Shown here in pieces: positions 1 through 64,000 of a stretch of DNA of 64,000 bases. This DNA comes from Magnetococcales bacterium. Its GTDB lineage: Bacteria > Pseudomonadota > Magnetococcia > Magnetococcales > Magnetaquicoccaceae. The stretch is taken from positions 1 to 64,000 of the forward strand of contig JADGAR010000016.1 of NCBI GenBank assembly GCA_015231915.1. The letters are read 5' to 3'. The notes beneath the pieces are model-generated. The model saw only the letters and a list, made by a program, of their open reading frames with translations, did not search any database and was not told the origin of the DNA. Each line of letters begins with the position of its first letter. Positions within the stretch are counted from its first letter, which is position 1. The position numbers and the translations under genes were made by a program.

Positions 1-2
1 CC

Positions 3-944
3 AAGGATCGCATGACCCCGCGTCTGGCCTCCACCGCCCGCGCCCTGTGGGGGGTCTACACCCTGATCACCGCCGTGGGCGTGGTGGGCTACTGGTTGTG
101 TGGCATGACCTGGCTCGACGCGGTCAACCACTCCTTCGCGGCCATCGCCACCGGCGGATTCTCCACCAAGAACTTGAGCATGGGCTATTTTTCAGATGCC
201 GCCCAGTGGTGGTCGATCCTCATCATGGGCATGGGCGGCATGAACTTCCTGATCCACTACCGGGTGATCGTCCTGCGGGACTGGAAGGCCTTCACCTACG
301 AGGAGTTCAAGGGCTACCTGACCATCATCGCCCTGTTCACCTGCTTCTTCGTACCGGTCCTGATGCGCTGGACCGACAAGTGGGACTTCGAGGAGGTGGT
401 GCGACACGCCATGTTCCAGATCGTCAGCGTCATGACCACCACCGGTTTCGCCAGCACCGACTGGGAGCTGTGGCCACCCATTCTGCAACTGCTGCTGGGC
501 CTGACCATGGTGATCGGCGGGATGTCCGGCTCCACCGGCGGCGGGATCAAGGTGGTGCGGACCCAGGTGTTGCTGAAGACCATTCCCTGCGTTACGACCC
601 GGCTGTTGGAGCCGAATCAGGTGGTGGTGCAAAAAATGGACGGTCAGCCCATTCCCCGTGAGATCCTGGAAAACGCGGTGGCGATCTTCATCCTCTCCCT
701 GGGGTACGTCCTGTTCGGCGGGATGCTGCTCAACGCCATGGGGATGGATCTGCTCTCCTCCATGGGCGCCTCCCTGACGGCCTGGGCCAACGTGGGACCG
801 GGTTTCAATACCGTGGGCGCCATGGACAATTTCGCGCATGTCCCCGACTTCGGCAAGATCATCCTTGGCTCCCTGATGATCGTGGGACGCCTGGAAATCT
901 TCACCATCCTCCTGCTCTTTTCGCGGCAATTCTGGCGCAATTGA
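3..944 (+). CDS. trkH: TrkH/KtrB-family potassium uptake channel subunit (5' end outside window)
   Basis: This is the integral-membrane, ion-conducting subunit of a Trk/Ktr potassium uptake system. The reading frame is open from the first full codon of the window, so the N-terminus lies upstream; 313 residues are visible against roughly 480 for full TrkH. The potassium-filter P-loop signatures are present: ATGGFST, MTTTGFAS, GGMSGSTGGGIKV and NVGPGFNTVG, separated by hydrophobic segments. The protein ends in a hydrophobic helix and FWRN. The stop codon overlaps the start of the next gene (TTGA), so the channel is translationally coupled to a KdpD-like kinase. No TrkA/KtrA gating subunit is seen in the window. 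Confidence 0.93.
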   Translation, partial: KDRMTPRLASTARALWGVYTLITAVGVVGYWLCGMTWLDAVNHSFAAIATGGFSTKNLSMGYFSDAAQWWSILIMGMGGMNFLIHYRVIVLRDWKAFTYEEFKGYLTIIALFTCFFVPVLMRWTDKWDFEEVVRHAMFQIVSVMTTTGFASTDWELWPPILQLLLGLTMVIGGMSGSTGGGIKVVRTQVLLKTIPCVTTRLLEPNQVVVQKMDGQPIPREILENAVAIFILSLGYVLFGGMLLNAMGMDLLSSMGASLTAWANVGPGFNTVGAMDNFAHVPDFGKIILGSLMIVGRLEIFTILLLFSRQFWRN

Positions 945-2884
945 GCGAAACGCCGCCAACCAGCCGCAACCGGGAGGCGATTCTGGTGTGCGTGGGACCC
1001 GGCCCGGACAGCGAAAGGGTGGTGCGTCTCGCTGCGGCCAACGGTGCGGTCTGGCACGCCATCCTCGTCGAGACCCCCGCGCTGCGCAAGCTTGCGCAAC
1101 GGGAACGGAAGCGCATCGACGGCATTTTGCAACTGGCGCGGGAACTGGGGGCGCACGTCGCCCGCATCCCCGGTCAGGACCCGGTGCGCGCGATTATCGC
1201 CCATGCCCGCGAGAACGATCTGGGGATCGTTCTCGTGGGCAGGGACCGCTATCGACGGCTCCCCTGGCAGCACGGTTTTGCCGAACAGCTCGCCAAGCTG
1301 GCCCCCGACCTGGAACTGCGCCAGATCGCCTGCGAAGAGGAAACCCGGGCGGACCTCTCCATCGCCCCGTTCACGTTCTTCTCCCGCCGCTTCCTGGATT
1401 GGCGGGCCGGATTGCCGGTCGTGCCGATCATCACCCTGGTCACGACCGCCGGCTGGCTGTTGCGTCCGTATCTGGACCCGGTCAATATCGTCATGCTCTT
1501 CCTGCTGTCGGTGGTGTATGCCGCGTTGCGGCTGGGCCGGGAGGCGGCGGTCTGGGCCTCGCTGCTGGCGGTGGCCAGCTTCGATTTCTTCTTCGTACCG
1601 CCCCACATGGCCTTCCTGGTCACCGAGGCCCAGTATCTGGTCACCCTGGGGGTGATGCTGACCGTGGCGCTGGTGGTTGGGCAACTCACTGCCGGATTGC
1701 GCTATCAGGTTGCGGTGGCCCATTTGCGCGAGCAGCGCCTGCAATCGCTCTATCGCATGTCGCGGGCACTGGCGAGCGCCCTGGAAGTGGAACGGATCGT
1801 GGCCATCTGTCACGGTTTCATCCAGAAAGGCTTTCATGCCCAGGCGGTGGTGCTGCTGCCGATCCGTGAGGATCAACTGGCGCTGGCACCCGGCGCCGCC
1901 TCCCTGCCGGGCATCGATTTCGCCCTGGCGCATCGCTGCTTCGAAGAACAGCGCACCTTGGGCCTGGGCAGCGATACGCCTCCGACCCGCAATGGCGCCC
2001 TCTACCTGCCCCTGCGCGCCCCCACCAGAATGTGCGGGGTGATGGCCCTGATGCCGGAAGAGGCGAACTGGGAGATCCAACCGGAGCAATGGCGACTGCT
2101 GGAGACCAGCGCCACCCTGATCGCCATCGCCCTGGAGCGGGTGCATTACGCGGCGCTGGCGCGAGAGGCGCAATCGGAGGGGTTGCGCAACTCCCTGCTG
2201 TCGGCCATCTCCCATGACCTGCGCACTCCGTTGACCGTGATCACCGGCCTGGTGGACGCCATGTTCATGGCCGCGCCGGAACTGCCCCAACCCCAGGCCG
2301 GTCTGCTGACCGCTGTGCGGGAACAGGTGACCCGCACCAATACCATGGTCAACAACCTGCTGGAGATGGCACGCATGCAGATGGGACAGATGGTCCCCCA
2401 CCGGGAGTGGCAACCCCTGGAAGAGGTCGTGGGCGTTTCCAGGGGGCAGTGCGCATTTCTGCTGGCCCGGCACGAGGTGATCATCGAGCTGCCGCCGGAC
2501 CTGCCTTTGCTTGCCCTGGACGAGACCCTCATGGAGCGGGTGTTCAACAACCTGCTGGAAAACGCCGCCAAACATACGCCCCCCGGCAGCCGGATCACCC
2601 TCTCCGCCTGCCGGGAGGGGGAGTTCGTGCGGGTGGCGGTGTGCGACAACGGCCCCGGCCTGCCCCCGGGACTGGAGAAAAAACTCTTCGACAAGTTCAC
2701 CCGCGGCAGCAAGGAGTCGGCAGTGGCAGGGTTCGGCCTGGGATTGGCCATTGTCCGTTTTATCATCGAGGCCCACGGAGGCACGGTCTGGGCGGAAAAC
2801 CTCGCCTCGGGTGGCGCCGGATTTCATTTACGTCTGCCGGTGGGGAACCCCCCCGCCATACCCGAGGAGCCAGAGCATGATTGA
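941..2884 (+). CDS. KdpD-like sensor histidine kinase (Usp, DUF4118, GAF-like, HisKA, HATPase)
   Basis: This is a membrane histidine kinase of 647 residues. Residues about 13-125 resemble a universal-stress-protein domain. Residues about 145-245 form the tight four-helix DUF4118 membrane region, followed by a GAF-like region, a HisKA domain with the phosphorylated His near residue 425 (SAISHDLRTPLTVITG), and an HATPase with an N-box (NNLLENAAKH) and glycine boxes (DNGPGLP, GFGLGLAI). This matches KdpD from the Usp domain onward, but the N-terminal KdpD P-loop domain (about 200 residues) is absent. The TTG start is chosen because it overlaps the trkH stop and places Usp at the N-terminus. Its position between trkH and a regulator suggests potassium or turgor sensing for Trk rather than Kdp (inference). 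Confidence 0.88.
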   Translation: MSETPPTSRNREAILVCVGPGPDSERVVRLAAANGAVWHAILVETPALRKLAQRERKRIDGILQLARELGAHVARIPGQDPVRAIIAHARENDLGIVLVGRDRYRRLPWQHGFAEQLAKLAPDLELRQIACEEETRADLSIAPFTFFSRRFLDWRAGLPVVPIITLVTTAGWLLRPYLDPVNIVMLFLLSVVYAALRLGREAAVWASLLAVASFDFFFVPPHMAFLVTEAQYLVTLGVMLTVALVVGQLTAGLRYQVAVAHLREQRLQSLYRMSRALASALEVERIVAICHGFIQKGFHAQAVVLLPIREDQLALAPGAASLPGIDFALAHRCFEEQRTLGLGSDTPPTRNGALYLPLRAPTRMCGVMALMPEEANWEIQPEQWRLLETSATLIAIALERVHYAALAREAQSEGLRNSLLSAISHDLRTPLTVITGLVDAMFMAAPELPQPQAGLLTAVREQVTRTNTMVNNLLEMARMQMGQMVPHREWQPLEEVVGVSRGQCAFLLARHEVIIELPPDLPLLALDETLMERVFNNLLENAAKHTPPGSRITLSACREGEFVRVAVCDNGPGLPPGLEKKLFDKFTRGSKESAVAGFGLGLAIVRFIIEAHGGTVWAENLASGGAGFHLRLPVGNPPAIPEEPEHD

Positions 2885-3581
2885 CGAGCCATCGTCTACC
2901 GTAACCATCGTCATCATCGAAGACGAACCCCAGATTCGCCGTTTCGTGCGCACCGCGCTGGAGGCGGAAAACCACGTGGTGCAGGAGGCGGAAACCGCCG
3001 CGCGGGGCTTGATCGAGGTGGGCACCCGGCGACCCGATCTGGTCATCGTGGACCTCGGCCTGCCGGATCGGGACGGGTTGGAGGTGATCCGGGACCTGCG
3101 TTCGTGGACCGCCATTCCGATTTTGATCCTGTCGGCCCGCTCGCTGGAGTCCGACAAGGTGACGGCCCTGGATGCCGGGGCCGACGACTACCTGACCAAG
3201 CCCTTCGGGGTGCCGGAACTGCTGGCGCGGGTGCGTGCCCTGCTGCGGCGGTCGGGTCGGTCGCATGCCGAGCAGGCACCCATCGTCCGTTTCGGGGATG
3301 TGGAGGTGAATTTCGTGATGCGCACCGTGACGCGCAACCAGGAACCGATCCATCTGACGGTGATCGAGTACCGCCTGCTGACCCAACTGGTGGCCAACGC
3401 CGGTCGGGTGATGACCCATCGCACCTTGCTGCGCGAGGTGTGGGGGCCGGGTCAGACCGACAACACCCACTACCTGCGCGTTTACATGTCCAATCTGCGA
3501 CGCAAGCTGGAGGTGGATCCCAATCTGCCCCGGCACATCCTGACCGAATCCGGCGTCGGCTATCGCCTGGTGCTCGGCTGA
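2877..3581 (+). CDS. KdpE-like OmpR-family response regulator
   Basis: A 234-residue DNA-binding response regulator. The N-terminal receiver has acidic residues (IIEDEP), the phosphoacceptor Asp near residue 59 (LVIVDLGLPDRDG) and the conserved Lys (LTKPFG). The C-terminal winged helix of the OmpR/PhoB type contains TVIEYRLLTQLVANAG and ends in GVGYRLV. The start at ATGATTGAC lies 8 bases inside the end of the kinase gene, so kinase and regulator are translated as a coupled pair. It is the cognate regulator of the upstream KdpD-like kinase and probably controls potassium transport genes. No kdpFABC genes are in view. Family call is firm; target genes are inferred. Confidence 0.92.
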   Translation: MIDEPSSTVTIVIIEDEPQIRRFVRTALEAENHVVQEAETAARGLIEVGTRRPDLVIVDLGLPDRDGLEVIRDLRSWTAIPILILSARSLESDKVTALDAGADDYLTKPFGVPELLARVRALLRRSGRSHAEQAPIVRFGDVEVNFVMRTVTRNQEPIHLTVIEYRLLTQLVANAGRVMTHRTLLREVWGPGQTDNTHYLRVYMSNLRRKLEVDPNLPRHILTESGVGYRLVLG

Positions 3582-3593
3582 CCTGCCGGCGCA

Positions 3594-4154
3594 TCAGTTC
3601 GACGTATCATCCGCAGCGGTCATGCCCTTGGGCAGGGCGTGGGCGATCCCCTTGTGACAATCGATACAGGTCTTGCCCTTGGAAAAGCCGCGTTCGTGAA
3701 AATCATTGGCGCGCAACCCCTGCCGGGTGAAGTCCATGGACTTGTAGTCATGGCAGTTGCGGCACTCGCGCGAGTCTGTCGTCTTCATGGTGTACCAGAC
3801 GTTCCTGGCCAGTTCCAGGCGCTTGCCCTCGAACTTCTCCGGGGTATCGATCGTGCCCCGGAACTTGTGCCAAAGCTCGTTGCTCGCCTGGATCTTGCGC
3901 ACGATCATATGCTGCCACTGTTTGGGCACATGGCAATCCGGACAGGTGGCCCGCACCCCGCTGGGATTGTAATAATGCACCGTCTCCCGGTATTCCTTGT
4001 AGACATTCTCCTTCATTTCGTGACAGGAGATGCAAAAAGTCTCGGTATTGGTGGCGGCCAGCGCCCAGTGGAACCCCCCCCAAAAAAGGATGCCCAGCAT
4101 GAAAAATCCCGCCAGAATCTTCCATCGACTCCCCAACAACGACTCTGCACTCAT
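3594..4154 (-). CDS. napC: NapC tetrahaem cytochrome c, quinol dehydrogenase of nitrate reductase
   Basis: Membrane-anchored NapC/NirT-family cytochrome that oxidises quinol and passes electrons to NapB/NapA. The chosen ATG at 4154 has a strong Shine-Dalgarno (GGAAGGAG) and gives 186 residues; a longer GTG-started frame is less likely. One N-terminal transmembrane anchor (ILAGFFMLGILFWGGFHWAL) is followed by four haem motifs CISCH, CPDCH, CRNCH and CIDCH, the expected number for NapC. It is the last gene of napDAGHBC, 53 bases after napB. It faces the kdpE-like gene end to end with only 12 bases between them. Confidence 0.95.
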   Translation of the reverse strand: MSAESLLGSRWKILAGFFMLGILFWGGFHWALAATNTETFCISCHEMKENVYKEYRETVHYYNPSGVRATCPDCHVPKQWQHMIVRKIQASNELWHKFRGTIDTPEKFEGKRLELARNVWYTMKTTDSRECRNCHDYKSMDFTRQGLRANDFHERGFSKGKTCIDCHKGIAHALPKGMTAADDTSN

Positions 4155-4207
4155 GGCTGCTCCTTCCTTTGCTTGAAGCGCGAATGGGTAAACCCGCAAC
4201 CGCTGCG

Positions 4208-4663
4208 TCACATGGCATCGACGGGTTTGAACGTATTATCGACCAAAGGCTTGGCATCCTTCTGGGGCACATGGCACTGGGTGCAGAAATAACGCTGCGG
4301 CGACACGTCCGACAACTCGGTGCCGAAGCGGTTGCGGAAGTGGGTCAGGCTGATCTTGGTGGCGCGGTTCTCCCTGGCCTTGCTCCAGCTGTGACAGGTG
4401 AGACATTTGTTCTGGCGCATATCGATCTTGTAGTTGTCGATCTGATGCGGCACGAGTGGCGGCTGTTGCAGAAAATTGCGCGGCAGGCCATGGCTGTCGG
4501 GCATCCATCGGCTCGGCTCCGCTGCCTGGTCCGCCCCGTTCAGGGGCACTTGGCCGCGCAGGCCGCGCACCTCCCCGTTTTCCGCCATGGCCATGCCGGA
4601 TCCGCCTCCGATCAGCAGAACCGCCAACGCCGCCCACAAGAACCACTGCAACCGTTTTTTCAT
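4208..4663 (-). CDS. napB: NapB dihaem cytochrome c, electron-transfer subunit of nitrate reductase
   Basis: Periplasmic small subunit that carries electrons from NapC to the NapA catalytic subunit. The 151-residue product begins MKKRLQWFLWAALAVLLIGG, a clear Sec signal peptide ending near AMA. It has the two expected haem-attachment motifs, CLTCH and CTQCHVP, plus the NapB-type regions VPHQIDNYKID and RYFCTQCH. The ATG overlaps the napH stop by 4 bases (ATGA), so it is translationally coupled to napH. A longer open frame running upstream is an overlap shadow inside napH. Confidence 0.95.
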   Translation of the reverse strand: MKKRLQWFLWAALAVLLIGGGSGMAMAENGEVRGLRGQVPLNGADQAAEPSRWMPDSHGLPRNFLQQPPLVPHQIDNYKIDMRQNKCLTCHSWSKARENRATKISLTHFRNRFGTELSDVSPQRYFCTQCHVPQKDAKPLVDNTFKPVDAM

Positions 4664-5532
4664 GTCACTTCCCTCGCCATGGTGGAAAAATGATAGTCGA
4701 ACTCGAATACTTCCTCCGGGCAGATGTCGATGCAGCGACCGCAGCGGGTGCAATCCGCAGCGACGATCCCCGGCCCGACTCCACGCGCCGCCCCCTTCAG
4801 TGCCGGATCGAGCACCTGCGGCTCTGGACAGACCCGATGACAGGCATGGCAGTCGGTACACGCCTCCCGGCGACTGGCACTGACCAGCAGCGGCGTCACC
4901 CGCCCCAGTTGGGCATACATGGCCCCGGTGGGACAGAGACGACCGCACCAGCCATGCGGGGAGAGCAGCAGATCGAACAAAAAGACCGCCACCACCGCCC
5001 ACAAACCGCTCCAGGACGCGAAGATCACGCCGCGCTGGGTCCAACCGACCGGATTGAACCACTCCCATGCCGGGACTCCGGTGATGCCGGCCAACAGGAT
5101 CACCATCGCCAGAAGTCCGTGACGGATGCGCCGATCCCCCCGCCACCCCCCGGTGATCCTGAGCCTTCCGCGCGTCCAGGCGGCCAGATCGGTCACCGGC
5201 TCGAGGGGACAGACCCAGGAACAGAAGGTCCGTCCACCCGACAACCCGTACAGCAGGGCCACCACCCCGGCTCCGATGACCGCCTGCATCAATGGAATGC
5301 CGGAGGCGGCCACCGTCTCGGCGAACCAGAGCAGGTCGGTCATGGGCAGGACCCCAAGGGTCAGGCTGGAGGCGAGATTGCCCTCGATGAGCCGCACTCC
5401 TGCCAATGGTCCCAGCAGAAACAACCCCAGGACCCCAAGCTGGCTGCAACGCCGCGCCAGCAGCCAGCGACTGGCCCGCCACCACCCCTTTTTTTCCCTG
5501 GCCTGGCAGGCATCCCCCTGGCAGCCTTTCAT
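4660..5532 (-). CDS. napH: NapH membrane iron-sulfur quinol dehydrogenase component
   Basis: Integral membrane ferredoxin-type protein that, with NapG, forms a quinol-oxidising branch feeding NapC/NapB. The 290-residue product has about four transmembrane helices and the paired CxxxCP motif typical of NapH (SWVCPLEP and GRLCPTGAMY). Two C-terminal 4Fe-4S clusters follow, CTDCHACHRVCPE and CTRCGRCIDICPE. It starts at ATG 5532, overlapping the napG stop by 4 bases, and its stop overlaps napB. A cytoplasmic N-terminal stretch with two Cys (MKGCQGDACQ) precedes the first helix. Confidence 0.94.
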   Translation of the reverse strand: MKGCQGDACQAREKKGWWRASRWLLARRCSQLGVLGLFLLGPLAGVRLIEGNLASSLTLGVLPMTDLLWFAETVAASGIPLMQAVIGAGVVALLYGLSGGRTFCSWVCPLEPVTDLAAWTRGRLRITGGWRGDRRIRHGLLAMVILLAGITGVPAWEWFNPVGWTQRGVIFASWSGLWAVVAVFLFDLLLSPHGWCGRLCPTGAMYAQLGRVTPLLVSASRREACTDCHACHRVCPEPQVLDPALKGAARGVGPGIVAADCTRCGRCIDICPEEVFEFDYHFSTMAREVT

Positions 5533-6296
5533 GGTCCCTCTCCCGGACGCCGCACCGGCAGGCTCAAGGGTTCGGGGATCAAGGCATGACCGGCCTTTTT
5601 CTTCTCCTCCCACCCGACCCGGTAATGGGCACCCAGGGCGCCCTTGACGGCGGTTCGGGGCAGAACCCGGATGGCGGCCTCCTGCAACACGCACCCCTTT
5701 TCGCACTTGCCGCAGCCGGTGCAATGCTCCGCATGGACCACCGGCAGAAAATGGACATGCTTGCCGGAGCGGACATTGAGCCGGTTTTCGATGGTGATGG
5801 CCTTGCCCAGCAACGGGCAGACCTGAAAACAGACCTCGCAACGCAGGCCCAGATAGGCCAGACAGGTCTCCTGATCCGCCAACACCGCCAATCCCATGCG
5901 TGCCTTGGCGATATCGGTCAGCCCCGGGTCCAGGGCGCCGGACGGACAGGCCTTGACGCACGGAATCTCCGGACACATTTCGCACGGCTTGTCGCGTCCG
6001 ACGAAGTACGGAGTTCCCGGCGCCACCCCGCTCCCTGGCTCGGCCAGGTGCAGGATGTCGTAGGGACAGCTGCGCACACACAAGCCACAGCGCAGGCACC
6101 TGCCCAGGAACGCCTCTTCCGTCAGGGCGCCGGGCGGTCGGATCGCCCAGACCGGCAACGCCCTGGCCGATCCGGCCCCCAACGCCAGCGCCAGTCCGGC
6201 CAGACCCAACCCGACCGCGCCCCGGGCGCCCTGCTCGAACAGACCACGCCGGGTGATGGCGACCGTCCGTGGTCCTCCATCGGATGTGGCGCTCAT
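5529..6296 (-). CDS. napG: NapG ferredoxin-type protein, Tat-exported
   Basis: Periplasmic ferredoxin-type partner of NapH. The 255-residue protein begins with a twin-arginine signal (ITRRGLFEQGARGAVG) and carries four 4Fe-4S motifs: CLRCGLCVRSCPYD, CEMCPEIPCVKACP, CEVCFQVCP and CTGCGKCEKGCV. This cluster content and the PYDI sequence after the first cluster match the NapG/MauN family. It starts with ATG 8 bases after the napA stop and overlaps napH by 4 bases. With NapH it should form a route for quinol electrons independent of direct NapC oxidation. Confidence 0.95.
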   Translation of the reverse strand: MSATSDGGPRTVAITRRGLFEQGARGAVGLGLAGLALALGAGSARALPVWAIRPPGALTEEAFLGRCLRCGLCVRSCPYDILHLAEPGSGVAPGTPYFVGRDKPCEMCPEIPCVKACPSGALDPGLTDIAKARMGLAVLADQETCLAYLGLRCEVCFQVCPLLGKAITIENRLNVRSGKHVHFLPVVHAEHCTGCGKCEKGCVLQEAAIRVLPRTAVKGALGAHYRVGWEEKKKAGHALIPEPLSLPVRRPGEGP

Positions 6297-6303
6297 CGTC
6301 GGT

Positions 6304-8790
6304 CTAGGCCTTGATCACCTTGACCGCGCACTTCTTGAAGTCGCTCTCCTTCGAGATCGGGCAGGTGGCGTCCAGGGTAAGCCGGTTCACCAGGCGCGAC
6401 TCGTCGAAGAACGGGATATAGACCAGTCCTGCCGGGGGCCGGTTGCGTCCCAGGGTTTCGACCCGCACCAGCACCTCGCCGCGCCGCGAGAGCACCTTGG
6501 CCACCATGCCCCGTTTCAGCCCGCGTTTTTCCGCGTCATCCGGATGCATGAAGAGTTGGGCATCCGGCACGGCGCGATGCAGTTCCGGCACGCGCCGGGT
6601 CATGGAGCCGGAATGCCAGTGTTCCAGCACGCGGCCCGTGGAGAGCCACAGATCGAATTCGGCGTCCGGCGCCTCGGCGGGCGGTTGATAGGGGAGCGCG
6701 AAGATCCAGGCCTTGCCGTCCGGCTTGCCATAAAAACGCACCTTTTCGCCGGCCTTGACGTAGGGATCATACCCCTCGCGGAACCGCCACAGGGTCTCCT
6801 TGCCTTCCACCACCGGCCAGCGCAGCCCGCGCGCCTTGTGATAGACATCGAAAGCGGCCAGATCGTGCTTGTGCCCACGACCGAATGCGGCATACTCCTC
6901 GAACAGCCCCTTCTGGAGATAAAAGCCGAAATGCCGCGACTCATCGTTGAGTTGCGACTTGTCGAGTTCCTCCACGGAGTATTTGTTCACCTGGCTGTTG
7001 GCATAGAGCACGTCGAAGAGGGTTTTGCCCGCCAGTTCCGGTTTCTTGGCGATCAGATCCGCCGGCCACACCTCCTCGACCTTGAAGCGCTTGGAGAATT
7101 CCACCAATTGCCACAAATCGGAACGGGCCTCGCCGGGCGCCTTGATCATCTGACGCCAGAACTGGGTGCGCCGTTCGGCGTTGCCGTAGGCCCCCTCCTT
7201 TTCCACCCACATGGCTGTCGGCAGGATCAGGTCCGCCGCCATGGTGGTGACCGTGGGATAGGGATCCGAGACCACGACGAAGGCCTTGGGATTGCGATAG
7301 CCCGGAAATCCTTCCTCGTTCATATTGGGCGCGGTTTGCATATTATTGTTGCACATCACCCAATAAGCGTTGATCTTGCCATCCTTGAGCATGCGGTGAT
7401 GCTGCACGGCGTGGTAGCCGGGCTTGTCGGGGATGGTCCCTTCGGGCAGCAGCCACAGCTTTTCGGTCAGGTCGCGATGCTCTTTTTTCATCACGACCAT
7501 ATCCGCAGGCAGACGATGGGAGAAGGTCCCCACCTCGCGCGCCGTGCCGCAGGCCGAGGGTTGACCGGTCAGCGAGAAGGGCGAATTGCCGGGTTCCGCG
7601 ATCTTGCCGGTCAGAAGGTGCACGTTGTAGATGAGGTTGTTCATCCAGGAGCCGCGGGTGTGCTGATTCACGCCCATGGTCCACAGGGACATCACCTTGA
7701 GCTTGGGATCGGCGTAGAGGGCGGCCAGGGCTTCGAGATCCTTTTTCGACACCCCGGAAATTTCGCTGACCTTGTCTGCCGTGTATTCGGAGACGAAGCT
7801 CTTGAACTCGTCGAGGGTGATCGGGGCGGAGGCATTGGGATCCTTGGCGTCGGCGGCATCCTTTTCCAGGGCGTGGGTGGGACGCAGGCCGTAGCCAATA
7901 TTGGTGACCCCCTTGTGGAACGCGACGTGATCCTTGACGAACGCCTCGTTGACCGCGCCGGACTGGATGATGTGATTGGCGATGAAGTTGGCGATCGCCA
8001 GATCGCTCTGGGGCTTGAAGATGATCCCCATGTCGGCCAGATCGAAGCTGCGATGCTGGAAGGTGGAGAGCACCACCACCTTGGCATTGGGATTGGACAG
8101 ACGGGTATTGGCCAGACGCGACCAGAGGATCGGGTGCATTTCGGCCATGTTGGATCCCCACAGCACAAAAACGTCGGCGTGTTCCAGGTCGTCGTAACAG
8201 CCCATCGGTTCGTCGATGCCGAAGGTGCGCATGAATCCGGCCACAGCCGAGGCCATGCAGTGCCGGGCGTTGGGGTCGAGGTTGTTGGAGCGGAAACCGG
8301 CCTTGAAGAGCTTGGCGGCGGCGACCCCTTCCCAGATGGTCCACTGACCGGAGCCGAACATGCCGATGGTGGTGGGTCCCCCTGCCTTGAGGGCGGTCTT
8401 GAACTTCTCGGCCATGATATCGAAGGCCTCGTCCCAGGAGACCGGGGTGAAATCGCCTTCCTTGTCGAACTTGCCATCCTTCTTGCGCAGCAGCGGGGTG
8501 GTCAGGCGATCCGAGCCGTAGGGAATCTTGGAGAGGAAGTAGCCCTTGATGCAGTTCAAGCCCTTGTTGACCGGGGCATCGGGATCGCCTTGGGTGGCCA
8601 CGATACGCCCTCCCTTGGTGCCCACCAGCACGCTGCACCCCGTGCCGCAATAACGGCAGGGGGCCTTGTCCCAATGGATGTCCCCCTCCGGATTCGGGAT
8701 CTCGGCCAGGGCGGGCAGGCTCATTCCGGCTGCCGCAGCGGCGGCGGCAACGGCATTGGCCTTGATGAAATCACGTCGGGTCAGATTCAC
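6304..8790 (-). CDS. napA: NapA periplasmic nitrate reductase, molybdopterin catalytic subunit
   Basis: Catalytic subunit that reduces nitrate to nitrite in the periplasm, binding bis-MGD molybdenum and one 4Fe-4S cluster. The 828 residues match the usual NapA length. A Tat signal ([20 protein letters not shown]) is at the N-terminus. The 4Fe-4S ligands are Cys45, Cys48, Cys52 (PCRYCGTGC) and Cys80 (GLNCIKG). The molybdenum-ligand Cys is at about residue 178 (ARHCMASAV). The C-terminus is the usual dinucleotide-binding domain. The start is GTG with a GAGGAG ribosome site 8 bases upstream. It follows napD by 15 bases, so the chaperone and its client are made together. Confidence 0.97.
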
Positions 8791-8805
8791 GGTACGGTCT
8801 CCTCG

Positions 8806-9078
8806 CTAAGAAAGGTCGGGTATCTCTTCGGAGTGCTGGTAGATCAGGTCGGCGCTCAAGACGCCATCGAAATATTTGATCTGTTCGAACCGGCGTGCCA
8901 GGGGGTCGGACGCACGGTCTTCCAGGGTGATCAGCAATTTGCCGTTGGGATCCCTGGCGTGGAGTTCGACGCCGGGCAGGGCGGTCACGGCGTCGGCAAC
9001 CGAGGCCAAGGCCTCGGGACGAACCAGAAGCACGGCGCTGGCAAGGGCAAAAGCGGATTGGGCCGGCATTGGGGACAT
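8806..9078 (-). CDS. napD: NapD chaperone for NapA maturation
   Basis: Small cytoplasmic chaperone that binds the NapA Tat signal peptide. The chosen start (MSPMPAQSAF) gives 90 residues, the usual NapD length. The fold signature is visible: a beta strand ASAVLLVRPE, then PGVELHARDPNGKLLITLE, the expected split beta-alpha-beta pattern. A longer frame begins at 9156, but that would place the FNR-like boxes inside the coding region. It is the first gene of the nap operon; neither napF nor napE precedes it. Confidence 0.85.
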   Translation of the reverse strand: MSPMPAQSAFALASAVLLVRPEALASVADAVTALPGVELHARDPNGKLLITLEDRASDPLARRFEQIKYFDGVLSADLIYQHSEEIPDLS

Positions 9079-9112
9079 GAGGTCATCCTGCTCGAGTTGA
9101 AGGCGACTGATA

Positions 9113-9126
9113 TTGAGATATATCAA
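9113..9126 (-). promoter_or_regulatory. Second FNR-like box / candidate -10 region upstream of napD
   Basis: The sequence TTGAGATATATCAA differs from the FNR palindrome at one half-site base. It lies exactly 30 bases (centre to centre) from the first box. Read on the minus strand it also contains TATATC, which could be the -10 element of the promoter activated from the distal box. It may therefore be a second, possibly repressing, FNR site or simply an AT-rich -10. Confidence 0.45.
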
Positions 9127-9142
9127 ACCCCGCTCTCCTGCA

Positions 9143-9156
9143 TTGACCTGGATCAA
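9143..9156 (-). promoter_or_regulatory. FNR/Anr-type box upstream of nap operon
   Basis: The sequence TTGACCTGGATCAA fits the FNR/CRP-family consensus TTGAY-N4-RTCAA with both half sites intact. Its centre is about 71 bases upstream of the napD ATG. If it acts as a class II activator site (-41.5), transcription would start near 9108, inside the leader. This fits oxygen-responsive induction of periplasmic nitrate reduction. The match is seen directly; the regulator is inferred. Confidence 0.7.
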
Positions 9157-9233
9157 TTTTTTGATATTTTTTTATTGAAATATTTTTGCAATGAATTGAT
9201 ACGCAGTGATACCCAGTGAATCCGGAATGGGGT

Positions 9234-9884
9234 TCAATCCTTGATCAGCGCACGCGGATCCAGCAATTCGAACGTACCCTGCGCTTCATCCAGCCGCCAC
9301 AACTGGCCGGCGCTCATGTCGAACCACCAGCCATGCAAGGTCAGCAGCCCCTCGGTTTCGCGCCGTTGCACCCAGGGAAAGCCGCGCAGATTGGCGATGG
9401 AGGCACGGATGCCGGCCTGCTCCAGGAGATGCGAGGATGCCGTGGCGGGCATGGGGACCCCCGATTGTGCGAGGATCGACATCCAGGGCAGGATGAATTC
9501 GCGCTCGGCGGGATTCTCGCCAGCGAGGTGATCGTGCAGGGCACGCATGCCGCCGCACTGGGAGTGTCCCAGCACCAGAAGGTCGCGTACCTGCAGATCC
9601 CGCACCGCGAATTCCAGGGCCGCGCTGGTGCCGTGATGCCGTCCATCCGGTTCGTAAGGAGGCACGAGATTGGCGACGTTGCGGATGACGAAGATCTCGC
9701 CCGGCTCCGCGCCAAACAAAATCGCCGGATCCACCCGGGAGTCGGAACAGGCCACCACCAAGGCCCTTGGCCGCTGTCCGGCATCGACGAGTGACGCAAA
9801 CCATTGCGGATTCTGCAGATAATAGCGCTTCCAGAACCAATGAAAGCCAACGAGAAACCGGTCGCAACAAGCCATTCCTTCCAT
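9234..9884 (-). CDS. Beta-class carbonic anhydrase
   Basis: Cytoplasmic zinc enzyme interconverting CO2 and bicarbonate. The 216 residues contain the beta-class signatures: zinc ligands Cys46 with the Asp48/Arg50 dyad (ACSDSR), and His107/Cys110 (LGHSQCGGMRAL). The VIRNVAN and YEPDGRHHGTSAALEFAV regions are also typical. An ATG with GAGGTG ribosome site starts it. A second ATG three codons in is possible. It sits alone between the nap leader and a CorA/ZntB-type gene; a hairpin lies just upstream. Confidence 0.94.
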   Translation of the reverse strand: MEGMACCDRFLVGFHWFWKRYYLQNPQWFASLVDAGQRPRALVVACSDSRVDPAILFGAEPGEIFVIRNVANLVPPYEPDGRHHGTSAALEFAVRDLQVRDLLVLGHSQCGGMRALHDHLAGENPAEREFILPWMSILAQSGVPMPATASSHLLEQAGIRASIANLRGFPWVQRRETEGLLTLHGWWFDMSAGQLWRLDEAQGTFELLDPRALIKD

Positions 9885-9908
9885 GAATCACCTCTGTATG
9901 CGTATGAG

Positions 9909-9924
9909 CGTGTCCTCCGACACG
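9909..9924 (-). other. 6-bp stem hairpin upstream of carbonic anhydrase gene
   Basis: CGTGTC and GACACG form a perfect 6-bp stem with a 4-base loop, 25 bases upstream of the carbonic anhydrase start. No T tract follows, so it is not a convincing terminator. It may be an operator or a leader structure. Confidence 0.25.
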
Positions 9925-10003
9925 TGACCGGATAACATAACGCGATGATCGCCACCAGGCAAATATTGCGCAACCCAGGCGCGCAGGTCTGCGGATCGAC
10001 GGG

Positions 10004-10996
10004 CTATTCGAACCACTTCAGGCGCTTGAAGATATAGTAACAGGTGCTCACGATCCCGATGCAGATGAGGATCTCGTAGGTGAAGGCATTGGGAGAGGAG
10101 GTGCCGGCCTGACCGGGGATCCCCTCGACGTTGGTCCCCATCAGGCTGGTAAAGGCATTGAGGGGGAGCAGGACCGCCGTGAAGGCGGTGAGGATCTTCA
10201 TGGTCTTGTTCAACTCGTTGGAGTTGAGCTGGGTAATCTGATCCTGGAGAAAGAGCGCCCGCTCGCGGCAGGCGTTGATATCCTCGACAGCGCGGTTGAC
10301 GTGGCTGTTGGACTCGCGGATGGTGCGGCGGCAGGTGTCGGAAAGCCAGAAGGCGCGATTGCCGTAGAGGCTGGCCAGGGTATTGTGCTGGGCGACCAGA
10401 TAACGCCGCGCCGTGATCACCCGGTGGCGCAGGGTGGCGAGTTCCATCTGGACTTCGTCGGTGACACGGACCAGAATCCGGTCTTCCAGTTCGTCGATCT
10501 GGTGGTCCATTTCGTTGAGCAGGCCGTCCATGCGACTCATGAGGCGGTCCATCAGCATGGCGAACATCTCCCCGGTGTCGTTGGGGACATTCCCTTCCTT
10601 GAGTTCGTTGCGCACTTCGCTGCATGCCAGGGTGGAGTGGGAACGCAGCACGATGAAGCGTCTCTGGTCCACCCACATGTTGACGCACACCAGGTCTTCG
10701 TCCGGCTCGCGGTTGGCATCCTGATTGACCGCCCGCAGGGAGATGAGGGTCCCTTCCGGGGAAAAATCGACGTGGGGGCGGTTGTCGTTGGCAAACAGGA
10801 CATTGAGCACCTGGGGATCCAGTCCGCTTTCGTTTTGCAACCAGCGGCGCGTCTCCATGCCGTCGGCGCGACTGACCAGCCAGAGGTATTCGTTTTCCGG
10901 CTTCCAGACACGGATCTCCTGCCAACTGACGGCGTGGGCGGTATTGGTGCGCTGATCGATCAGATACGCATAGATGGAACCCGTTTCCTTGGTCAT
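10004..10996 (-). CDS. ZntB/CorA-type divalent cation transporter
   Basis: CorA-superfamily membrane transporter of 330 residues. A large cytoplasmic funnel domain with a long helix (residues about 160-265, HQIDELEDRILVRV through RALFLQDQITQLN) leads into two C-terminal transmembrane helices. The pore motif after TM1 is MGTNVEGIPG rather than the GMN of classic CorA; GxN with a downstream GIPG is typical of the ZntB zinc-transporter branch. It has a good GGAGG ribosome site and starts 15 bases after the mgtE stop, suggesting a cation-transport operon. Substrate (Zn2+, Mg2+ or another) cannot be settled from sequence. Confidence 0.85.
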   Translation of the reverse strand: MTKETGSIYAYLIDQRTNTAHAVSWQEIRVWKPENEYLWLVSRADGMETRRWLQNESGLDPQVLNVLFANDNRPHVDFSPEGTLISLRAVNQDANREPDEDLVCVNMWVDQRRFIVLRSHSTLACSEVRNELKEGNVPNDTGEMFAMLMDRLMSRMDGLLNEMDHQIDELEDRILVRVTDEVQMELATLRHRVITARRYLVAQHNTLASLYGNRAFWLSDTCRRTIRESNSHVNRAVEDINACRERALFLQDQITQLNSNELNKTMKILTAFTAVLLPLNAFTSLMGTNVEGIPGQAGTSSPNAFTYEILICIGIVSTCYYIFKRLKWFE

Positions 10997-11011
10997 GGCT
11001 GGCCTCCGCGA

Positions 11012-12859
11012 TTATTGGGCATGCTGCACGAAATAGTGGGCAAGAACGAAATAACTGGCAATCGAGATGATGTTGAGCGTGGTGGTGAGTTGCGGACCGG
11101 TCAAAGCAGTGGGATCCTTGCCACGCCACTCCAGAATGATGGGAATGGCCGAGGCGAACAGGGTGGCCAGGCTGGCATTGAGCAGCATGGCCATGGAGAC
11201 CACCTGCACCAGATCGATGTTGCCAAAAAGCAGGTAGGCGGCCAGGCCCAGAGGAATGCCGCCGGCCAGACCCATGATGACACCGACCCCCACCTCGCGC
11301 AGGATGACCTCGCCGAAATCGTTGGGCTTGATGAGTCCGGTGGAGAGGCTGCGCACCACCACCGTGGCCGACTGGGCACCGATGTTGCTGGACAGGGTCA
11401 TGACGATGGGCAAAAAGAAGATCAGGGAGATCATTTCCAGGATGGCATGCTGAAAAAAGGCGATGATCCCCACCCCGAGCAAACCGCCCAGAAAGACCGC
11501 CAGCATGCCGGGCAGACGAATGCGCACAATGGGCAGGGAGGATTCGGCATCCATTTCCGCGCTGTCGGTGCCGGCCATGCGATAGATGCTGTCGGTGGTG
11601 TCCTCCTCGATGACCGGGAAGAGGTCGTCCATGGTGATCAATCCCACCATGACGCCCATTTCGTCCACGACCGGGATGCCCAGGATACGGTAATGGCGCG
11701 CCAGATCCGCCACCTCGGAGGAGGGCGTGTGGGTATAGCTCTTGAGCACCCGGTTGTTCATGATCTCGCGCAAGGCAGCGTTGGGATTGGCCAGAAGCAA
11801 CTGACGCAGCGAACTGACCCCGATCAGGCGGCCCGATTCGTCCACCACGTAGAGATAGAAAACCATCTCGTAGGTGGGGAGGGTGCGGACAGCGGCGATG
11901 GCCTCGGAGACCAGGGTATCCTCCGGCAGGGCGAAGAACTGGGAGGTCATCAGGCTGCCGGCGCTGCCCGCAGGGTATTGGAGCAGATTTTCGATTTCGT
12001 TCTTGATCTCCTTGTCCATGTGATCGATCAACCGCTGCGCCACCTCCTTGTCCAAAGCGGAGAGCAGATCCGCCTGGTTGTCCGGGGCCATTTTCTCCAG
12101 AAAGGGGAGGATGGCGTGCATGTCGGCTTCCGAGACGATCCTGGTTTGCAGGTCGGGTTTGAGTTCCGAGAGGATCTTGGCGCCACGGGTGGTGTCCGGG
12201 ATCAGCAGAAAAATCTCGGTGATCGTCTCTTCCGGAAACATTTCGAAGGCGTTGGCCAGGTCGGCGGGATGGACCTTGACGAAAATGCGCTGCAGGGTGC
12301 GGGTGGCCTTTTTCTCGTGGAACTGGAGAATGGTCTCCTTGAGCATCCGGATCCTTTCCGGATCGAAGGCCACCGGTTTGCGGGCGCCGGACGGTTCGAG
12401 CGCGGACCCCGGCGCGGCTGCAGAAACGTAAGATTCCTGCTGGCCGCTCTCATCCAGGCCCATCATGCTGTCATCCATCATGTTGGCGGCCTGGACATTC
12501 CGGCGGATGGCGATGGCAGCATTCAGGGGGTTGCGGTTGACTCCCTTGATCCGGCTGACGATGGCCTGTTGTTCGTCGCTGGAGAGTTCCTCGAGGATGG
12601 GCAGGATCTCGCGGACCTCGGCGACCTCCGCGACCCGCACCCGGTCCTCGATGCGCAGGGAGAGCAGAATGCGCGCGGCGATCTCACGGCCCAGCAAGGG
12701 AAAGATCCGGGCGCTCTCCTCGTGGCTCATCAGTTTGAACAAGGCATGCAGATCGGCTTCGGAGGTCTTCTGCAACAGGTTTTCCAGGTGTGGCAGGGTC
12801 TGCTTGTGATACAAGCGGGTAACCGTATCCAGCAAGACTCGAATACGATCCGGGATCAT
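11012..12859 (-). CDS. mgtE: MgtE-family magnesium transporter with duplicated N-domain
   Basis: Inner-membrane Mg2+ channel/transporter with 615 residues, against about 450 for standard MgtE. Two MgtE_N-like superhelical domains are visible. The first is at residues about 15-110 (LLQKTSEADLHALFKLMSHE). The second is at about 185-290 (IFVKVHPADLANAFEMFPEE), after a Pro/Ala/Ser-rich linker. Then come a CBS pair (about 295-420, ending GLITMDDLFPVIEEDTTD) and five transmembrane helices with LSSNIGAQSATVVVRS. The ATG at 12859 is chosen for its GGAGG ribosome site five bases upstream; a start at 12871 is possible. The CBS and N-domains sense cytoplasmic Mg2+ in known MgtE. Confidence 0.93.
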   Translation of the reverse strand: MIPDRIRVLLDTVTRLYHKQTLPHLENLLQKTSEADLHALFKLMSHEESARIFPLLGREIAARILLSLRIEDRVRVAEVAEVREILPILEELSSDEQQAIVSRIKGVNRNPLNAAIAIRRNVQAANMMDDSMMGLDESGQQESYVSAAAPGSALEPSGARKPVAFDPERIRMLKETILQFHEKKATRTLQRIFVKVHPADLANAFEMFPEETITEIFLLIPDTTRGAKILSELKPDLQTRIVSEADMHAILPFLEKMAPDNQADLLSALDKEVAQRLIDHMDKEIKNEIENLLQYPAGSAGSLMTSQFFALPEDTLVSEAIAAVRTLPTYEMVFYLYVVDESGRLIGVSSLRQLLLANPNAALREIMNNRVLKSYTHTPSSEVADLARHYRILGIPVVDEMGVMVGLITMDDLFPVIEEDTTDSIYRMAGTDSAEMDAESSLPIVRIRLPGMLAVFLGGLLGVGIIAFFQHAILEMISLIFFLPIVMTLSSNIGAQSATVVVRSLSTGLIKPNDFGEVILREVGVGVIMGLAGGIPLGLAAYLLFGNIDLVQVVSMAMLLNASLATLFASAIPIILEWRGKDPTALTGPQLTTTLNIISIASYFVLAHYFVQHAQ

Positions 12860-13093
12860 GGCGGCCTCCATTGCCTGCTTGTCAGCATGCGTTCCACACG
12901 CTGCGGTGTCGTTTACATGAACATTGACCTGTCGGGATGGAATTGAGAAACTGGGAACCTGGTCAGCACCAAACAAAGGCCTGGCGGGGTTGACGCTTCC
13001 TCTTAGGCAGGGAGCATACGCCTGTCATGCCGGCCTGATCAAGAGTGCGAGAAGCAGAAGTTGAATTTTTTTTCACATCGGGGAAATCAGGAG

Positions 13094-14557
13094 ATGATCC
13101 TGCTGACCACCTTCAATGCCCGTTTCACTCATGCCTCCCTGGGCCTGCGCTCTCTGCTGGCCAATCTGGGTCCGTTGCGGGAGAGAAGCGGGATGGTGGA
13201 ATTCGACCTGGAAACGCGGCCCGAAGAGGCGGTCGAAAGGGTGCTGCTCGCCCGGCCACGCATTGTGGGGTGCGGGGTTTATGCCTGGAATACCGACCTG
13301 ACCACCCGCATGGCCCGGCTGCTCAAGCGGCTGCGCCCGGAGGTGATCCTGGTCCTGGGGGGGCCGGAAACCGGTTTTGCCCTGGACGACCACCCCCTGG
13401 CAGAACTGGCGGATCACCTGATCGTCGGCGAGGGGGAGGTGGCCTTCCGCGCATTGGCCGAGGTCATCCTGGCGGGAACGCCGCCAGCGGAGAAAAAAAT
13501 TTTCGCCCCACCGCCGGATTTGCACCAGCTCGCCCTGCCCTATGCGGAATACACCGATGCGGACCTGGCCCACCGGCAGATTTACGTGGAGGCCTCGCGG
13601 GGGTGCGCCTGGCAATGCGTCTTCTGTCTCTCCGCGCTGGATGCCAGGGTGCGCCGCTTTCCCCTCCCTGCCCTGCTGGCCGGCCTGGAGCAGTTGTACG
13701 CACGGGGTGCGCGGCGCTTCAAGTTCGTGGACCGGATTTTCAACACCCACCGGGAACAGGCCGCGACGCTCCTGGATTTCTTTCTGGATCCGGCCCGCGC
13801 CGATGCTTTCCTGCACTTCGAGATGATTCCCGACCTGCTGCCGGAGGCGATCCGGGAACGACTGGCCGCCTTTCCGCCCGGAGCGGTGCAACTGGAACTG
13901 GGCGTGCAATCCTTCGATCCCCAGGTCCTGCGCGCCATCCGTCGGCGCCAGGACCCGGACAAGGCGGCGGCCAATCTCACCTGGCTGCGCACCGCCACCC
14001 GGGTCCACCTGCACACCGACCTGATCGTGGGGCTGCCCGGAGAAAGCCTGGCGGGCTTTGCCGCCGGGTTCGACCGTCTGGTCGCCCTGGCCCCCCACGA
14101 AATCCAGGTGGGCATCCTGAAACGGCTCGCCGGGACCCCCCTGACGGCCATGGAAGCCGCGCACGGCTATGTTTTCAGCCCCGATCCCCCTTACGAGCTG
14201 CTCGCCAACGACCGGATCGACTTTTTCACCATGCGGCGCATGAAACGCTTCGCCCGCTACTGGGACCTGATCGGCAATTCGGGGCGTTTCACCCAAACCC
14301 TGGCCCAGGCCTTTTGCGACCGTTCCCCTTTCGAGGTTTTTTTGTCATTGAGCGACCGCCTGTTCGCCACAACGGGCGAGACCCACGGCATCGCCCTGCC
14401 GCGCCTGTTTTCCCTGGTCGGGGAGTGCCTGGCCGGGCAGACCGAAATCGATACCGCGCTGGAGCAGGACATGCGCCGGGCCGAACGCCCGGTTCGACCC
14501 GCACGCGCCACACCGCCACGCCAACAACGCGCCCTTGGGAGGCTTTCATCATGCTGA
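13094..14557 (+). CDS. B12-binding-type radical SAM protein (DUF4080-like)
   Basis: A 487-residue radical SAM enzyme with an N-terminal cobalamin-binding-like domain (LLTTFNARFTHASLGL and VLGGPETGF) and no obvious cobalamin His motif. The radical SAM core holds the CX3CX2C cluster ligands (SRGCAWQCVFCLS, Cys about 171, 175, 178). A C-terminal region of the DUF4080 kind follows. The ATG at 13094 is preferred because homologues begin with this LLTTFNAR strand; a TTG 33 bases earlier is the alternative. The 3' end overlaps the O-methyltransferase gene by 7 bases, so the two are probably made as a pair. Substrate unknown. Confidence 0.82.
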   Translation: MILLTTFNARFTHASLGLRSLLANLGPLRERSGMVEFDLETRPEEAVERVLLARPRIVGCGVYAWNTDLTTRMARLLKRLRPEVILVLGGPETGFALDDHPLAELADHLIVGEGEVAFRALAEVILAGTPPAEKKIFAPPPDLHQLALPYAEYTDADLAHRQIYVEASRGCAWQCVFCLSALDARVRRFPLPALLAGLEQLYARGARRFKFVDRIFNTHREQAATLLDFFLDPARADAFLHFEMIPDLLPEAIRERLAAFPPGAVQLELGVQSFDPQVLRAIRRRQDPDKAAANLTWLRTATRVHLHTDLIVGLPGESLAGFAAGFDRLVALAPHEIQVGILKRLAGTPLTAMEAAHGYVFSPDPPYELLANDRIDFFTMRRMKRFARYWDLIGNSGRFTQTLAQAFCDRSPFEVFLSLSDRLFATTGETHGIALPRLFSLVGECLAGQTEIDTALEQDMRRAERPVRPARATPPRQQRALGRLSSC

Positions 14558-15561
14558 CACTCGACACCCTGCTTGCGATGATCCGGGGTCATCAACCGGC
14601 ACAGGCCATCCTCACCGCGCACCGTCTGGGGATTTTCCGCCATCTGGAGGATCGCTCCCTGACCGCCGGCCAGATCGCTGCGGGCCTCGATCTCGCCGAA
14701 CGCGGTGCCACCATCCTGCTGGACGCGCTGGCCGCCTTGCAGGTGATCGAAAAGCGGGGGGATCTTTATCGCAATGGCGCAACCGCCTTGCGGCATCTCT
14801 CCGGAACCGGCCCGGAGGATCGCGGGGTCTCCCTGGATCACTACGCGGACCTGATGCAAGTATGGATGCGTCTGGAGGAGTCGGTGCGCTCCGGGCGCTC
14901 CTGCCGGCGTCCGGAAGAGCATCTGACGCAAGGGGAGACGCAACGCAATGCCGTATTCATCGGCGCCATGGCTCAGATCGGTCGTCCCCATGCCCGCATC
15001 CTGGCGCAGGCCATTCCCCTCGCCGACCACCACACCCTGCTGGACCTGGGCGGCGGACCGGGGGTCTACGCCGAGGAGTTTCTCCGGTGCAATCCCTCGC
15101 TGACTGCCATCATCGGCGATCTGGAAACGACCATCCACTCGGCCCGGCCATGGGTGGCAGGGGGAGAATTCGCCCACCGCATCTCCTTCCGGGCACTGGA
15201 CGCCTATCGGGACGCGGAACTGGCGGGAGGGTTCGATGCCGTGCTGGTCTCCAATGTCCTGCACATGGAGGGGTTTGACGAAAACCAACGCCTGCTCCGC
15301 AAGATCCACGACGCCATGGATCCCGGCGGACGGATCATTTTGCACGAAAAGATCATCCAGCCGCACCGATCCGCTCCGGTGGATGCCGCCATGTTCGCCA
15401 TCAACATGCTGGTCAACACCGAACGGGGCAACTGCTACACCAGCGACGAGATGGCGACCTGGCTTGTGGAGGCCGGTTTTGCCGCCGTCGAGGAGGTGAA
15501 CTGCTTCGACAATCCTTCCGTGCTCGTTGCCCGGAAACCCATGGCCAACGGCCCCCTTTGA
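14551..15561 (+). CDS. SAM-dependent O-methyltransferase, COMT/ASMT-like
   Basis: A 336-residue class I methyltransferase. Residues about 10-90 form a winged-helix dimerisation domain (HRLGIFRHLEDRSLTAGQIA). The Rossmann core has the SAM-binding glycine loop LLDLGGGPGVYAEEF (near residue 167), then FDAVLVSNVLHME and the GGRIILHEKI strand characteristic of the O-methyltransferase 2 family. A GGGAGG ribosome site lies 8 bases before the ATG. It overlaps the radical SAM gene, suggesting joint modification of a small molecule or peptide. It could be a housekeeping quinone or secondary-metabolite methylase; the substrate is not visible. Confidence 0.83.
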   Translation: MLTLDTLLAMIRGHQPAQAILTAHRLGIFRHLEDRSLTAGQIAAGLDLAERGATILLDALAALQVIEKRGDLYRNGATALRHLSGTGPEDRGVSLDHYADLMQVWMRLEESVRSGRSCRRPEEHLTQGETQRNAVFIGAMAQIGRPHARILAQAIPLADHHTLLDLGGGPGVYAEEFLRCNPSLTAIIGDLETTIHSARPWVAGGEFAHRISFRALDAYRDAELAGGFDAVLVSNVLHMEGFDENQRLLRKIHDAMDPGGRIILHEKIIQPHRSAPVDAAMFAINMLVNTERGNCYTSDEMATWLVEAGFAAVEEVNCFDNPSVLVARKPMANGPL

Positions 15562-15585
15562 TTCCGGTTCGAAAAATGCGATAAT
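15558..15585 (+). promoter_or_regulatory. Candidate sigma-70 promoter for accA
   Basis: TTGATT, a 16-base spacer and GATAAT precede accA by about 40 bases. The -35 hexamer overlaps the stop codon of the methyltransferase gene. The -10 matches the consensus at five of six positions. Confidence 0.45.
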
Positions 15586-15624
15586 TCCCGGATCGCTGCT
15601 CCAACCCAACGGACTTTTGCCACC

Positions 15625-16596
15625 ATGTCGCAAACCTTTCTGGAATTCGAACGCCCCATCGGCGAACTGATGTCGAAGATCGATGACCTGCGCCTGCTGT
15701 CCAACAGCTCGGAGATCAACATCTCCCAGGACATCGCCCGGCTGGAACAGGAGTCTGTCAACCTGACCGAACGGATCTTCTCCAAGCTCACCCCCTGGCA
15801 GAAGACCCTGCTCTCCCGCCATCCGGATCGCCCCTTCACCTCGGACTACCTGAACTCCGTCTTCACCAATTTCCGGGAGCTCCACGGCGACCGCGTGTTC
15901 GGCGACGACGAATCGATCATCGCGGGTCTGGCCATGCTGGACAACCGGGACATCATGGTGATCGGTCAGGAAAAGGGACGCGGCACCAAGGAAAAGGTGC
16001 GTCGCAACTTCGGCATGCCCCGCCCGGAAGGATACCGCAAGGCGATCCGCCTGATGCACATGGCGGAAAAATTCCGTCTCCCCATCATCTGTCTCATCGA
16101 CACCCCCGGGGCCTACCCTGGCAAAGGCGCCGAAGAACGGGGACAGGCCGAGGCCATCGCCCGCAGCCTCAAAGTGATGGCCTCCCTGGAGGTTCCCATC
16201 ATCTCCGTGGTCATCGGCGAGGGTGGATCCGGCGGCGCGCTGGCACTGGGCATGGGCAACCGGGTGTTGATGATGCAATACGCCACCTACTCGGTCATCT
16301 CCCCGGAAGGGTGCGCCTCCATCCTCTGGAAGGACGCCTCCAAGGCCGAACTCGCCTCCGAGGCCCTGCGCCTGACCGCACAGGAAATCCTGGAACTCCA
16401 CGTGATTGACGAGATCGTCCCGGAACCGGTCGGTGGCGCCCACCGCGACCCGGCAACTGCCGCCGCCATCCTGAAACGCCACCTCCTGGATCACCTGAAC
16501 GATCTCGAACGCAAATCCCCATCCGTGCTGATCAAGGAACGGTTCGAAAAATACATGGCCATGGGCGTGGTGCTGGAAGAAGGGGCCAGCCTGTAA
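15625..16596 (+). CDS. accA: Acetyl-CoA carboxylase carboxyltransferase subunit alpha
   Basis: Cytoplasmic AccA, which with AccD transfers CO2 from carboxybiotin to acetyl-CoA, making malonyl-CoA for fatty acid synthesis. The 323 residues match the normal length of about 320. Diagnostic stretches include FTNFRELHGDRVFGDD, IGQEKGRGTKEKVRRNFGMP, DTPGAYPGKGAEERGQAEAI and GEGGSGGALALGMGN, which build the crotonase-type oxyanion site. Ribosome site is weak. It ends immediately before the converging uracil-DNA glycosylase gene with no spacer between the two stops. Confidence 0.97.
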   Translation: MSQTFLEFERPIGELMSKIDDLRLLSNSSEINISQDIARLEQESVNLTERIFSKLTPWQKTLLSRHPDRPFTSDYLNSVFTNFRELHGDRVFGDDESIIAGLAMLDNRDIMVIGQEKGRGTKEKVRRNFGMPRPEGYRKAIRLMHMAEKFRLPIICLIDTPGAYPGKGAEERGQAEAIARSLKVMASLEVPIISVVIGEGGSGGALALGMGNRVLMMQYATYSVISPEGCASILWKDASKAELASEALRLTAQEILELHVIDEIVPEPVGGAHRDPATAAAILKRHLLDHLNDLERKSPSVLIKERFEKYMAMGVVLEEGASL

Positions 16597-17406
16597 TCAG
16601 GGGGTGTTTTTTTCCAGGATTTTCATCGCAAACAGCAGGTCTTCCCAAACGGCCCGCTTGCTTGCCGGGGTCCGCAGGCAATAGGCGGGGTGATAGCTCA
16701 CCACCACCGGAATCCCGCGCCAGGCGTGCGTCCGCCCCCGCACCGCCCCCACCTGCCCCCCGCAACCGAGCAGACAATCCATGGCCACCTTGCCCATGGC
16801 CAGAATCAAACGGGGTCGCACGATCTCCAGTTGGCCGAAGAGATACCCCTGACACTGGCTCACCTCCTCGCCACGCGGTTGGCGATCCCCTGACGGGCGA
16901 CATTTGACCACATTCGCCAAATAAACCTGCCGGCGTTGCCAGCCGCAAGCGCCCAACATGCCGTTCAGCAACTCCTGGAGATCCCCGGAAAACGGTTCTC
17001 CGCTCAACTCGTCTTCTTCCTTGGGAAAATCGCCCACCAGAAACACCTGCGCGTCGTGGGATCCCGCGCCGAACACCCCGCGATGACGGGTCAAGGAGAG
17101 GGGACAGCGGGTGCAGACGGAGGTCTCGCGCGCCATCGCCTCCAGAAGGGCGGGTTTGTCGCCGGAGGCCGACGGTTCGGTCAACAGCCGATCCAGGGTG
17201 ACGGGTGGCACCGGTTGGGCCACCGGCTGAATCCGGGGGGGCGCTGGAATGGATGGGGCCACCTGGGAGGAAGCGACCGGGAGAACGACACGTGGGGACG
17301 GTGTGCCGGCCTGCGCCGGAAGGAATCCACACCCTTCCCCGGTCAATCGATCAATCCCGCACTCCCGCCAGTAGCGCAGAGTGCTCAGCAGCTCCGAAAC
17401 GTTCAA
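16597..17406 (-). CDS. Family 4 (Fe-S) uracil-DNA glycosylase
   Basis: DNA-repair enzyme removing uracil from DNA. The 269 residues comprise a Pro-rich N-terminal extension (about 1-85) and a family 4/5 UDG domain. That domain has Fe-S cysteines at CTRCPLSLTRHRGVFG and the uracil-binding loop VGDFPKEEDELSGEPF, a variant of GExPGxxED. NVVKCRPSGDRQPRGEEV carries another Fe-S Cys, and YHPAYCLR is the C-terminal His motif. In standard family 4 enzymes the first motif has Gly-Glu-Ala-Pro-Gly; here it is GDFPKEEDE, a substitution worth noting. The N-terminal extension is often unstructured in such proteins. Confidence 0.88.
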   Translation of the reverse strand: MNVSELLSTLRYWRECGIDRLTGEGCGFLPAQAGTPSPRVVLPVASSQVAPSIPAPPRIQPVAQPVPPVTLDRLLTEPSASGDKPALLEAMARETSVCTRCPLSLTRHRGVFGAGSHDAQVFLVGDFPKEEDELSGEPFSGDLQELLNGMLGACGWQRRQVYLANVVKCRPSGDRQPRGEEVSQCQGYLFGQLEIVRPRLILAMGKVAMDCLLGCGGQVGAVRGRTHAWRGIPVVVSYHPAYCLRTPASKRAVWEDLLFAMKILEKNTP

Positions 17407-17423
17407 TCATCCTGCTCTTCGCG

Positions 17424-17612
17424 TCAAGAGGCCGCGCGATGGTGGGTCGGACGCATGGAATAGACCTCTGCGTCCCGTTTGAGTTTCATCAGTTTGCGTT
17501 GCAAGACCAATGCAGTCTGATAAGTTTCAATACCTTTTACAATGGTCATTTTTTCTACCGTATCAAAAATTTCATAGTCATCTTTCTTGGAAATAATTCT
17601 CAGAGTATCCAT
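17424..17612 (-). CDS. Small AT-rich orphan protein
   Basis: A 62-residue protein (MDTLRIISKKDDYEIFDTVE) with Lys-rich C-terminal half (LQRKLMKLKRDAEVY). A GAGG ribosome site lies about 7 bases before the ATG. No family was recognised. The DNA is strikingly AT-rich: only 16 of 60 bases in 17521-17580 are G or C, against well over 60% in its neighbours, suggesting foreign origin. It lies just upstream of the uracil-DNA glycosylase gene on the same strand. Confidence 0.55.
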   Translation of the reverse strand: MDTLRIISKKDDYEIFDTVEKMTIVKGIETYQTALVLQRKLMKLKRDAEVYSMRPTHHRAAS

Positions 17613-17818
17613 GGGCAGCCCTCGTATTGCGAAAGTTAGGATGTTCAAGCAGGCATCATTCGAATAGCATATTCCCTGCCAAGCATCCTTTTGTTGCATT
17701 TTCAAATGGTTGCAATGAAATTTTCCATAATTTTCCACTCTTTGCGTCAACAACGGCGTCATGCGGGAGTTGCCCGTCAGCGGGAATCGGATTAGCATGG
17801 GATTCTCGACACTCTTTT

Positions 17819-18961
17819 ATGGATCGACCCCGGATTGCCATGACACCCCTTCCCTCGGCAGGCCGATTTTTCACCGCCGCCGCCCTGCACCTCGCCCTCA
17901 CCGGCATCGTGTTGATCGTTCGTCACGAGGAATGGCTGCAAACGCCCCTGGATCCGGCCACCGTGGCCACGGCCCATCTCTACCTGCTGGGGGTGCTGAC
18001 CATGGCCCTGTTCGGCGCGGTCTACCACCTCCTGCCGCGCTGGACCGGAAACCCCGTGCCCTGGCCGCGCCTCGTCCCCTGGGTCTGGGGTTGGCTGATC
18101 GCCGGGGCGCTTTCGGTCTATCTGGGCATCGGGACCAGCCTCCATCGCTGGTTTCTGCTGCTCGCCTCGGCAGGGGTCGGAGTCGCCTTCGGCATTTTTC
18201 TGGCGCAAACCTTGTGGATGGCGTTGCGTCCCGGAACGGCAGGCCATCCCCTGCTGCTTCTGGCCCGTATCGCCCTGCTCTCCCTGACCGGGGTGTTGGC
18301 GCTGGGGGCGATCTTTCTGGGGGAATACGCCCATGGTTTCCTGCCCTACGACCGACTGGCCATGGTGGGCAGCCACCTGACCTGGGGCTTGTTCGGCTGG
18401 GCGGGCGTGATGTTGATGGCCATGCGCCTCTCCCTGGCGGCGCCCGCATGGACCGAACGGCAACGCGGTCTGTTGCGCCTGACCGCCGCCGGAGCCGTGG
18501 CCTCCCTGCTGCTCATTCCGGTCGGGCTGTTTCGGCTGCCGGAGGAACCCGGCTGGCTGTGGCTGACCATGGCCCCCGGCGCGGCGGCAATGCTGACCCT
18601 GACCCTGGCCGCCCGGCGGGCCGGAGGCGGCAACCGCTACTGGGACCTGGCTGACCTGGCCGGAGCCGGCGCCCTGCTCAGCCTGCTGACGTGGCCGGTC
18701 AGCCATGCTGCAGAATGGCGTTTTCTCTTTGGCCTGCTGTGGCTGCCGGGCTGGAGCCTGAGCCAACTTTACGGACTGTATGCGGCCTGGCGTCCGGGAC
18801 GGCTGGGCAGGCTGCACCTGATGACCCATGCCAGCGGGCTGTTGCTGTTGTTGCTGGCCCTGCCAACCAACTGGAGCCGTTTTTCCCAAGGGGCGGGGGC
18901 GCTGTTGCTGATTTCCGCCCTGCTCTTTCTGGCCGCGCTCCGGGAAAAACCCCAGACATGA
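17819..18961 (+). CDS. Polytopic membrane protein resembling haem-copper oxidase subunit I / NnrS
   Basis: A very hydrophobic 380-residue protein with about 11-12 transmembrane helices. Helix 2 (TAHLYLLGVLTMALFGAVYH) and helix 6 (VGSHLTWGLFGWAGVMLM) carry His residues. Helix 2 is close to the AHxHLLGW...GxxYH helix of haem-copper oxidase-like and NnrS-like proteins. The full set of six oxidase metal ligands is not evident, so oxygen reduction is not claimed. Start is uncertain: ATG 17819 or 17840, neither with a clear ribosome site. The stop overlaps the ABC ATPase start (ATGA), so the three genes 17819-20711 form one coupled operon. Role may be haem/copper handling or NO tolerance. Confidence 0.6.
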   Translation: MDRPRIAMTPLPSAGRFFTAAALHLALTGIVLIVRHEEWLQTPLDPATVATAHLYLLGVLTMALFGAVYHLLPRWTGNPVPWPRLVPWVWGWLIAGALSVYLGIGTSLHRWFLLLASAGVGVAFGIFLAQTLWMALRPGTAGHPLLLLARIALLSLTGVLALGAIFLGEYAHGFLPYDRLAMVGSHLTWGLFGWAGVMLMAMRLSLAAPAWTERQRGLLRLTAAGAVASLLLIPVGLFRLPEEPGWLWLTMAPGAAAMLTLTLAARRAGGGNRYWDLADLAGAGALLSLLTWPVSHAAEWRFLFGLLWLPGWSLSQLYGLYAAWRPGRLGRLHLMTHASGLLLLLLALPTNWSRFSQGAGALLLISALLFLAALREKPQT

Positions 18962-19926
18962 CGCCCCCCCCACCTCTTGCGGCGGTCGCCATCCGGCAAC
19001 TGATCCATCGCTATCCGGGCGCCCGGCGCACCCCGCCCCGCACCGCCCTGCACGGCATCGATCTGTGCATCGCCCCCGGAACCTTCTTCGTCCTCACCGG
19101 CCCCAACGGCAGCGGCAAATCCACCCTGTTTCGCATCCTGTGCGGCATGGCCCGCCCCAGCGCCGGCCAGATCGCCATCTTCGGCCACGATCTGCTCGCC
19201 GATCCTTGTACCGCCCGCCGCGAAATGGGGGTGGTGTTTCAACGCCCCGCCCTGGACAGGCATCTCACCGTCCTGGAAAATCTGCGCATTCACGCCAACC
19301 TCCACCACGTGCCTCCCCCGCTCTTCCGGCAACGCCTGGAACGGCTGATCGCCTGGAGCGACCTGACCGACCGGCTCGACGAACGTGTCGCAACCCTCTC
19401 CGGCGGTCTGGCACGCCAGACCGAACTGGTGAAAGTGTTGCTGCACGAACCGCGCCTGCTGCTGCTGGACGAACCCACCGTCGGCCTGGACCCCGGCGGA
19501 CGCATCGCCTTTCTGGAGACCCTGCAACGTTTGCAACACGATCAGGGGGTTACCATCCTGATGACCAGCCACCTCTTCGCCGAGGCGGAACGGGCCGACC
19601 AGGTGGCCATCCTGCGGCAGGGCCGCCTGCTGGCCATGGATGCCCCGGCGCGCCTCACGGAACGGATGGGCCGCGAAATCCTGGTCGTCCAGGGGGAGGC
19701 GCTGGAAGAACTGGCACACGCCTTCGGCCAGCGTCCCGGTGTCGAGGTCTCCCTCCAGGCAAACGAACTGCGCATCCGGGGCGGGGATCTCCTGGAGTGG
19801 ATCCGGGAACTGCTGACCGGCCACCGGCAAGAGATCCGCTCCCTGGCGATCAAGCAACCCACCCTGGAAGATGTCTATGTCCAATTGACCGGTCGCGCCC
19901 TCCAGGCCGACGAGGAGAGTTCGTGA
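18958..19926 (+). CDS. ABC exporter ATPase subunit (DrrA/NodI/CcmA-like)
   Basis: A 322-residue ABC ATPase. Walker A is GPNGSGKSTL, the Q-loop lies in GVVFQRPALD, the signature is LSGGLARQ (instead of LSGGQ.Q), Walker B is LLLLDEPTVGLDP and the switch His is in MTSHL. A C-terminal extension of about 95 residues resembles that of DrrA/NodI-type drug and polysaccharide exporters. Its start overlaps the membrane protein gene and its stop overlaps the permease gene (TGATG). It powers the adjacent ABC-2 permease. Exported substrate is not determined. Confidence 0.9.
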   Translation: MTPPPPLAAVAIRQLIHRYPGARRTPPRTALHGIDLCIAPGTFFVLTGPNGSGKSTLFRILCGMARPSAGQIAIFGHDLLADPCTARREMGVVFQRPALDRHLTVLENLRIHANLHHVPPPLFRQRLERLIAWSDLTDRLDERVATLSGGLARQTELVKVLLHEPRLLLLDEPTVGLDPGGRIAFLETLQRLQHDQGVTILMTSHLFAEAERADQVAILRQGRLLAMDAPARLTERMGREILVVQGEALEELAHAFGQRPGVEVSLQANELRIRGGDLLEWIRELLTGHRQEIRSLAIKQPTLEDVYVQLTGRALQADEESS

Positions 19927-20711
19927 TGATGCGCGCCACCCTCACCCTGACGCACCGGGAACTGGTGCGATTTTTTCGGCAACCCCACCGGGTGATCGGC
20001 AGTCTGGCGCAACCGCTGCTGATCTGGGCCTTTCTGGGCGGCGGCTTCACCGCGTCGTTTCGCGCCCCCGGCATGGAACAACTCTCCTACGCGGAGTATT
20101 TCTATCCTGGCGTGCTGCTGATGCTGATGCTCTTTTCCGGGATTTTCTCCACCATCACCCTGATCGAGGACCGCAATCAGGGCTTGTTGCAGGGGGTTCT
20201 GGTGGCGCCGGTGGCGCGCATGGCCATCGTGCTGGGCAAGGTCGCCGGAGGGGTCGCCATCTCCCTGGTGCAGGCCGTTCCTCTGCTGCTGGCCGCACCG
20301 CTCTTGGGCATCCCCCTGGGTTGGGCGGAGGCAGGCTGGATCGTGTGGGGATTTTTTCTCTCCTGTGTGGGATTCACCGCGCTGGGGTTTCTCATCGCCT
20401 GGAACATGGAGAGCACCGCCGGTTTCCATGCGGTGATGTCGGTCTTTCTGATGCCCCTCTGGATGCTCTCGGGAGCGCTTTTCCCGTTGGAAAACAGTCC
20501 GGCCTGGCTGTGGGGCCTGATGATCGTCAACCCGGTGACCCATGCCCTGACCTTGATCCGCACGCCCCTCTACCACCCGCCACTGGAGTTCCTGGCCAGC
20601 CGCGATTACTGGCTGGCCATGACGATCACCATTGTCTGGGCGGTGGGGACCTTGATGTTGGCGTTGTGGAGGGTCAACCAGGTGGAGCGGGGCGCGCCAC
20701 CAGAGGGTTGA
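19926..20711 (+). CDS. ABC-2 type exporter permease
   Basis: A 261-residue permease with six transmembrane helices of the ABC-2 type (NodJ/DrrB/YadH branch). The segment IEDRNQGLLQGVLVAPVAR is the family's cytoplasmic coupling helix region. MLSGALFPLENSPAW and NPVTHALTLIRTPLY are classic for this branch. Starts at ATG 19926 inside the ATPase stop codon (a second ATG follows directly). It pairs with the ATPase and, through the overlaps, with the haem-copper-like membrane protein upstream. Confidence 0.9.
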   Translation: MMRATLTLTHRELVRFFRQPHRVIGSLAQPLLIWAFLGGGFTASFRAPGMEQLSYAEYFYPGVLLMLMLFSGIFSTITLIEDRNQGLLQGVLVAPVARMAIVLGKVAGGVAISLVQAVPLLLAAPLLGIPLGWAEAGWIVWGFFLSCVGFTALGFLIAWNMESTAGFHAVMSVFLMPLWMLSGALFPLENSPAWLWGLMIVNPVTHALTLIRTPLYHPPLEFLASRDYWLAMTITIVWAVGTLMLALWRVNQVERGAPPEG

Positions 20712-20723
20712 CTGGAAAAAAGG

Positions 20724-20993
20724 CTACAGCACCAGACGGGAATTCGGCTCGGCGGTGGCAATGCCCACCTTTTGGTGATACAGGCGGATGGCGGCCTCCG
20801 AAAGGCTCACCCGATAGGCCATCGAGGCCCGCGAGGTGTCGTTGGCCACGCCGTTCATGCTGCGCACGGCGGTGCGCTCGAAGAACCGCAACAAGGAGGA
20901 GTCCGCCAGGGCGCGCGTCCGCTGCGCCAAGCCATCGTAGGCCGCCTGCGCGTCCGGGCCGATCATCAATTCGTTAACGCCGTAGATACTCAT
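20724..20993 (-). CDS. Small conserved-looking protein of unknown function
   Basis: An 89-residue protein beginning MSIYGVNELMIGPDAQAAYD. It is predicted to be largely helical, with no signal peptide, Cys motif or transmembrane segment. The frame extends upstream to 21050, but that region reads like non-coding sequence and the ATG at 20993 is preferred. Ribosome site is weak (AGCGG). It converges on the ABC permease gene. No family was recognised. Confidence 0.5.
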   Translation of the reverse strand: MSIYGVNELMIGPDAQAAYDGLAQRTRALADSSLLRFFERTAVRSMNGVANDTSRASMAYRVSLSEAAIRLYHQKVGIATAEPNSRLVL

Positions 20994-21129
20994 GGTAGCC
21001 GCTTTCGCTGTTATGTGACGGAGTTGGCAAAAACCACCCATACAAGCCATTATCGTGAGTTCAGGATGGGCAGTTTAGCAATTTTTTGGTAAATCGCAAG
21101 CAAAAAAACAGGTGAAAAAAAGATCGTCT

Positions 21130-22020
21130 TCAAACCGATCCGCCGCGCAAGGCGAACAATAGCGCATGCAGTCGCTCACGGGGGAGAGAAACAACCTTCT
21201 TCCAATGATAACAATGCACAAACACCCCACCAAACCGCTGCTTGAAGCGAAAGATCCCTTCCAGACGCGGATCGTCGGTGGTCTCTCTGGCCCCCCCAAG
21301 ATCGTAACGTCCCACCCCGGCGGACCTGAGATGCCGCATCGCCTCCCAGTGCAGCAGGTTGGAAGCCCCGGGGACCCCGCCAGTACGGCTCGCCCCGTGC
21401 AAATAATAGCCCGTTAATCCATCATACGGCAAGACCAGCGCCGCCTGCAACTCCCCACGATGCACCGCGCTCCAGAACAGCACCCGCCCGTCCAGTTCCC
21501 GACGCAGGAGCTCCAGATAACGCAAAGAAAAACCATGCTCCCGTCCTCCCCTGGCATAGGTCTCCCCCATCAAGGCAACGCAGGCCCCCAGGTCGAGTTC
21601 CGGTCGGATCTCCACCCCTTCCTGACGCGCACGGCGGGTCATATTGCGATGCTTGGGATGCATCCCCTCCCACAGGGCCTCCTCGGATTGGCTCAAATCC
21701 ACCAGATAGGTCCCGAAAGGACGGGTGACACGGGTGTGGGTCGCAAGGAAAGTCCGCTCTTGCCAACGGGCCATGTTGAAATCGGACTCCACCTGAAACA
21801 CCCCCTGGCGGCGTGCCTGCACGAAAAGCGACAACAGCTCCGTTTCGTCGGGAAGCGCACCGTACAGGATCCATTTCGCCAGTCCGAAGGCGCGATACTC
21901 CCCCACATGCACGACCGTATCCCGCAAGGTGACCGGACAGGCCCGCGCAATGGCCCCGCTGGCCACCATGACACGCATCCAGGCAGCGGAAAGAAACAGG
22001 GGCGGCTCCGGGGAGATCAT
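21130..22020 (-). CDS. FemAB/GNAT-like acyl or aminoacyl transferase
   Basis: A 296-residue protein of the FemAB-like GNAT fold. Features include PFGTYLVDLSQSEEALWEGM, HPKHRNMTRRARQEGVEIR (typical of FemAB N-halves, xxKxRxxIRKA), YYLHGASRTGGVPGASNLLHWEAM and the C-terminal YDLGGARET...RFKQRFGG. The last matches the YD.GG....GI..FK..FG signature of this family. Members transfer aminoacyl or acyl groups to lipid-linked precursors or sugars. It is translated from an ATG overlapping the aminotransferase stop by 4 bases, so it belongs to a glycan-modifying operon with the next two genes. Confidence 0.8.
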   Translation of the reverse strand: MISPEPPLFLSAAWMRVMVASGAIARACPVTLRDTVVHVGEYRAFGLAKWILYGALPDETELLSLFVQARRQGVFQVESDFNMARWQERTFLATHTRVTRPFGTYLVDLSQSEEALWEGMHPKHRNMTRRARQEGVEIRPELDLGACVALMGETYARGGREHGFSLRYLELLRRELDGRVLFWSAVHRGELQAALVLPYDGLTGYYLHGASRTGGVPGASNLLHWEAMRHLRSAGVGRYDLGGARETTDDPRLEGIFRFKQRFGGVFVHCYHWKKVVSLPRERLHALLFALRGGSV

Positions 22021-23006
22021 GACGGATCCATGCCGGCGTACTCTTCCAGAGAGCGCTCGGTGGAAATCTCGTACAATGCGCCCGGAAAGGTCTCGTACAC
22101 CGGCAGGCCGGGGGAAGCCGGATGGCGCGTCACGCTACGCACCGGCACCGCCGACCACTCCGGGGGCAGCCGCAATGGCTGCCTTGCATGCATGACGAAC
22201 TTGTAACAGGAGATCCGCTCCGGCGGGTCCCCGTACAGCTCGTGGCCCAAAAGATCCCTCAGCCGTCGCCAGTTCCGGCGCCTGCCCTCCTCGATGACCG
22301 GCAGGCGCTCCAAGACGCGACAGGCGGCCCACACCTGGATGCGGCTGGCCCGAAAGGAGTCGCTGCGAAGCCACGCGAGCCAATCGCGGCCCGGCAACCC
22401 CATCCTGCGGCGCATGAAGTCACGGGATGCCGGATCCCACAACCGCCAGTCGTCGAGACCCAGCCGTTCCATCAACCCGGGATCGATGCCGCACGCCAGG
22501 GCGCCAGTGGCCGCCGTGCCGGCCTTGCCGGCCCCGAAACTGTAAAACCCACCCTGATCGAGCCGGATGATGGGCTGCCCTTCCCATTCCAGGCCCAGGG
22601 ACTGGGCGGCGTCGTGGATCAGAGGGATGCCGGAATTGCGGGCGAAATCGACGATCTCTGCGGTGCGGGGATGGGGCAGACCGTACAGGTGGGGCAGCAC
22701 GATGAGGTCGTAGCCGGCCTGGTAAAACCGCTCCCGGTCGAAATCCATCACGTATCCATCCGGGGTGAGGTCCACGAACGCCGGGAGCAGCCCTTCGGCG
22801 CGCAGGGCGGCGGGCACGGTGGGACAGATCATGGCGGGCAGCGCCACCCGGCTGCCCGGCGCAAGCCGCAAGGAGCGGGCCAGCAACCTTAGGGCATGAT
22901 GACCGGACGCCACAAAGCAGCAACCCGGCACCTCGGCAACCGGCACGGAGGTGATGAACGGAAGATCCTCCGGTCGCAGCGGTCCCAGAAAAAGTCGGTC
23001 GTTCAT
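22017..23006 (-). CDS. DegT/DnrJ/EryC1-type PLP aminotransferase
   Basis: A 329-residue PLP-dependent enzyme of the sugar aminotransferase superfamily. SGHHALRLLARSLRL is the cofactor phosphate-binding start, HDAAQSLGLEWEG holds the Asp contacting the pyridine ring, and FYSFGAGKAGTAATGA places the Schiff-base Lys. It is shorter than typical DegT enzymes (370-400). The ATG overlaps the glycosyltransferase stop (ATGA) and the stop overlaps the FemAB-like gene. It likely makes an amino sugar for the glycan built by this cluster. Confidence 0.82.
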   Translation of the reverse strand: MNDRLFLGPLRPEDLPFITSVPVAEVPGCCFVASGHHALRLLARSLRLAPGSRVALPAMICPTVPAALRAEGLLPAFVDLTPDGYVMDFDRERFYQAGYDLIVLPHLYGLPHPRTAEIVDFARNSGIPLIHDAAQSLGLEWEGQPIIRLDQGGFYSFGAGKAGTAATGALACGIDPGLMERLGLDDWRLWDPASRDFMRRRMGLPGRDWLAWLRSDSFRASRIQVWAACRVLERLPVIEEGRRRNWRRLRDLLGHELYGDPPERISCYKFVMHARQPLRLPPEWSAVPVRSVTRHPASPGLPVYETFPGALYEISTERSLEEYAGMDPS

Positions 23007-24250
23007 GGCGCCACCAGGGAGGCATAGAGTTCCAGATAGCGGTTGGCCATGACCTGGGCCGAGTATTGACGCGCGATTTTGGCGCACAGGGCCTGGCCCA
23101 TGCGCAAGGCCAGATCGGGATCGGCGGTCAGATGGACGACGGCCTCGGCCATGGCCTCCGGATTCCCGCCGGGGACGAGCAGACCCTCTTCCCCGTGGGT
23201 CACCACGTCGGAAAAGGCCGGAATGTCGTTGCAGACCACCGGCAACCCGGCCAGACCCGCCTCCAGCAACACATAGGGCAACCCCTCGCGCAGGGAGGGA
23301 AAAAGCAACCCGCTGGCACGGCGCATCAGGGCCGCCAGTTGGTCACGAGGCAAAGGGCCGGTGAGCCGGACCCGATCCGCCACCCCTTCCCGGACGATGA
23401 GGGCGCGCAACTCCTCCAGATAGCCCGGATAATAGGGGGCGCCGTCCCCCAGCCGGGGTTCGTCCCCCACGATGCACAGATGCAGGTCGGGAAAGCGGCG
23501 CCGCACGCTGCCCCAGGCGCGCACCGCCGCATCCGGGGCCTTGGGTGGCTCGACCCATCCCGCCACCAGCCAGAAACGGTCGGGCCACGCCTCCGGCAAC
23601 GCGGTCGCCGGGGGCGGCGTCAGAGGAATGCCGTTGGGGATGTGCCGGATCGGCGCCAGGTCGGGGTGATGGTGTTCGATCAGGCGGGCGTAATGGGCAG
23701 CCACCGCCGTGATCGCCCCGGCCCCTCCCGCGACCCAATGGAGCAGGGGCGAAACCCGCCGCTCCCCCTTGACCCCCAGCAAGGTGCCTTCGGCGAAATT
23801 GAGGGCATCGGTGCCGTGAAAGGTCAGCAGATAAGGCGGCCCCCCAAGCCAGCGCAGCACGCGAAAATAGAGATGAAAATCCCGCACCGTGTGCAGATGG
23901 AGCAGATCGATCCCCTCGGTGCGCATCAGGCGGCGCAGGCGCCAGAGAGTGACCGGGAACTCGCGCAACCAGCCAAAAAAACCGCGCAAAGGCCGTTTGG
24001 CATCGCCCGGCATGCGCAAACGCAGGCGATGAACGGTCACCGCTCCCAGGCGACGGGTTTCCAGGGAGGTGGACGACCACTCCCCCGGCATGAAGAGCGA
24101 AATGCGATGCACAGCAGGCAGGGCATCGATCAATGCCTGGAGCATGGCGTCGATGCCGCCGCGCACCAAAGGATAGGCGGTTTGGCAGACCACCAGCACA
24201 TGCAGGGGCCGCTCTTCCTGCTGTCGCGCATCCGATTCCGTGCAACCCAT
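23003..24250 (-). CDS. Family 4 glycosyltransferase (GT-B)
   Basis: A 415-residue retaining glycosyltransferase of GT-B fold. The N-terminal strand VLVVCQTAYPLVRGGIDAML has the G-rich acceptor loop. HLHTVRDFHLYF and LLTFHGTDALNF are family 4 acceptor-domain features. The nucleotide-sugar domain has LVAGWVEPPKAPD and the EX7E motif in FPSLREGLPYVLLEAGLAGLPVV. The start at 24250 is chosen to avoid overlap with the divergent gene at 24319; no strong ribosome site is visible. It heads the operon with the aminotransferase and FemAB-like gene. Donor and acceptor are unknown. Confidence 0.88.
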   Translation of the reverse strand: MGCTESDARQQEERPLHVLVVCQTAYPLVRGGIDAMLQALIDALPAVHRISLFMPGEWSSTSLETRRLGAVTVHRLRLRMPGDAKRPLRGFFGWLREFPVTLWRLRRLMRTEGIDLLHLHTVRDFHLYFRVLRWLGGPPYLLTFHGTDALNFAEGTLLGVKGERRVSPLLHWVAGGAGAITAVAAHYARLIEHHHPDLAPIRHIPNGIPLTPPPATALPEAWPDRFWLVAGWVEPPKAPDAAVRAWGSVRRRFPDLHLCIVGDEPRLGDGAPYYPGYLEELRALIVREGVADRVRLTGPLPRDQLAALMRRASGLLFPSLREGLPYVLLEAGLAGLPVVCNDIPAFSDVVTHGEEGLLVPGGNPEAMAEAVVHLTADPDLALRMGQALCAKIARQYSAQVMANRYLELYASLVAP

Positions 24251-24318
24251 GGCGCCAACCGTTATACTCTCCGCAAAATCCCGATATCCGCACCCGACCG
24301 AACGCATGGTGGCATCAG

Positions 24319-25530
24319 ATGGCGGACGATTCAAGGCGAAATGCACCACCGCCGATCCTGGCCTTTGCGCCCCATCCCTGGGACAACCACTGGCTGAGCC
24401 GGCAGCAACTCCTGACGCGCCTGGCACAACGGGGCTGGCCGGTGCTCTACAGTTACGGACCACTGCACTGGTGGAAACGCGGCACGCCGGTTTGGCAAAA
24501 GGCCGCGCTGCTGGGACGGGTCGAACGCCGCGAAGGCGGGGTGCTGGTGGATTGTCCCGGACGCTTTCCGGCGTTGTGGCCCAGGTGGCCCGCCTGGGAC
24601 CGACGGGTCATCGCCCTGACCGTGGCCCGGCTGCTGCGCGCCCTGCCCGACCCGAACGCCCCGCGCATCGCCATGCTGTTCCATCCCATGTTCGAGCCGT
24701 ATCTGGAATGGCTGCGCCCGGAGCGGACGCTGTATCACGTCTACGATGTCTACCGGCTGATGGACGACTGGAGTCCGGACAAGAGCGTCATGGAGGAACG
24801 ACTGGTGGCGCGGGCCGATCTGATCACCGCCTCCTCGCCGGGCATGGCGCGCGCCCTGCCGGGCCAGGGTCCGCAAAAGGCGCGCCTGCTGCCCAACGGT
24901 GCGGACGCCCGACGTTTCGCGCAGGTGGCCGCATCCCTCCCCCCCTGCCCTGCCGATCTGGCGAACATCCCCTCCCCGCGCATCGGTTATGTGGGCAACA
25001 TCAACTCCAAGGTGGACCTGGAGATGATCGACCGGGTGGCGGAACACCATCCGGGGTGGCACTGGGTCTTTCTGGGACCGGTCTACATGAACGGCGACCG
25101 GGAACGGGAAGTGACGGCCCGCATGCGCTGGGAACGGCTGCAACAACGCCCGAACATCCATTTCCTCGGCCTGAAATCCCGGGAGGAGACCCCGGTCTAC
25201 GTGGCCCACATGACGGTCAACGTCATCTGCTACAAAATCGCGGCGGACGACTGGGTGGTGCATGGCTATCCGACCAAGCTGCACGAATATCTGGCCACAG
25301 GCCAACCGGTGGTGGCAGCCCCTCAGGAGGCGATCCTGGCCTTCGGCGACGTGGTGACCATCGCCGCCACCCACGAAGAGTGGGAGGCGGCGCTCGCCAA
25401 GGCCATCGCCGGCAACGGCGCCGGCACCCCCGCCACCCGGCGCGAACGCGCCCTGGCCAACACCTGGGACAGCCGGGTCGATCTGCTGGAAGGGTGGCTG
25501 ATGGAACTTACCGGGCGAGCTTGTCGTTAA
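24319..25530 (+). CDS. Glycosyltransferase, TuaH/GT1-like
   Basis: A 403-residue GT-B glycosyltransferase. The N-terminus FAPHPWDNHWLSRQQLLTRL closely follows the pattern of TuaH-type enzymes, in which PWD...RPQQL...LA opens the acceptor domain. SSPGMARAL, LLPNGADARRF, IGYVGNINSKVDL, FLGPVY and YPTKLHEYLATGQPVVA form the donor-sugar domain with the family's KxxEYLA motif. It is divergent from the GT4 gene, with 68 bases between starts. Its 3' end overlaps the converging methyltransferase gene by 23 bases. Confidence 0.85.
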   Translation: MADDSRRNAPPPILAFAPHPWDNHWLSRQQLLTRLAQRGWPVLYSYGPLHWWKRGTPVWQKAALLGRVERREGGVLVDCPGRFPALWPRWPAWDRRVIALTVARLLRALPDPNAPRIAMLFHPMFEPYLEWLRPERTLYHVYDVYRLMDDWSPDKSVMEERLVARADLITASSPGMARALPGQGPQKARLLPNGADARRFAQVAASLPPCPADLANIPSPRIGYVGNINSKVDLEMIDRVAEHHPGWHWVFLGPVYMNGDREREVTARMRWERLQQRPNIHFLGLKSREETPVYVAHMTVNVICYKIAADDWVVHGYPTKLHEYLATGQPVVAAPQEAILAFGDVVTIAATHEEWEAALAKAIAGNGAGTPATRRERALANTWDSRVDLLEGWLMELTGRACR

Positions 25531-26344
25531 AACAGCGCTCTTCCCTGCTGAAGACCTGCAACTCGTCCGGGGCGATCATGCGCTCGTGCCAGAACAGGCG
25601 CGGCATGCCCACAGTGAAGATCGTCCCGTCCATGCCGTGAAAAATCCGGCCATCGATGATGGGCAGATGAATGGCGTCGATGCTGTTGTCCTCGATGCCC
25701 AATCCGGCGAACTCCTCGGCGACGATGAAAAAGCCGTTGCAGGTGGTGGTGGCGATCAGTTCGTACCCCTTGGTCCTGCCCAGTTCGATCAGCGCCAGCA
25801 ACGAACACCCATGATTGATCTCCGGGTCCCGGTCCTGAATGAAGATCACGTCGTTGGGGATGGTCGGGTTGAATTCGATCACCACCACCCGTGGACGGTA
25901 ATTGCGCAGCGCCTCCCAGACGAACCAGTCGTTGCCGTCGATGTCGATGCTCAACAGGTCGAACCGCTCCGGAATCGGCGTGCGTGCCAGGATCTCGTCC
26001 AGGGCTTCGCTCCCCTCCCAGCCGACGATGCCATGGATGGCATGCACCCGCTCGTTGTCGCGATGAAGCGCGCGCAACACCTCGAAACGCTCGCGGTCGC
26101 CCTCGATCAGCACCGCATTCCAGTGATTGGCCTCGATCAGATTCAGGGTATTGCTCAATGCCATCCCGTTCCCGGCGCCGAACTCGACGCACCAGGGACC
26201 CGAGGCGGTCACGCCGATGCGGTTGAAAATATTGATCAACACCCCATCCTCGCCGCACTGCGAGGTGATATTCTTGGCCCCAACCGACAGGATCCGGCTG
26301 GCCGGTTTGGTGCGATCCGTCCTTTGATGTATGAGGGTCGGCAT
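25508..26344 (-). CDS. FkbM-like SAM-dependent methyltransferase
   Basis: A 278-residue protein with a class I methyltransferase layout. WCVEFGAGNGMALSNT is the SAM glycine loop, NAVLIEGD is the acidic end of strand 2, and FDLLSIDIDGNDWFVWEAL fits the D(I/V)(D/E)G.....L of the FkbM family. Ribosome site AAGGAG lies 9 bases before the ATG. It probably O-methylates a sugar of the glycan produced by the nearby transferases. It converges on and overlaps the TuaH-like gene. Confidence 0.75.
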   Translation of the reverse strand: MPTLIHQRTDRTKPASRILSVGAKNITSQCGEDGVLINIFNRIGVTASGPWCVEFGAGNGMALSNTLNLIEANHWNAVLIEGDRERFEVLRALHRDNERVHAIHGIVGWEGSEALDEILARTPIPERFDLLSIDIDGNDWFVWEALRNYRPRVVVIEFNPTIPNDVIFIQDRDPEINHGCSLLALIELGRTKGYELIATTTCNGFFIVAEEFAGLGIEDNSIDAIHLPIIDGRIFHGMDGTIFTVGMPRLFWHERMIAPDELQVFSREERCFNDKLAR

Positions 26345-26365
26345 ATGATATTTCTCCTTGATGCA

Positions 26366-29300
26366 TTACAGCGATGCCAACCGAAACTCCCCGGCCCCGA
26401 GCACCGCTTGAGCCACCTCCACCAGATGGAGGTGATGAGTGAAAAAAAGGATCTGGGTCTTGCGGCCCACCTCGGCCAACACCCGCAACGCCTCCCCGGC
26501 GCGCCGGTCGTCGAAGTGGATCAACAGGTCGTCCAGGACCAGCGGCAACGGTTCCGCTGTTTCCAGACGCCGCTCCAGCATCGCCAGATGCAACGCCAGA
26601 TAGAGCTGATCGCGGGTCCCGTCGCTCATCGCCTCCACGGCAAGCCGCCTTCCGTCCGGGCGCACGGCCAGCAACAGATGCCCCCCCTGCTCGGTGAAAT
26701 CGGTCTCCAGACCGGCGAACGACTCCAGGGTCAGCCGACGGAACAGCTCCCCTGCCCGCGCCAACACCGGATCCCGATTCCGCTCGCGAAAACGGGCCAC
26801 CGCCAGCCCGATCAACCGCCCGGCCAGCCGGGTCACCACATAACACTCGGCCTCCCGGTGCAAACGGACCAAGGCCGACTCCTCCTCTTGCAAGGCTTGC
26901 GCCGCATCGTCACCGCCCGCCATGCGGGCCAGATCCGCCTCCGCGCCCCCCAGCCGGGCGGCATCTTCCGCCAAAGCCCCGCCCAGACGCCGAATCTCCT
27001 CCCTGGCCCCGGCCAGCAGCCCAGGCAGGGCATCCCCGTCGCAGCCATCCGCCTCGCGCTCCAGTTCGGCCAGCTCCCGCTCGCCGCCCACCGCGCGCAA
27101 CTCCCGCTCCAAACGCACCAGCTCCCTGCGCACCTCCTCCCGGCGCGCCACGCGGCCCTCCAGCTCCTCCATGGCCAGTTCCTCGGTCACCCCATACACC
27201 GCGCCCAGCTCCTCCAACCGGGCACCGCTGACCGCCAGCACCCCGCGCGCGGCCTGAATCCGCTCCCGCAGGGCCGCCGCCTCTCCGGCCAGTCGCTGCC
27301 GCTGGCGCGAGGTCTCCGCTGCCGCCAACCAGCGGCGATGACAGATCCCGATCCAGGCGATGGGATCCTCCCCCGGCACCTCTCCCAATCCGTCGGCCAC
27401 CTCCGCCACCCGCGCGCGATAACCGGCGAAATCGGCCTCCATCTCCCGGATCCGCCGCCGCAGCTCCTCCCGCCGGTCCATCAGCCGCCGCGCCTCCTCC
27501 AGCAACCGCACTGCGGCATCCACCTCGGCGGGGGCCACCTCCGGGGGCCAACCCAGAGCGGTCACGTCCCCCTCCCAACGGGCGCGCCAGGCCGACACAT
27601 CCGCCTCGACCCGCTCCATGCGCCGCGCCGCCTCGTCGTGCTTGCGCCGCACTTCGCCCAGCCGCTCCAGCAAGGCGGCGCGTCGCCGCGTTTGTTCCCG
27701 CCTGCCCTCCACCACCTCCCCGGCCCGCCGCAACCAGCCGGAAAACCCCATCTCCCCGGCTTCGTCCCCCAGGGCGGCCTGCAGCCGGTCGCGCCACGCC
27801 TCCAACTCCCGCGTCAGACCCTCGGCCTTGCGCCGGGCCGCGTCCCAGGCCGCGTGTTTTTCCAGCGCATCCCGACGCGACTCCGGCCAACCCCGCATCC
27901 CCATGGGATCCGTCGGCGTCACCCCGGAGCCGGACCACAAGCGCAACCAGGCTTCCCGCACCCCGGCCAGACGCTCCACAACCTCCCGCTCCCGCGCCCC
28001 GGCCTCGACCACCCTGGCCCTCGCCCCCTCCAGATTGGCCAACAACCCGCGATAACGCGCCGTCCGCTCTGCCTGGGCCAACAGCCGATCCGCCGCTGCG
28101 TCCGCCTCCAGCATGCTCCGGGCAAAGGCGTCCGTCAACGCCATGCCTCCGGCAAAGCGTGCGACATCCTCCGCCAAATCCCCCCGCCCCTCCACATGGA
28201 TCCGACGCACCAGCGACCACCCCAGATCCCGGCGCTCCCTGGCCGCGCTCACCGCCTCCGGGGTGGGAATCGCCCCCTCTGCCCGCAACTCGCTCAGCCG
28301 CGTCTCCTCCTCGGCCATGCGCCGCATTTCCCGCTCCAGATGCTCCCGCGCCCCCTCCAGCTCCCGGCTCCCGTCCAGCAAGGTCCGCGCCTGGGCGGCC
28401 ACCTGCTCCGGCGAGGGGACCCGCGCCCCCTGCAACGCCTCCCAATCCCCGGACCACAGGGGCAGTTCCCGCAGGGCACGCCCCGCCTCCGCTTCCAGAC
28501 GGGCCGCGTCGGCCCAGGCCTCGTTCACCCGTGCCTCGCCGATGCCGGCCAGCCGCGCCTCCTCCAGCAAGGCCGCCAGTGCACCTCGATCCTCCACCTC
28601 CGGGATGCCGGGCAACTCCGCCTGCACCCGCTCCAGCTCGCCGCGCGCCTCGTCCAGCAACTCCCCGGCCTGACGCCTGCGGATCTCCAGCTCCCCGTGC
28701 CGACGCGTCAGATCCCCCATGCGGGCCAGCACCGGGGCCGCCGGCAAGGGGGCATCGACCGCCAGTCCCGCCTCCTTGAGCAGACGGGCCAGACCCGACT
28801 CCACCTCCTTCAACTCCACGGCACGCCGGGGAATGTCGAACCGGCTCTTGTGAAACTGCCCCACCAGCCCCTGCAGCTCCTCGATCACCCCGCCACGCTC
28901 CAGCAGCCCCGCCTCTTCCGGCAACCCGGCCAGACCCGCCTCCACCGCAGCCAGATCCGTAAGGAGAGCGCCCTCCTCCCATTTGGCGCGCTTCAACTCC
29001 TCGTGCAGCTTGCGCCGCGACGCGGGCATCCCGGCGCCAATCTCCGGCAGATCCCGCAACGCCTCCAGTTCCCGCAACGTCCCGCGATATCTCGCCAGCA
29101 AAGGTTTTTGCAATTGCAGCCGTTCCAGACGACTCAATTCCACCTGGCGCGCTTCCAATTCCCGGCGCAGTTCCGTCAGCCTGGCCAGGGAATCCCGACG
29201 CCGTTCGTCCCGTTCCCGCCAATCCTCTGCCGACAACGCGGCCTGTTGCGCGCGATTCCTGGCCTCCTGCCACTCGTTGCGGATCGTGTTGAGCAACCGC

Positions 29301-29836
29301 TGCCTGCCACGCGGCACGAACCGCCTGTTGCTCTCCGACTCCAGATCCTCCAGCACCCGCAAGGCGTCCTGCACCCCGGACCCGGCCTCGAACAGGGCGC
29401 TGCCCACCTCCCCCCGACCGGCCAGAATGGCCGCCCCGCCGGCGCGCAGACGCTCGTGACTCAAGCCGTACAACCCGGCAAAGATCTCCGGCCCGACCCC
29501 GCCCAGAAAGGGCAGCAACACCCCCTCCTCCAGGGGCCTGCCCTCCGGATCCACCAACGGATGCTTGTTGCGCTTGTGCCGCCGGATGGCCAGACGCGCC
29601 CCGGCGCGATTGACCAGCAGGCCGCTCAGGGTCAAGGCCGGCAAGTCGTGCAGAAAGGCATAGGAGGAGGAGCGGCCAAAACCGAACAGCAGATCCGAGA
29701 TGGCCTGCAAGACGGTGCTCTTGCCCGCCTCGTTCAGACCGGTCACCAGATGCAGGCCGCCCCCTTCGCCGTCCAGTTGCAGGGTGCGCCCGGTGAACAG
29801 GCCATAGGCCTCCAGATCGAGACGCAGGAATTTCAT
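26366..29836 (-). CDS. YhaN-like SbcC/Rad50-family ATPase
   Basis: A 1156-residue SMC-like ATPase. The N-terminal P-loop is GLNEAGKSTVLQAISDLLFG. Roughly 800 residues of heptad-rich coiled coil follow. The C-terminal ABC signature lies in EAMSDGTRDQLYLALHLAML and Walker B in PLVLDDLLIHFDDRR. The NEAGKST form of Walker A is typical of YhaN rather than SbcC. It is thought to work with the YhaO nuclease in DNA end processing. Its ATG overlaps the nuclease stop by 4 bases. The large frame on the opposite strand is a GC-driven shadow. Confidence 0.9.
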   Translation of the reverse strand: MKFLRLDLEAYGLFTGRTLQLDGEGGGLHLVTGLNEAGKSTVLQAISDLLFGFGRSSSYAFLHDLPALTLSGLLVNRAGARLAIRRHKRNKHPLVDPEGRPLEEGVLLPFLGGVGPEIFAGLYGLSHERLRAGGAAILAGRGEVGSALFEAGSGVQDALRVLEDLESESNRRFVPRGRQRLLNTIRNEWQEARNRAQQAALSAEDWRERDERRRDSLARLTELRRELEARQVELSRLERLQLQKPLLARYRGTLRELEALRDLPEIGAGMPASRRKLHEELKRAKWEEGALLTDLAAVEAGLAGLPEEAGLLERGGVIEELQGLVGQFHKSRFDIPRRAVELKEVESGLARLLKEAGLAVDAPLPAAPVLARMGDLTRRHGELEIRRRQAGELLDEARGELERVQAELPGIPEVEDRGALAALLEEARLAGIGEARVNEAWADAARLEAEAGRALRELPLWSGDWEALQGARVPSPEQVAAQARTLLDGSRELEGAREHLEREMRRMAEEETRLSELRAEGAIPTPEAVSAARERRDLGWSLVRRIHVEGRGDLAEDVARFAGGMALTDAFARSMLEADAAADRLLAQAERTARYRGLLANLEGARARVVEAGAREREVVERLAGVREAWLRLWSGSGVTPTDPMGMRGWPESRRDALEKHAAWDAARRKAEGLTRELEAWRDRLQAALGDEAGEMGFSGWLRRAGEVVEGRREQTRRRAALLERLGEVRRKHDEAARRMERVEADVSAWRARWEGDVTALGWPPEVAPAEVDAAVRLLEEARRLMDRREELRRRIREMEADFAGYRARVAEVADGLGEVPGEDPIAWIGICHRRWLAAAETSRQRQRLAGEAAALRERIQAARGVLAVSGARLEELGAVYGVTEELAMEELEGRVARREEVRRELVRLERELRAVGGERELAELEREADGCDGDALPGLLAGAREEIRRLGGALAEDAARLGGAEADLARMAGGDDAAQALQEEESALVRLHREAECYVVTRLAGRLIGLAVARFRERNRDPVLARAGELFRRLTLESFAGLETDFTEQGGHLLLAVRPDGRRLAVEAMSDGTRDQLYLALHLAMLERRLETAEPLPLVLDDLLIHFDDRRAGEALRVLAEVGRKTQILFFTHHLHLVEVAQAVLGAGEFRLASL

Positions 29837-31089
29837 CCTTCCCCTCCCCCCCGCAGCCGCCGCAAGGCCAACTCGCGCGCCTGACGCAGCGCATCCAGGC
29901 GCCAGGCGGGGTCGTCGAAACGCAGGCCGTCCTCGCCCTCGCTCACCGCCGAGGGGAGAAAGGCGCGCAGATCGTCCCACACCTCGCTGCCCAGCCCGGC
30001 GAGGGCCTCGGGATCGTCATCGAGTTCCCGGCAGATCGCCTCCAGCCCGGTGGGATCGATTCCCGTTGGCCCATCCGCCGGGAGGGGCGAACGGGGGAAC
30101 GAAACCCTTTCCACCCAGACCAGCCCGCCGGGGAGTTCGAGGGCCTGCGCCCGCACGGCATCGAGCCACTCGCCGCCGCGACGGGCCATGTCATCCCGCA
30201 GAGGATCGGCCCCCTCGAGCAGCAGGCGAACCGCCACGATGCGCCCGTCCGCGCCGGCCACCTCGATGGCGAGCCGCTCCCGGATCCGCTCCATGGCCCC
30301 CTCGATGCGGACGCAACCGGCAAGATCCACCTGAGTGACGACCCAGCGCAGGCTGTCCACGGCGCGGAACGCCACGGTCGTTCCGCCGCTGTCGTCCACC
30401 GTGACCAGGGCGCACCCCTTGGCGCCGGTCTCCCGGACATGTCTGCCTTGCGGCATGCCCGGAAACAGGATCCAGGGTCGTCCCGGGTGGACGATTTCCC
30501 ATTGATGGACATGGCCGAGCGCCCAGTAGTCGTACCCCTTGTTGAGCAGATCCTCCTTTCGGCAGGGGGCGTAGGAAGCATGACCGGGGCGGCCATCGAG
30601 AGCGGTATGGAGCAGGCCGATGTTGTAATACCCGGCCACAGGGGCCGGATAGCGGGCGGCCAGATTGGCGGTTTCCGCCGGTTTGGCGAAGGAGTGGCCG
30701 TGAATGGCCACCCGCAATGGCTCCAGAGTGACGGTGGCGGGTTTGGTGGAGGGGAATTCCGTGACGTTGGCGGGGAGTGGGACATGGCGGATGAAGCGGC
30801 TTTGGGCGTCGTGGTTGCCGCGCGCCAGAAAGAGCGGGATGTTGGCATCGCGCAGCCGGTTGGCCTGTTTGACGAACCAGAGGGCGGTGTTGAAATCCCG
30901 CCACGCGCCGTCGAACAGGTCTCCGGCGATGAGAACGAAGTCGGCCCGTTCCTCCAGGCAGAGGGAGACGAGGGTTGCGAAAGCCTGGCGGGAGGCGTTG
31001 CGGATCTCTTCGACCGGCGCCCCTTCATGGCGTTCCAATCCCTTGAGCGGTGAGTCCAGATGGATGTCGGCGCAATGGATGAATTTCAT
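29833..31089 (-). CDS. YhaO-like SbcD/Mre11-family metallophosphoesterase
   Basis: A 418-residue DNA exonuclease subunit. Calcineurin-type metal-binding motifs appear in order: CADIHLDSPL, AGDLFDG, ARGNHD, IHGHSF and LGHVHQWE. The start at ATG 31089 (MKFIHCADIHLD) is fixed by homology to the motif-bearing strand. The C-terminal part (about residues 290-418) should contact the partner ATPase. It is translationally coupled to the YhaN-like gene. The pair resembles Bacillus YhaO/YhaN and is functionally related to SbcCD. Confidence 0.9.
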   Translation of the reverse strand: MKFIHCADIHLDSPLKGLERHEGAPVEEIRNASRQAFATLVSLCLEERADFVLIAGDLFDGAWRDFNTALWFVKQANRLRDANIPLFLARGNHDAQSRFIRHVPLPANVTEFPSTKPATVTLEPLRVAIHGHSFAKPAETANLAARYPAPVAGYYNIGLLHTALDGRPGHASYAPCRKEDLLNKGYDYWALGHVHQWEIVHPGRPWILFPGMPQGRHVRETGAKGCALVTVDDSGGTTVAFRAVDSLRWVVTQVDLAGCVRIEGAMERIRERLAIEVAGADGRIVAVRLLLEGADPLRDDMARRGGEWLDAVRAQALELPGGLVWVERVSFPRSPLPADGPTGIDPTGLEAICRELDDDPEALAGLGSEVWDDLRAFLPSAVSEGEDGLRFDDPAWRLDALRQARELALRRLRGGGEG

Positions 31090-31155
31090 GGATTGGGGAT
31101 GCCATCGAAGGGTGGCGCGGGTCAAGGAACTTCCGAAATTTTGACACAGATTGAT

Positions 31156-31170
31156 TGGCATAAATAGTGC
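31156..31170 (+). promoter_or_regulatory. Candidate sigma-54 (-24/-12) promoter
   Basis: TGGCATAAATAGTGC matches the RpoN consensus TGGCAC-N5-TTGC at eight of ten defined positions, with the invariant GG and GC at the correct 11-base separation. It lies 64 bases upstream of a small ORF in the same direction. A TTGACA lies just before it, but no good -10 is at the right distance. Confidence 0.45.
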
Positions 31171-31233
31171 ATAAAGGGGTTCACCGCATCATGGCATGCC
31201 AACTCAACCTAACCAGAACGAAGAGCCGATACC

Positions 31234-31425
31234 ATGTCCAACCCCATCGCCGCCGCCCAACTGCTGCACACCCTGGCCCCCACCCACAAGGCGCACACCG
31301 CCCCCCAGAGCCAGCCAGCCAAAGCCGACACCCCGGATCGGGTCGGACTGTTCGATCAGTTTCTGACCCAGGCGGAACGGGATTTCATTGCCAACCGGTT
31401 GCAGGAAATCAAGTGGATGCGATGA
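31234..31425 (+). CDS. Small protein of unknown function
   Basis: A 63-residue protein with a disordered-looking His/Pro/Gln-rich middle and a C-terminal amphipathic helix (FDQFLTQAERDFIANRLQEI). AAGAG lies 8 bases before the ATG. A candidate sigma-54 promoter lies upstream. It converges on the coiled-coil protein gene, the two overlapping by 17 bases. No family recognised; the length and helix could suit a regulator or adaptor, which is speculation. Confidence 0.5.
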   Translation: MSNPIAAAQLLHTLAPTHKAHTAPQSQPAKADTPDRVGLFDQFLTQAERDFIANRLQEIKWMR

Positions 31426-31954
31426 GCAGCCGGCGGGACGCCCTCGACAGGGCCGACGTTCTCCCACATCCCACAGCCATCACCTGACGGGGGCAGGCAG
31501 GCGCATCTCCCCGACGGGGGGAACATACTGCACTTAGAAGCGGCCATGCCCGCATGAGTCCGAAAAGCAGACCGATCCCGCCAAGGATCATGACCCCCAT
31601 CTCGATCACCATGCGCAGTTCCAATTCCTTGATGTCCCTGCGCAATTCGGCCTTGGTGTTTTCGATCTTGGCGTCCAACTCTTTGATATCCCGCTTCAGT
31701 TCGGCCTTGGTGTTTTCCAGGTCCCGCTTCAGTTCGGCCTTGGTGATTTCTATGTCCCGCTTCAGATCGGCCCTGGTGTTTTCCAGGTCCCGCTTCAGAT
31801 CGGCATTCACCTTGGCCAGATCCTCCTTGGAGGCCAGACGTTCCGCCAGGGCTTCCGCCAGGAGTTCGGCCTGAACTTCCGCCTGGGGTTCGGGAACGCC
31901 GACTTCCCGCAAGCGCTTGGTGTATCGCAAGGTATCGAATGCCAGACCGGTCAT
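31409..31954 (-). CDS. DUF1640-like coiled-coil protein with hendecad repeats and C-terminal membrane helix
   Basis: A 181-residue protein starting MTGLAFDTLRYTKRLREVGV, the opening typical of DUF1640/CCDC90-like proteins (FDT..Y...L...G....QAE). It continues with AEVQAELLAEALAE and then an 11-residue repeat (ADLKRDLENTR type) forming a long coiled coil. A single helix (MVIEMGVMILGGIGLLFGLM) follows. The last 40 or so residues are Cys/Arg/Pro-rich and look unlike this family, whose members normally end right after the membrane helix. A strong AGGAG ribosome site is 8 bases before the ATG. Function is unknown. Confidence 0.75.
   Translation of the reverse strand: MTGLAFDTLRYTKRLREVGVPEPQAEVQAELLAEALAERLASKEDLAKVNADLKRDLENTRADLKRDIEITKAELKRDLENTKAELKRDIKELDAKIENTKAELRRDIKELELRMVIEMGVMILGGIGLLFGLMRAWPLLSAVCSPRRGDAPACPRQVMAVGCGRTSALSRASRRLLIAST
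31691..31822 (-). repeat. Four tandem 33-bp repeats encoding coiled-coil hendecads
   Basis: Four consecutive 33-base units begin at 31691, 31724, 31757 and 31790, each starting CCGCTTCAG on the plus strand. They encode the 11-residue unit of the coiled coil. A related but longer variant unit lies just beside them. The units keep the reading frame, so this is protein-coding repetition, not a CRISPR array. Confidence 0.85.
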
Positions 31955-32034
31955 GTGGTTCACTCCTGCCAGACGGTTCGCCAATCAGGATATCCTATCC
32001 GATCCGGGCCTGACCCGTCCACAGGAATCCCACG

Positions 32035-32352
32035 TCACCCGGCCTGATTCATGTTGCGGTAAGCGTTTCTGGCCAGTTCGGTAAGATAATGACTCCCGGT
32101 GGACGGATGCGCGGCGCCCAGCAGCAACCGATTGGCGAAATGATGCTGCTCGACGTTGTTGGAAGATTGCGCCAGACGACCGGCATCCCGCGTCACGGGT
32201 TCGACGGTCTTGACTTCCGTGGTGGCAAGCCCCTCCAGGAGGTTCTGAAACCCGCCCGAAAAAGGAACCACCACTGCCCCATGCCGGTCATGAGGGTTGC
32301 GCGCGGCGCCAGCGGCAACCGGCGGAGTACCGATGGATACGATTTCGGACAC
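32035..32352 (-). CDS. Small protein of unknown function, GTG start
   Basis: A 105-residue protein beginning at GTG 32352, chosen because AGGAGA lies 6 bases upstream. An earlier in-frame start reaches 32472 but lacks such a site. The sequence has a Gly/Ala/Pro-rich N-terminus (VSIGTPPVAAGAARN) and a helical C-terminus (YLTELARNAYRNM). No signal peptide or membrane helix is clear. No family recognised. Confidence 0.55.
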   Translation of the reverse strand: MSEIVSIGTPPVAAGAARNPHDRHGAVVVPFSGGFQNLLEGLATTEVKTVEPVTRDAGRLAQSSNNVEQHHFANRLLLGAAHPSTGSHYLTELARNAYRNMNQAG

Positions 32353-32552
32353 GTTCGCTCTCCTGTCAAGGAATTGATCCTGCGACGGGCCTCGAAAAAG
32401 GCCCGACAAGAGCATAAAGCAGCAAGCGTGCCGATCCTCATCCGGCACAAACAGCGACTCCTGTGGAACCAATCAGGGAGTCGCCACGTCCAATCCAGCA
32501 ACGATCATCCACCGCAACGCAACAACAGCCTGGTACGAAAGTTCATGGTCCA

Positions 32553-34070
32553 ATGCGCATCGCCCCGGACACTCCCCTGCCCCCGTGTCACGCACCGCTC
32601 TCATGGGGCTTCGACAACAGTTACCAGCGCCTGCCGGAACGGTTCTACACCCGTATCGCCCCGACTCCGGTCCCGGCGCCACGCCGCTTGCTGCTGAACC
32701 AGCCTTTGGCCGAGGAGTTGGGCCTGGCCACACCGTGCGAGCAACCCGAATTCACCCGGATGCTGGCTGGCAATCGTCTGCCGCATGACGCGCAACCCAT
32801 CGCCATGGCCTACGCCGGGCATCAATTCGGCCAGTTCGTGCCAAGCCTGGGCGACGGGCGCGCCATTCTGCTGGGCGAAGTGATCGATCGCCACGGCCTG
32901 CGGCGTGACATTCAACTCAAGGGGAGCGGCAGGACCCCCTACTCCCGTCAGGGAGATGGCCGCGCCTGGCTGGGACCGGTATTGCGCGAATACCTGGTCT
33001 CGGAGGCCATGCATGCACTGGGCATCCCCACCACGCGCGCCCTGGCGGCGGTGGCCACCGGAGCACCGGTATTCCGCGAGGAGGGGGCCATGCCCGGAGC
33101 GATTCTGACACGCGTGGCCGCCAGCCATGCACGGGTCGGCACTTGTGAGTATTTCGCCCATCGCGGGGATTGGGATGGCCTGCGGCTTTTGACCGGTTAC
33201 CTCCTTGCCCGCCACTTTCCGCAGTCCGACGACGGCAAACCAGCCGCGCTGGCGCTCCTGGAAGGGGTCGCCGCCCGTCAGGCGGCACTCATCGCACGCT
33301 GGATGGAGGCAGGCTTCATCCACGGGGTCATGAACACCGACAACATGACCATCTCCGGAGAGACCATCGATTACGGCCCCTGCGCCTTCCTGGATGAATA
33401 CGACCCGACGACCGTCTACAGTGCGATCGATCCCTTCGGTCGCTATGCCTTCGGCAACCAGCCGCGAATCGCGGCCTGGAATCTGGCGCGACTGGCCGAC
33501 GCCCTGCTGCCGCTCCTGGATCCGGACCCGAAACGGGCGATGACCTTCGCCGAGGGGATCATCGAGCGCTTCCCGGAACAGTTTGCCGCCGAATGGCTGG
33601 GGGGCATGCGCCGCAAGCTGGGTCTGTTCACCGCCCAGGCCGGCGACGAGGGGCTGATCACGGAGTTGCTGAACGCAATGCATGCCAATCGGGCCGACTA
33701 CACCCTGACCATGCGCGGTCTGTGTGGGGCGTCCATCGAGGAACAGGCCGATAGCGGAATCGCGCAACGCTTTGCCGACGAAACGCGCTATCGATCCTGG
33801 GCAGCGCGCTGGCGGGCGCGATTGCGCGCCGAGGATACCCCGGCTGCGTTGCGCGCCGACACGATGCGCCGGGTCAACCCGGCCTGCATCCCAAGAAACC
33901 ACCAGGTGGCTGCCGCCCTGGACGCAGCCGTGATCCAGGATGACCTGGCCCCCTTCCGGCAACTCCTGGAGGTTGTGCAAAACCCCTACGACGATCTGCC
34001 CGCCATGGCCCGACTGGCGCTGCCCCCTACCCCCTCCCAGCGCATCCGCAACACCTTCTGCGGCACCTGA
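32553..34070 (+). CDS. selO: SelO (YdiU/UPF0061) protein adenylyltransferase
   Basis: Pseudokinase-fold enzyme that AMPylates proteins in redox homeostasis. The 505 residues carry MAYAGHQFGQFVPSLGDGRA, IQLKGSGRTPYSRQGDGRAW, GVMNTDNMTISG and IDYGPCAFLDEY, the hallmark active-site and metal-binding stretches. The C-terminus ends RIRNTFCGT; Cys sits where some SelO proteins carry selenocysteine. The start at ATG 32553 has no obvious ribosome site. It converges on the aldo/keto reductase gene with 7 bases between stops. Confidence 0.96.
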   Translation: MRIAPDTPLPPCHAPLSWGFDNSYQRLPERFYTRIAPTPVPAPRRLLLNQPLAEELGLATPCEQPEFTRMLAGNRLPHDAQPIAMAYAGHQFGQFVPSLGDGRAILLGEVIDRHGLRRDIQLKGSGRTPYSRQGDGRAWLGPVLREYLVSEAMHALGIPTTRALAAVATGAPVFREEGAMPGAILTRVAASHARVGTCEYFAHRGDWDGLRLLTGYLLARHFPQSDDGKPAALALLEGVAARQAALIARWMEAGFIHGVMNTDNMTISGETIDYGPCAFLDEYDPTTVYSAIDPFGRYAFGNQPRIAAWNLARLADALLPLLDPDPKRAMTFAEGIIERFPEQFAAEWLGGMRRKLGLFTAQAGDEGLITELLNAMHANRADYTLTMRGLCGASIEEQADSGIAQRFADETRYRSWAARWRARLRAEDTPAALRADTMRRVNPACIPRNHQVAAALDAAVIQDDLAPFRQLLEVVQNPYDDLPAMARLALPPTPSQRIRNTFCGT

Positions 34071-34077
34071 CGCCGGT

Positions 34078-34875
34078 TCATGCGAGCAGGCCGGTCACCT
34101 GTTGACACTCCTCCCCGGTCAGCTCGAACTCGCGGATGGCCAGATCCTCCCGCATGTGAACGGGAGATGTGGTGCCGGTCAACGGGGTGACACCAACCTG
34201 GGTCAGATAGCGGAACAGAATCTGCGCCCCGCTGCGTTGATGACGCCGGGCAAGGGCCTGCACCACAGGATGATCCAGCAGGTGGGGGTTGGCGGTCAGC
34301 GTCCAGAAACTCTGATAAGAGATGCCCTGCTGGTTGCAAAAGGCGCGAATCTGACGGTCATAGCCGGTGGCGGCATAAAACCGGTTCTGAATCACCGCCG
34401 GAGGCGTGGCGCAATGCTCCGCCAGATAGGCCACCAGACGCGGGTCGTAACAGTTGCTGATCCCCAAACGGCGTACCCCCTCTTGCCGGAACAGCCCCTC
34501 CATGGCGCGCCAGACCGTCATGGTCTCCGCCACGGTGGCAAGCGGAGAGTGCAAGACGAGACAATCCAGATAGTCGGTACGCAAATTCTGCAGGGAGACC
34601 TGAAAGGATTGCCGCACCTGCTCTTCCGGCGAGGCATGGGGATCATATGGCACCCGACCGGGATCCTGACCGGCCAGGGGGGTGAATTTGGTTTGCAGAT
34701 AGAGTTCATCGCGACGCAACCCCCGTTGCATGGCGAGCGCCACCCCCTCCCCGACGCCGGCTTCGTGGTAGTGTTTGGGTTGACAGGCGGTATCGATGGC
34801 GCGAAAACCGGCTGCCAACGCCTGCGCCACCAATCCGGCGGTGCGCTCCTTTTTCCAGGCGGTTCCGTAAATCAT
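34078..34875 (-). CDS. Aldo/keto reductase
   Basis: A 265-residue NADPH-dependent oxidoreductase of the aldo/keto reductase superfamily. The catalytic tetrad can be placed: Asp28 (AIDTA), Tyr36 (KHYHE), Lys63 (LQTKF) and the His in CLVLHSP. GISNCYD and a C-terminal LTGTTSPVHMREDL match the usual SNF and cofactor-binding GTT regions. The start at ATG 34875 follows GGAGGGAAGGG; an ATG at 34890 is also possible. Substrate cannot be assigned. It lies 28 bases after the pilY1 stop on the same strand, but is unlikely to be a pilus gene. Confidence 0.9.
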   Translation of the reverse strand: MIYGTAWKKERTAGLVAQALAAGFRAIDTACQPKHYHEAGVGEGVALAMQRGLRRDELYLQTKFTPLAGQDPGRVPYDPHASPEEQVRQSFQVSLQNLRTDYLDCLVLHSPLATVAETMTVWRAMEGLFRQEGVRRLGISNCYDPRLVAYLAEHCATPPAVIQNRFYAATGYDRQIRAFCNQQGISYQSFWTLTANPHLLDHPVVQALARRHQRSGAQILFRYLTQVGVTPLTGTTSPVHMREDLAIREFELTGEECQQVTGLLA

Positions 34876-34903
34876 TGCCCTTCCCTCCATGGCGCAATCC
34901 ACC

Positions 34904-37900
34904 TCACTCCGTCACCTTGTACCAATACCGCCGATAGCGGGCATTCAATTTCGGGCCGATGGGTTCGTCCACGCGCACGCCGGAGACCACGCCGGTCATG
35001 GTCTGGCCGCCAATCTGCACGATCACCGGCGTCGGCGGCGGCAGGAATCCGCCGCCAGGATGAATCTGCGCCCGATCCACGCCGGTGGTCTTGCTGTCGG
35101 TGTTGCGATCCGCTACGGCAGTGGCGTCGGAAAACTTGACCTGATAGGCCCGCGCCAACCCCAGATTGCTCACGCAACTGGTCTGATCCACCACCGAGGC
35201 GGCTTGATGGGTGTTGAAAAACGTGGTGCCGTTGATGGTGATGGCGTGACTCACCAGCTTCTCCCCCTCCAGCAACTTGATGTACCACCCCTTGGCGGCA
35301 GTCAGAGCGGCCTGGGCCGTGGACGAGGTCTCCCCGCCGGTGCAGGCAGTGGCGTCCTGTATGCAGTCGGAAGTGGCATCGAACAGATCGGCCTCCGTGA
35401 TGTCCGCCGCCGTGGAGGTGGTGCCGGTGTTGACATCCTTGAACATGTACATCCGATTCTCCACGCTGGTGTCCAAAGGATGCTCCCGATCCCCGCTGCC
35501 GATCAAAACCGCATCGTACCCCTTGTCGTACACCACGTCCGGCGGATAGAGAAATTTGCGCAAACCGTGGGGAATGTCTGCGGGATCCGCGATGGTTGCC
35601 AGCCGGGTGACCGTCCAGGCGTTCACGTCGGCAGACGCCATGTTGATCCGCCAGACATTGCCTCCGGTATCCCCCACATAGCCCCGGTTGATGATCGTAC
35701 CCCCGTTGTTGGTCATGACCGTGACATCGCTTGGAATGCTGTAATTCATGCCGCTGACGGTCAGATACGGATGGGTGCCGCTATCTTCGACCGCACGGCC
35801 CGGACCGGCCTGCCACAAGATGTTCCCGGTGGCCGCGTCCACCACGAAGATCCCCCGCCCCATGCTGCGCGAATAAACCGCTGTCCCGGTGGTGACCGTG
35901 GTGGCGGAAACGGCGGTCACGATGCTCTGGGGCGTGATGTCCTCCACCGTGGGATCATAACCCGCCCCGAAAATCAACACCGGATTGCCGCCATTGGCGG
36001 CAAACTGGCTGATCACCCGCGGCTCCGACCAGGTGTAGCCCAACTCCGTGAAACCCGTCGCGTTGTTGTCCTTCTTCCACAAGAATTTCGGGGCCTCCGG
36101 TTCCGTGATGTCCAGGGCGTAAAGGAAACGACCGCCACGCCGCATGCCGATAAACAGCCACACCTTGTCTCCGTCCGCCGCCAACAACTTGCCGTCGTTG
36201 TTGGCGTCCAGCACATAGGAACCGATCGCCCCATCCGCGAAATATGGCTTCTTGTTGGCACTGGAGATGATGGGATCGTTGTTGCGCAACCGCTTCAGAT
36301 AGGGGAAAAACTCCGTGGGAATGAAACCCCAGACCTCATGGCCCGGATCGGCCTGTCCCGACTCGCTGGAAAAACCGCCCTTGACCGCGCGGAACACCCC
36401 GTCGTTGGCCCCGTAAAAGACCATGACATCGTGGTCCGTGCCGTAGCGGTTGTAGTTGATCACCGCCGGCTTGGAGTGCAACACGTCGTTATGGACCGAA
36501 GCGCGCACATCGGTGGAGGAGGCATTGGTGTTCTCGTCTTCGTAATTGTCCTCGCCCCGCACCCAGTTGATGAGGCCCTCCCTGGACGACTCGGCGGCGA
36601 CCACACCGGCCTCCTCGGCGGTGATGACCCCGGAAGCCGCCCCCTGGGCCGACGCCAGGGGATAGGTGAAATGATCCACGTCCGTCACGGCGATGGTGAA
36701 GGTCCCGTTGAACGCGGTGGGCGTGGCACCGGCAATGGTGATGGGAGCACCGTCGGCAAAACCGTGGGCAACCGCCGTGGCCCTGGCGGTGGTGGAGGAT
36801 TTGCCCGCAATGAGGGTCCCGCTGGCGGCCTGTTGGGGAGCAGATCCCAGGGCGTACTTGAAGTGGTCGGCATCCAGCACCGTTACCACGAAAGAACCGT
36901 TGTAGACCGTTGGGGTGGCCCCGGAGACGGTGATGGTATCGCCGGTGGCATAGCCGTGCCCGGTCAGGGTGGCGAATGCGGTGGGAGTGGCAAGGCGCGC
37001 CGTGATGGTCCCACTGCCCGGGGTGGGGGTGGAGGCCAGAATATAACTGAAACTGTCATCGTTGATTTTGATGATGGCATAGGTACCATTATAGTCATTG
37101 GGAGTCGCCCCGCTGATGGTGACCAGATCATTGGTGGCAAAACCGTGTCCGGGGACCACTGCCGTGACCTGATTGGAGGTCCCCCTGGAGGCGGTGATAC
37201 CGGTGCCGGTCTGGGGTGGCAGGGCGGTCGCGGTGGTATAAGTGAAAGTGGTGGCCCCGGTGACAGCGACAACATAAGAACCGTTGTAATCCGTGGGCGA
37301 GGCATTATTGATCGTAACGGTATCGCCACTGGCAAAACCATGGGCCGCAGCCGTGGTGGCGGTCACGGTGGCACTGCCCTTGGTGGCGGTGATGGTGCCT
37401 GTGGCGTTGGCCATCTGGGAGGCGGCATAGGTGAAGGTGTTGACAGTGGGCACGGACACTACCGTGACATTGCCGTTGTATCCGGACGGCGCAGCCCCGG
37501 CGATGGTGACGGTGTCCCCCACCGCGTAACCATGCGCACTGACCGTGGCGGTGGCCGTCGAGGTCTGGCCGGAGGCGGTCCCGAAAGCGGTGGGCACACT
37601 TAACGGTGCGACAGTGGTGAAACGAAAAGTGTTGGCATCCTGCACCGTGACCGAATAGGTGCCGTTGAAGCCGGTGGGGGTCGCCCCGGAGATGGTGACG
37701 GACTGGCCGGAGACGAAGCCGTGTCCGGTGACCGTGGCCGTGACCAGGGAACTGGTGGTGGTGGAGGTGCCGGAATTGCAGTCGTTGGCGGAACCGTTGG
37801 CGATTGAATAACGGAATTTATTGCTGTCCACCACCGTGATGCTGAAGGTCCCGGAATAGCGATCATTGCAGGTCGGGGCAGAGATGGTGACGGTCTGGCC

Positions 37901-39682
37901 GCTGGAATAGCCATGACTGTTGATGGTCAACTCGGCGGTGCCATTGCTGGGCCGGGTCAGCAGGGAGATGCTCTTGACCACCGGGGAGTTGCTCAGGTTG
38001 CTGATCGCGCTGCTCCTGGTGGTGGTCAGGGAGGTGACGCTCTTGGTGACCGACCCGTTGCTCAGGCTGTTGACGGCCACCGATCCTGCGGCTGTGGCAA
38101 GCGACGTGACGGATTTGATGTCCGCAAGCGCCGTGATGGTCTTCTCCTCTATGGCGGTCAACGGGGAGACGGTGTGAACGTTGAGGTTCAGGCTGGCCGA
38201 GGTGATGTCGGCGTTGGCCGTGTTGAAGGGATAGAGGGAGAGGGCATCCCCGCTGGCGCAAAGCCCGGTGCAGGTATAGAGTGTGCGCGCGGTCTGGCTG
38301 ACAGCGTAGGCGTTACGCACCATTTGCGCCACCCCGCCCTTTTCCACCAGATCGCCGTCCGGCATGTCGGAAGAGCCGCCGGCGCCGTTCTCCGAGCTGT
38401 CGCGGAAATCCCAGAAGCTGGAACTGGTGGTCCAGAAACTGGTGACATCCGGGTTCAAGAACCCGGTGCTGGTGTTTTCCGCCTTCACGGAGTTCTTGTC
38501 CGCCAGAAAGAGATCCCCGGTGGCAGAATCATAACCGAGTTGATAACATTTCAGGTTGCCATACCAGCGCGGCCTTTTCTGGCTGTCCGGACGGAACATC
38601 CCCACGTAGACCTGGTTGAGGTTGGTGCCGCGCACGTTCACGCTCACCGGCAGGGTGGTGGCGGCGAACACGCTGTTGACCGCCTGAATCTCCTGAAAAA
38701 TCTCGTTGAGGGCATTGATGATGGCCTGCCCGGAATTGCCGCTGGAAACGGCGAAATAACGCCCCTGCCCCTTGTTGGCCATGCTCTTGAGCAGGGCGGT
38801 CATGTCCGGCCCCTGGCCGGTGACGATGGGATCCACCTCCACGACGTAGGTATGGACCGACTGGGTGCCGTCCTTGGCGCTGCTCACGTCGGCGGTGGCC
38901 AGGTAGTTGGCCCACTCGTCGGCCCAGTTGCCCTGCTGGCCGCTGGGCGAAAGCGCGATCGTGCCCGGAGGCGTGGACCCGGTCAAGGCGGCCAGCTTGT
39001 CCTCTGAGGTCCTGCGGGCCGTGGCGTTTTCGTTGGCGGGGCCGTTGCTGATGTAGATGATGAAATTCTTCTGGCAGCCGGAGGCGATGGGCGAATTGTA
39101 CAAAGAGGTGGCCGTGGGATTGGCCGGCAGGGCATAACTGCCCAGATTGTTGGCGGAGGCCGGATTGTTGGTGGCGTTGTTTTCGTAGTCGGTCTTGATC
39201 TTGCCGTAACCGGCACGGGAGGCGGCCCCGGAATAGTAGAGAAACGACTCGTACATGGCCAGACCGGTGGTGGCGTTGTTGCCCTTGTCGTTGAGGATGT
39301 CGAGGGCGTTGACCATGTCGGCCAGGACGGTCTTGTTGGTGTTGGTCATCTGGCGCATGGCGAAGCGGACATAGCCGCCATCCACGTTGTCGTTGGGATT
39401 GCCGGTTTCGGGGAACATCATCAATCCCACATTGAAGATGTCGTTGAGGTTCTGCACCACCGAGACCAGGGCGGATTTTTCGTTGACGAAGGGCTGGTTC
39501 CAGTTGGCGGTGTTGTCCAGGACGATCAGGACATTGGGGCGATCCGCAGTGATGTTGGGATTGCTCAGGAAGAGGTCCGTGTCGTCGTTCACCGGGTCGA
39601 AGGCGGCCCGCGCCACGCCCGCCAGCGTCAACCCCAGACAGAGGGAGAGCAGTAATCCGATGATCCAGCGTCTCACGTTCAT
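34904..39682 (-). CDS. pilY1: PilY1-like type IV pilus tip adhesin/assembly protein with FCCH-like repeats
   Basis: A secreted 1592-residue PilY1-family protein. A signal peptide (MNVRRWIIGLLLSLCLGLTL) is followed by a vWA-like domain (PNVLIVLDNTANWNQP). The C-terminal PilY1 beta-propeller runs from about residue 1080, with GANDGVFRAVKGG, EVWGFIPTEFFPYLKRL and the calcium-loop-like LDANNDGKLLAADGDKVW, and reaches the end. Between them lie seven tandem modules of about 65 residues (residues about 580-1020), each with an HG(F/Y)..GD.V.I.GA.P..YNG pattern. PilY1 promotes pilus assembly and surface adhesion. It is the last gene of the pilE-fimT-pilV-pilW-pilX-pilY1 operon. Confidence 0.92.
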   Translation of the reverse strand: MNVRRWIIGLLLSLCLGLTLAGVARAAFDPVNDDTDLFLSNPNITADRPNVLIVLDNTANWNQPFVNEKSALVSVVQNLNDIFNVGLMMFPETGNPNDNVDGGYVRFAMRQMTNTNKTVLADMVNALDILNDKGNNATTGLAMYESFLYYSGAASRAGYGKIKTDYENNATNNPASANNLGSYALPANPTATSLYNSPIASGCQKNFIIYISNGPANENATARRTSEDKLAALTGSTPPGTIALSPSGQQGNWADEWANYLATADVSSAKDGTQSVHTYVVEVDPIVTGQGPDMTALLKSMANKGQGRYFAVSSGNSGQAIINALNEIFQEIQAVNSVFAATTLPVSVNVRGTNLNQVYVGMFRPDSQKRPRWYGNLKCYQLGYDSATGDLFLADKNSVKAENTSTGFLNPDVTSFWTTSSSFWDFRDSSENGAGGSSDMPDGDLVEKGGVAQMVRNAYAVSQTARTLYTCTGLCASGDALSLYPFNTANADITSASLNLNVHTVSPLTAIEEKTITALADIKSVTSLATAAGSVAVNSLSNGSVTKSVTSLTTTRSSAISNLSNSPVVKSISLLTRPSNGTAELTINSHGYSSGQTVTISAPTCNDRYSGTFSITVVDSNKFRYSIANGSANDCNSGTSTTTSSLVTATVTGHGFVSGQSVTISGATPTGFNGTYSVTVQDANTFRFTTVAPLSVPTAFGTASGQTSTATATVSAHGYAVGDTVTIAGAAPSGYNGNVTVVSVPTVNTFTYAASQMANATGTITATKGSATVTATTAAAHGFASGDTVTINNASPTDYNGSYVVAVTGATTFTYTTATALPPQTGTGITASRGTSNQVTAVVPGHGFATNDLVTISGATPNDYNGTYAIIKINDDSFSYILASTPTPGSGTITARLATPTAFATLTGHGYATGDTITVSGATPTVYNGSFVVTVLDADHFKYALGSAPQQAASGTLIAGKSSTTARATAVAHGFADGAPITIAGATPTAFNGTFTIAVTDVDHFTYPLASAQGAASGVITAEEAGVVAAESSREGLINWVRGEDNYEDENTNASSTDVRASVHNDVLHSKPAVINYNRYGTDHDVMVFYGANDGVFRAVKGGFSSESGQADPGHEVWGFIPTEFFPYLKRLRNNDPIISSANKKPYFADGAIGSYVLDANNDGKLLAADGDKVWLFIGMRRGGRFLYALDITEPEAPKFLWKKDNNATGFTELGYTWSEPRVISQFAANGGNPVLIFGAGYDPTVEDITPQSIVTAVSATTVTTGTAVYSRSMGRGIFVVDAATGNILWQAGPGRAVEDSGTHPYLTVSGMNYSIPSDVTVMTNNGGTIINRGYVGDTGGNVWRINMASADVNAWTVTRLATIADPADIPHGLRKFLYPPDVVYDKGYDAVLIGSGDREHPLDTSVENRMYMFKDVNTGTTSTAADITEADLFDATSDCIQDATACTGGETSSTAQAALTAAKGWYIKLLEGEKLVSHAITINGTTFFNTHQAASVVDQTSCVSNLGLARAYQVKFSDATAVADRNTDSKTTGVDRAQIHPGGGFLPPPTPVIVQIGGQTMTGVVSGVRVDEPIGPKLNARYRRYWYKVTE
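36620..37940 (-). repeat. Seven FCCH-like modules within pilY1
   Basis: Seven in-frame modules of about 195 bases, each recognisable by HGY/HGF followed by a Gly-Asp/Gln turn, VTI.GA.P, and YNG or FNG. They resemble the E1-FCCH-type beta module seen in bacterial surface and phage tail proteins. Sequence drift between copies is considerable, so the expansion is not recent. Confidence 0.8.
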
Positions 39683-39700
39683 GGCCGCACCTCTCGCTCG

Positions 39701-40150
39701 CTACAATTGGGGCACGCAGGTGGGACAGCACGACCCGACCAGTTGCCGCACCTGAATGCCCTGATGAATGGTGGATTTCGCTCCGGTGGCGCTGTTGGTG
39801 ATGGTGGCCTGCAACTCCCAGACGTTGTCCCTGGGGGCCATGGACCAGACCGCGCTGCTGCCGGTGGCGACCTGTGAATGAATGCATTGCGGGGCGGCCA
39901 GGGTACCCGTGTCCGCCCCTTCCGTGAAGGATTGCGAGGGCGTATCCACCGAAAAATTGGCGCTGCTCGAAATGAAGAACTCCAGCGCCCGCTGGGAGGC
40001 CGCATCCATGTTCTTCACGGTCTGGGTGTTGCCGATGATGCGCAATTGCACGGTGCTCACGTTCAGCGAAGTGACCACCAACAGGGTCAGGACGATCAGA
40101 ATGACCAGGCTGGTCAGCAGGGTGGCGGCGCCTTGCGATGGGTGGTTCAT
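39701..40150 (-). CDS. pilX: PilX-like minor pilus protein
   Basis: A 149-residue minor pilin-like protein. The N-terminus MNHPSQGAATLLTSLVILIV has the G-A-A-T-L-L variant of the prepilin hydrophobic helix seen in PilX (no Glu5). SLNVSTVQLRIIGNTQ and AASQRALEFFISS follow the usual PilX helix. C-terminal Cys pair (GSCCPTC). The ATG at 40150 overlaps the pilW stop by 4 bases and has an AAGGAG site 7 bases upstream. It lies 18 bases before pilY1. Confidence 0.85.
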   Translation of the reverse strand: MNHPSQGAATLLTSLVILIVLTLLVVTSLNVSTVQLRIIGNTQTVKNMDAASQRALEFFISSSANFSVDTPSQSFTEGADTGTLAAPQCIHSQVATGSSAVWSMAPRDNVWELQATITNSATGAKSTIHQGIQVRQLVGSCCPTCVPQL

Positions 40151-41262
40151 TCCACGCTCCTTGGTCCCGCGAGGTTGACCAACCGCACCTCGCTGCTGAA
40201 GAGATGGCGTTTGTAATACTGATTGTTGCCAGTGAACGGGCCGAAGATGTCGTCTCCCAAGGTATAGGTCTTGTCGTCCACCTGGCCGGTATCGCTTTGC
40301 GGAGTACGCACCAGCAGATACACCTGCACCGCGACCACGGAGTTCCACTGGCTCCACGGGGTGGCCGTGGTGGCAAAGGGGGGTTCGGGAATGCCGTCAC
40401 CGTCCAGCCCGGTTTGATCCTTGAGGTTGACGATGCCCGCGACAAGGTCGAGACCGTATTTCAGTTTCATGGCCTCGACCCCCTCGGCAAGCGGAATGAT
40501 TATCATGGTTGTGACACCACCATCGACAGAGAGTTCCAGGCGTTTCAGGGTGGGAATGGTGTCGTCGCCAGCGGCGCAGACCCCGTTTGCGCCGCTGCCC
40601 GAACTGCATGGGGCGACGAAATAGACATGCACCCGGTATTTGCGGATCTCGGCTGCCGTGCCGTCCAGTTTGGTGATGGTGGCGCTGCCGGCGGTCACCG
40701 TGCCATCTTGAATCGAGTGGGTGATGGCGCCGTTCTTGAGGATGCCGGCCTGGGTGACGTTGGCCTGCAGGTAAATGACCCCGGTCTCCCCGGCGCCGGT
40801 CAGGGGCTGGGTCTCGACGCGCCGCACCACCACGATGTCCGAGCCGGGCTGCTGGTTGGCGGCGGTCAACAGGGCGGCACAAGAGGTCGCGGAAAAATCC
40901 ACCACGTCGTTGAGGGAGGCCGGGCGATAGCCGTGCACCGGCATGGCCATGGCATACAGGAGATCGGCGTGGTCGGTGGTGTTGCAGGGATCCGGGGCCG
41001 AGGTGCCAGGATAGGTCTGGGAATTGAAGAAATGGGTGCCGAAATAACCGGCATTGCGCAGGTCGTCGTACAGTTCGTTCACGGCGAAATGGCCGTTGAG
41101 GAGCATCTGGCCGGCTTGATCGAGATCTTTTTGCGATCGGGAGGAGTTGGCCAGCATGGAGATGATGCCCATCAGGATCACCAGGCCGATGGAGAGGGAG
41201 ATCATCACCTCCACCAGGGAGAATCCCGCAATTGCGGTCGAGGAGGGGCGGTTCGGGTTCAT
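40147..41262 (-). CDS. pilW: PilW-like minor pilin
   Basis: A 371-residue prepilin. The class III signal is AIAGFSLVEVMISLSIGLVI, cleaved after Gly with Glu at +5, followed by a hydrophobic helix. DLRNAGYFG downstream is a PilW hallmark. The C-terminal half is beta-rich, with acid-rich loops and an internal Cys pair region (APCSSGSGANGVC). It overlaps pilV upstream and pilX downstream by 4 bases. Member of the minor pilin complex that primes type IV pilus assembly. Confidence 0.9.
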   Translation of the reverse strand: MNPNRPSSTAIAGFSLVEVMISLSIGLVILMGIISMLANSSRSQKDLDQAGQMLLNGHFAVNELYDDLRNAGYFGTHFFNSQTYPGTSAPDPCNTTDHADLLYAMAMPVHGYRPASLNDVVDFSATSCAALLTAANQQPGSDIVVVRRVETQPLTGAGETGVIYLQANVTQAGILKNGAITHSIQDGTVTAGSATITKLDGTAAEIRKYRVHVYFVAPCSSGSGANGVCAAGDDTIPTLKRLELSVDGGVTTMIIIPLAEGVEAMKLKYGLDLVAGIVNLKDQTGLDGDGIPEPPFATTATPWSQWNSVVAVQVYLLVRTPQSDTGQVDDKTYTLGDDIFGPFTGNNQYYKRHLFSSEVRLVNLAGPRSVE

Positions 41263-41921
41263 GTGCCTGCTCCTGCATGCGTTGCCAGGGACGCGGCGGT
41301 GAGATTGGCGAAGCGTACCGTGGTGGTCACCGCGCGCCGCCAGGCGTCCGAAGAACCGTAAAGGTTGTTGGCGCAGGCCGCCGTGGGTGCCTGGGTGGCG
41401 GCCATGCCCTGCCAGGCCACGGTGATGGTGTACAGCCCGGTTCCGGAAATGAGGGCACCCACGCTGTCGGACAATTCACTGGCGGCATCGTAGCTGATGC
41501 AGGCCCTGGCTCCGATCATCGGGCGGACGCTGGCGCCCGCCTTGGTTTCCGCCGATCCCAGCAGCCGGTCTTGCAGGGCCTGGATGGTGGTATCGGCGAG
41601 ATCGTTGTACTGCCAGATGGTGCCTGCCGCGCAGCCGACCGGGAGGGTGACGGTGCCGTCCACGCCGATGTAGGGGGTGCCGTTGGTCAGGTTGGTGGTG
41701 AAGCGGAAGCAGGAGAGGGTATTGCGGTTGACATTGAGGTGTTGCACGATCTCATCGAGGATGATCAGGGCCTGGGAGCGCTGGTAGGCCTCGAAGCCTG
41801 CCACATGGACGCGGCTGATCACGCCGGCCATCCCCATCAGGCCCACCGAGACGACCAGCATGGTGATGAGGATCTCCAGCAGGGAGAAGCCGCGCATTCG
41901 GGATGGAGAGATGGCGTTCAT
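41259..41921 (-). CDS. pilV: PilV-like minor pilin
   Basis: A 220-residue prepilin with cleavage motif MRGFSLLEILITMLVVSVGL (Glu at +5) and the PilV-typical helix continuation GLMGMAGVI. Predicted periplasmic domain contains Cys residues (LSCFRF, VGCAAG, ARACISYD, TAACANN) that could form disulfides. It starts 2 bases from the fimT stop and overlaps the pilW start by 4 bases. Part of the minor pilin set. Confidence 0.88.
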   Translation of the reverse strand: MNAISPSRMRGFSLLEILITMLVVSVGLMGMAGVISRVHVAGFEAYQRSQALIILDEIVQHLNVNRNTLSCFRFTTNLTNGTPYIGVDGTVTLPVGCAAGTIWQYNDLADTTIQALQDRLLGSAETKAGASVRPMIGARACISYDAASELSDSVGALISGTGLYTITVAWQGMAATQAPTAACANNLYGSSDAWRRAVTTTVRFANLTAASLATHAGAGT

Positions 41922-41922
41922 G

Positions 41923-42402
41923 TCAGTTGCACCCGTTGTTCGGATCCGCGTCGCCGTCGATCTTGACGTGGGCCATGCCGCTCACCCCGACGGTCACGCA
42001 GCGCATGGCGACACCCGTGTTGTCGGCGATATAGGCATTGAAGGCGCTCACGGTGGCTGCGGGACGGCCATTGGCCTGGAAGGTGATCGTACCGCCCGGC
42101 ACGGAGAAGGTCACGTCCGGGCGTGCATCCATGGATTTGAGCACAGCCCCTCCCGCCTGGACGGTCCAACCCCCGGACCAGCCGCCAGCGGAGGGGACGA
42201 TATCGACGTTGCCGCTGCGTTTGATCGCCTCGCTGCGGGCATAGGCCAGGCTCATTTGGTAATCGGAGATGCTGTTCTTGATCTTTTGTGTCTGGATGAT
42301 GTCGCGCAGGTAGGGCACCCCCATGACGAGCAAGATGGCGACGATGCTCAGGGTGATCAGCAGTTCCAGCAGGGTGAATCCGTCATGGGGCGCTTTGTCC
42401 AT
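41923..42402 (-). CDS. fimT: FimT/GspH-like minor pseudopilin
   Basis: A 159-residue prepilin. DGFTLLELLITLSIVAILLV is the cleavage site and hydrophobic helix with Glu at +5. YARSEAIKRSGNVDIVP and the C-terminal GMAHVKIDGDADPNNGCN are typical of the FimT/GspH fold, where the arginine-containing tail has been linked to DNA binding in natural transformation in relatives. Here the tail is Asp-rich instead. It begins 30 bases after the pilE stop. Confidence 0.88.
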   Translation of the reverse strand: MDKAPHDGFTLLELLITLSIVAILLVMGVPYLRDIIQTQKIKNSISDYQMSLAYARSEAIKRSGNVDIVPSAGGWSGGWTVQAGGAVLKSMDARPDVTFSVPGGTITFQANGRPAATVSAFNAYIADNTGVAMRCVTVGVSGMAHVKIDGDADPNNGCN

Positions 42403-42432
42403 CTTTTTTCACCAGTTTTATTATATTTAAGG

Positions 42433-42858
42433 CTACCAGCCCGATGCCACCCCCGTGCGCGTTTTCACCCCGGTGTTCGTCAAGGTCATGGTTCCGTCCC
42501 CGGCCTGGGACGACGTGGCATCCGGGGTGGCGGTGATGGTGAACGTCGGGGGTGGCCCGGTAGTGGCGGTTACCGTCACTGCGTAATAGCTGTTCGAGCA
42601 GGAGGTCCCGGCGCAGGTCCAGCCGCTGTTGGAAAAATTCAGGGTGGTGAAATTGTTGGTGTAACTGGAGGCATCCAGGAGGAAGGCCTCCTGGCGGCTG
42701 GCGATGTTGACCATCAGTTGCTGGGCGTCGGAACGCCGGGATTTGGTGAGGGAATCCTGATAATTGGGCAGCGCCACCGCTGCCAGGATGGCGATGACCG
42801 CCAGGGTGATCAGCAGTTCGATGAGGGTGAAGCCGGTGGCGTGGTCATGGTGTTTCAT
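42433..42858 (-). CDS. pilE: PilE-like minor pilin (type IV pilin family)
   Basis: A 141-residue pilin. TGFTLIELLITLAVIAILAA is the prepilin peptidase site and helix (Glu at +5), followed by VALPNYQDSLTKSRRSDAQ, the classic PilE/ComP signature. One Cys pair (WTCAGTSCS) lies in the globular domain. The ATG at 42858 is chosen because AAGGAGG lies 6 bases upstream; a second ATG six bases earlier would sit on the ribosome site itself. First gene of the minor pilin operon, with a candidate promoter upstream. Confidence 0.92.
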   Translation of the reverse strand: MKHHDHATGFTLIELLITLAVIAILAAVALPNYQDSLTKSRRSDAQQLMVNIASRQEAFLLDASSYTNNFTTLNFSNSGWTCAGTSCSNSYYAVTVTATTGPPPTFTITATPDATSSQAGDGTMTLTNTGVKTRTGVASGW

Positions 42859-42881
42859 GGGCATCCTCCTTGGCTGATCGT

Positions 42882-42911
42882 ATAATACCATCAACAATGC
42901 ACGGCAGTCAC
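42882..42911 (-). promoter_or_regulatory. Candidate sigma-70 promoter for the pilE operon
   Basis: On the minus strand GTGACT, an 18-base spacer and TATTAT precede the pilE ribosome site. The -10 matches five of six consensus bases, the -35 four of six. It is the only promoter-like sequence in the 85-base gap before pilE. Confidence 0.35.
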
Positions 42912-42915
42912 CAAA

Positions 42916-42944
42916 AAAATGCATTTTCTTTCGTGATGCATTTT
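42916..42944 (-). terminator. AT-rich inverted repeat with T tract after the KGGVGR ATPase gene
   Basis: Perfect 8-base arms (AAAATGCA and TGCATTTT) separated by 13 bases sit directly after the ATPase stop codon. On the minus strand the second arm runs into seven T in a row. The stem is AT-rich, so it would be a weak intrinsic terminator; an operator role is also possible. Confidence 0.4.
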
Positions 42945-44968
42945 CAGGCCTCCAAAAACAATTCCGCCATGATCTCTGCGGCATTGGGACAAAAGAGCGA
43001 CAGGTCGCGCGGATCCCCTGCCCCATGGCTGCACCCTTCCGCAAAGGGACGGAACCGGTCCAACCATTCCTTGGAGAGGGGCGCGTCCTTCAGGTTTTCC
43101 AGGATTGCCGCCGGGGGGTCGAGAAACCAGCGCAGCGCCTGCCGGCAGCGTTCCCGCAAATCCGCACGCAGGCCGGCAAGCAAATAAAACTCCAATATCG
43201 CATGCAATCTTTGCTCATGAAGCAGCCATCCACAGGCCATTTCTTCAATGGGTTTGGCCTCCAGCGTCAAGATGGAACGTGCCAGGAGCAGATCAAAATC
43301 ATTGACATGATGCAGCAATCCCTCTTCGATTGCCTGAAAGAGTTCATTGCAGGTTTCGGGAGGGTGACCCAATGCAATCGACAATATGGCGCGCAAGCAC
43401 AACATACCAACAGATGATTCTTTTAATCTACGATTCAATGCATGACTCAAAGACTTTCTTGCCAGACGCTCTTGACCAAGCACAAGTAATATATATCCAT
43501 CATATTTCAAAAAATAAGGAAAATTAAGTTCCAAGGAGAGGCCGAGACGGCAATATTGTACTCCTTTCTTAAAATCCATTTTATTATAAAAATAATAAAA
43601 TGACAATGCATGGATTGCAGCAATATTGCTGCCGTCAATAGCAAAAACTTCTAGAAATTTTTCTTCAGCATCTTGTGCACGCATTAGATTAAAAGAATAA
43701 AGATACCCAACCCCTAACAAACTTGGTATAAATTCCGCATTAAATTGCAGTGCCAGGAGATACGCTGCCTCGGCCTCGAAAAAACGGCATTGCGTGTGAT
43801 GCTGCAAAATATCTCCAAGAGTATTATACAATTCGGCTCGATCCGGATGCTGCCCGATTGCACCACGCACCATGGTTTCGGCCTGGACGATCAGGGCCGG
43901 TTGCTCAAAACGAATCCACTGCACCAAATCGACGACTCTTGGCCATGTATCCGGGGGGTTCTGCAACAGAGGCTGGAGGATGGCCTGGATTTCGTCCGGC
44001 TTGGGCTTGGGGAATGCCTTTTTCAGAATGAGAAAATGGGACCAGGGATCACCTTGGGCCGCATCTTTGGCCAGTTGCAGTAGCCGCCGATTCCATCCCC
44101 GTTCATCCTCCTGCAAAAATTGCAGCACCTGCTCAACCTTCTTAATTGGTATACCAGGCAGCGCCAAGGCTTTCCGGATGGCATCCATGGCTCCCGTTTG
44201 GCCGCCCGGTTCTGTCAGCAGTTCTCTGGCCAACAACCACCAGTAGTGGTCCCGTTGCTCCCAGGCCGGAAATGGCCGCAGATCCAGCAAGGGCCAGTGC
44301 AAAAAACGATACCGTCCCACCCTCATCGACGGCGCGACAATCTCCGCCCATTCTTTTTGAAATTGAAAATATTTTTCAAGCAACGAATTGGCGTGCATGC
44401 TCTGGAGCGAGGCTAATGTCTGTTTTTCTTTGTTAAAAATATTAATTAATTCTTTAATTTTATAAGTTGAAAATTGATTGGCAATTCTCAACACCCCCAG
44501 TTTATCATCTTTGGACAGAGAAATCGATCCCGCCACTCCATTCAAAAACACCTCGGCACGGTACTCCACATGCCGCCACTCGCCGATCAACTCCCGCATC
44601 CGTTGTTGCGGATCCACCTCCCGGTTCGGGTCCAGGGACAAGGGCCAATGCCAGGGAGGCAGTTGCACAATATCCGCCAGAAATGCCTCGCTCGACTCCT
44701 CAACCGGTGCGGATGACCGCTCCTGAACCGGTTTTGCCAGAACATCCAGAGGTTCGTTCCAGGCCGTGTGATACACCTCCATCAAATCACCAAAACCCGC
44801 CTGGACGGTCAACCCATCGTCAAGGAGATAACTCAAGCCTGGCGCGGCCAGATCCATGTCTACCAATCCCACCACCCGCCCCTGGGATGCCCAATGAGCC
44901 GCCAGATTGACCAGCAACGCGGTCCGGCCAACCCCTCCCTTGAAGGAATAGAAGGCAAAGATTCTCAT
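42944..44968 (-). CDS. KGGVGR-motif ParA/MinD-like ATPase with TPR-like C-terminus
   Basis: A 674-residue cytoplasmic protein. The N-terminal domain is SIMIBI/ParA-like: FYSFKGGVGRTALLVNLA is a deviant Walker A in which the usual Lys of GKT is Arg, and GLVDMDLAAPGLSYLL is Walker A-prime. This is the KGGVGR-variant ATPase type known from bacterial conflict and signalling systems. Residues about 290-670 are helical and TPR-like (for example AEAAYLLALQFNAEFIPSLLG and LGQERLARKSLSHAL). G+C falls to 15 of 60 bases in 43561-43620, unlike the flanks. The ATG overlaps the stop of the upstream gene (ATGA). Last gene of a three-gene operon. Function is unproven; defence or regulated cell response is inference. 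Confidence 0.82.
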   Translation of the reverse strand: MRIFAFYSFKGGVGRTALLVNLAAHWASQGRVVGLVDMDLAAPGLSYLLDDGLTVQAGFGDLMEVYHTAWNEPLDVLAKPVQERSSAPVEESSEAFLADIVQLPPWHWPLSLDPNREVDPQQRMRELIGEWRHVEYRAEVFLNGVAGSISLSKDDKLGVLRIANQFSTYKIKELINIFNKEKQTLASLQSMHANSLLEKYFQFQKEWAEIVAPSMRVGRYRFLHWPLLDLRPFPAWEQRDHYWWLLARELLTEPGGQTGAMDAIRKALALPGIPIKKVEQVLQFLQEDERGWNRRLLQLAKDAAQGDPWSHFLILKKAFPKPKPDEIQAILQPLLQNPPDTWPRVVDLVQWIRFEQPALIVQAETMVRGAIGQHPDRAELYNTLGDILQHHTQCRFFEAEAAYLLALQFNAEFIPSLLGVGYLYSFNLMRAQDAEEKFLEVFAIDGSNIAAIHALSFYYFYNKMDFKKGVQYCRLGLSLELNFPYFLKYDGYILLVLGQERLARKSLSHALNRRLKESSVGMLCLRAILSIALGHPPETCNELFQAIEEGLLHHVNDFDLLLARSILTLEAKPIEEMACGWLLHEQRLHAILEFYLLAGLRADLRERCRQALRWFLDPPAAILENLKDAPLSKEWLDRFRPFAEGCSHGAGDPRDLSLFCPNAAEIMAELFLEA

Positions 44969-45840
44969 GGCGGATTTAATTCAACAGAATGATTCGCATT
45001 GTAAATAATCATGTGGTTTGTCAATGCCGAGTGAACCGGACGAGATGAACCTGTCGTATTATTAAAGGTGTATGATGGCGTCTTGGATGAAAAACTGTCC
45101 CTTTGTCGAATGGTCTTATGGATCCTGCTCTTTTCAATCCAGGAATGACGCATTTTTTCTGCATCATCTGCATAATCGTTGAATGCATAATCCTTCAAGA
45201 AAGGAACAATCATGGTTGCATGGGTCAAACGCAGACGATGAGAATGCGCGGGACGAATCGAAATCGCGGCCCCGACGCGTACCATAAAGCCACTGAAAAG
45301 CCCCATGGCGTCACCCGCGCAAAGCGCGCCACATCTGGCCCACTCCTCGATGATTTCCCACAGGTCATCGTCAACGGGCGATCTTTGATTGAGCAATTGG
45401 TCCACGCTGGCATCGATGGCCTCAAACATCGTTTCGGCCAACTGACGACGCCATTTTGCCAGTTCCTCGCGGTTGGCCACAGCAATCGAGGTACGATCAT
45501 TGAGGGCTTCAACCCGCTTTATCCCAGAGAGGGAAAAGTCGATCTGACGACCGGTCATCTGCCTAAACGCCTCTGTCAAGGGTGGATTGATGTAAAAAGC
45601 CACATCCTGGTCAGTAACCCACTGGGGAGAAAAAGGACAAACCTCCGCTTCCGCAGACATGGCCTGATATTCATCCAGGGCAAGCGGGAAGCGCAATCCG
45701 TATTGCGGATCCAAAAGATAAATGAGGGACGGATTGTCCGGCGCACGCACCATCAGCACCGCAAAACCGCAGACCCCTTCCACGCTGTGATCGATGGCAA
45801 TGGCTTCGTATTGGCGCGCGCTGACATTCATGGAGGGCAT
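44965..45840 (-). CDS. Unknown protein, second gene of the KGGVGR operon
   Basis: A 291-residue protein from ATG 45840 (GAGG ribosome site 4 bases upstream), or 288 residues from ATG 45831, which overlaps the upstream stop as ATGA. No signal peptide. The N-terminal half reads as alternating strands (VCGFAVLMVRAPDNPSLIYLLD), and the middle is helical (LAKWRRQLAETMFEAIDASV). The last 60 residues are polar and rich in Ser, His and Asn, possibly disordered. I do not recognise the family. It is coupled to both neighbours, so its product likely acts with the ATPase. G+C is reduced (24 of 60 bases in 45061-45120). Confidence 0.65.
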   Translation of the reverse strand: MPSMNVSARQYEAIAIDHSVEGVCGFAVLMVRAPDNPSLIYLLDPQYGLRFPLALDEYQAMSAEAEVCPFSPQWVTDQDVAFYINPPLTEAFRQMTGRQIDFSLSGIKRVEALNDRTSIAVANREELAKWRRQLAETMFEAIDASVDQLLNQRSPVDDDLWEIIEEWARCGALCAGDAMGLFSGFMVRVGAAISIRPAHSHRLRLTHATMIVPFLKDYAFNDYADDAEKMRHSWIEKSRIHKTIRQRDSFSSKTPSYTFNNTTGSSRPVHSALTNHMIIYNANHSVELNPP

Positions 45841-46514
45841 TGTTCCTCGATCCAAGCCGAAATGAACTGCTTGAGCGTATCGGTGATATTGAACGTTTCC
45901 GCCTCTACGTAACGGAAATTCTGCAACAGGAACCCGCTCGTTGGAAAGGGTTGTTCTTTTGAAAAACGATTCACAATATTCAGATAATCATCTCTGGTGC
46001 AAGACCATGCCAGCAAATGGCCGGTCACCGGAAAGGATTCATGCAAACGCACTTCCCAGGTCCAGGCAGCACGATCCGATCGATTCTCCGCATGCCGGGC
46101 AGGCAGATCCGGCGACCCCCAACCCGGCGACGTGGTCAAATCTGGAGGCGATCCTTTGGCATAGATCAGACACTCTCCGGCAAAATAATCGCGCAGGTAG
46201 TCCGCGAACCCGGCACGCCAACCGGACAACGCCACCCGAGTCTGCTGGATCAACGCCACTGCGGCGGACGCAGCTTTGGCTCCGCGAAACGGAGCGCATT
46301 TCCCACAATACACACCACCGGTATCGAAAGGGCTGACCTCACCCTGCTTGTCTGTTTCCAGATCGGGATGATACACGAAAGCCACCGCGCCGGGGCGGGC
46401 ATATCCGGCAAACAGGTAGACACATGGAGCCAACCCGCACGCCTGCTCCACCTCTCCGGCGATGCCCCGCTGCGGCAGAGGCCAGAACGCCTGCCCGGCC
46501 CCCTCATCGTACAA
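45828..46514 (-). CDS. Unknown protein, first gene of the KGGVGR operon (N-terminus frameshifted)
   Basis: Minimal frame of 228 residues from TTG 46514; the true start is probably ATG 46600 with a frame change (see separate entry). Recognisable stretches are PFDTGGVYCGKCAPFRGAK and AAWTWEVRLHESFPVTGHLL, with conserved-looking Arg, Trp, Glu and His that could form an active site. There are four Cys (residues 26, 31, 70, 73) in the first 80 residues. No signal peptide or membrane helix. I do not recognise the family; an enzymatic effector or sensor role is a guess from context. Its stop overlaps the second gene by 4 bases. Confidence 0.6.
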   Translation of the reverse strand: MYDEGAGQAFWPLPQRGIAGEVEQACGLAPCVYLFAGYARPGAVAFVYHPDLETDKQGEVSPFDTGGVYCGKCAPFRGAKAASAAVALIQQTRVALSGWRAGFADYLRDYFAGECLIYAKGSPPDLTTSPGWGSPDLPARHAENRSDRAAWTWEVRLHESFPVTGHLLAWSCTRDDYLNIVNRFSKEQPFPTSGFLLQNFRYVEAETFNITDTLKQFISAWIEEQCPP

Positions 46515-46600
46515 TGCGATCAGCCATTGCCATTTCTGACCGTTCTGGCCAATGGCAAGGCTTGAACGCTGCAGTCGGTCGGCAATCTTTTTTCAGCCAT
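46515..46600 (-). other. Apparent -1 frameshift at a run of six A at the 5' end of the KGGVGR operon
   Basis: An ATG at 46600 with GAGG 7 bases upstream opens MAEK and then ends 26 codons in. Just after the run of six A (46588-46593) the -1 frame continues as KKIADRLQRSSLAIGQNG and then without a stop into the 228-residue frame. The frame otherwise has no ATG and begins after a TGA. The options are a homopolymer sequencing error, a real inactivating deletion, or slippage at A6G that produces the full protein. Confidence 0.6.
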
Positions 46601-46618
46601 CCATACGCCTCGTCAGGA

Positions 46619-48433
46619 TCACCCGGTCTTCTGCGACCTCTTGCGCTCGTGCTCCTTGAGCAGCTTCTTGCGCATGCGCAGGCTCTTTGGGGTCACTTCC
46701 ACCAGTTCGTCGTCGTTGATGAACTCCAGACACTGCTCCAGGGAGTAGTTGAGGAACGGCGTCAACATGATGGCATCGTCGGAACCGGAAGCGCGAATGT
46801 TGGTCAACTGCTTGCCTTTCATGGGATTGACCACCAGGTCCTGATTGCGGCTGTTGGTGCCGACGATCATCCCCTCGTAGACGGTCACCCCCGGTCCCAC
46901 GAACAACCGTCCCCGCTCCTGAAGATTCCACAAGGCGAAGGCCACGGTCTTGCCCGCGTCCATGGAGATCAACACCCCGTTGCGCCGCGAACCGAGATTG
47001 GGCTGGGTGAGCGGGCCGTATTCGTGAAAAATCCGCGCCAGCAGTCCGGTCCCGGAGGTCATGGTGCGGAATTCGGTCTGAAAGCCGATCAAACCCCGCG
47101 CCGGAATGATGTAATCCAACCGCACCCGGCCCCGGCTGTCCGGCATCATGTCCTTCAAATCGCCGCGCCGCATCCCCAAGGCCTCCATCACCGCCCCCTG
47201 ATGGACCTCCTCCACGTCCACGGTCAAGTATTCATACGGCTCCTTGAACTCCCCATCCACCTTGCGCAGGATCACCTCCGGACGCGACACCCCCAACTCG
47301 TATCCCTCCCGGCGCATGTTCTCGATGAGAATGGAAAGATGGAGTTCCCCGCGTCCCGACACCCGGAAACGATCCGTGTTGTCGGTCTCCTCCACCCGCA
47401 GGGCCACGTTGTGCTCCAACTCCTTGAACAGCCGCGCCCGCAACTGCCGGCTGGTGACGTATTTCCCCTCCTGGCCGGAGAGCGGCGAGTCGTTGACCTG
47501 AAAGGTCATGCTCACCGTGGGCTGATCCACGGCCAACGGCGGCAAAGGTTCCACATGCTCCATGTGGCACAGCGTATCGGAAATCCCCAACCCCTCCACC
47601 CCGGTGAAGGCGATGATCTCTCCGGCCCGCGCCAGGGGGGTCTCGATCCGCTCCAGTCCCAGAAAGCTGAAGATTTTGACCAGTTTCGCGTTGCGACGTT
47701 GTCCGTCGGGGGCCACCACGGTCACCAGGCTGTTGGCCACCGCGTACCCCCGCTCCACCCTGCCGATGCCGATGATACCCAGATAATTGTTATAATCCAA
47801 CGCCGAGACCCGCATGCGGAAGGGTTGCTCGGGATCCACCAACGGCGGCGGGGTGCGGTCCACGATGACACTGAACAAAGGATCCATGTCCACCCCGCGC
47901 TGGTCCGGCTCCAGGGAGGCCCACCCCTCCAGGGCGGAGGCATACACCACCGGGAAATCCAACTGCTCGTCGGTCGCCCCCAACCGGTCGAAGAGATCGA
48001 AGGTGCGGTCCAGCACCCACATGGGCCGCGCGCCGTCCCGGTCCACCTTGTTGATCACCACGATGGGACGAAACCCCATGTCGAAGGCCTTGCGGGTGAC
48101 GAAACGGGTCTGGGGCATCGGCCCATCCACGGCGTCCACCAGCAGCAATACCGAATCCACCATGGAGAGCACCCGCTCCACCTCCCCGCCGAAATCGGCG
48201 TGACCTGGGGTGTCCACGATGTTGATGCGAAACTCCCGCCACTGGATGGCGGTATTCTTGGCCAGGATGGTGATCCCCCGTTCCCGCTCCAGGTCGTTGG
48301 AGTCCATGACCCGCTCCTGCATCCCGCCCCGCTGTGCGAGCGTACCGGACTGCTGCAGCAGCTTGTCCACCAGCGTGGTCTTGCCATGATCGACATGGGC
48401 GATGATCGCGATGTTGCGCAATTGCTCAATCAC
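46619..48433 (-). CDS. bipA: BipA/TypA ribosome-associated GTPase
   Basis: Translational GTPase of 604 residues, standard length. G motifs are intact: [15 protein letters not shown] (G1), RGITI (G2), [12 protein letters not shown] (G3), [10 protein letters not shown] (G4, with BipA-type NKVDR). The C-terminal BipA-specific domain includes [14 protein letters not shown] and [11 protein letters not shown]. The start is GTG at 48433 with AAGGA about 10 bases upstream. It aids ribosome assembly and stress adaptation. The KGGVGR operon begins 18 bases after its stop, so read-through transcription from bipA is possible. Confidence 0.96.
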
Positions 48434-48460
48434 AACGTTTCATTCCTTTGAATTGATAGG

Positions 48461-48829
48461 TCATTTCTTCTTTTTCTTGGCGGGCTTCGCCGCTTTCGGG
48501 GTCTCGATGGCCACCGTGGCCACGCCCGTTCCCAACAGGCCGGCGCGCAGGGTCTCGGCGAGTTCCTTTTCCCGCTCCAGCGTGGTGGAGAGTTGCAACC
48601 GCAGAAGCGCGGCCTGATTCTCCTTGCGTCCCAGCAGCCCGAAGGCCGCCCGCAGCAGATTCGCCAGGGTGATCCTCCCCTCGATCAGGGCGCCATTGGC
48701 CTCCTCGAGATAGCGAACCAGGGCCTCCTCGGCCACGCCCGCCAGCCAGGCGGCCTCCGCAGGGGTGCAATCGGGCAGATCGGTGAAACGGGAAGTGTCG
48801 AAACCGCTATCGGAAGTGGAGCGTCTCAT
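48461..48829 (-). CDS. Small Lys-tailed protein of unknown function
   Basis: A 122-residue protein. Helical body (EAAWLAGVAEEALVRYLEEA, LLRAAFGLLGRKENQAALLR) and a basic C-terminal tail (AAKPAKKKKK) that could contact nucleic acid or anionic surfaces. Lies 27 bases before bipA on the same strand and may share its transcript. No family recognised. Confidence 0.6.
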   Translation of the reverse strand: MRRSTSDSGFDTSRFTDLPDCTPAEAAWLAGVAEEALVRYLEEANGALIEGRITLANLLRAAFGLLGRKENQAALLRLQLSTTLEREKELAETLRAGLLGTGVATVAIETPKAAKPAKKKKK

Positions 48830-49049
48830 CTTCGGAATGCCTGTCAGTCAAGGTTGCCGTCGCAAGGTCAATCCATGATCATGACAGATTGCCGCACGCT
48901 TGAGAAGGGATTTCGCGATCTCCCCCACCGACCGCCAATGCCGCAAGGCGGAAAACCGGTGAGACCATTTCGTCCATCAGACCGTGGCACGCCGGAATCT
49001 TTGGAACGGATCCAATCCGAGGCCATCGGGACGGTGGGGTGACCGGGAT
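48830..49049. other. Intergenic stretch without recognisable gene
   Basis: This 220-base gap separates the Hpt gene end from the small Lys-tailed gene start on the minus strand. A short plus-strand frame (48884-49042) exists but lacks a ribosome site and reads like random GC-rich sequence. No convincing RNA structure or terminator was found by eye. Confidence 0.4.
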
Positions 49050-49424
49050 TCAGGCGGGAGGCAACCGGGCGATGTAATCCGACAGCGCCCGATGCGCCGC
49101 CTGACCGGCCTGGATCATGAGTTGGGCAAGCTCCGCGCCGCCCTCCAGGGAGCCGGAACGACCCAGTTTTTCCAGGGAAAACGCCAGTTCCCCCATGCGT
49201 TCGAAACCGACCTGCCGGCAGACGCTCTTCAGGGAGTGGCTTTCCGACGCCACCCGCTCCGGATCGTTATCCGCAATGGCCTGGGCGATGGATGCCGGTC
49301 GGGTCCGGATGCCCACGAGAAACCGTTCGAGAACCGGAAGAAAGACTTCCTCCAACTCCTGTTGCATCTCCGCGAGTTTCTGGAGATTCATTTCCGCATA
49401 ATCTTCCGGGTTGTGCACATCCAT
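49050..49424 (-). CDS. Stand-alone Hpt phosphotransfer protein
   Basis: A 124-residue single-domain histidine phosphotransfer protein. The phosphorylated His sits in ASESHSLKSVCRQVG, in the four-helix Hpt bundle, with RMGELAFSLEKLGRSGSLEG downstream as the second paired helix. It shuttles phosphate from a hybrid kinase receiver to another receiver. No kinase is adjacent; the hybrid kinase at 59522-62056 in this window ends in a receiver and could be a donor (inference). Confidence 0.85.
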   Translation of the reverse strand: MDVHNPEDYAEMNLQKLAEMQQELEEVFLPVLERFLVGIRTRPASIAQAIADNDPERVASESHSLKSVCRQVGFERMGELAFSLEKLGRSGSLEGGAELAQLMIQAGQAAHRALSDYIARLPPA

Positions 49425-49527
49425 GATTTCATCCCCTGCAAAATACCGGTTGCTTCAATGAGAAGGCGTCCATCCTATCCCAAGCCGTCCTGCTTGTACA
49501 TGCCATTTTTGCTTTGCTGCCAAGGAG

Positions 49528-50358
49528 TCACTCCCCCCTGGCCCACGCCTCCACGGTGCGACGCAACGCCGCCGCCTTTTCCCCGTGTCCCGCCTCCAGC
49601 AACCCCTGGAAACAGGCGGCGAGCAACTCCTCCAGGAACGGCAGGCTGGCGCGATCCGCGTCGCGACCGGCCAGGGCCACGGCCTGTTCCAGGTGATACA
49701 CGCCCTCGCTGGCCATCCCCAGAAAACGCAGATTCATCCCCAGTTTGTAGCGCCCGTACACCGTATCCGGTTCCCGGTCGATCCAGTCCCGCAGGATCGC
49801 CACGTTGCGACGGATCTTGACCTTGTTGAGGCCGGCGCTGTAGCCGTGATGGATCAGGCGCACCCCGATCTCCAGGGGGGGATGGCGGGGCCAATGGCGG
49901 TAGAGTGAGTCCGCGACCCCCTCGTGCACCGGATTGACGAACCGGATGCGCAAGTCGTTGCGAAACAGCCGGATCGCCTTGCTGGGCACGCTGCCGCCAT
50001 CGGCCAGGAGGTTGTCGATGGTGACGATCCAGGCCGGACGATCCGTGGCCCGGCACGATTCCAGGATGCGCTCGCGCCACCCCGGATCGTCCGCGAGCAC
50101 CTCGTCGCAATCGACGTTGAGGATCCAGGCGCATCCAGCCGCCTCGATGGCCAGGTTCTTGGGCGCGGAAAAATCCCGCGCCCAGGGGGAATGCAAGATC
50201 CGGCAACCGAAATCACCCGCGATCTCCAGGGTGCGATCCGTGGAACCGGTATCCACGAAGACGATCTCGTCCGCAACCCGGCGCAGGGGCGGAAGGCTCA
50301 AGGGCAGGAAGCTCTCCTCGTCCCGGCCCATGAGGATCGCGGAGAGTCCATCCCTCAT
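49528..50358 (-). CDS. Family 2 glycosyltransferase (WaaE/KdtX-like)
   Basis: A 276-residue GT-A glycosyltransferase. SAILMGRDEESFLPLSLPPL is the N-terminal strand, VFVDTGSTDRTLEIAGDFG is the nucleotide-binding site, and ILNVDCDEVL provides the metal-binding DxD equivalent. SAPKNLAIEAAG fits the GT2 subgroup with lipopolysaccharide core KdtX-like enzymes. The C-terminal 90 residues look TPR-like (YGRYKLGMNLRFLGMASEGV). The ATG overlaps the pgk stop by 4 bases. Role in lipopolysaccharide or protein glycosylation is likely. Confidence 0.82.
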   Translation of the reverse strand: MRDGLSAILMGRDEESFLPLSLPPLRRVADEIVFVDTGSTDRTLEIAGDFGCRILHSPWARDFSAPKNLAIEAAGCAWILNVDCDEVLADDPGWRERILESCRATDRPAWIVTIDNLLADGGSVPSKAIRLFRNDLRIRFVNPVHEGVADSLYRHWPRHPPLEIGVRLIHHGYSAGLNKVKIRRNVAILRDWIDREPDTVYGRYKLGMNLRFLGMASEGVYHLEQAVALAGRDADRASLPFLEELLAACFQGLLEAGHGEKAAALRRTVEAWARGE

Positions 50359-51542
50359 GCGGCGTCCGTCAGGACCGCCACGCCCGGCAGTTCCTTGCCT
50401 TCCAGAAGTTCCAGAAACGCCCCGCCGCCGGTGGAGATGTGATCGATGCCATCCGCGACACCCGCCTTGGCGATGGCGGCTTCGGTATCCCCGCCGCCGG
50501 CCACGGAGAGGGCCGATCCCCTGGCGATGGCCCGTGCCAACGCCAAGGTCCCCTCGGCGAAGGCCGGGATCTCGAACACCCCCACCGGGCCGTTCCAGAC
50601 CACGGTGCGCATGGCCAGCAGGCGCTCGGCGAACCGTCGTGCGGTCTCGGGACCGACATCGAGTCCCATCCATCCGTCGGGGATGGCGTCGGCGGCCACG
50701 GTGCGCACCTCGCCGCTGCCGTCACGGTTTTCGGCGATCACCGCATCCACGGGCAACATCAGCTCCACCCCCATCTCCCTGGCGCGGGCCTCGGTGCGGG
50801 AGGCCACCTCCAGCATCTCCGGCTCGACCAGGGAACTCCCCACCCGTCCCCCCCTGGCGAGCAGGAAGGTGAAGGCCATGGCCCCGCCGATCATGATGAC
50901 GTTCATCCGCGCCAGCAAGGACTCGATGAGCTGAATCTTGGTGGAGACCTTGGATCCGCCCAGCAAGGCGGCGACCGGGCGTTCCGGGGCGATCATGGCG
51001 CGGCGGAAGAAGGCGAGTTCGTCGGCCATCAGCAGACCGGCCACCGACGGCACCAGTTCGGCCACCCCCACGTTGGAGGCATGAGCGCGATGCGCGGTGC
51101 CGAAGGCGTCGTTGACCACCACGTCCGCCAGGCGCGCGAAACCGCGCGCCATTTCGGGATCGTTGGCGGTCTCGCCGGGGTGCAGGCGGACGTTTTCCAG
51201 CAGGATCACCCCACCCGGGGGCAGATCCGCCACCATGGCCTCGACGGCAGGACCGACGCAATCCGGGGCGAGGGGCACCGGCTGTCCCAGAAGCTCGCCC
51301 AGACGTTGCGCCACCGGGGCCAGCGAGGGTCCCACCCCGTTCTTGGGACGCCCCAGATGGGAGGCCAGGATCACCCTTCCCCCCGCCTCCATGGCGCGCC
51401 GGATGGTGGGCAGGGATTTCCGGATGCGGGCATCGGAGCCGATGGCGCCATCGGCGGTCAGGGGGACATTGAAATCGACCCGGATGAAGACCCGCTTGCC
51501 GGCCAGGGCAAGGTCATCGATGGTGCGCTTGTGCATGGACAT
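50355..51542 (-). CDS. pgk: Phosphoglycerate kinase
   Basis: Glycolytic/Calvin-cycle enzyme of 395 residues that interconverts 1,3-bisphosphoglycerate and 3-phosphoglycerate with ADP/ATP. Signatures: KRVFIRVDFNVPL, ASHLGRP, LLENVRLHPGE, VNDAFGTAHRAHAS, ALLGGSKVSTKI, and the nucleotide loop TVVWNGPVGVFE and SVAGGGDTEAAI. Start ATG 51542 has GGAG upstream; an in-frame ATG two codons later is possible. It is not next to gap or fba here, and is coupled to a glycosyltransferase gene. Confidence 0.97.
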   Translation of the reverse strand: MSMHKRTIDDLALAGKRVFIRVDFNVPLTADGAIGSDARIRKSLPTIRRAMEAGGRVILASHLGRPKNGVGPSLAPVAQRLGELLGQPVPLAPDCVGPAVEAMVADLPPGGVILLENVRLHPGETANDPEMARGFARLADVVVNDAFGTAHRAHASNVGVAELVPSVAGLLMADELAFFRRAMIAPERPVAALLGGSKVSTKIQLIESLLARMNVIMIGGAMAFTFLLARGGRVGSSLVEPEMLEVASRTEARAREMGVELMLPVDAVIAENRDGSGEVRTVAADAIPDGWMGLDVGPETARRFAERLLAMRTVVWNGPVGVFEIPAFAEGTLALARAIARGSALSVAGGGDTEAAIAKAGVADGIDHISTGGGAFLELLEGKELPGVAVLTDAA

Positions 51543-51583
51543 TCCACTCCGTATAGAAGAGAAAAACGATGACAACGGGAAGC

Positions 51584-51613
51584 AGTATAGGCAAAAAAGG
51601 GTCACCCCCGCAA
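51584..51613 (-). promoter_or_regulatory. Candidate promoter for pgk
   Basis: On the minus strand TTGCGG, an 18-base spacer and TATACT lie about 45 bases before the pgk start. The -10 matches five of six consensus bases; the -35 is weak. Confidence 0.4.
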
Positions 51614-51633
51614 CACCCCGATCCGGAACGCGG

Positions 51634-51662
51634 TTGCCCGCCAATGCGAAAGAGGGTATATT
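51634..51662 (+). promoter_or_regulatory. Candidate promoter for queE
   Basis: TTGCCC, a 17-base spacer and TATATT lie about 40 bases before the queE GTG. The -10 matches five of six positions and the spacing is optimal. It and the pgk promoter sit back to back in the 160-base divergent gap. Confidence 0.5.
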
Positions 51663-51702
51663 GAAGGCTTCCCTTTCCATAGGCCCTTCGAACGAGGAAC
51701 CC

Positions 51703-52317
51703 GTGCGCCGCTTTCCCATCGCGGAGATATTCGCCTCCATCCAGGGGGAAGGGAGCTGGACCGGACGCCCGATGTTCTTCGTCCGGGTCTGGGGCTGCCC
51801 CCTGAGTTGCCCCTGGTGCGACGAACCCTTGCACCGGGATCCGGCGGCCAGGCAGTGGCTGAGCGCGGCAGAGATCCTGGCGCGCAAGGAAGCCCTCGCC
51901 CCCGAACTGCCCCACGTGCTCCTGACCGGCGGCGAACCCCTGGCCGTGGAGGGGATCGGCGAACTGATCGCCGCCTGCAAGGCACGGGGCCTGTGGGTCG
52001 CCATGGAGAGCAGCGGTCTCGGCGGCCCGCTTCCCGACCCGCGACCGGACTGGCTGACCCTCTCCCCCAAAACCCCGCTGGAGGCCAATGTCTGGGAGGC
52101 CGCCGACGAAATCAAGATCATCGTCGGCCCCGACGACCAGGATCCCCCCCCCATCCTGACCCGCGCGAGATCGCATCACAATGTCTGGGTGCAGCCCCGG
52201 GCGCGCGGTTCGTTGCCGGACCCGCAAGCCGTGGAGCGCTGCGTGGCCCTGACGATGGCCTCACAGGGCCGTTTGCGGCTTTCGCTCCAAATCCATAAAT
52301 ACATCGGAATCCGTTAG
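51703..52317 (+). CDS. queE: 7-carboxy-7-deazaguanine synthase
   Basis: Radical SAM enzyme that contracts carboxytetrahydropterin to 7-carboxy-7-deazaguanine for queuosine. The 204 residues carry IAEIFASIQGEGSWTGRP, the CX3CX2C motif WGCPLSCPWCDEPLH, LLTGGEPL and a terminal LQIHKYIGIR, the standard QueE end. The GTG start is chosen for a GAGG site 5 bases upstream and because IAEIF starts the domain. No queC or queD is nearby. Long upstream extensions of the frame are shadows of pgk. Confidence 0.93.
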   Translation: MRRFPIAEIFASIQGEGSWTGRPMFFVRVWGCPLSCPWCDEPLHRDPAARQWLSAAEILARKEALAPELPHVLLTGGEPLAVEGIGELIAACKARGLWVAMESSGLGGPLPDPRPDWLTLSPKTPLEANVWEAADEIKIIVGPDDQDPPPILTRARSHHNVWVQPRARGSLPDPQAVERCVALTMASQGRLRLSLQIHKYIGIR

Positions 52318-52330
52318 AAAAAAATTCTAT

Positions 52331-52359
52331 TTGCGCCATATGCGCATTTGGCCTATCAT
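52331..52359 (+). promoter_or_regulatory. Candidate promoter for the torF-like porin gene
   Basis: TTGCGC, a 17-base spacer and TATCAT lie about 65 bases before the ATG. The -35 is embedded in an inverted repeat TGCGC-CATAT-GCGCA, so an operator may overlap the promoter. Confidence 0.4.
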
Positions 52360-52422
52360 GCATACTTAATAGGCACATCGAAAAATTTACGTATCCTAAC
52401 CATCGGTCGAAAGGATTTCAAA

Positions 52423-53190
52423 ATGCGCAACCTGAAACGTGCTCTCCTCGCGTTGAGCGTAACCTTGCTGGCGGCGGATGGGTTGGCGGGGACCAAGCTG
52501 GGACAGTTCGAAATCGCTTCCAACATGTCCCTGGCCACCAACTACGTTTCGCGCGGTCTGACCAACTCCGACAAGCATCCCTCCCTGCAGGGCGCCGTGA
52601 ACGTCAGCCATGAACTCGGCCCCTATGTTTCGGTGACCGCCTACTCCGTGGACTTCGACGATGCCAGCAACGCCAACATCGAACTGGACTACTCCGGCGG
52701 TATCGCCTTGCAGATGAGCAACGGCCTCAAGCTCGACGTGGGCATGATCCGCTACACCTATCCCGGTGTTGCCGCCAACCGCGAGTTGGACTACAACGAA
52801 TACTACGTCAGCCCCTCCCTCAAGATCAAAAGCGTGGGGCTGAGCGCCAAGTACTCCTATTCGGACGACTTCGGCGGGACCAAACCGACCAATGTCGCCA
52901 ACGACGCCGCCCATTATCTCGAAGGGGCGCTCACCTATGACCTGCCCTACGAAGTGGTGGCGGCCCTGCATGTGGGCCACTCCTTCGGCAATCACTTCGA
53001 CAATTCGGCTGCGGGTCTGCCCAAGCGTTACACCGACTACAGCTTCGGCCTCTCCAAGGAGATCCTGGGCTTCGGCATGGATCTCTCCTTCTACGGCAAC
53101 GACCGCAACGGACGCCGGTTGTTCAACGTTCCCGGCGGCAATACCCCGGCTGATGAACAGCTCGTCTTCAAGATCAACAAAAACTTCTGA
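52423..53190 (+). CDS. TorF-family (Gcw_chp) putative outer-membrane porin
   Basis: A 255-residue secreted protein with a Sec signal peptide (MRNLKRALLALSVTLLAADG). FEIASNMSLATNYVSRGLT is the hallmark N-terminus of the TIGR02001/TorF-like family. A series of amphipathic strands with aromatic ends follows (YVSVTAYSVDFDD, LELDYSGGIALQM-type), ending in a terminal Phe (KINKNF) as outer-membrane beta-barrels do. AAGGA lies 8 bases before the ATG. Substrate unknown. A very strong hairpin follows the stop, so it is probably transcribed alone. Confidence 0.85.
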   Translation: MRNLKRALLALSVTLLAADGLAGTKLGQFEIASNMSLATNYVSRGLTNSDKHPSLQGAVNVSHELGPYVSVTAYSVDFDDASNANIELDYSGGIALQMSNGLKLDVGMIRYTYPGVAANRELDYNEYYVSPSLKIKSVGLSAKYSYSDDFGGTKPTNVANDAAHYLEGALTYDLPYEVVAALHVGHSFGNHFDNSAAGLPKRYTDYSFGLSKEILGFGMDLSFYGNDRNGRRLFNVPGGNTPADEQLVFKINKNF

Positions 53191-53200
53191 TCCCCCTGTC

Positions 53201-53231
53201 GCGGGAGGAGACGCACCCCGTCTCCTCCCGC
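53201..53231 (+). terminator. 13-bp perfect hairpin after the torF-like gene
   Basis: GCGGGAGGAGACG and its exact complement flank a 5-base loop, 10 bases after the porin stop. The stem is very GC-rich; only a short T-rich run (CATTTATT) follows. It lies in the 5' part of the frame of the ThiE-like gene, which argues that this gene starts after the hairpin. Confidence 0.65.
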
Positions 53232-53239
53232 CGCATTTA

Positions 53240-53845
53240 TTGCTGATCACCAGCCCGGAACCGACTCCCGACCCGGAAGGGTTGCTGGCACGCGCCCTCG
53301 CAGGGGGGAGCTTCGATCTGCTGTTGCGCGAACCCCTCACCCCGGATGCCGAACTCGTGGGACTGGCCAGACGGCTGCAGCCCCTGCTGACCGCGCACGG
53401 AGGCCGCCTGCTGATCCACGGACGCCCCGAAGTCGCACTGGAGGCCGAGGCCGACGGGTTGCACCTGCCGGAAACGGCGACCGGGGAAATCCGCCACATC
53501 ATCGGTCCCGACATGCTGCTGGGCCGTTCCTGTCATGCCGTGGAATCGGCGTGCCGCCACTTGCAGGCTGGCGGTGACTATGTTACGCTTTCTCCTCTTT
53601 TTTTCACCCGTTCCCATCCGGATGCCACGCCACTTGGTTTGGCACGATTCGCCCGGATGCGCGCCGCCATTCCCGGCCCCGTCCTGGCCCTGGGAGGGAT
53701 CGAGCCGGAAAACGTGGCCGAGGCCATGAGAACAGGGGCGTCGGGGGTGGCCCTGATCCGTGGCGTCTGGAACGCCCCGGACCCGACTGCGGCAGTGAGA
53801 AGACTTTTGACACGAATGCGCAAAAACCGCATCTCTTTCTCTTGA
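53240..53845 (+). CDS. Degenerate thiamine-phosphate-synthase-like (ThiE/TenI) protein
   Basis: A 201-residue TIM-barrel protein from a TTG at 53240, chosen because no ATG lies between the upstream hairpin and the first barrel strand. Typical ThiE strands are visible: LITSPEPTP, GLHLPE, LLGRSCHAVE, DYVTLSPLF, VLALGGIEPEN. Several substrate-binding residues differ: REK is REP, the ND of the diphosphate loop is HG, and the TK loop is TRSHPDATP. It may not make thiamine phosphate. Similar ThiE-like domains occur fused to Nudix hydrolases. No thi gene or TPP riboswitch is nearby. Confidence 0.7.
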   Translation: MLITSPEPTPDPEGLLARALAGGSFDLLLREPLTPDAELVGLARRLQPLLTAHGGRLLIHGRPEVALEAEADGLHLPETATGEIRHIIGPDMLLGRSCHAVESACRHLQAGGDYVTLSPLFFTRSHPDATPLGLARFARMRAAIPGPVLALGGIEPENVAEAMRTGASGVALIRGVWNAPDPTAAVRRLLTRMRKNRISFS

Positions 53846-53905
53846 ATTTAGTGCATCCGTTTGGTAGGATGGATGACATTTACCTATTTGCAAGGAGAGC
53901 CGCCC

Positions 53906-54247
53906 ATGTTCCATCACAGTCTGGATGATGCCTCGGGCACAGCGCATCTGTCGGCGACCGGTGACCTGACCATCCGGAACGCCGCCGCCTTCAAGGACGC
54001 CTTGAGCCAAGCCATGGATCCCAAGGTGCGAACCCTGGCGCTCGATCTGAGCGAAGTGGAAAGAGTGGATCTGACCACCTTGCAACTGCTGTGCGCAGCA
54101 CATCGGCTCCTGCAAAGACAGGGCAAAAACCTCATCATCGCCGGAACCCTTCCCGCCGTCCTCAGGGACAGCGTGCAAATGGCAGGATTCTCCGCCTGCG
54201 GAGGTGAACATGAAAACAGTGGACTTTGGACGGGAGTGACGAACTGA
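53906..54247 (+). CDS. STAS-domain anti-sigma-factor-antagonist-like protein
   Basis: A 113-residue STAS domain protein. TAHLSATGDLTIRNAAAFKD and TLALDLSEVERVDLTTLQLL give the beta-alpha pattern. The usual Ser of the DxSG loop is replaced by VDLTT, so Thr takes the phosphorylatable position. A start at ATG 53906 has AAGGAG upstream. Its stop overlaps the CheY start (TGATG). In chemosensory clusters of this kind, the STAS protein is often part of the signalling output. Confidence 0.85.
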   Translation: MFHHSLDDASGTAHLSATGDLTIRNAAAFKDALSQAMDPKVRTLALDLSEVERVDLTTLQLLCAAHRLLQRQGKNLIIAGTLPAVLRDSVQMAGFSACGGEHENSGLWTGVTN

Positions 54248-54612
54248 TGGCAAAAACGATCATGACGGTTGATGATTCATCCAGCGTGCGACAAATGGTT
54301 GGCATGACCCTCAAGGGTGCGGGATTCACCGTGGTGGAAGCCGTGGACGGCGCCGATGGCCTGAACAAGGCCAAGGCCAACACACTCGACATGGTGATCA
54401 CCGATCTGAACATGCCCAACATGGATGGCATCGCACTGATTACCGCCCTGCGCGCCCTGCCGAACTACAAATTCACCCCGATCGTCATGCTGACGACCGA
54501 ATCCCAGGCCACCCGCAAACAGGAGGGGAAAACCGCCGGCGCCACGGGATGGATCGTCAAACCGTTCAAACCGGAACAACTCCTGGATGTGGTGAAAAAG
54601 GTTTTGGGTTGA
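54247..54612 (+). CDS. cheY: CheY-like single-domain response regulator
   Basis: A 121-residue receiver-only protein. MTVDDSSSVRQMVGMTLKGA carries the acidic pocket, VITDLNMPNMDG the phosphoacceptor Asp, TTES the conserved Thr, and WIVKPFKPEQL the Lys. It closely follows the CheY form linked to CheA clusters. Its ATG overlaps the STAS stop. It is the likely phosphate acceptor of the adjacent CheA, either driving the flagellar motor or another output. Confidence 0.93.
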   Translation: MAKTIMTVDDSSSVRQMVGMTLKGAGFTVVEAVDGADGLNKAKANTLDMVITDLNMPNMDGIALITALRALPNYKFTPIVMLTTESQATRKQEGKTAGATGWIVKPFKPEQLLDVVKKVLG

Positions 54613-54634
54613 TTTTTCAAGGAAAAACCTGACC

Positions 54635-56746
54635 ATGAATGTTGCCATCGACACCAGCGCCTTTACCGAAGAGGCATACGAACTCCTTTCCGAACTGGAA
54701 GATTCGCTGCTTGAACTGGAGGCGTCACCGACGGATCAGGAACTGATCAGCCGGGTGTTCCGGGCCATGCACACCATCAAAGGCTCCGGGGCCATGTTCG
54801 GGTTCGATGCAGTGGCCGAATTCACCCACGAGGTGGAAACGGTCTTCGACATGGCACGCAATGGCACCATTCCGGTCACCAAGGCCCTGATCGACCTGAC
54901 CCTGGCAGCCCGCGACCAGATTCGCTCCATGCTGGATGCCGCAGCCGGCGGCGAACCGGCGAACGAAGAGAACGCCAAACGGATCATCACCGGCCTGCGC
55001 GCGCTCAGCAACAAGGACGGCGGCGCCCAGGCGGCCCCCACCGCGCCCCAAGGCAAGGCACAGGCCAAGTCCTCCCCGGACGAACCCAATCTCTTTCGCA
55101 TCCGCTTCAAGCCCCACCAGGAGATCTTCTCCACCGGGACCAATCCTTTGCTGTTGTTGAACGAACTGCGCGAACTCGGCGCGTGCCGGATCGTGGCCAA
55201 TACCGAAAATTTCCCCGATTTCGACTCCCTGGACCCGGAATCCTGCTACACCGCATGGGAGATCTTCCTCACCGCCCAAATCAACGAAAACGCCATCCGC
55301 GATGTCTTCATCTTCGTCGAGGACGAATGCGACCTCAACATCCGCCAGCTCATGGATCAGGAATCCGGCATGGTGGATGCCCCAGGCAAAAAAATCGGCC
55401 AAATCCTGGTGGAACGTGGCGACATCAACCCCCAGGCGCTGGAACAGGCCCTGCAACCCCTCGGCGACCGCCTGGTGCAGGCCGGCGCAGTGTCGGCAGA
55501 CCGGGTGCGGGCCGCCCTGACGGAACAACAGGTCATCCAGGAAAAACAGGAAAAGAAAAAATCGACCGAAGCCACCACCAGCGTCCGCGTCCCCTCGGAA
55601 AAGCTGGACACCCTGGTGGACCTGGTGGGCGAACTGGTGACCATGCAGGCGCGTCTCAATCAGACGTCAAGCTCGCTGGGCGATCATACGTTGCAACTCA
55701 TCGCCGAAGAGGTGGAACGGCTCACTGCGGAACTCAGGGACAACACCATGAGTATCCGGATGTTGACCATCGACACCACCTTCAACAAGTTCAAACGGCT
55801 GGTGCGCGATCTCTCCACGGAACTGGGCAAGGAGATCGAACTGGTCACCGCCGGCGGCGAGACCGAACTGGACAAAACGGTGATCGATCAGCTCAACGAT
55901 CCGCTGGTCCACATCATCCGCAACAGCATCGACCACGGGGTCGAGCCTCCGGACGCCCGTCGCGCCAAGGGCAAGAACCCGGTGGGCAAAATCACCCTGT
56001 CCGCCATTCACTCCGGGGCCAGCGTGCTGATTCGCGTGGAGGATGACGGAGCCGGACTGGATGCCAAAAGGCTGCGCGCCAAGGGCATCGAAAAAGGGCT
56101 GATCTCCCCGGATGACGAAATCTCCGAAAAAGAGGCGTTTCAGCTCATCTTCGCGGCGGGTTTTTCCACAGCCGCCAAGATCACCAACGTCTCCGGACGC
56201 GGCGTGGGCATGGACGTGGTGCGCCGTTCCATCGAAGGGCTGCGCGGCTCCATCGATGTCAGCAGCACCCTGGGCAAGGGGACCACCATCACCCTCAAGC
56301 TGCCGCTGACCCTGGCGATCATCGAGGGGCTGCTGGTCAAGGTGGAACAGGAAAACTTCGTCCTGCCACTGGCGGCGGTGGAGGAGTGCGTCGAACTCTC
56401 CCGCGAGGACATCCACAAGGCCCACGGACGCCATGTCATCAACGTGCGCGGGGAGATCATTCCCTACATCCGCATCCGCGACCGCTTCGAAATCGAAGGA
56501 AACGCCCCGCAAATCGAACAGATCGTCATCTCCGAAGTGGACGAAAAACGCATCGGCTTCGTGGTGGACAACGTGATCGGCCAACATCAGACCGTCATCA
56601 AGACCCTGGGCAAGAATTTTCAACACTCGGAAGAGTTCTCCGGCGCCACGATCCTGGGCAACGGGGATGTCGCCCTGATTCTCGATCTGAACAAAATGGT
56701 CCGGTATGTGGAGGATGAAGAGACCAAGGAAACGGAAACTCCGTGA
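54635..56746 (+). CDS. cheA: CheA-type chemotaxis histidine kinase
   Basis: A 703-residue soluble kinase. The P1 Hpt has His46 in RAMHTIKGSGAMFGFDAV. A regulator-binding P2-like region lies around residues 150-240 (PLLLLNELRELGACRI). Then come an unusual linker repeating EQALQPLGDRLVQAGAV, the dimerisation domain (LDTLVDLVGELVTMQARL), the HATPase (IIRNSIDHGVEPPDARRAKG and NVSGRGVGMDVVRRSIEGL) and a CheW-like C-terminus (LVKVEQENFVLPLAAVEECV). It is 22 bases after cheY. CheW, CheR and CheB are not in the cluster. Confidence 0.95.
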   Translation: MNVAIDTSAFTEEAYELLSELEDSLLELEASPTDQELISRVFRAMHTIKGSGAMFGFDAVAEFTHEVETVFDMARNGTIPVTKALIDLTLAARDQIRSMLDAAAGGEPANEENAKRIITGLRALSNKDGGAQAAPTAPQGKAQAKSSPDEPNLFRIRFKPHQEIFSTGTNPLLLLNELRELGACRIVANTENFPDFDSLDPESCYTAWEIFLTAQINENAIRDVFIFVEDECDLNIRQLMDQESGMVDAPGKKIGQILVERGDINPQALEQALQPLGDRLVQAGAVSADRVRAALTEQQVIQEKQEKKKSTEATTSVRVPSEKLDTLVDLVGELVTMQARLNQTSSSLGDHTLQLIAEEVERLTAELRDNTMSIRMLTIDTTFNKFKRLVRDLSTELGKEIELVTAGGETELDKTVIDQLNDPLVHIIRNSIDHGVEPPDARRAKGKNPVGKITLSAIHSGASVLIRVEDDGAGLDAKRLRAKGIEKGLISPDDEISEKEAFQLIFAAGFSTAAKITNVSGRGVGMDVVRRSIEGLRGSIDVSSTLGKGTTITLKLPLTLAIIEGLLVKVEQENFVLPLAAVEECVELSREDIHKAHGRHVINVRGEIIPYIRIRDRFEIEGNAPQIEQIVISEVDEKRIGFVVDNVIGQHQTVIKTLGKNFQHSEEFSGATILGNGDVALILDLNKMVRYVEDEETKETETP

Positions 56747-56766
56747 CCCTTGATCCTTGAATCGGC

Positions 56767-59463
56767 ATGATCGGACTGCGTGACATCCCTCTGCGCCCCA
56801 AGCTGACTGTCCTGCTGTTCGTGACCGGATTGTTGCCCCTGCTGCTCCTGTGGTGGCTGGAGCGACAGGAAGAACAAACCACCCTGCTGCTGCACGCCAC
56901 CTCCCGCATCGAAGCCGCCCGCAACGCGGGTTCCGCCAGCATCAAACGCTATTTCGCCGAACGGCGCGCCGACATGGAAGCCCTGGCGCAACTCACCGCC
57001 GAACGCTACCGACTGGAACAGGAACGCCTGGAAACCCTGCGGGATCTGAAAAGACAACGTATCGAATCCCTGCTTGCGCAACGGTTCGACGAGTTGCAGC
57101 GGATCGCCGGCAATGGCGAATTCGTCAAACGGATCACCGCCCTCGACTGGATTTTTCGCCAGGGGGGACGCAAGAGCGACAACCGGAATTGGCGGGAAGG
57201 GGTCGAGGGCTTCACCCCATGGTTCGAACGCCAGGGACCGAACGACGGGCAGGAGGATCTCTACTACATCTCCGCCCAGGGGGATATCGTCTTTTCCATG
57301 GCCCGCCTGGGCGATCTGGGACAGAACGTCCACCAGAAGGCCTGGCAGGAGACCGGCCTCGGCAAGATCCAGCGCGCCGGACTGGAAGGGCCGGCCATGC
57401 TGGATCACATCCCCCATGCCCCCGGAGAACGCAGCGACTCTTTGCTGTTCGCGGTCCCGGTCAAGAAGGAGGGGAGCACGATTGGTGTTGCGGTGGCGCG
57501 TTTTTCCCGGACGTTTCTCACCCGGCAACTCCATGCCGGGGTGGATCCGGGGCAGATGATCGACCTCTACCTGACCGCCGGGGACGGGCTGCGTACCGAC
57601 TCCCTGCTGGCCCCCACCTCGCCGACCGGCAATCCCGCCGCCTGGCAGATCGCGCTGAACGGCAAGGCCGGTTCCGGCCCCGCCACCGGTCTGCATGGCC
57701 AACCCGTGCTGGCCGGCTGGGCGCCGGTTCGGGTCCGGGACCTGCAATGGGCCATCATCGTGGAGCGGGACCTGGCCAGGCTGTTCGTTCCCCAGGGCAA
57801 GGAGCAAAAGGGGGTTTTGCAGAAATTCAGTGACAGCGGCGGCTATTATGATCTGTTTCTCATTCACCCGGATGGCAAGGTCTTTTTCACCGCCGCCAGA
57901 CAGGCGGACTTTGCCACCAACCTGCTGACCGGGCAGTATGCCGACACCAACCTGGGGCAACTCTTCAAGCGGGTCCTGGAGAGCCGTCAATTCGGCATGT
58001 CGGATCTGCTCCCCTACCCGCCCAGCGACAACCAGCCCGCCTATTTCATGGCCCAGCCGCTGATCGAACACGACAAGGTGGCCATGGTGATGGCCATGCA
58101 ACTGCCGCCGGACGCCATCAGCGGGATCATGCAGCAGGTGGCCAACTCCGGCGAGGTGCGCGCCTTTCTGGTGGGGCCGGATCGACGCCTGCGCACCGAT
58201 GCCTTTGCCAATCCCGCCCAACCGGCACCCAACGCGGCCTTTGTCGGCGGCCCCAGTACGCCCCTCGTCAATCCACTGGCGGTGGAAAACGCGCTCTCCG
58301 GGCAAACCGGTTCCCTGACCGGCATCGGGGGGCATGGCGAAAGGATCGTGACCGCCTTTGCACCGCTGCCTCTGGACAACTTCACCTGGGCCGTGGTCGC
58401 CGAGACCGCGCCCGAGGCCATGGCAACCGGCGCCCACCCTCTGCGGATCCCGCTGATTTTGCTGGCATGGGTCGGGCTGCTCACCCTGGCAGGCTCGGTT
58501 TTCATTCGCACCGAACTCGTGACCCCCTTGCACGAGGCCTTCACGCTTCTGAAACGGCTGGCCTCCGGGCGTTTCGCGCATCCCTCCGCCAGCGATCGCA
58601 AAGACGAACTGGGCGTTTTGACCCGCCTGGCCGGGCACGTCGCCGACGAACTGGCACAAGCCGGACAGCGCATCCAGGTCGCCGCCGAACCCCTGGTCGG
58701 ACGCATCCGCCGTCTCGCCTCCCTGGCCATGGCCATTTCCCGCGAGTCGGCGCAAGGCTCGGAGTTGATCGGCGAGGCCAGAAGGGAATGGGACGAGATG
58801 AGCCGGCAACAAAGCAAGGCGTTGCACCGCCTGGAGCAAGAGCATGCCCAGGCCGTCGCCGCACAGGCCGCCCTTGCCCGGAACGCGGTGGACGATGGCA
58901 AGCGGGAACTGGCCGCTCTTGTGGCGTCCTGGCGTCCGATGATCGCCAGGATCCAGGAATTGCGTCAGGTCACGGGGGAAATCCAGCAAACGGTCCTGCC
59001 GCAACCCGAAGTGGAGAGCCTGCCTGGCAAGCCGAAAAGAAAAGAGTTGCTGGCACGCATCGCCACCCTGACCCAGACCCTCCGCAACGACCTGGAAGCG
59101 TTGGAACGCATGAGCGCTTCCCCCATGGAGACGGTGGAGCGCGTGGAGGTGGTTCTGAAGCGCCTGGACCTGCCGGAGGCCGCCGAACCCATTCCGACGT
59201 CCGGGGAGCACCCCCTGGAACCATTTCCGCTTCCTGCCCTGGAAAAGCTGGAAAATCTGCTGAAACAGAATGTCGCCTCCGCGCGGGAGATCGTCCTGGG
59301 GGCGAAGGCCATTTTCGACATCACCACGGGAGCGTTGCGCCAATCCACCTCCTTTTTTGCCCTTGACCATCCTGCGGATGCCCAGCAGGGGGCCGCGCAA
59401 CCTGCGGAAGCCCCCACGGAAATTACCCATGTCCACCCGGGAGACGCCCCCCATGAATCATGA
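56767..59463 (+). CDS. Cache-domain receptor-like protein lacking the chemoreceptor signalling tip
   Basis: An 898-residue membrane protein following cheA by 20 bases. TM1 is LTVLLFVTGLLPLLLLWWL and TM2 about residues 560-582. Between them is a large extracytoplasmic region with a Cache-like domain (YDLFLIHPDGKVFF). A HAMP-like stretch (LKRLASGRFAHPS) and about 300 residues of coiled coil follow. The highly conserved MCP hairpin (EAARAGE..GRGFAVVA) is missing. It could be a receptor with a private output, a degraded chemoreceptor, or a non-chemotactic partner of this CheA. The start at ATG 56767 lacks a clear ribosome site. Confidence 0.75.
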   Translation: MIGLRDIPLRPKLTVLLFVTGLLPLLLLWWLERQEEQTTLLLHATSRIEAARNAGSASIKRYFAERRADMEALAQLTAERYRLEQERLETLRDLKRQRIESLLAQRFDELQRIAGNGEFVKRITALDWIFRQGGRKSDNRNWREGVEGFTPWFERQGPNDGQEDLYYISAQGDIVFSMARLGDLGQNVHQKAWQETGLGKIQRAGLEGPAMLDHIPHAPGERSDSLLFAVPVKKEGSTIGVAVARFSRTFLTRQLHAGVDPGQMIDLYLTAGDGLRTDSLLAPTSPTGNPAAWQIALNGKAGSGPATGLHGQPVLAGWAPVRVRDLQWAIIVERDLARLFVPQGKEQKGVLQKFSDSGGYYDLFLIHPDGKVFFTAARQADFATNLLTGQYADTNLGQLFKRVLESRQFGMSDLLPYPPSDNQPAYFMAQPLIEHDKVAMVMAMQLPPDAISGIMQQVANSGEVRAFLVGPDRRLRTDAFANPAQPAPNAAFVGGPSTPLVNPLAVENALSGQTGSLTGIGGHGERIVTAFAPLPLDNFTWAVVAETAPEAMATGAHPLRIPLILLAWVGLLTLAGSVFIRTELVTPLHEAFTLLKRLASGRFAHPSASDRKDELGVLTRLAGHVADELAQAGQRIQVAAEPLVGRIRRLASLAMAISRESAQGSELIGEARREWDEMSRQQSKALHRLEQEHAQAVAAQAALARNAVDDGKRELAALVASWRPMIARIQELRQVTGEIQQTVLPQPEVESLPGKPKRKELLARIATLTQTLRNDLEALERMSASPMETVERVEVVLKRLDLPEAAEPIPTSGEHPLEPFPLPALEKLENLLKQNVASAREIVLGAKAIFDITTGALRQSTSFFALDHPADAQQGAAQPAEAPTEITHVHPGDAPHES

Positions 59464-59483
59464 GACCAGCGCCACCCAGACGA

Positions 59484-59499
59484 CTCAGTGAGCACTGAG
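59484..59499. other. 6-bp inverted repeat between convergent genes
   Basis: CTCAGT and ACTGAG with a 4-base loop lie in the 58-base gap between the receptor-like gene and the hybrid kinase gene. There is no T tract on either strand, so any bidirectional terminator function is weakly supported. Confidence 0.25.
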
Positions 59500-59521
59500 C
59501 ACGCAGCCGTGTTCGCGGCGG

Positions 59522-62056
59522 TCACTGCGTCCGCCTGGCCCGATCCCGAATCACCTCCAGCAGGCGCAGCTTTTTGATCGGCTTGGAGAGAAACAGATCA
59601 CAACCCGCCTCCCGGCTCCGCTCCGCCTCCCCCTCCATGGCATGGGCGGTCAAGGCCAGAATGGGCACTGGCGCCAGACCGTGCTCCCGTTCCCACTGGC
59701 GTATTCTCCGGGTGGCGGTATAGCCGTCCATCACCGGCATCTGCACATCCATCAATACCATGGCATACGCCTTCTCCCGCACCATACGCACCGCCTGCTC
59801 GCCGTTTTCCGCCAGATCCAGCAGATAGGGGGTATTCTTGAGAAATGCCCGCACCAGAATCTGATTGTCCTCGGCATCCTCCACCAACAGAATGCGCAGG
59901 GCGACATCCCGACCCGCCGGCTCCGGCGTCCGCGCCGGCTCCACGGACGGCTCCGGGGGTGCCGCCACCGGACGCAAGGGCAATGTCACGTGAAAGACCG
60001 TGCCCTCCCCCTCCCGGCTCTCCAACCGAATCCCGCCCCCCATTCGTTCCACCAGGCTCCGCGCCAGGGTCAACCCCAGGCCGCTCCCGCCGAAACGACG
60101 GGTAATGCTGACATCCGCCTGGGCAAAGGCATTGAAGATCAACTCTTTCTTCTCCTCCGGAATGCCGATACCGGTATCCTCCACGCACAGATGCAGCAAC
60201 GGTTCCGGCCCCTCGCCCACCCCGGCCCGCAAGGTGATGGCGCCCTGCTCGGTGAATTTGACCGCATTGCCCATCAGGTTGAACATCACCTGCCGCAACC
60301 GCACCTCATCGCCCAGCACCCATGCGGGCAGATCGTCCGCCAACAGGCAATGCAACCCGATCCCCTTGCCCTGGGCCAACACACCCACCATCCCGGCCAC
60401 CTCGCGCAGCAACGTGTGGATCTCCACCGGTTCCTCGACGAAGTGCAGTTGATTGGCCTGAATCCGGGAATAATCCAGAATCTGATTGATCAAATCCAGC
60501 AGGGCGTTCCCCGCGCCTTGCAGCCGTCGCAGGCACTCCCGCTGCTCCGCGTCCAGGGCGCCCTCCATCAATACGTCCCCCATGCCGAGAATCACATTCA
60601 GCGGGGTGCGGATCTCGTGGCTCATCACCGCCAGAAACTCCCCCTTGGCCTGACTGGCCGCATCCGCCGCCAGCTTGGCCCGCCGCAGATCCTCCTCCAT
60701 GCGCTTGCGCTCGGTGATGTCGGTGGAGATTCCGCACACCGCGTAGGGTTTGCCGTCGCTCCCCTTCAGAGAAAATTTGATGGAGATATAGGTATGCATG
60801 CCATCCTCGAGGGGGAGCTGCTCCTCGATGGTGATCGGATCCGCGCTTGCCAGGGCCATGCGGTCATGCTCCTGGAACTGTCTGGCCACCCCCTCCGGAA
60901 AGGCATCGCAATCCCTTTTCGACAAGATATTGCCCGGATCCGTACCCAACAGCTCTTCAAGACGACGATTCACGAAGAGATAGCGTCCTGACAAATCTTT
61001 CAAAAAAACAATTGCAGATGTATTGTTAAGAATATCCTGCAACCTCTGCTCACTGACGCGCAGTTTCTCTTCGGCCCGTTGCCGCTCGACGAGAAATGCC
61101 ACCCTGCGGCGCCGGTCCAGATGCAACCCGGCCAGGGTCAACAAGGCCACCAGCAGAAACAAACCAACCTGGGTCCACATCCCTTGCCGCCAGACGAGAA
61201 AAACCGCCCAGGGATCCCGGCTGGCCATCACCACCAGGGGATGATCGGTGCGCAATCTTTCTGCGGTCACCGTGCGCAGCACCACAAGACGTTGATCGCC
61301 TGTCAGGTAGGCAAGCCCGCGAAAACTCGAAATCTCCCGTCCGCTTTGACGATGCCTGGAATAAAAGGTATCCGGCAAGGCCAGATCCTTGCCGGACAGA
61401 TCCGCCCGTTCCGGGGCCATATGCAACACCTTGCCCTCCCCATGAACAATGGCGGTCCACATGTCCGACGCATAGCGAACCGATTCCATGAGAGGCAAAA
61501 AATAGGCGGGATCCAGAGTGGCGGTGACGACCCCATCGAATTCCCCCCCGGAACCGGGGATCATGCGGGTGATGTTGAGGGAATGCACACCCAGCACGGT
61601 CGTGAACGGAGGCGATACATACAGGATGCCGGCATCGGGATGTGCCCGCGCCTCGCCGAAATAGGGGCGATAGCTGAAATTCTTGCCTTTCAACTCCTTG
61701 CGGTTGCTGGCATCCACATTGCCTGCCGCGTCCATGATGATCAGCGTTCTCACCCCAGGCATGGAGTTGGTCAACGCCGTCAGCATGCGCGCCGCACGTT
61801 GCCAGCCATCCTCCTGGGAGCGCCACACGGGAACGGATTCGCGAATGTATTCCAAGGTCCGATTGGCCGCATCCATCTGGAGCACCATGTTCTCGGCGAT
61901 GACCCGGGTCTGGCTCTGCAACCGCTCCTCTTCGATCCGTTCGATGCGTCCGTACTCCCGGTACACATTCCCTCCGATCCCCAGGCCGAGCACCAGCAAA
62001 AACAGCAGGGTGATGGGGCGCTCCATGAGCGGTCGGTGGAGGTCTCCCGGCTCCAT
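59522..62056 (-). CDS. Cache-PAS hybrid sensor histidine kinase with C-terminal receiver
   Basis: An 844-residue hybrid kinase. TM1 (ITLLFLLVLGLGIGG), a double-Cache-type periplasmic domain with RPYFGEARAHPDAGILYVSP, TM2 near residue 310 (VGLFLLVALLTLAGLHLD), and a PAS domain (VFLKDLSGRYLFVNRRLEEL) come in order. Then follow HisKA (FLAVMSHEIRTPLNVILGMG), HATPase (FGGSGLGLTLARSLVERMGG) and a receiver with Asp in VLMDVQMPVMDGY. It starts 2 bases after the flavin reductase stop, so it is probably translated with it. Cache domains bind small ligands; the ligand is unknown. It ends close to the receptor-like gene. Confidence 0.9.
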   Translation of the reverse strand: MEPGDLHRPLMERPITLLFLLVLGLGIGGNVYREYGRIERIEEERLQSQTRVIAENMVLQMDAANRTLEYIRESVPVWRSQEDGWQRAARMLTALTNSMPGVRTLIIMDAAGNVDASNRKELKGKNFSYRPYFGEARAHPDAGILYVSPPFTTVLGVHSLNITRMIPGSGGEFDGVVTATLDPAYFLPLMESVRYASDMWTAIVHGEGKVLHMAPERADLSGKDLALPDTFYSRHRQSGREISSFRGLAYLTGDQRLVVLRTVTAERLRTDHPLVVMASRDPWAVFLVWRQGMWTQVGLFLLVALLTLAGLHLDRRRRVAFLVERQRAEEKLRVSEQRLQDILNNTSAIVFLKDLSGRYLFVNRRLEELLGTDPGNILSKRDCDAFPEGVARQFQEHDRMALASADPITIEEQLPLEDGMHTYISIKFSLKGSDGKPYAVCGISTDITERKRMEEDLRRAKLAADAASQAKGEFLAVMSHEIRTPLNVILGMGDVLMEGALDAEQRECLRRLQGAGNALLDLINQILDYSRIQANQLHFVEEPVEIHTLLREVAGMVGVLAQGKGIGLHCLLADDLPAWVLGDEVRLRQVMFNLMGNAVKFTEQGAITLRAGVGEGPEPLLHLCVEDTGIGIPEEKKELIFNAFAQADVSITRRFGGSGLGLTLARSLVERMGGGIRLESREGEGTVFHVTLPLRPVAAPPEPSVEPARTPEPAGRDVALRILLVEDAEDNQILVRAFLKNTPYLLDLAENGEQAVRMVREKAYAMVLMDVQMPVMDGYTATRRIRQWEREHGLAPVPILALTAHAMEGEAERSREAGCDLFLSKPIKKLRLLEVIRDRARRTQ

Positions 62057-62058
62057 CT

Positions 62059-63129
62059 TCAGACATCCAACGCCAAATCGCTGGCGGGCCTGGCGACGCA
62101 CGGCAAACAGTACCCCTCTTCCGGACGATAATCGGGCGGTTCGGCATAGGCCACAGTGCCGGAAAGGATCAGGGCCTCGCAGGTCCCGCACGCCCCGGCA
62201 CGACATCCGCAGGGCAGCGCGATGCCGTGCCTGTCGGCCAATTCCAGCAGGGATTCGGCATCGTCCTCCCACACCAGGGTGCGACCGGAACGCAAGAAGG
62301 TGACCGCATGTCCCAAGGTCGTCGCGGACGACCCGGCAACGGCCCGCAACCAGGACGCCGGCCCGAACGCCTCGTGATGGATCCGCTCTTCCGCCACGCC
62401 CAGCCCCCGCAAGCCGGCGATCATGCCGGCCATCATGGCCGTGGGACCACACACATAATACCGACAGGCCGCAAACGACGGAATCTGCCCCACGAGGTCG
62501 GGTTCCACCCGTCCGAAGTGGACGAAGGCCCCTCCCCCCGCTTCTTCCGGCAATGGACGACTGAGACAAAACCGCAAATGGAAATCGGCTCGGGAATGGG
62601 CCAGATGATCCAGATACTCCCGGCGCACCAGTTCGTCGCCGTTGCGCACCCCATAAAACAGCCAGGTTTCCCGCGGGGTCGGCGACGCGAAATTGGCCTC
62701 CAGCATGCTCAACATCGGGGTGATACCGATCCCGCCCGCGATCAGAACCAAGGGATCCCGGCCTGCGTCGAGCACGAACCCTCCTCCGGGAGACCTGGCC
62801 AGCAGCCGATCCCCCTCCCGCACCCGGTCGTGGATGTGGTTGGAAACCAGCCCCGCCGGCGAGACGAGCCGCTTGACGGAAATCCGGTATTCCCGATCAC
62901 CGGGTCCCGCAGACAGGGTATAGCAGCGCACGGCCTCCCTGGTCTGGCCGCTGACCGGATCATGCACCTCGAACCGCAGGGTGAGAAACTGTCCAGGCCG
63001 GTAGGTCGGCAGCGGTTCGTCATCCGCAGGCATCAAGCGCAAGGTGCGGACACTCCTTCCGGGATCTTCGTATCCCATGCCCACCACACGCAACACCCGC
63101 CACCCGTACCACTCCTGACTTTCGTTCAT
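62059..63129 (-). CDS. FAD/NAD(P)-binding oxidoreductase with C-terminal 2Fe-2S ferredoxin domain
   Basis: A 356-residue electron-transfer flavoprotein in the domain order FAD-binding (RPGQFLTLRFEV, RCYTLSAGP), NAD-binding (LIAGGIGITPMLSML, YYVCGPTAMMAGM) and a C-terminal plant-type 2Fe-2S ferredoxin (LPCGCRAGACGTCEALILSG then YCLPCVARP). Similar to Hcr/phenol-hydroxylase-reductase-type proteins. The start at ATG 63129 has GAGG 5 bases before. It is directly coupled to a hybrid kinase gene, hinting at redox input to signalling. No oxygenase or Hcp partner gene lies beside it, so its acceptor is unknown. Confidence 0.88.
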   Translation of the reverse strand: MNESQEWYGWRVLRVVGMGYEDPGRSVRTLRLMPADDEPLPTYRPGQFLTLRFEVHDPVSGQTREAVRCYTLSAGPGDREYRISVKRLVSPAGLVSNHIHDRVREGDRLLARSPGGGFVLDAGRDPLVLIAGGIGITPMLSMLEANFASPTPRETWLFYGVRNGDELVRREYLDHLAHSRADFHLRFCLSRPLPEEAGGGAFVHFGRVEPDLVGQIPSFAACRYYVCGPTAMMAGMIAGLRGLGVAEERIHHEAFGPASWLRAVAGSSATTLGHAVTFLRSGRTLVWEDDAESLLELADRHGIALPCGCRAGACGTCEALILSGTVAYAEPPDYRPEEGYCLPCVARPASDLALDV

Positions 63130-63280
63130 AATGTCCTCAACAAAAATGCTTATCCCACCCTTCCCGGAACCCGATAGAAAAATCGAGTAAAACATGTTAT
63201 CCGGCATTGTATCGGACAATGCTCTCCATTTCCAGTCCGACGGAGGCGTGCGGGCACGTACGCCGGTGAGGAGATCTTTT

Positions 63281-64000
63281 GTGAAGTTGCCTTGGCTCGG
63301 CAGGACCTTGCTTTGGTTTTGCCTGATTTTTCCGCCGATTATTGCGATCATCCCTCCGGTTTGCGGAGCGGAGCGCAAGGTCACGGTGGGCGTCTACCAG
63401 AACGAGCCGAGCGTCTACGCGGACCAGGACGGTGCCATCAAGGGATTTTACATCGATCTGTTGGAACATACCGCCGCCAGGGAAGGGTGGCAACTGGTCT
63501 ATGTACTCGATTCCTGGGAGAATATCTTTCGCAAGCTGCTGATCGGCGAACTCGATCTGCTGGTGGGCATCGCCTACACCCAGGAGCGGGCGGAAAAGGT
63601 GGATTTCACTCAAGAGAGCGCCTTTTCCAACTGGGGACAGGCCTATCTGTGGAATCCGGACCTGGATGCCATCCCCAAACTGAAAAACCGCATCGTGGCG
63701 GGATTGCAGGACGATATCTATTTCCTCCGTTTCCGGGCCATGCTGGATCAATTCGGCATCAAGCACCAGTCCATGGCAATGCCGGATTACGAGTCCGTCC
63801 TGCAAACCGTTGCCCGCAACGACGCGGATGTGGGCATCATCCCCCGCTCGACCGGCACCTTGCTGGACAAACGGTATGATGTCTACAAGAGTTCCATCGT
63901 CTGCTGCCCCATGGAGATCCGCTTTGCGGTGCCCCGGCAACGCAACGCCGACCTGCTGCGGGCGCTGGACCGGGATCTGCGGGAGATGAAGGGGGACAAC
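63281..64000 (+). CDS. Periplasmic solute-binding-domain protein (3' end outside window)
   Basis: At least 240 residues, running off the window. A GTG start has GAGGAG 7 bases upstream. The signal peptide (LLWFCLIFPPIIAIIPPVCG) leads into a family 3 solute-binding domain: VGVYQNEPSVYADQDGAIKG, DLLVGIAYTQERAEKVDFTQ, and DADVGIIPRSTGTLLD. Such domains are either free periplasmic binding proteins or N-terminal sensors of kinases and diguanylate cyclases. The divergent reductase-kinase pair suggests a sensor. Total length and C-terminal domains cannot be seen. Confidence 0.8.
   Translation, partial: MKLPWLGRTLLWFCLIFPPIIAIIPPVCGAERKVTVGVYQNEPSVYADQDGAIKGFYIDLLEHTAAREGWQLVYVLDSWENIFRKLLIGELDLLVGIAYTQERAEKVDFTQESAFSNWGQAYLWNPDLDAIPKLKNRIVAGLQDDIYFLRFRAMLDQFGIKHQSMAMPDYESVLQTVARNDADVGIIPRSTGTLLDKRYDVYKSSIVCCPMEIRFAVPRQRNADLLRALDRDLREMKGDN

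Follow-up and report, generated by a model that had tools for sequence, protein, structure and literature searches.

PilY1 proteins act at the point of contact between a type IV pilus and a surface, where their variable part would govern how far the pilus reaches, what it targets and how it senses force. About a third of published PilY1s have a vWA head. The P. aeruginosa-type PilY1/PilC of type IVa pili combines a propeller, a vWA head, an EF-like calcium loop and a minor-pilin operon, all of which recur at the locus described here; the difference is that about 530 extra residues, a lead-in and seven barrels, precede the propeller here, and that the metal site (MIDAS) of the vWA head is degenerate. 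PilY1.1 and PilY1.2 of M. xanthus, which carry DUF4114, and PilY1.3 likewise place accessory modules on a common propeller, but there the variable part is the N-terminal domain. In the available part of one comparison of published PilY1s, vWFA and DUF4114 are the only domains named (PMC13190605). Open-licence PubMed Central yielded no publication that describes modules of FCCH type in a PilY1. The same type of barrel, with HG(F/Y) and YNG-type motifs, occurs in phage E1_FCCH/End_beta_barrel proteins, sometimes several times per protein; here, in contrast, seven stand in tandem inside a pilus adhesin, whereas the annotated phage ORFs hold one to three. Betaproteobacterial PilY1s of the same subfamily carry such modules at the same site, in numbers of 7, 6, 6, 4, 3, 3 and 1, as against a constant seven in Magnetococcales.

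The window analysed is a stretch of 64,000 nucleotides from a genome of 4.02 Mb in 133 contigs, which belongs to the Magnetococcales, an order known for magnetotactic bacteria. Judging from its sequence, the 1592-aa protein encoded there is a PilY1, the putative tip protein of a type IVa pilus, composed of a vWA head, a pre-propeller region and a propeller, with the array of modules seated in what is otherwise a short linker (Table 1). The top Foldseek match of the propeller is 3hx6 (E 7.3e-13; profile search E 2.6e-10), the solved C-terminal domain of P. aeruginosa PilY1. The Pfam family PF05567 gives 22.7 bits against a cut-off of 28.1 and is absent from the hmmscan listing; two orthologues pass the same cut-off (G004, 28.5 bits; G010, 28.1 bits), and the threshold reflects detection, not biology. 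Searches of the source genome with PF05567 and with a subfamily profile found no second PilY1. An EF-hand-like loop in the propeller, whose D1159, D1163 and G1164 are nearly invariant among orthologues, is by analogy a putative calcium binder.

Table 1. The pilY1 gene, the parts of its product and the minor-pilin genes beside it, in window coordinates.
Feature	Position	Strand	Basis or remark
PilY1, whole protein, 1592 aa	34904..39682	-	ORF; propeller match to 3hx6
Likely signal peptide, aa 1-26	39605..39682	-	read from sequence
vWA-fold head, about aa 34-342	38657..39583	-	Foldseek, VIA-align
Degenerate MIDAS, D56-N-T-A-N60	39503..39517	-	ortholog alignment
Conserved pre-propeller region, aa 343-498	38189..38656	-	aligned in module-less PilY1s too
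Lead-in, aa 499-575, 77 residues, Ser/Thr-rich, beta-rich	37958..38188	-	part of the insertion
Module 1, aa 576-639	37766..37957	-	motif, profile; the array's only two Cys
Module 2, aa 640-702	37577..37765	-	motif, profile
Module 3, aa 703-766	37385..37576	-	motif, profile
Module 4, aa 767-831	37190..37384	-	motif, profile; best E1_FCCH match
Module 5, aa 832-894	37001..37189	-	motif, profile
Module 6, aa 895-958	36809..37000	-	motif, profile
Module 7, aa 959-1024	36611..36808	-	motif, profile
PilY1 beta-propeller, aa 1037-1592	34907..36574	-	3hx6 matches
EF-hand-like putative Ca-binding loop DANNDGKLLAAD, aa 1159-1170	36173..36208	-	sequence reading
pilX-like minor pilin	39701..40150	-	PilX_N 20.2 bits, cut-off of 25.5 not reached; homologues upstream of other pilY1s
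pilW minor pilin	40147..41262	-	PF16074 69.4 bits
pilV-like minor pilin	41259..41921	-	N_methyl 25.4 bits
fimT/fimU-like pseudopilin	41923..42402	-	GspH 48.5 bits, N_methyl 28.4 bits

The vWA fold of the head was recognized by VIA-align, which relates it to 4fx5 (Z 16.4, rmsd 2.9, 177 residues aligned) and to 6tnj (Z 16.2), the vWF domain of the tip protein Mfa5; these alignments span the vWA only, and the barrels lie outside their coverage. Foldseek matched the N-terminal part to vWA/I domains, and Pfam VWA reached 19.0 bits, under its cut-off of 23.8. At the metal site, DNTAN replaces DxSxS and S212-N213-G214 replaces TDG, the two motifs usual for the MIDAS of vWA domains, and the DxSxS of a working MIDAS was not found in the vWA head of the 1592-aa protein. 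D56-W61 and S212-G214 are invariant in an alignment of 13 ortholog rows (A1), so that constraint maintains a vWA that lacks the usual metal motif. D56, N57, A59 and N213 are invariant also in a second alignment (A2) that includes two module-less rows; the degeneracy is therefore not coupled to the modules.

The HG(F/Y) motif recurs at aa 590, 654, 717, 781, 846, 909 and 973, in steps of 63-65, and the seven modules extend over aa 576-1024, about 449 residues (window 36611-37957). As a chance control, a module profile was built after removal of the six bearers that belong to the genus of the window; with it each module scores 64.3-80.3 bits, and the maximum among 2000 shuffles of the block was 11.7. 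The original prediction, made from the sequence alone, had seen seven FCCH-type modules here, and it is borne out by the motifs, by these scores and by an E1_FCCH match above cut-off. The extent it proposed, 36620-37940, is right at both ends to within about 20 bases, but it missed the lead-in. This lead-in consists of 35% Ser+Thr, has no aromatics, contains short SVTSL-like repeats and is predicted to be beta-rich (pLDDT about 67-88); it is present in Magnetococcales, partly present in one betaproteobacterial bearer (L039) and missing from another (L040). The array itself contains 29% Ser+Thr and no Trp, with acidic residues at 4% and basic ones at 3%, and the columns conserved among orthologues (chiefly HG, G, P, NG and F.Y) look structural. 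Within the protein, the modules are 29-47% identical to one another (mean 38%), and Tandem Repeats Finder detected no tandem array at the DNA level, only a 12-base unit in 1.9 copies. This indicates that the module duplications are old.

With E1_FCCH (PF16190) the protein scores 33.7 bits against a cut-off of 29.5, its best stretch being aa 771-828; in a six-frame genome search this stretch scores 19 bits, below cut-off; the other modules are tied to it through the shared module profile. End_beta_barrel (PF12195) reaches 27.9 bits, short of its cut-off of 35, and a search of the protein against NCBIfam gave no match. Among PDB sequences, the only match of the single protein is the phage endosialidase 4hiz (E 9.6e-4). 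PHROG 9998, a family of phage proteins of unknown function, matches seven stretches with an E of 8.1e-30, a value that the Ser/Thr-rich make-up may inflate. AlphaFold2 predicts barrels in the module region, with a pLDDT of mostly 75-90, and Foldseek relates them to 4hiz, to UBA1 structures and to many predicted phage proteins, some of them named FCCH. Two predictions of parts of the protein have mean pLDDT values of 64.2 and 64.9 and pTM values of 0.36 and 0.47, at which neither a rod shape nor the placement of head and propeller is readable. A ubiquitin-activating enzyme E1 was rejected as an identity, as no adenylation-domain family is among the six matches (E up to 1) and the barrel type alone is shared. 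Likewise rejected was the possibility, raised with the original prediction, that the block is a misread ordinary PilY1 N-terminal fold: the modules are predicted as separate barrels, and the vWA is located elsewhere.

Relatives of the modules are encoded on 23 viral contigs, found with a fragment alignment (A4) that is badly registered, at 33% mean column identity. Nine viral ORFs were annotated, one as a tail-tube protein and others with tail appendage, tail protein, baseplate wedge and virion structural families; two of the nine have no PHROG match at E 1e-5, and each holds one to three modules by the module profile. These family matches point to a module of phage-virion type, and the modules of the array are FCCH/endosialidase-type barrels, as in phage virion proteins. 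A tblastn search of the module block against phage records gave no match, perhaps through the low-complexity filter; the viral contigs do hold relatives. The ORF at L146:2653-3939 matches the phage tail-tube family PF18906 and carries one module of the array's type. Another viral ORF, L145:1543-4116, shows a weak YNCE-like beta-propeller (25.1 bits, cut-off 27.1) followed by three modules, a combination of propeller and barrels like that of the PilY1 described here.

In 53 PilY1 rows, the site of the modules was delimited as the linker that runs from the position equivalent to aa 472 to the one equivalent to aa 1037, by a local alignment that leaves out one locus with an in-frame TAG (L128). 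In 35 of the 53 rows, all module-less, this linker has 18-47 residues; it has 564-574 in 11 Magnetococcales bearers and 586, 614, 470, 369, 382 and 119 in betaproteobacterial ones. Read by eye, the module-less linker of L112 runs ...ITQAALG-AASSGERDSIIDWVRG, and the insertion here is bounded by ...ITSASLN (about aa 500) and VAAESSREGLINWVRG (about aa 1028). The linker thus resembles both ends, which places the insertion point inside it. By these alignments, the array and its lead-in are a clean insertion between the pre-propeller region and the propeller. The original prediction is upheld in that the block is truly inserted, the same flanks being joined by 18-47 residues elsewhere, and in that it separates the vWA fold from the 3hx6-type propeller. 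Modules are absent from the sampled PilY1s that were read outside the subfamily.

Among 61 relatives searched, 20 had a match and 12 a near-complete module-bearing protein. The gene is found in 12 of 48 Magnetococcales genomes, namely in 6 of the 11 that represent its genus and in 6 that belong to three further families, and all 12 orthologues have exactly seven modules, the other 11 being 60-90% identical to the protein described here. One of these genes (G001) ends with its contig at aa 1099, past the array, and is counted for modules while absent from the tree. Module number thus does not vary between strains, seven being a fixed trait of the gene lineage. With the original prediction it had been stated that a block carried by all close relatives would be a standard lineage trait, which would count against it; this largely applies, as all 12 orthologues carry the block, but the gene itself occurs in only a part of the genomes. 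Of 398 sampled Pseudomonadota genomes, 87 gave a match to the profile, and outside the 12 bearers no match spans the array; for lower-ranked matches at unread loci, absence was judged from the matched range alone, and four that start near aa 964-977 were read at their loci and have no modules. Module-only matches in this search (G075, twice; G252; G255; G350; G047:C166) fall in other proteins.

In 300 genomes from the order of the betaproteobacterium G398, 20 matches were found at E up to 1e-80. Seven modules are present in G398 (locus L039), six each in G460 and G664 (locus L128), four in G533 and three in G570; the remaining 15 of the 20 have none, the fifteenth (G450) having coordinates identical to G061, which was read as L060. 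Further bearers are L040, with three modules, and L041, with one and a frameshift. These counts depend on the profile, which may miss diverged modules, so that a count of six could be seven.

When each Magnetococcales module was compared with the other 11 proteins, its best match was the module at the corresponding position in 871 of 924 cases. This indicates that the seven modules predate the divergence of the genes and have been neither homogenised nor reshuffled, which rules out their concerted evolution. Variation at the strain level or by slippage is ruled out by the missing DNA-level array, the 29-47% identity between modules and the constant count. Seven modules everywhere, matched by position, mark the array as an old lineage trait rather than strain variation. 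In four ortholog pairs, dN/dS is 0.16-0.33 for the modules and 0.13-0.50 for the lead-in, against 0.09-0.14 for the vWA and pre-propeller region and values of 0.08-0.16 in the propeller. Purifying selection acts on the array, less tightly than on the flanks, while the length of the array hardly changes.

In a tree of the flanks alone (53 rows, 1049 columns; deduplicated, with more than 350 propeller residues required), the 11 bearers from Magnetococcales form a single clade with an SH-aLRT of 99, which joins the betaproteobacterial bearers G398, G460 and G664 at 99. The module-less betaproteobacterial G549 and G617 come next (87), and other Magnetococcales PilY1s are placed far away. To accommodate the seven rows of betaproteobacterial bearers, this tree requires three label changes or more. 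The nesting of the Magnetococcales flanks inside betaproteobacterial PilY1s suggests a horizontal gain, and the simplest account is that Magnetococcales acquired the gene from a betaproteobacterium, a direction that rests on the rooting and on genomes that are largely MAGs. It is unlikely that the gene and its array are ancestral in Magnetococcales or passed from them to betaproteobacteria: the modules are orthologous across several Magnetococcales families and the root of the tree is uncertain, but other Magnetococcales PilY1s fall elsewhere, and the nearest relatives of the array clade, whether they bear modules or not, belong to the sampled betaproteobacterial order. The minor-pilin genes, recognized by GspH, N_methyl, PilW and a sub-threshold PilX_N, lie directly upstream of pilY1, and homologues of the fimT-, pilV-, pilW- and pilX-like genes are found near the betaproteobacterial bearers too; the whole operon may therefore have been transferred together.

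As to function, the array can, with confidence just above even, be regarded as a stalk of fixed length, to which any glycan contact by the barrels would be secondary. Barrels of phage-virion type would have occupied the linker site in betaproteobacterial PilY1s; a single form with seven modules, probably accompanied by the minor-pilin operon, would have passed to Magnetococcales and then been held at fixed length. The propeller would dock on the minor pilins, and barrels in single file, at an assumed 2-3.5 nm each, would hold the vWA head and the pre-propeller region some 15-25 nm away, which would give reach beyond surface polymers. A stalk is preferred because the length and order of the modules are conserved more tightly than their surface sequence, because the composition is stalk-like and because the count is variable in betaproteobacteria; between orthologues, the module sequence drifts more than the flanks, and betaproteobacterial counts of 1, 3, 3, 4, 6, 6 and 7 at one site would, by analogy, fit different stalk lengths. 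In module-less forms the two points that flank the insertion are near each other in the chain, and a rod would therefore have to separate the propeller from the pre-propeller region; should these two normally be packed against each other, the array may fold back as a side arm, which would count against a stalk. The main rival reading, though somewhat doubtful, is a multivalent adhesive surface on which each barrel would weakly bind a polysaccharide or other polymer, seven would grip together and the degenerate vWA would no longer be the main binder. The nearest solved relative by sequence is the phage endosialidase 4hiz, and the endosialidase beta-barrel binds glycan as one of three polysialic-acid binding sites according to the accessible portion of a preprint (PMC12632334), and other PilY1s use an added DUF4114 that is thought to bind sugar, as stated in the part available of PMC9109919. 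The MIDAS residues are also lost throughout the aligned orthologues of the subfamily, but they are degenerate in module-less members as well. The lack of Trp and near-lack of charge in the modules argue somewhat against binding, including that of the specific surface or substrate considered in the original prediction, as do conserved columns of structural appearance, among which no shared candidate pocket was seen.

A mechanical buffer, in which barrels would unfold singly under retraction force and so shield the bond at the tip or adjust the sensing of surfaces, is improbable. The array occupies a place in the chain that matches residues 501-641 of P. aeruginosa PilY1, just before the propeller, which the accessible text of PMC11891296 describes as the mechanosensitive part, with ends predicted to be about 1 nm apart; homology to aa 343-498 is not implied. 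Pulling force would be available, since PilT-family ATPases are present: three matches to this family exceed the cut-off, and they lie on one contig (C100) together with the best PilM match. Force buffering, however, does not obviously demand a fixed count. That the modules derive from phage and were inserted neutrally or selfishly, with no role, is already disfavoured and very improbable; the modules do diverge faster than the flanks and many relatives manage without them, but their dN/dS, their constant number in 12 of 12 orthologues and the disappearance of the DNA-level tandem array all speak against it. For the stalk, a broader picture can be offered tentatively and at less than even confidence: the PilY1 linker may be a socket for phage-virion-type barrels, gained or lost several times in betaproteobacteria, from which the seven-barrel form and its minor-pilin operon moved to Magnetococcales and became frozen as a ruler for the distance between head and tip.

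The set of forms with and without modules at one site is the strongest part of this account, and function is the weakest. One PilY1 subfamily with 0, 1, 3, 4, 6 or 7 barrels at a single site is a matched natural set, in which some flanks are more than 50% identical to those of the protein described here; reach and binding could therefore be separated by comparing existing forms. It also adds a case in which a module common in phage virions would serve on a bacterial appendage.

Several genes in and around this set have features of their own. The module-bearing pilY1 of G664 (L128) carries a single in-frame TAG close to where the insertion begins, which may reflect a pseudogene, recoding or an assembly error, and that of a Polaromonas MAG (L041) is split over two frames, with its single module before the propeller. 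The contig of G044 that holds the module-bearing gene also encodes, about 12 kb away, another PilY1 (L170:2148-8291), a conventional one of 2048 aa with no clear modules and one marginal stretch (E 0.042). In the window, an aldo/keto reductase gene (34078-34902) lies downstream of pilY1 and, slightly past it, one for a SelO protein adenylyltransferase (32463-34070; 372 bits). Upstream of the pilin operon, at 42944-44968, there is an ORF of 674 aa whose first 50 residues weakly match a ParA/AAA_31-type ATPase.
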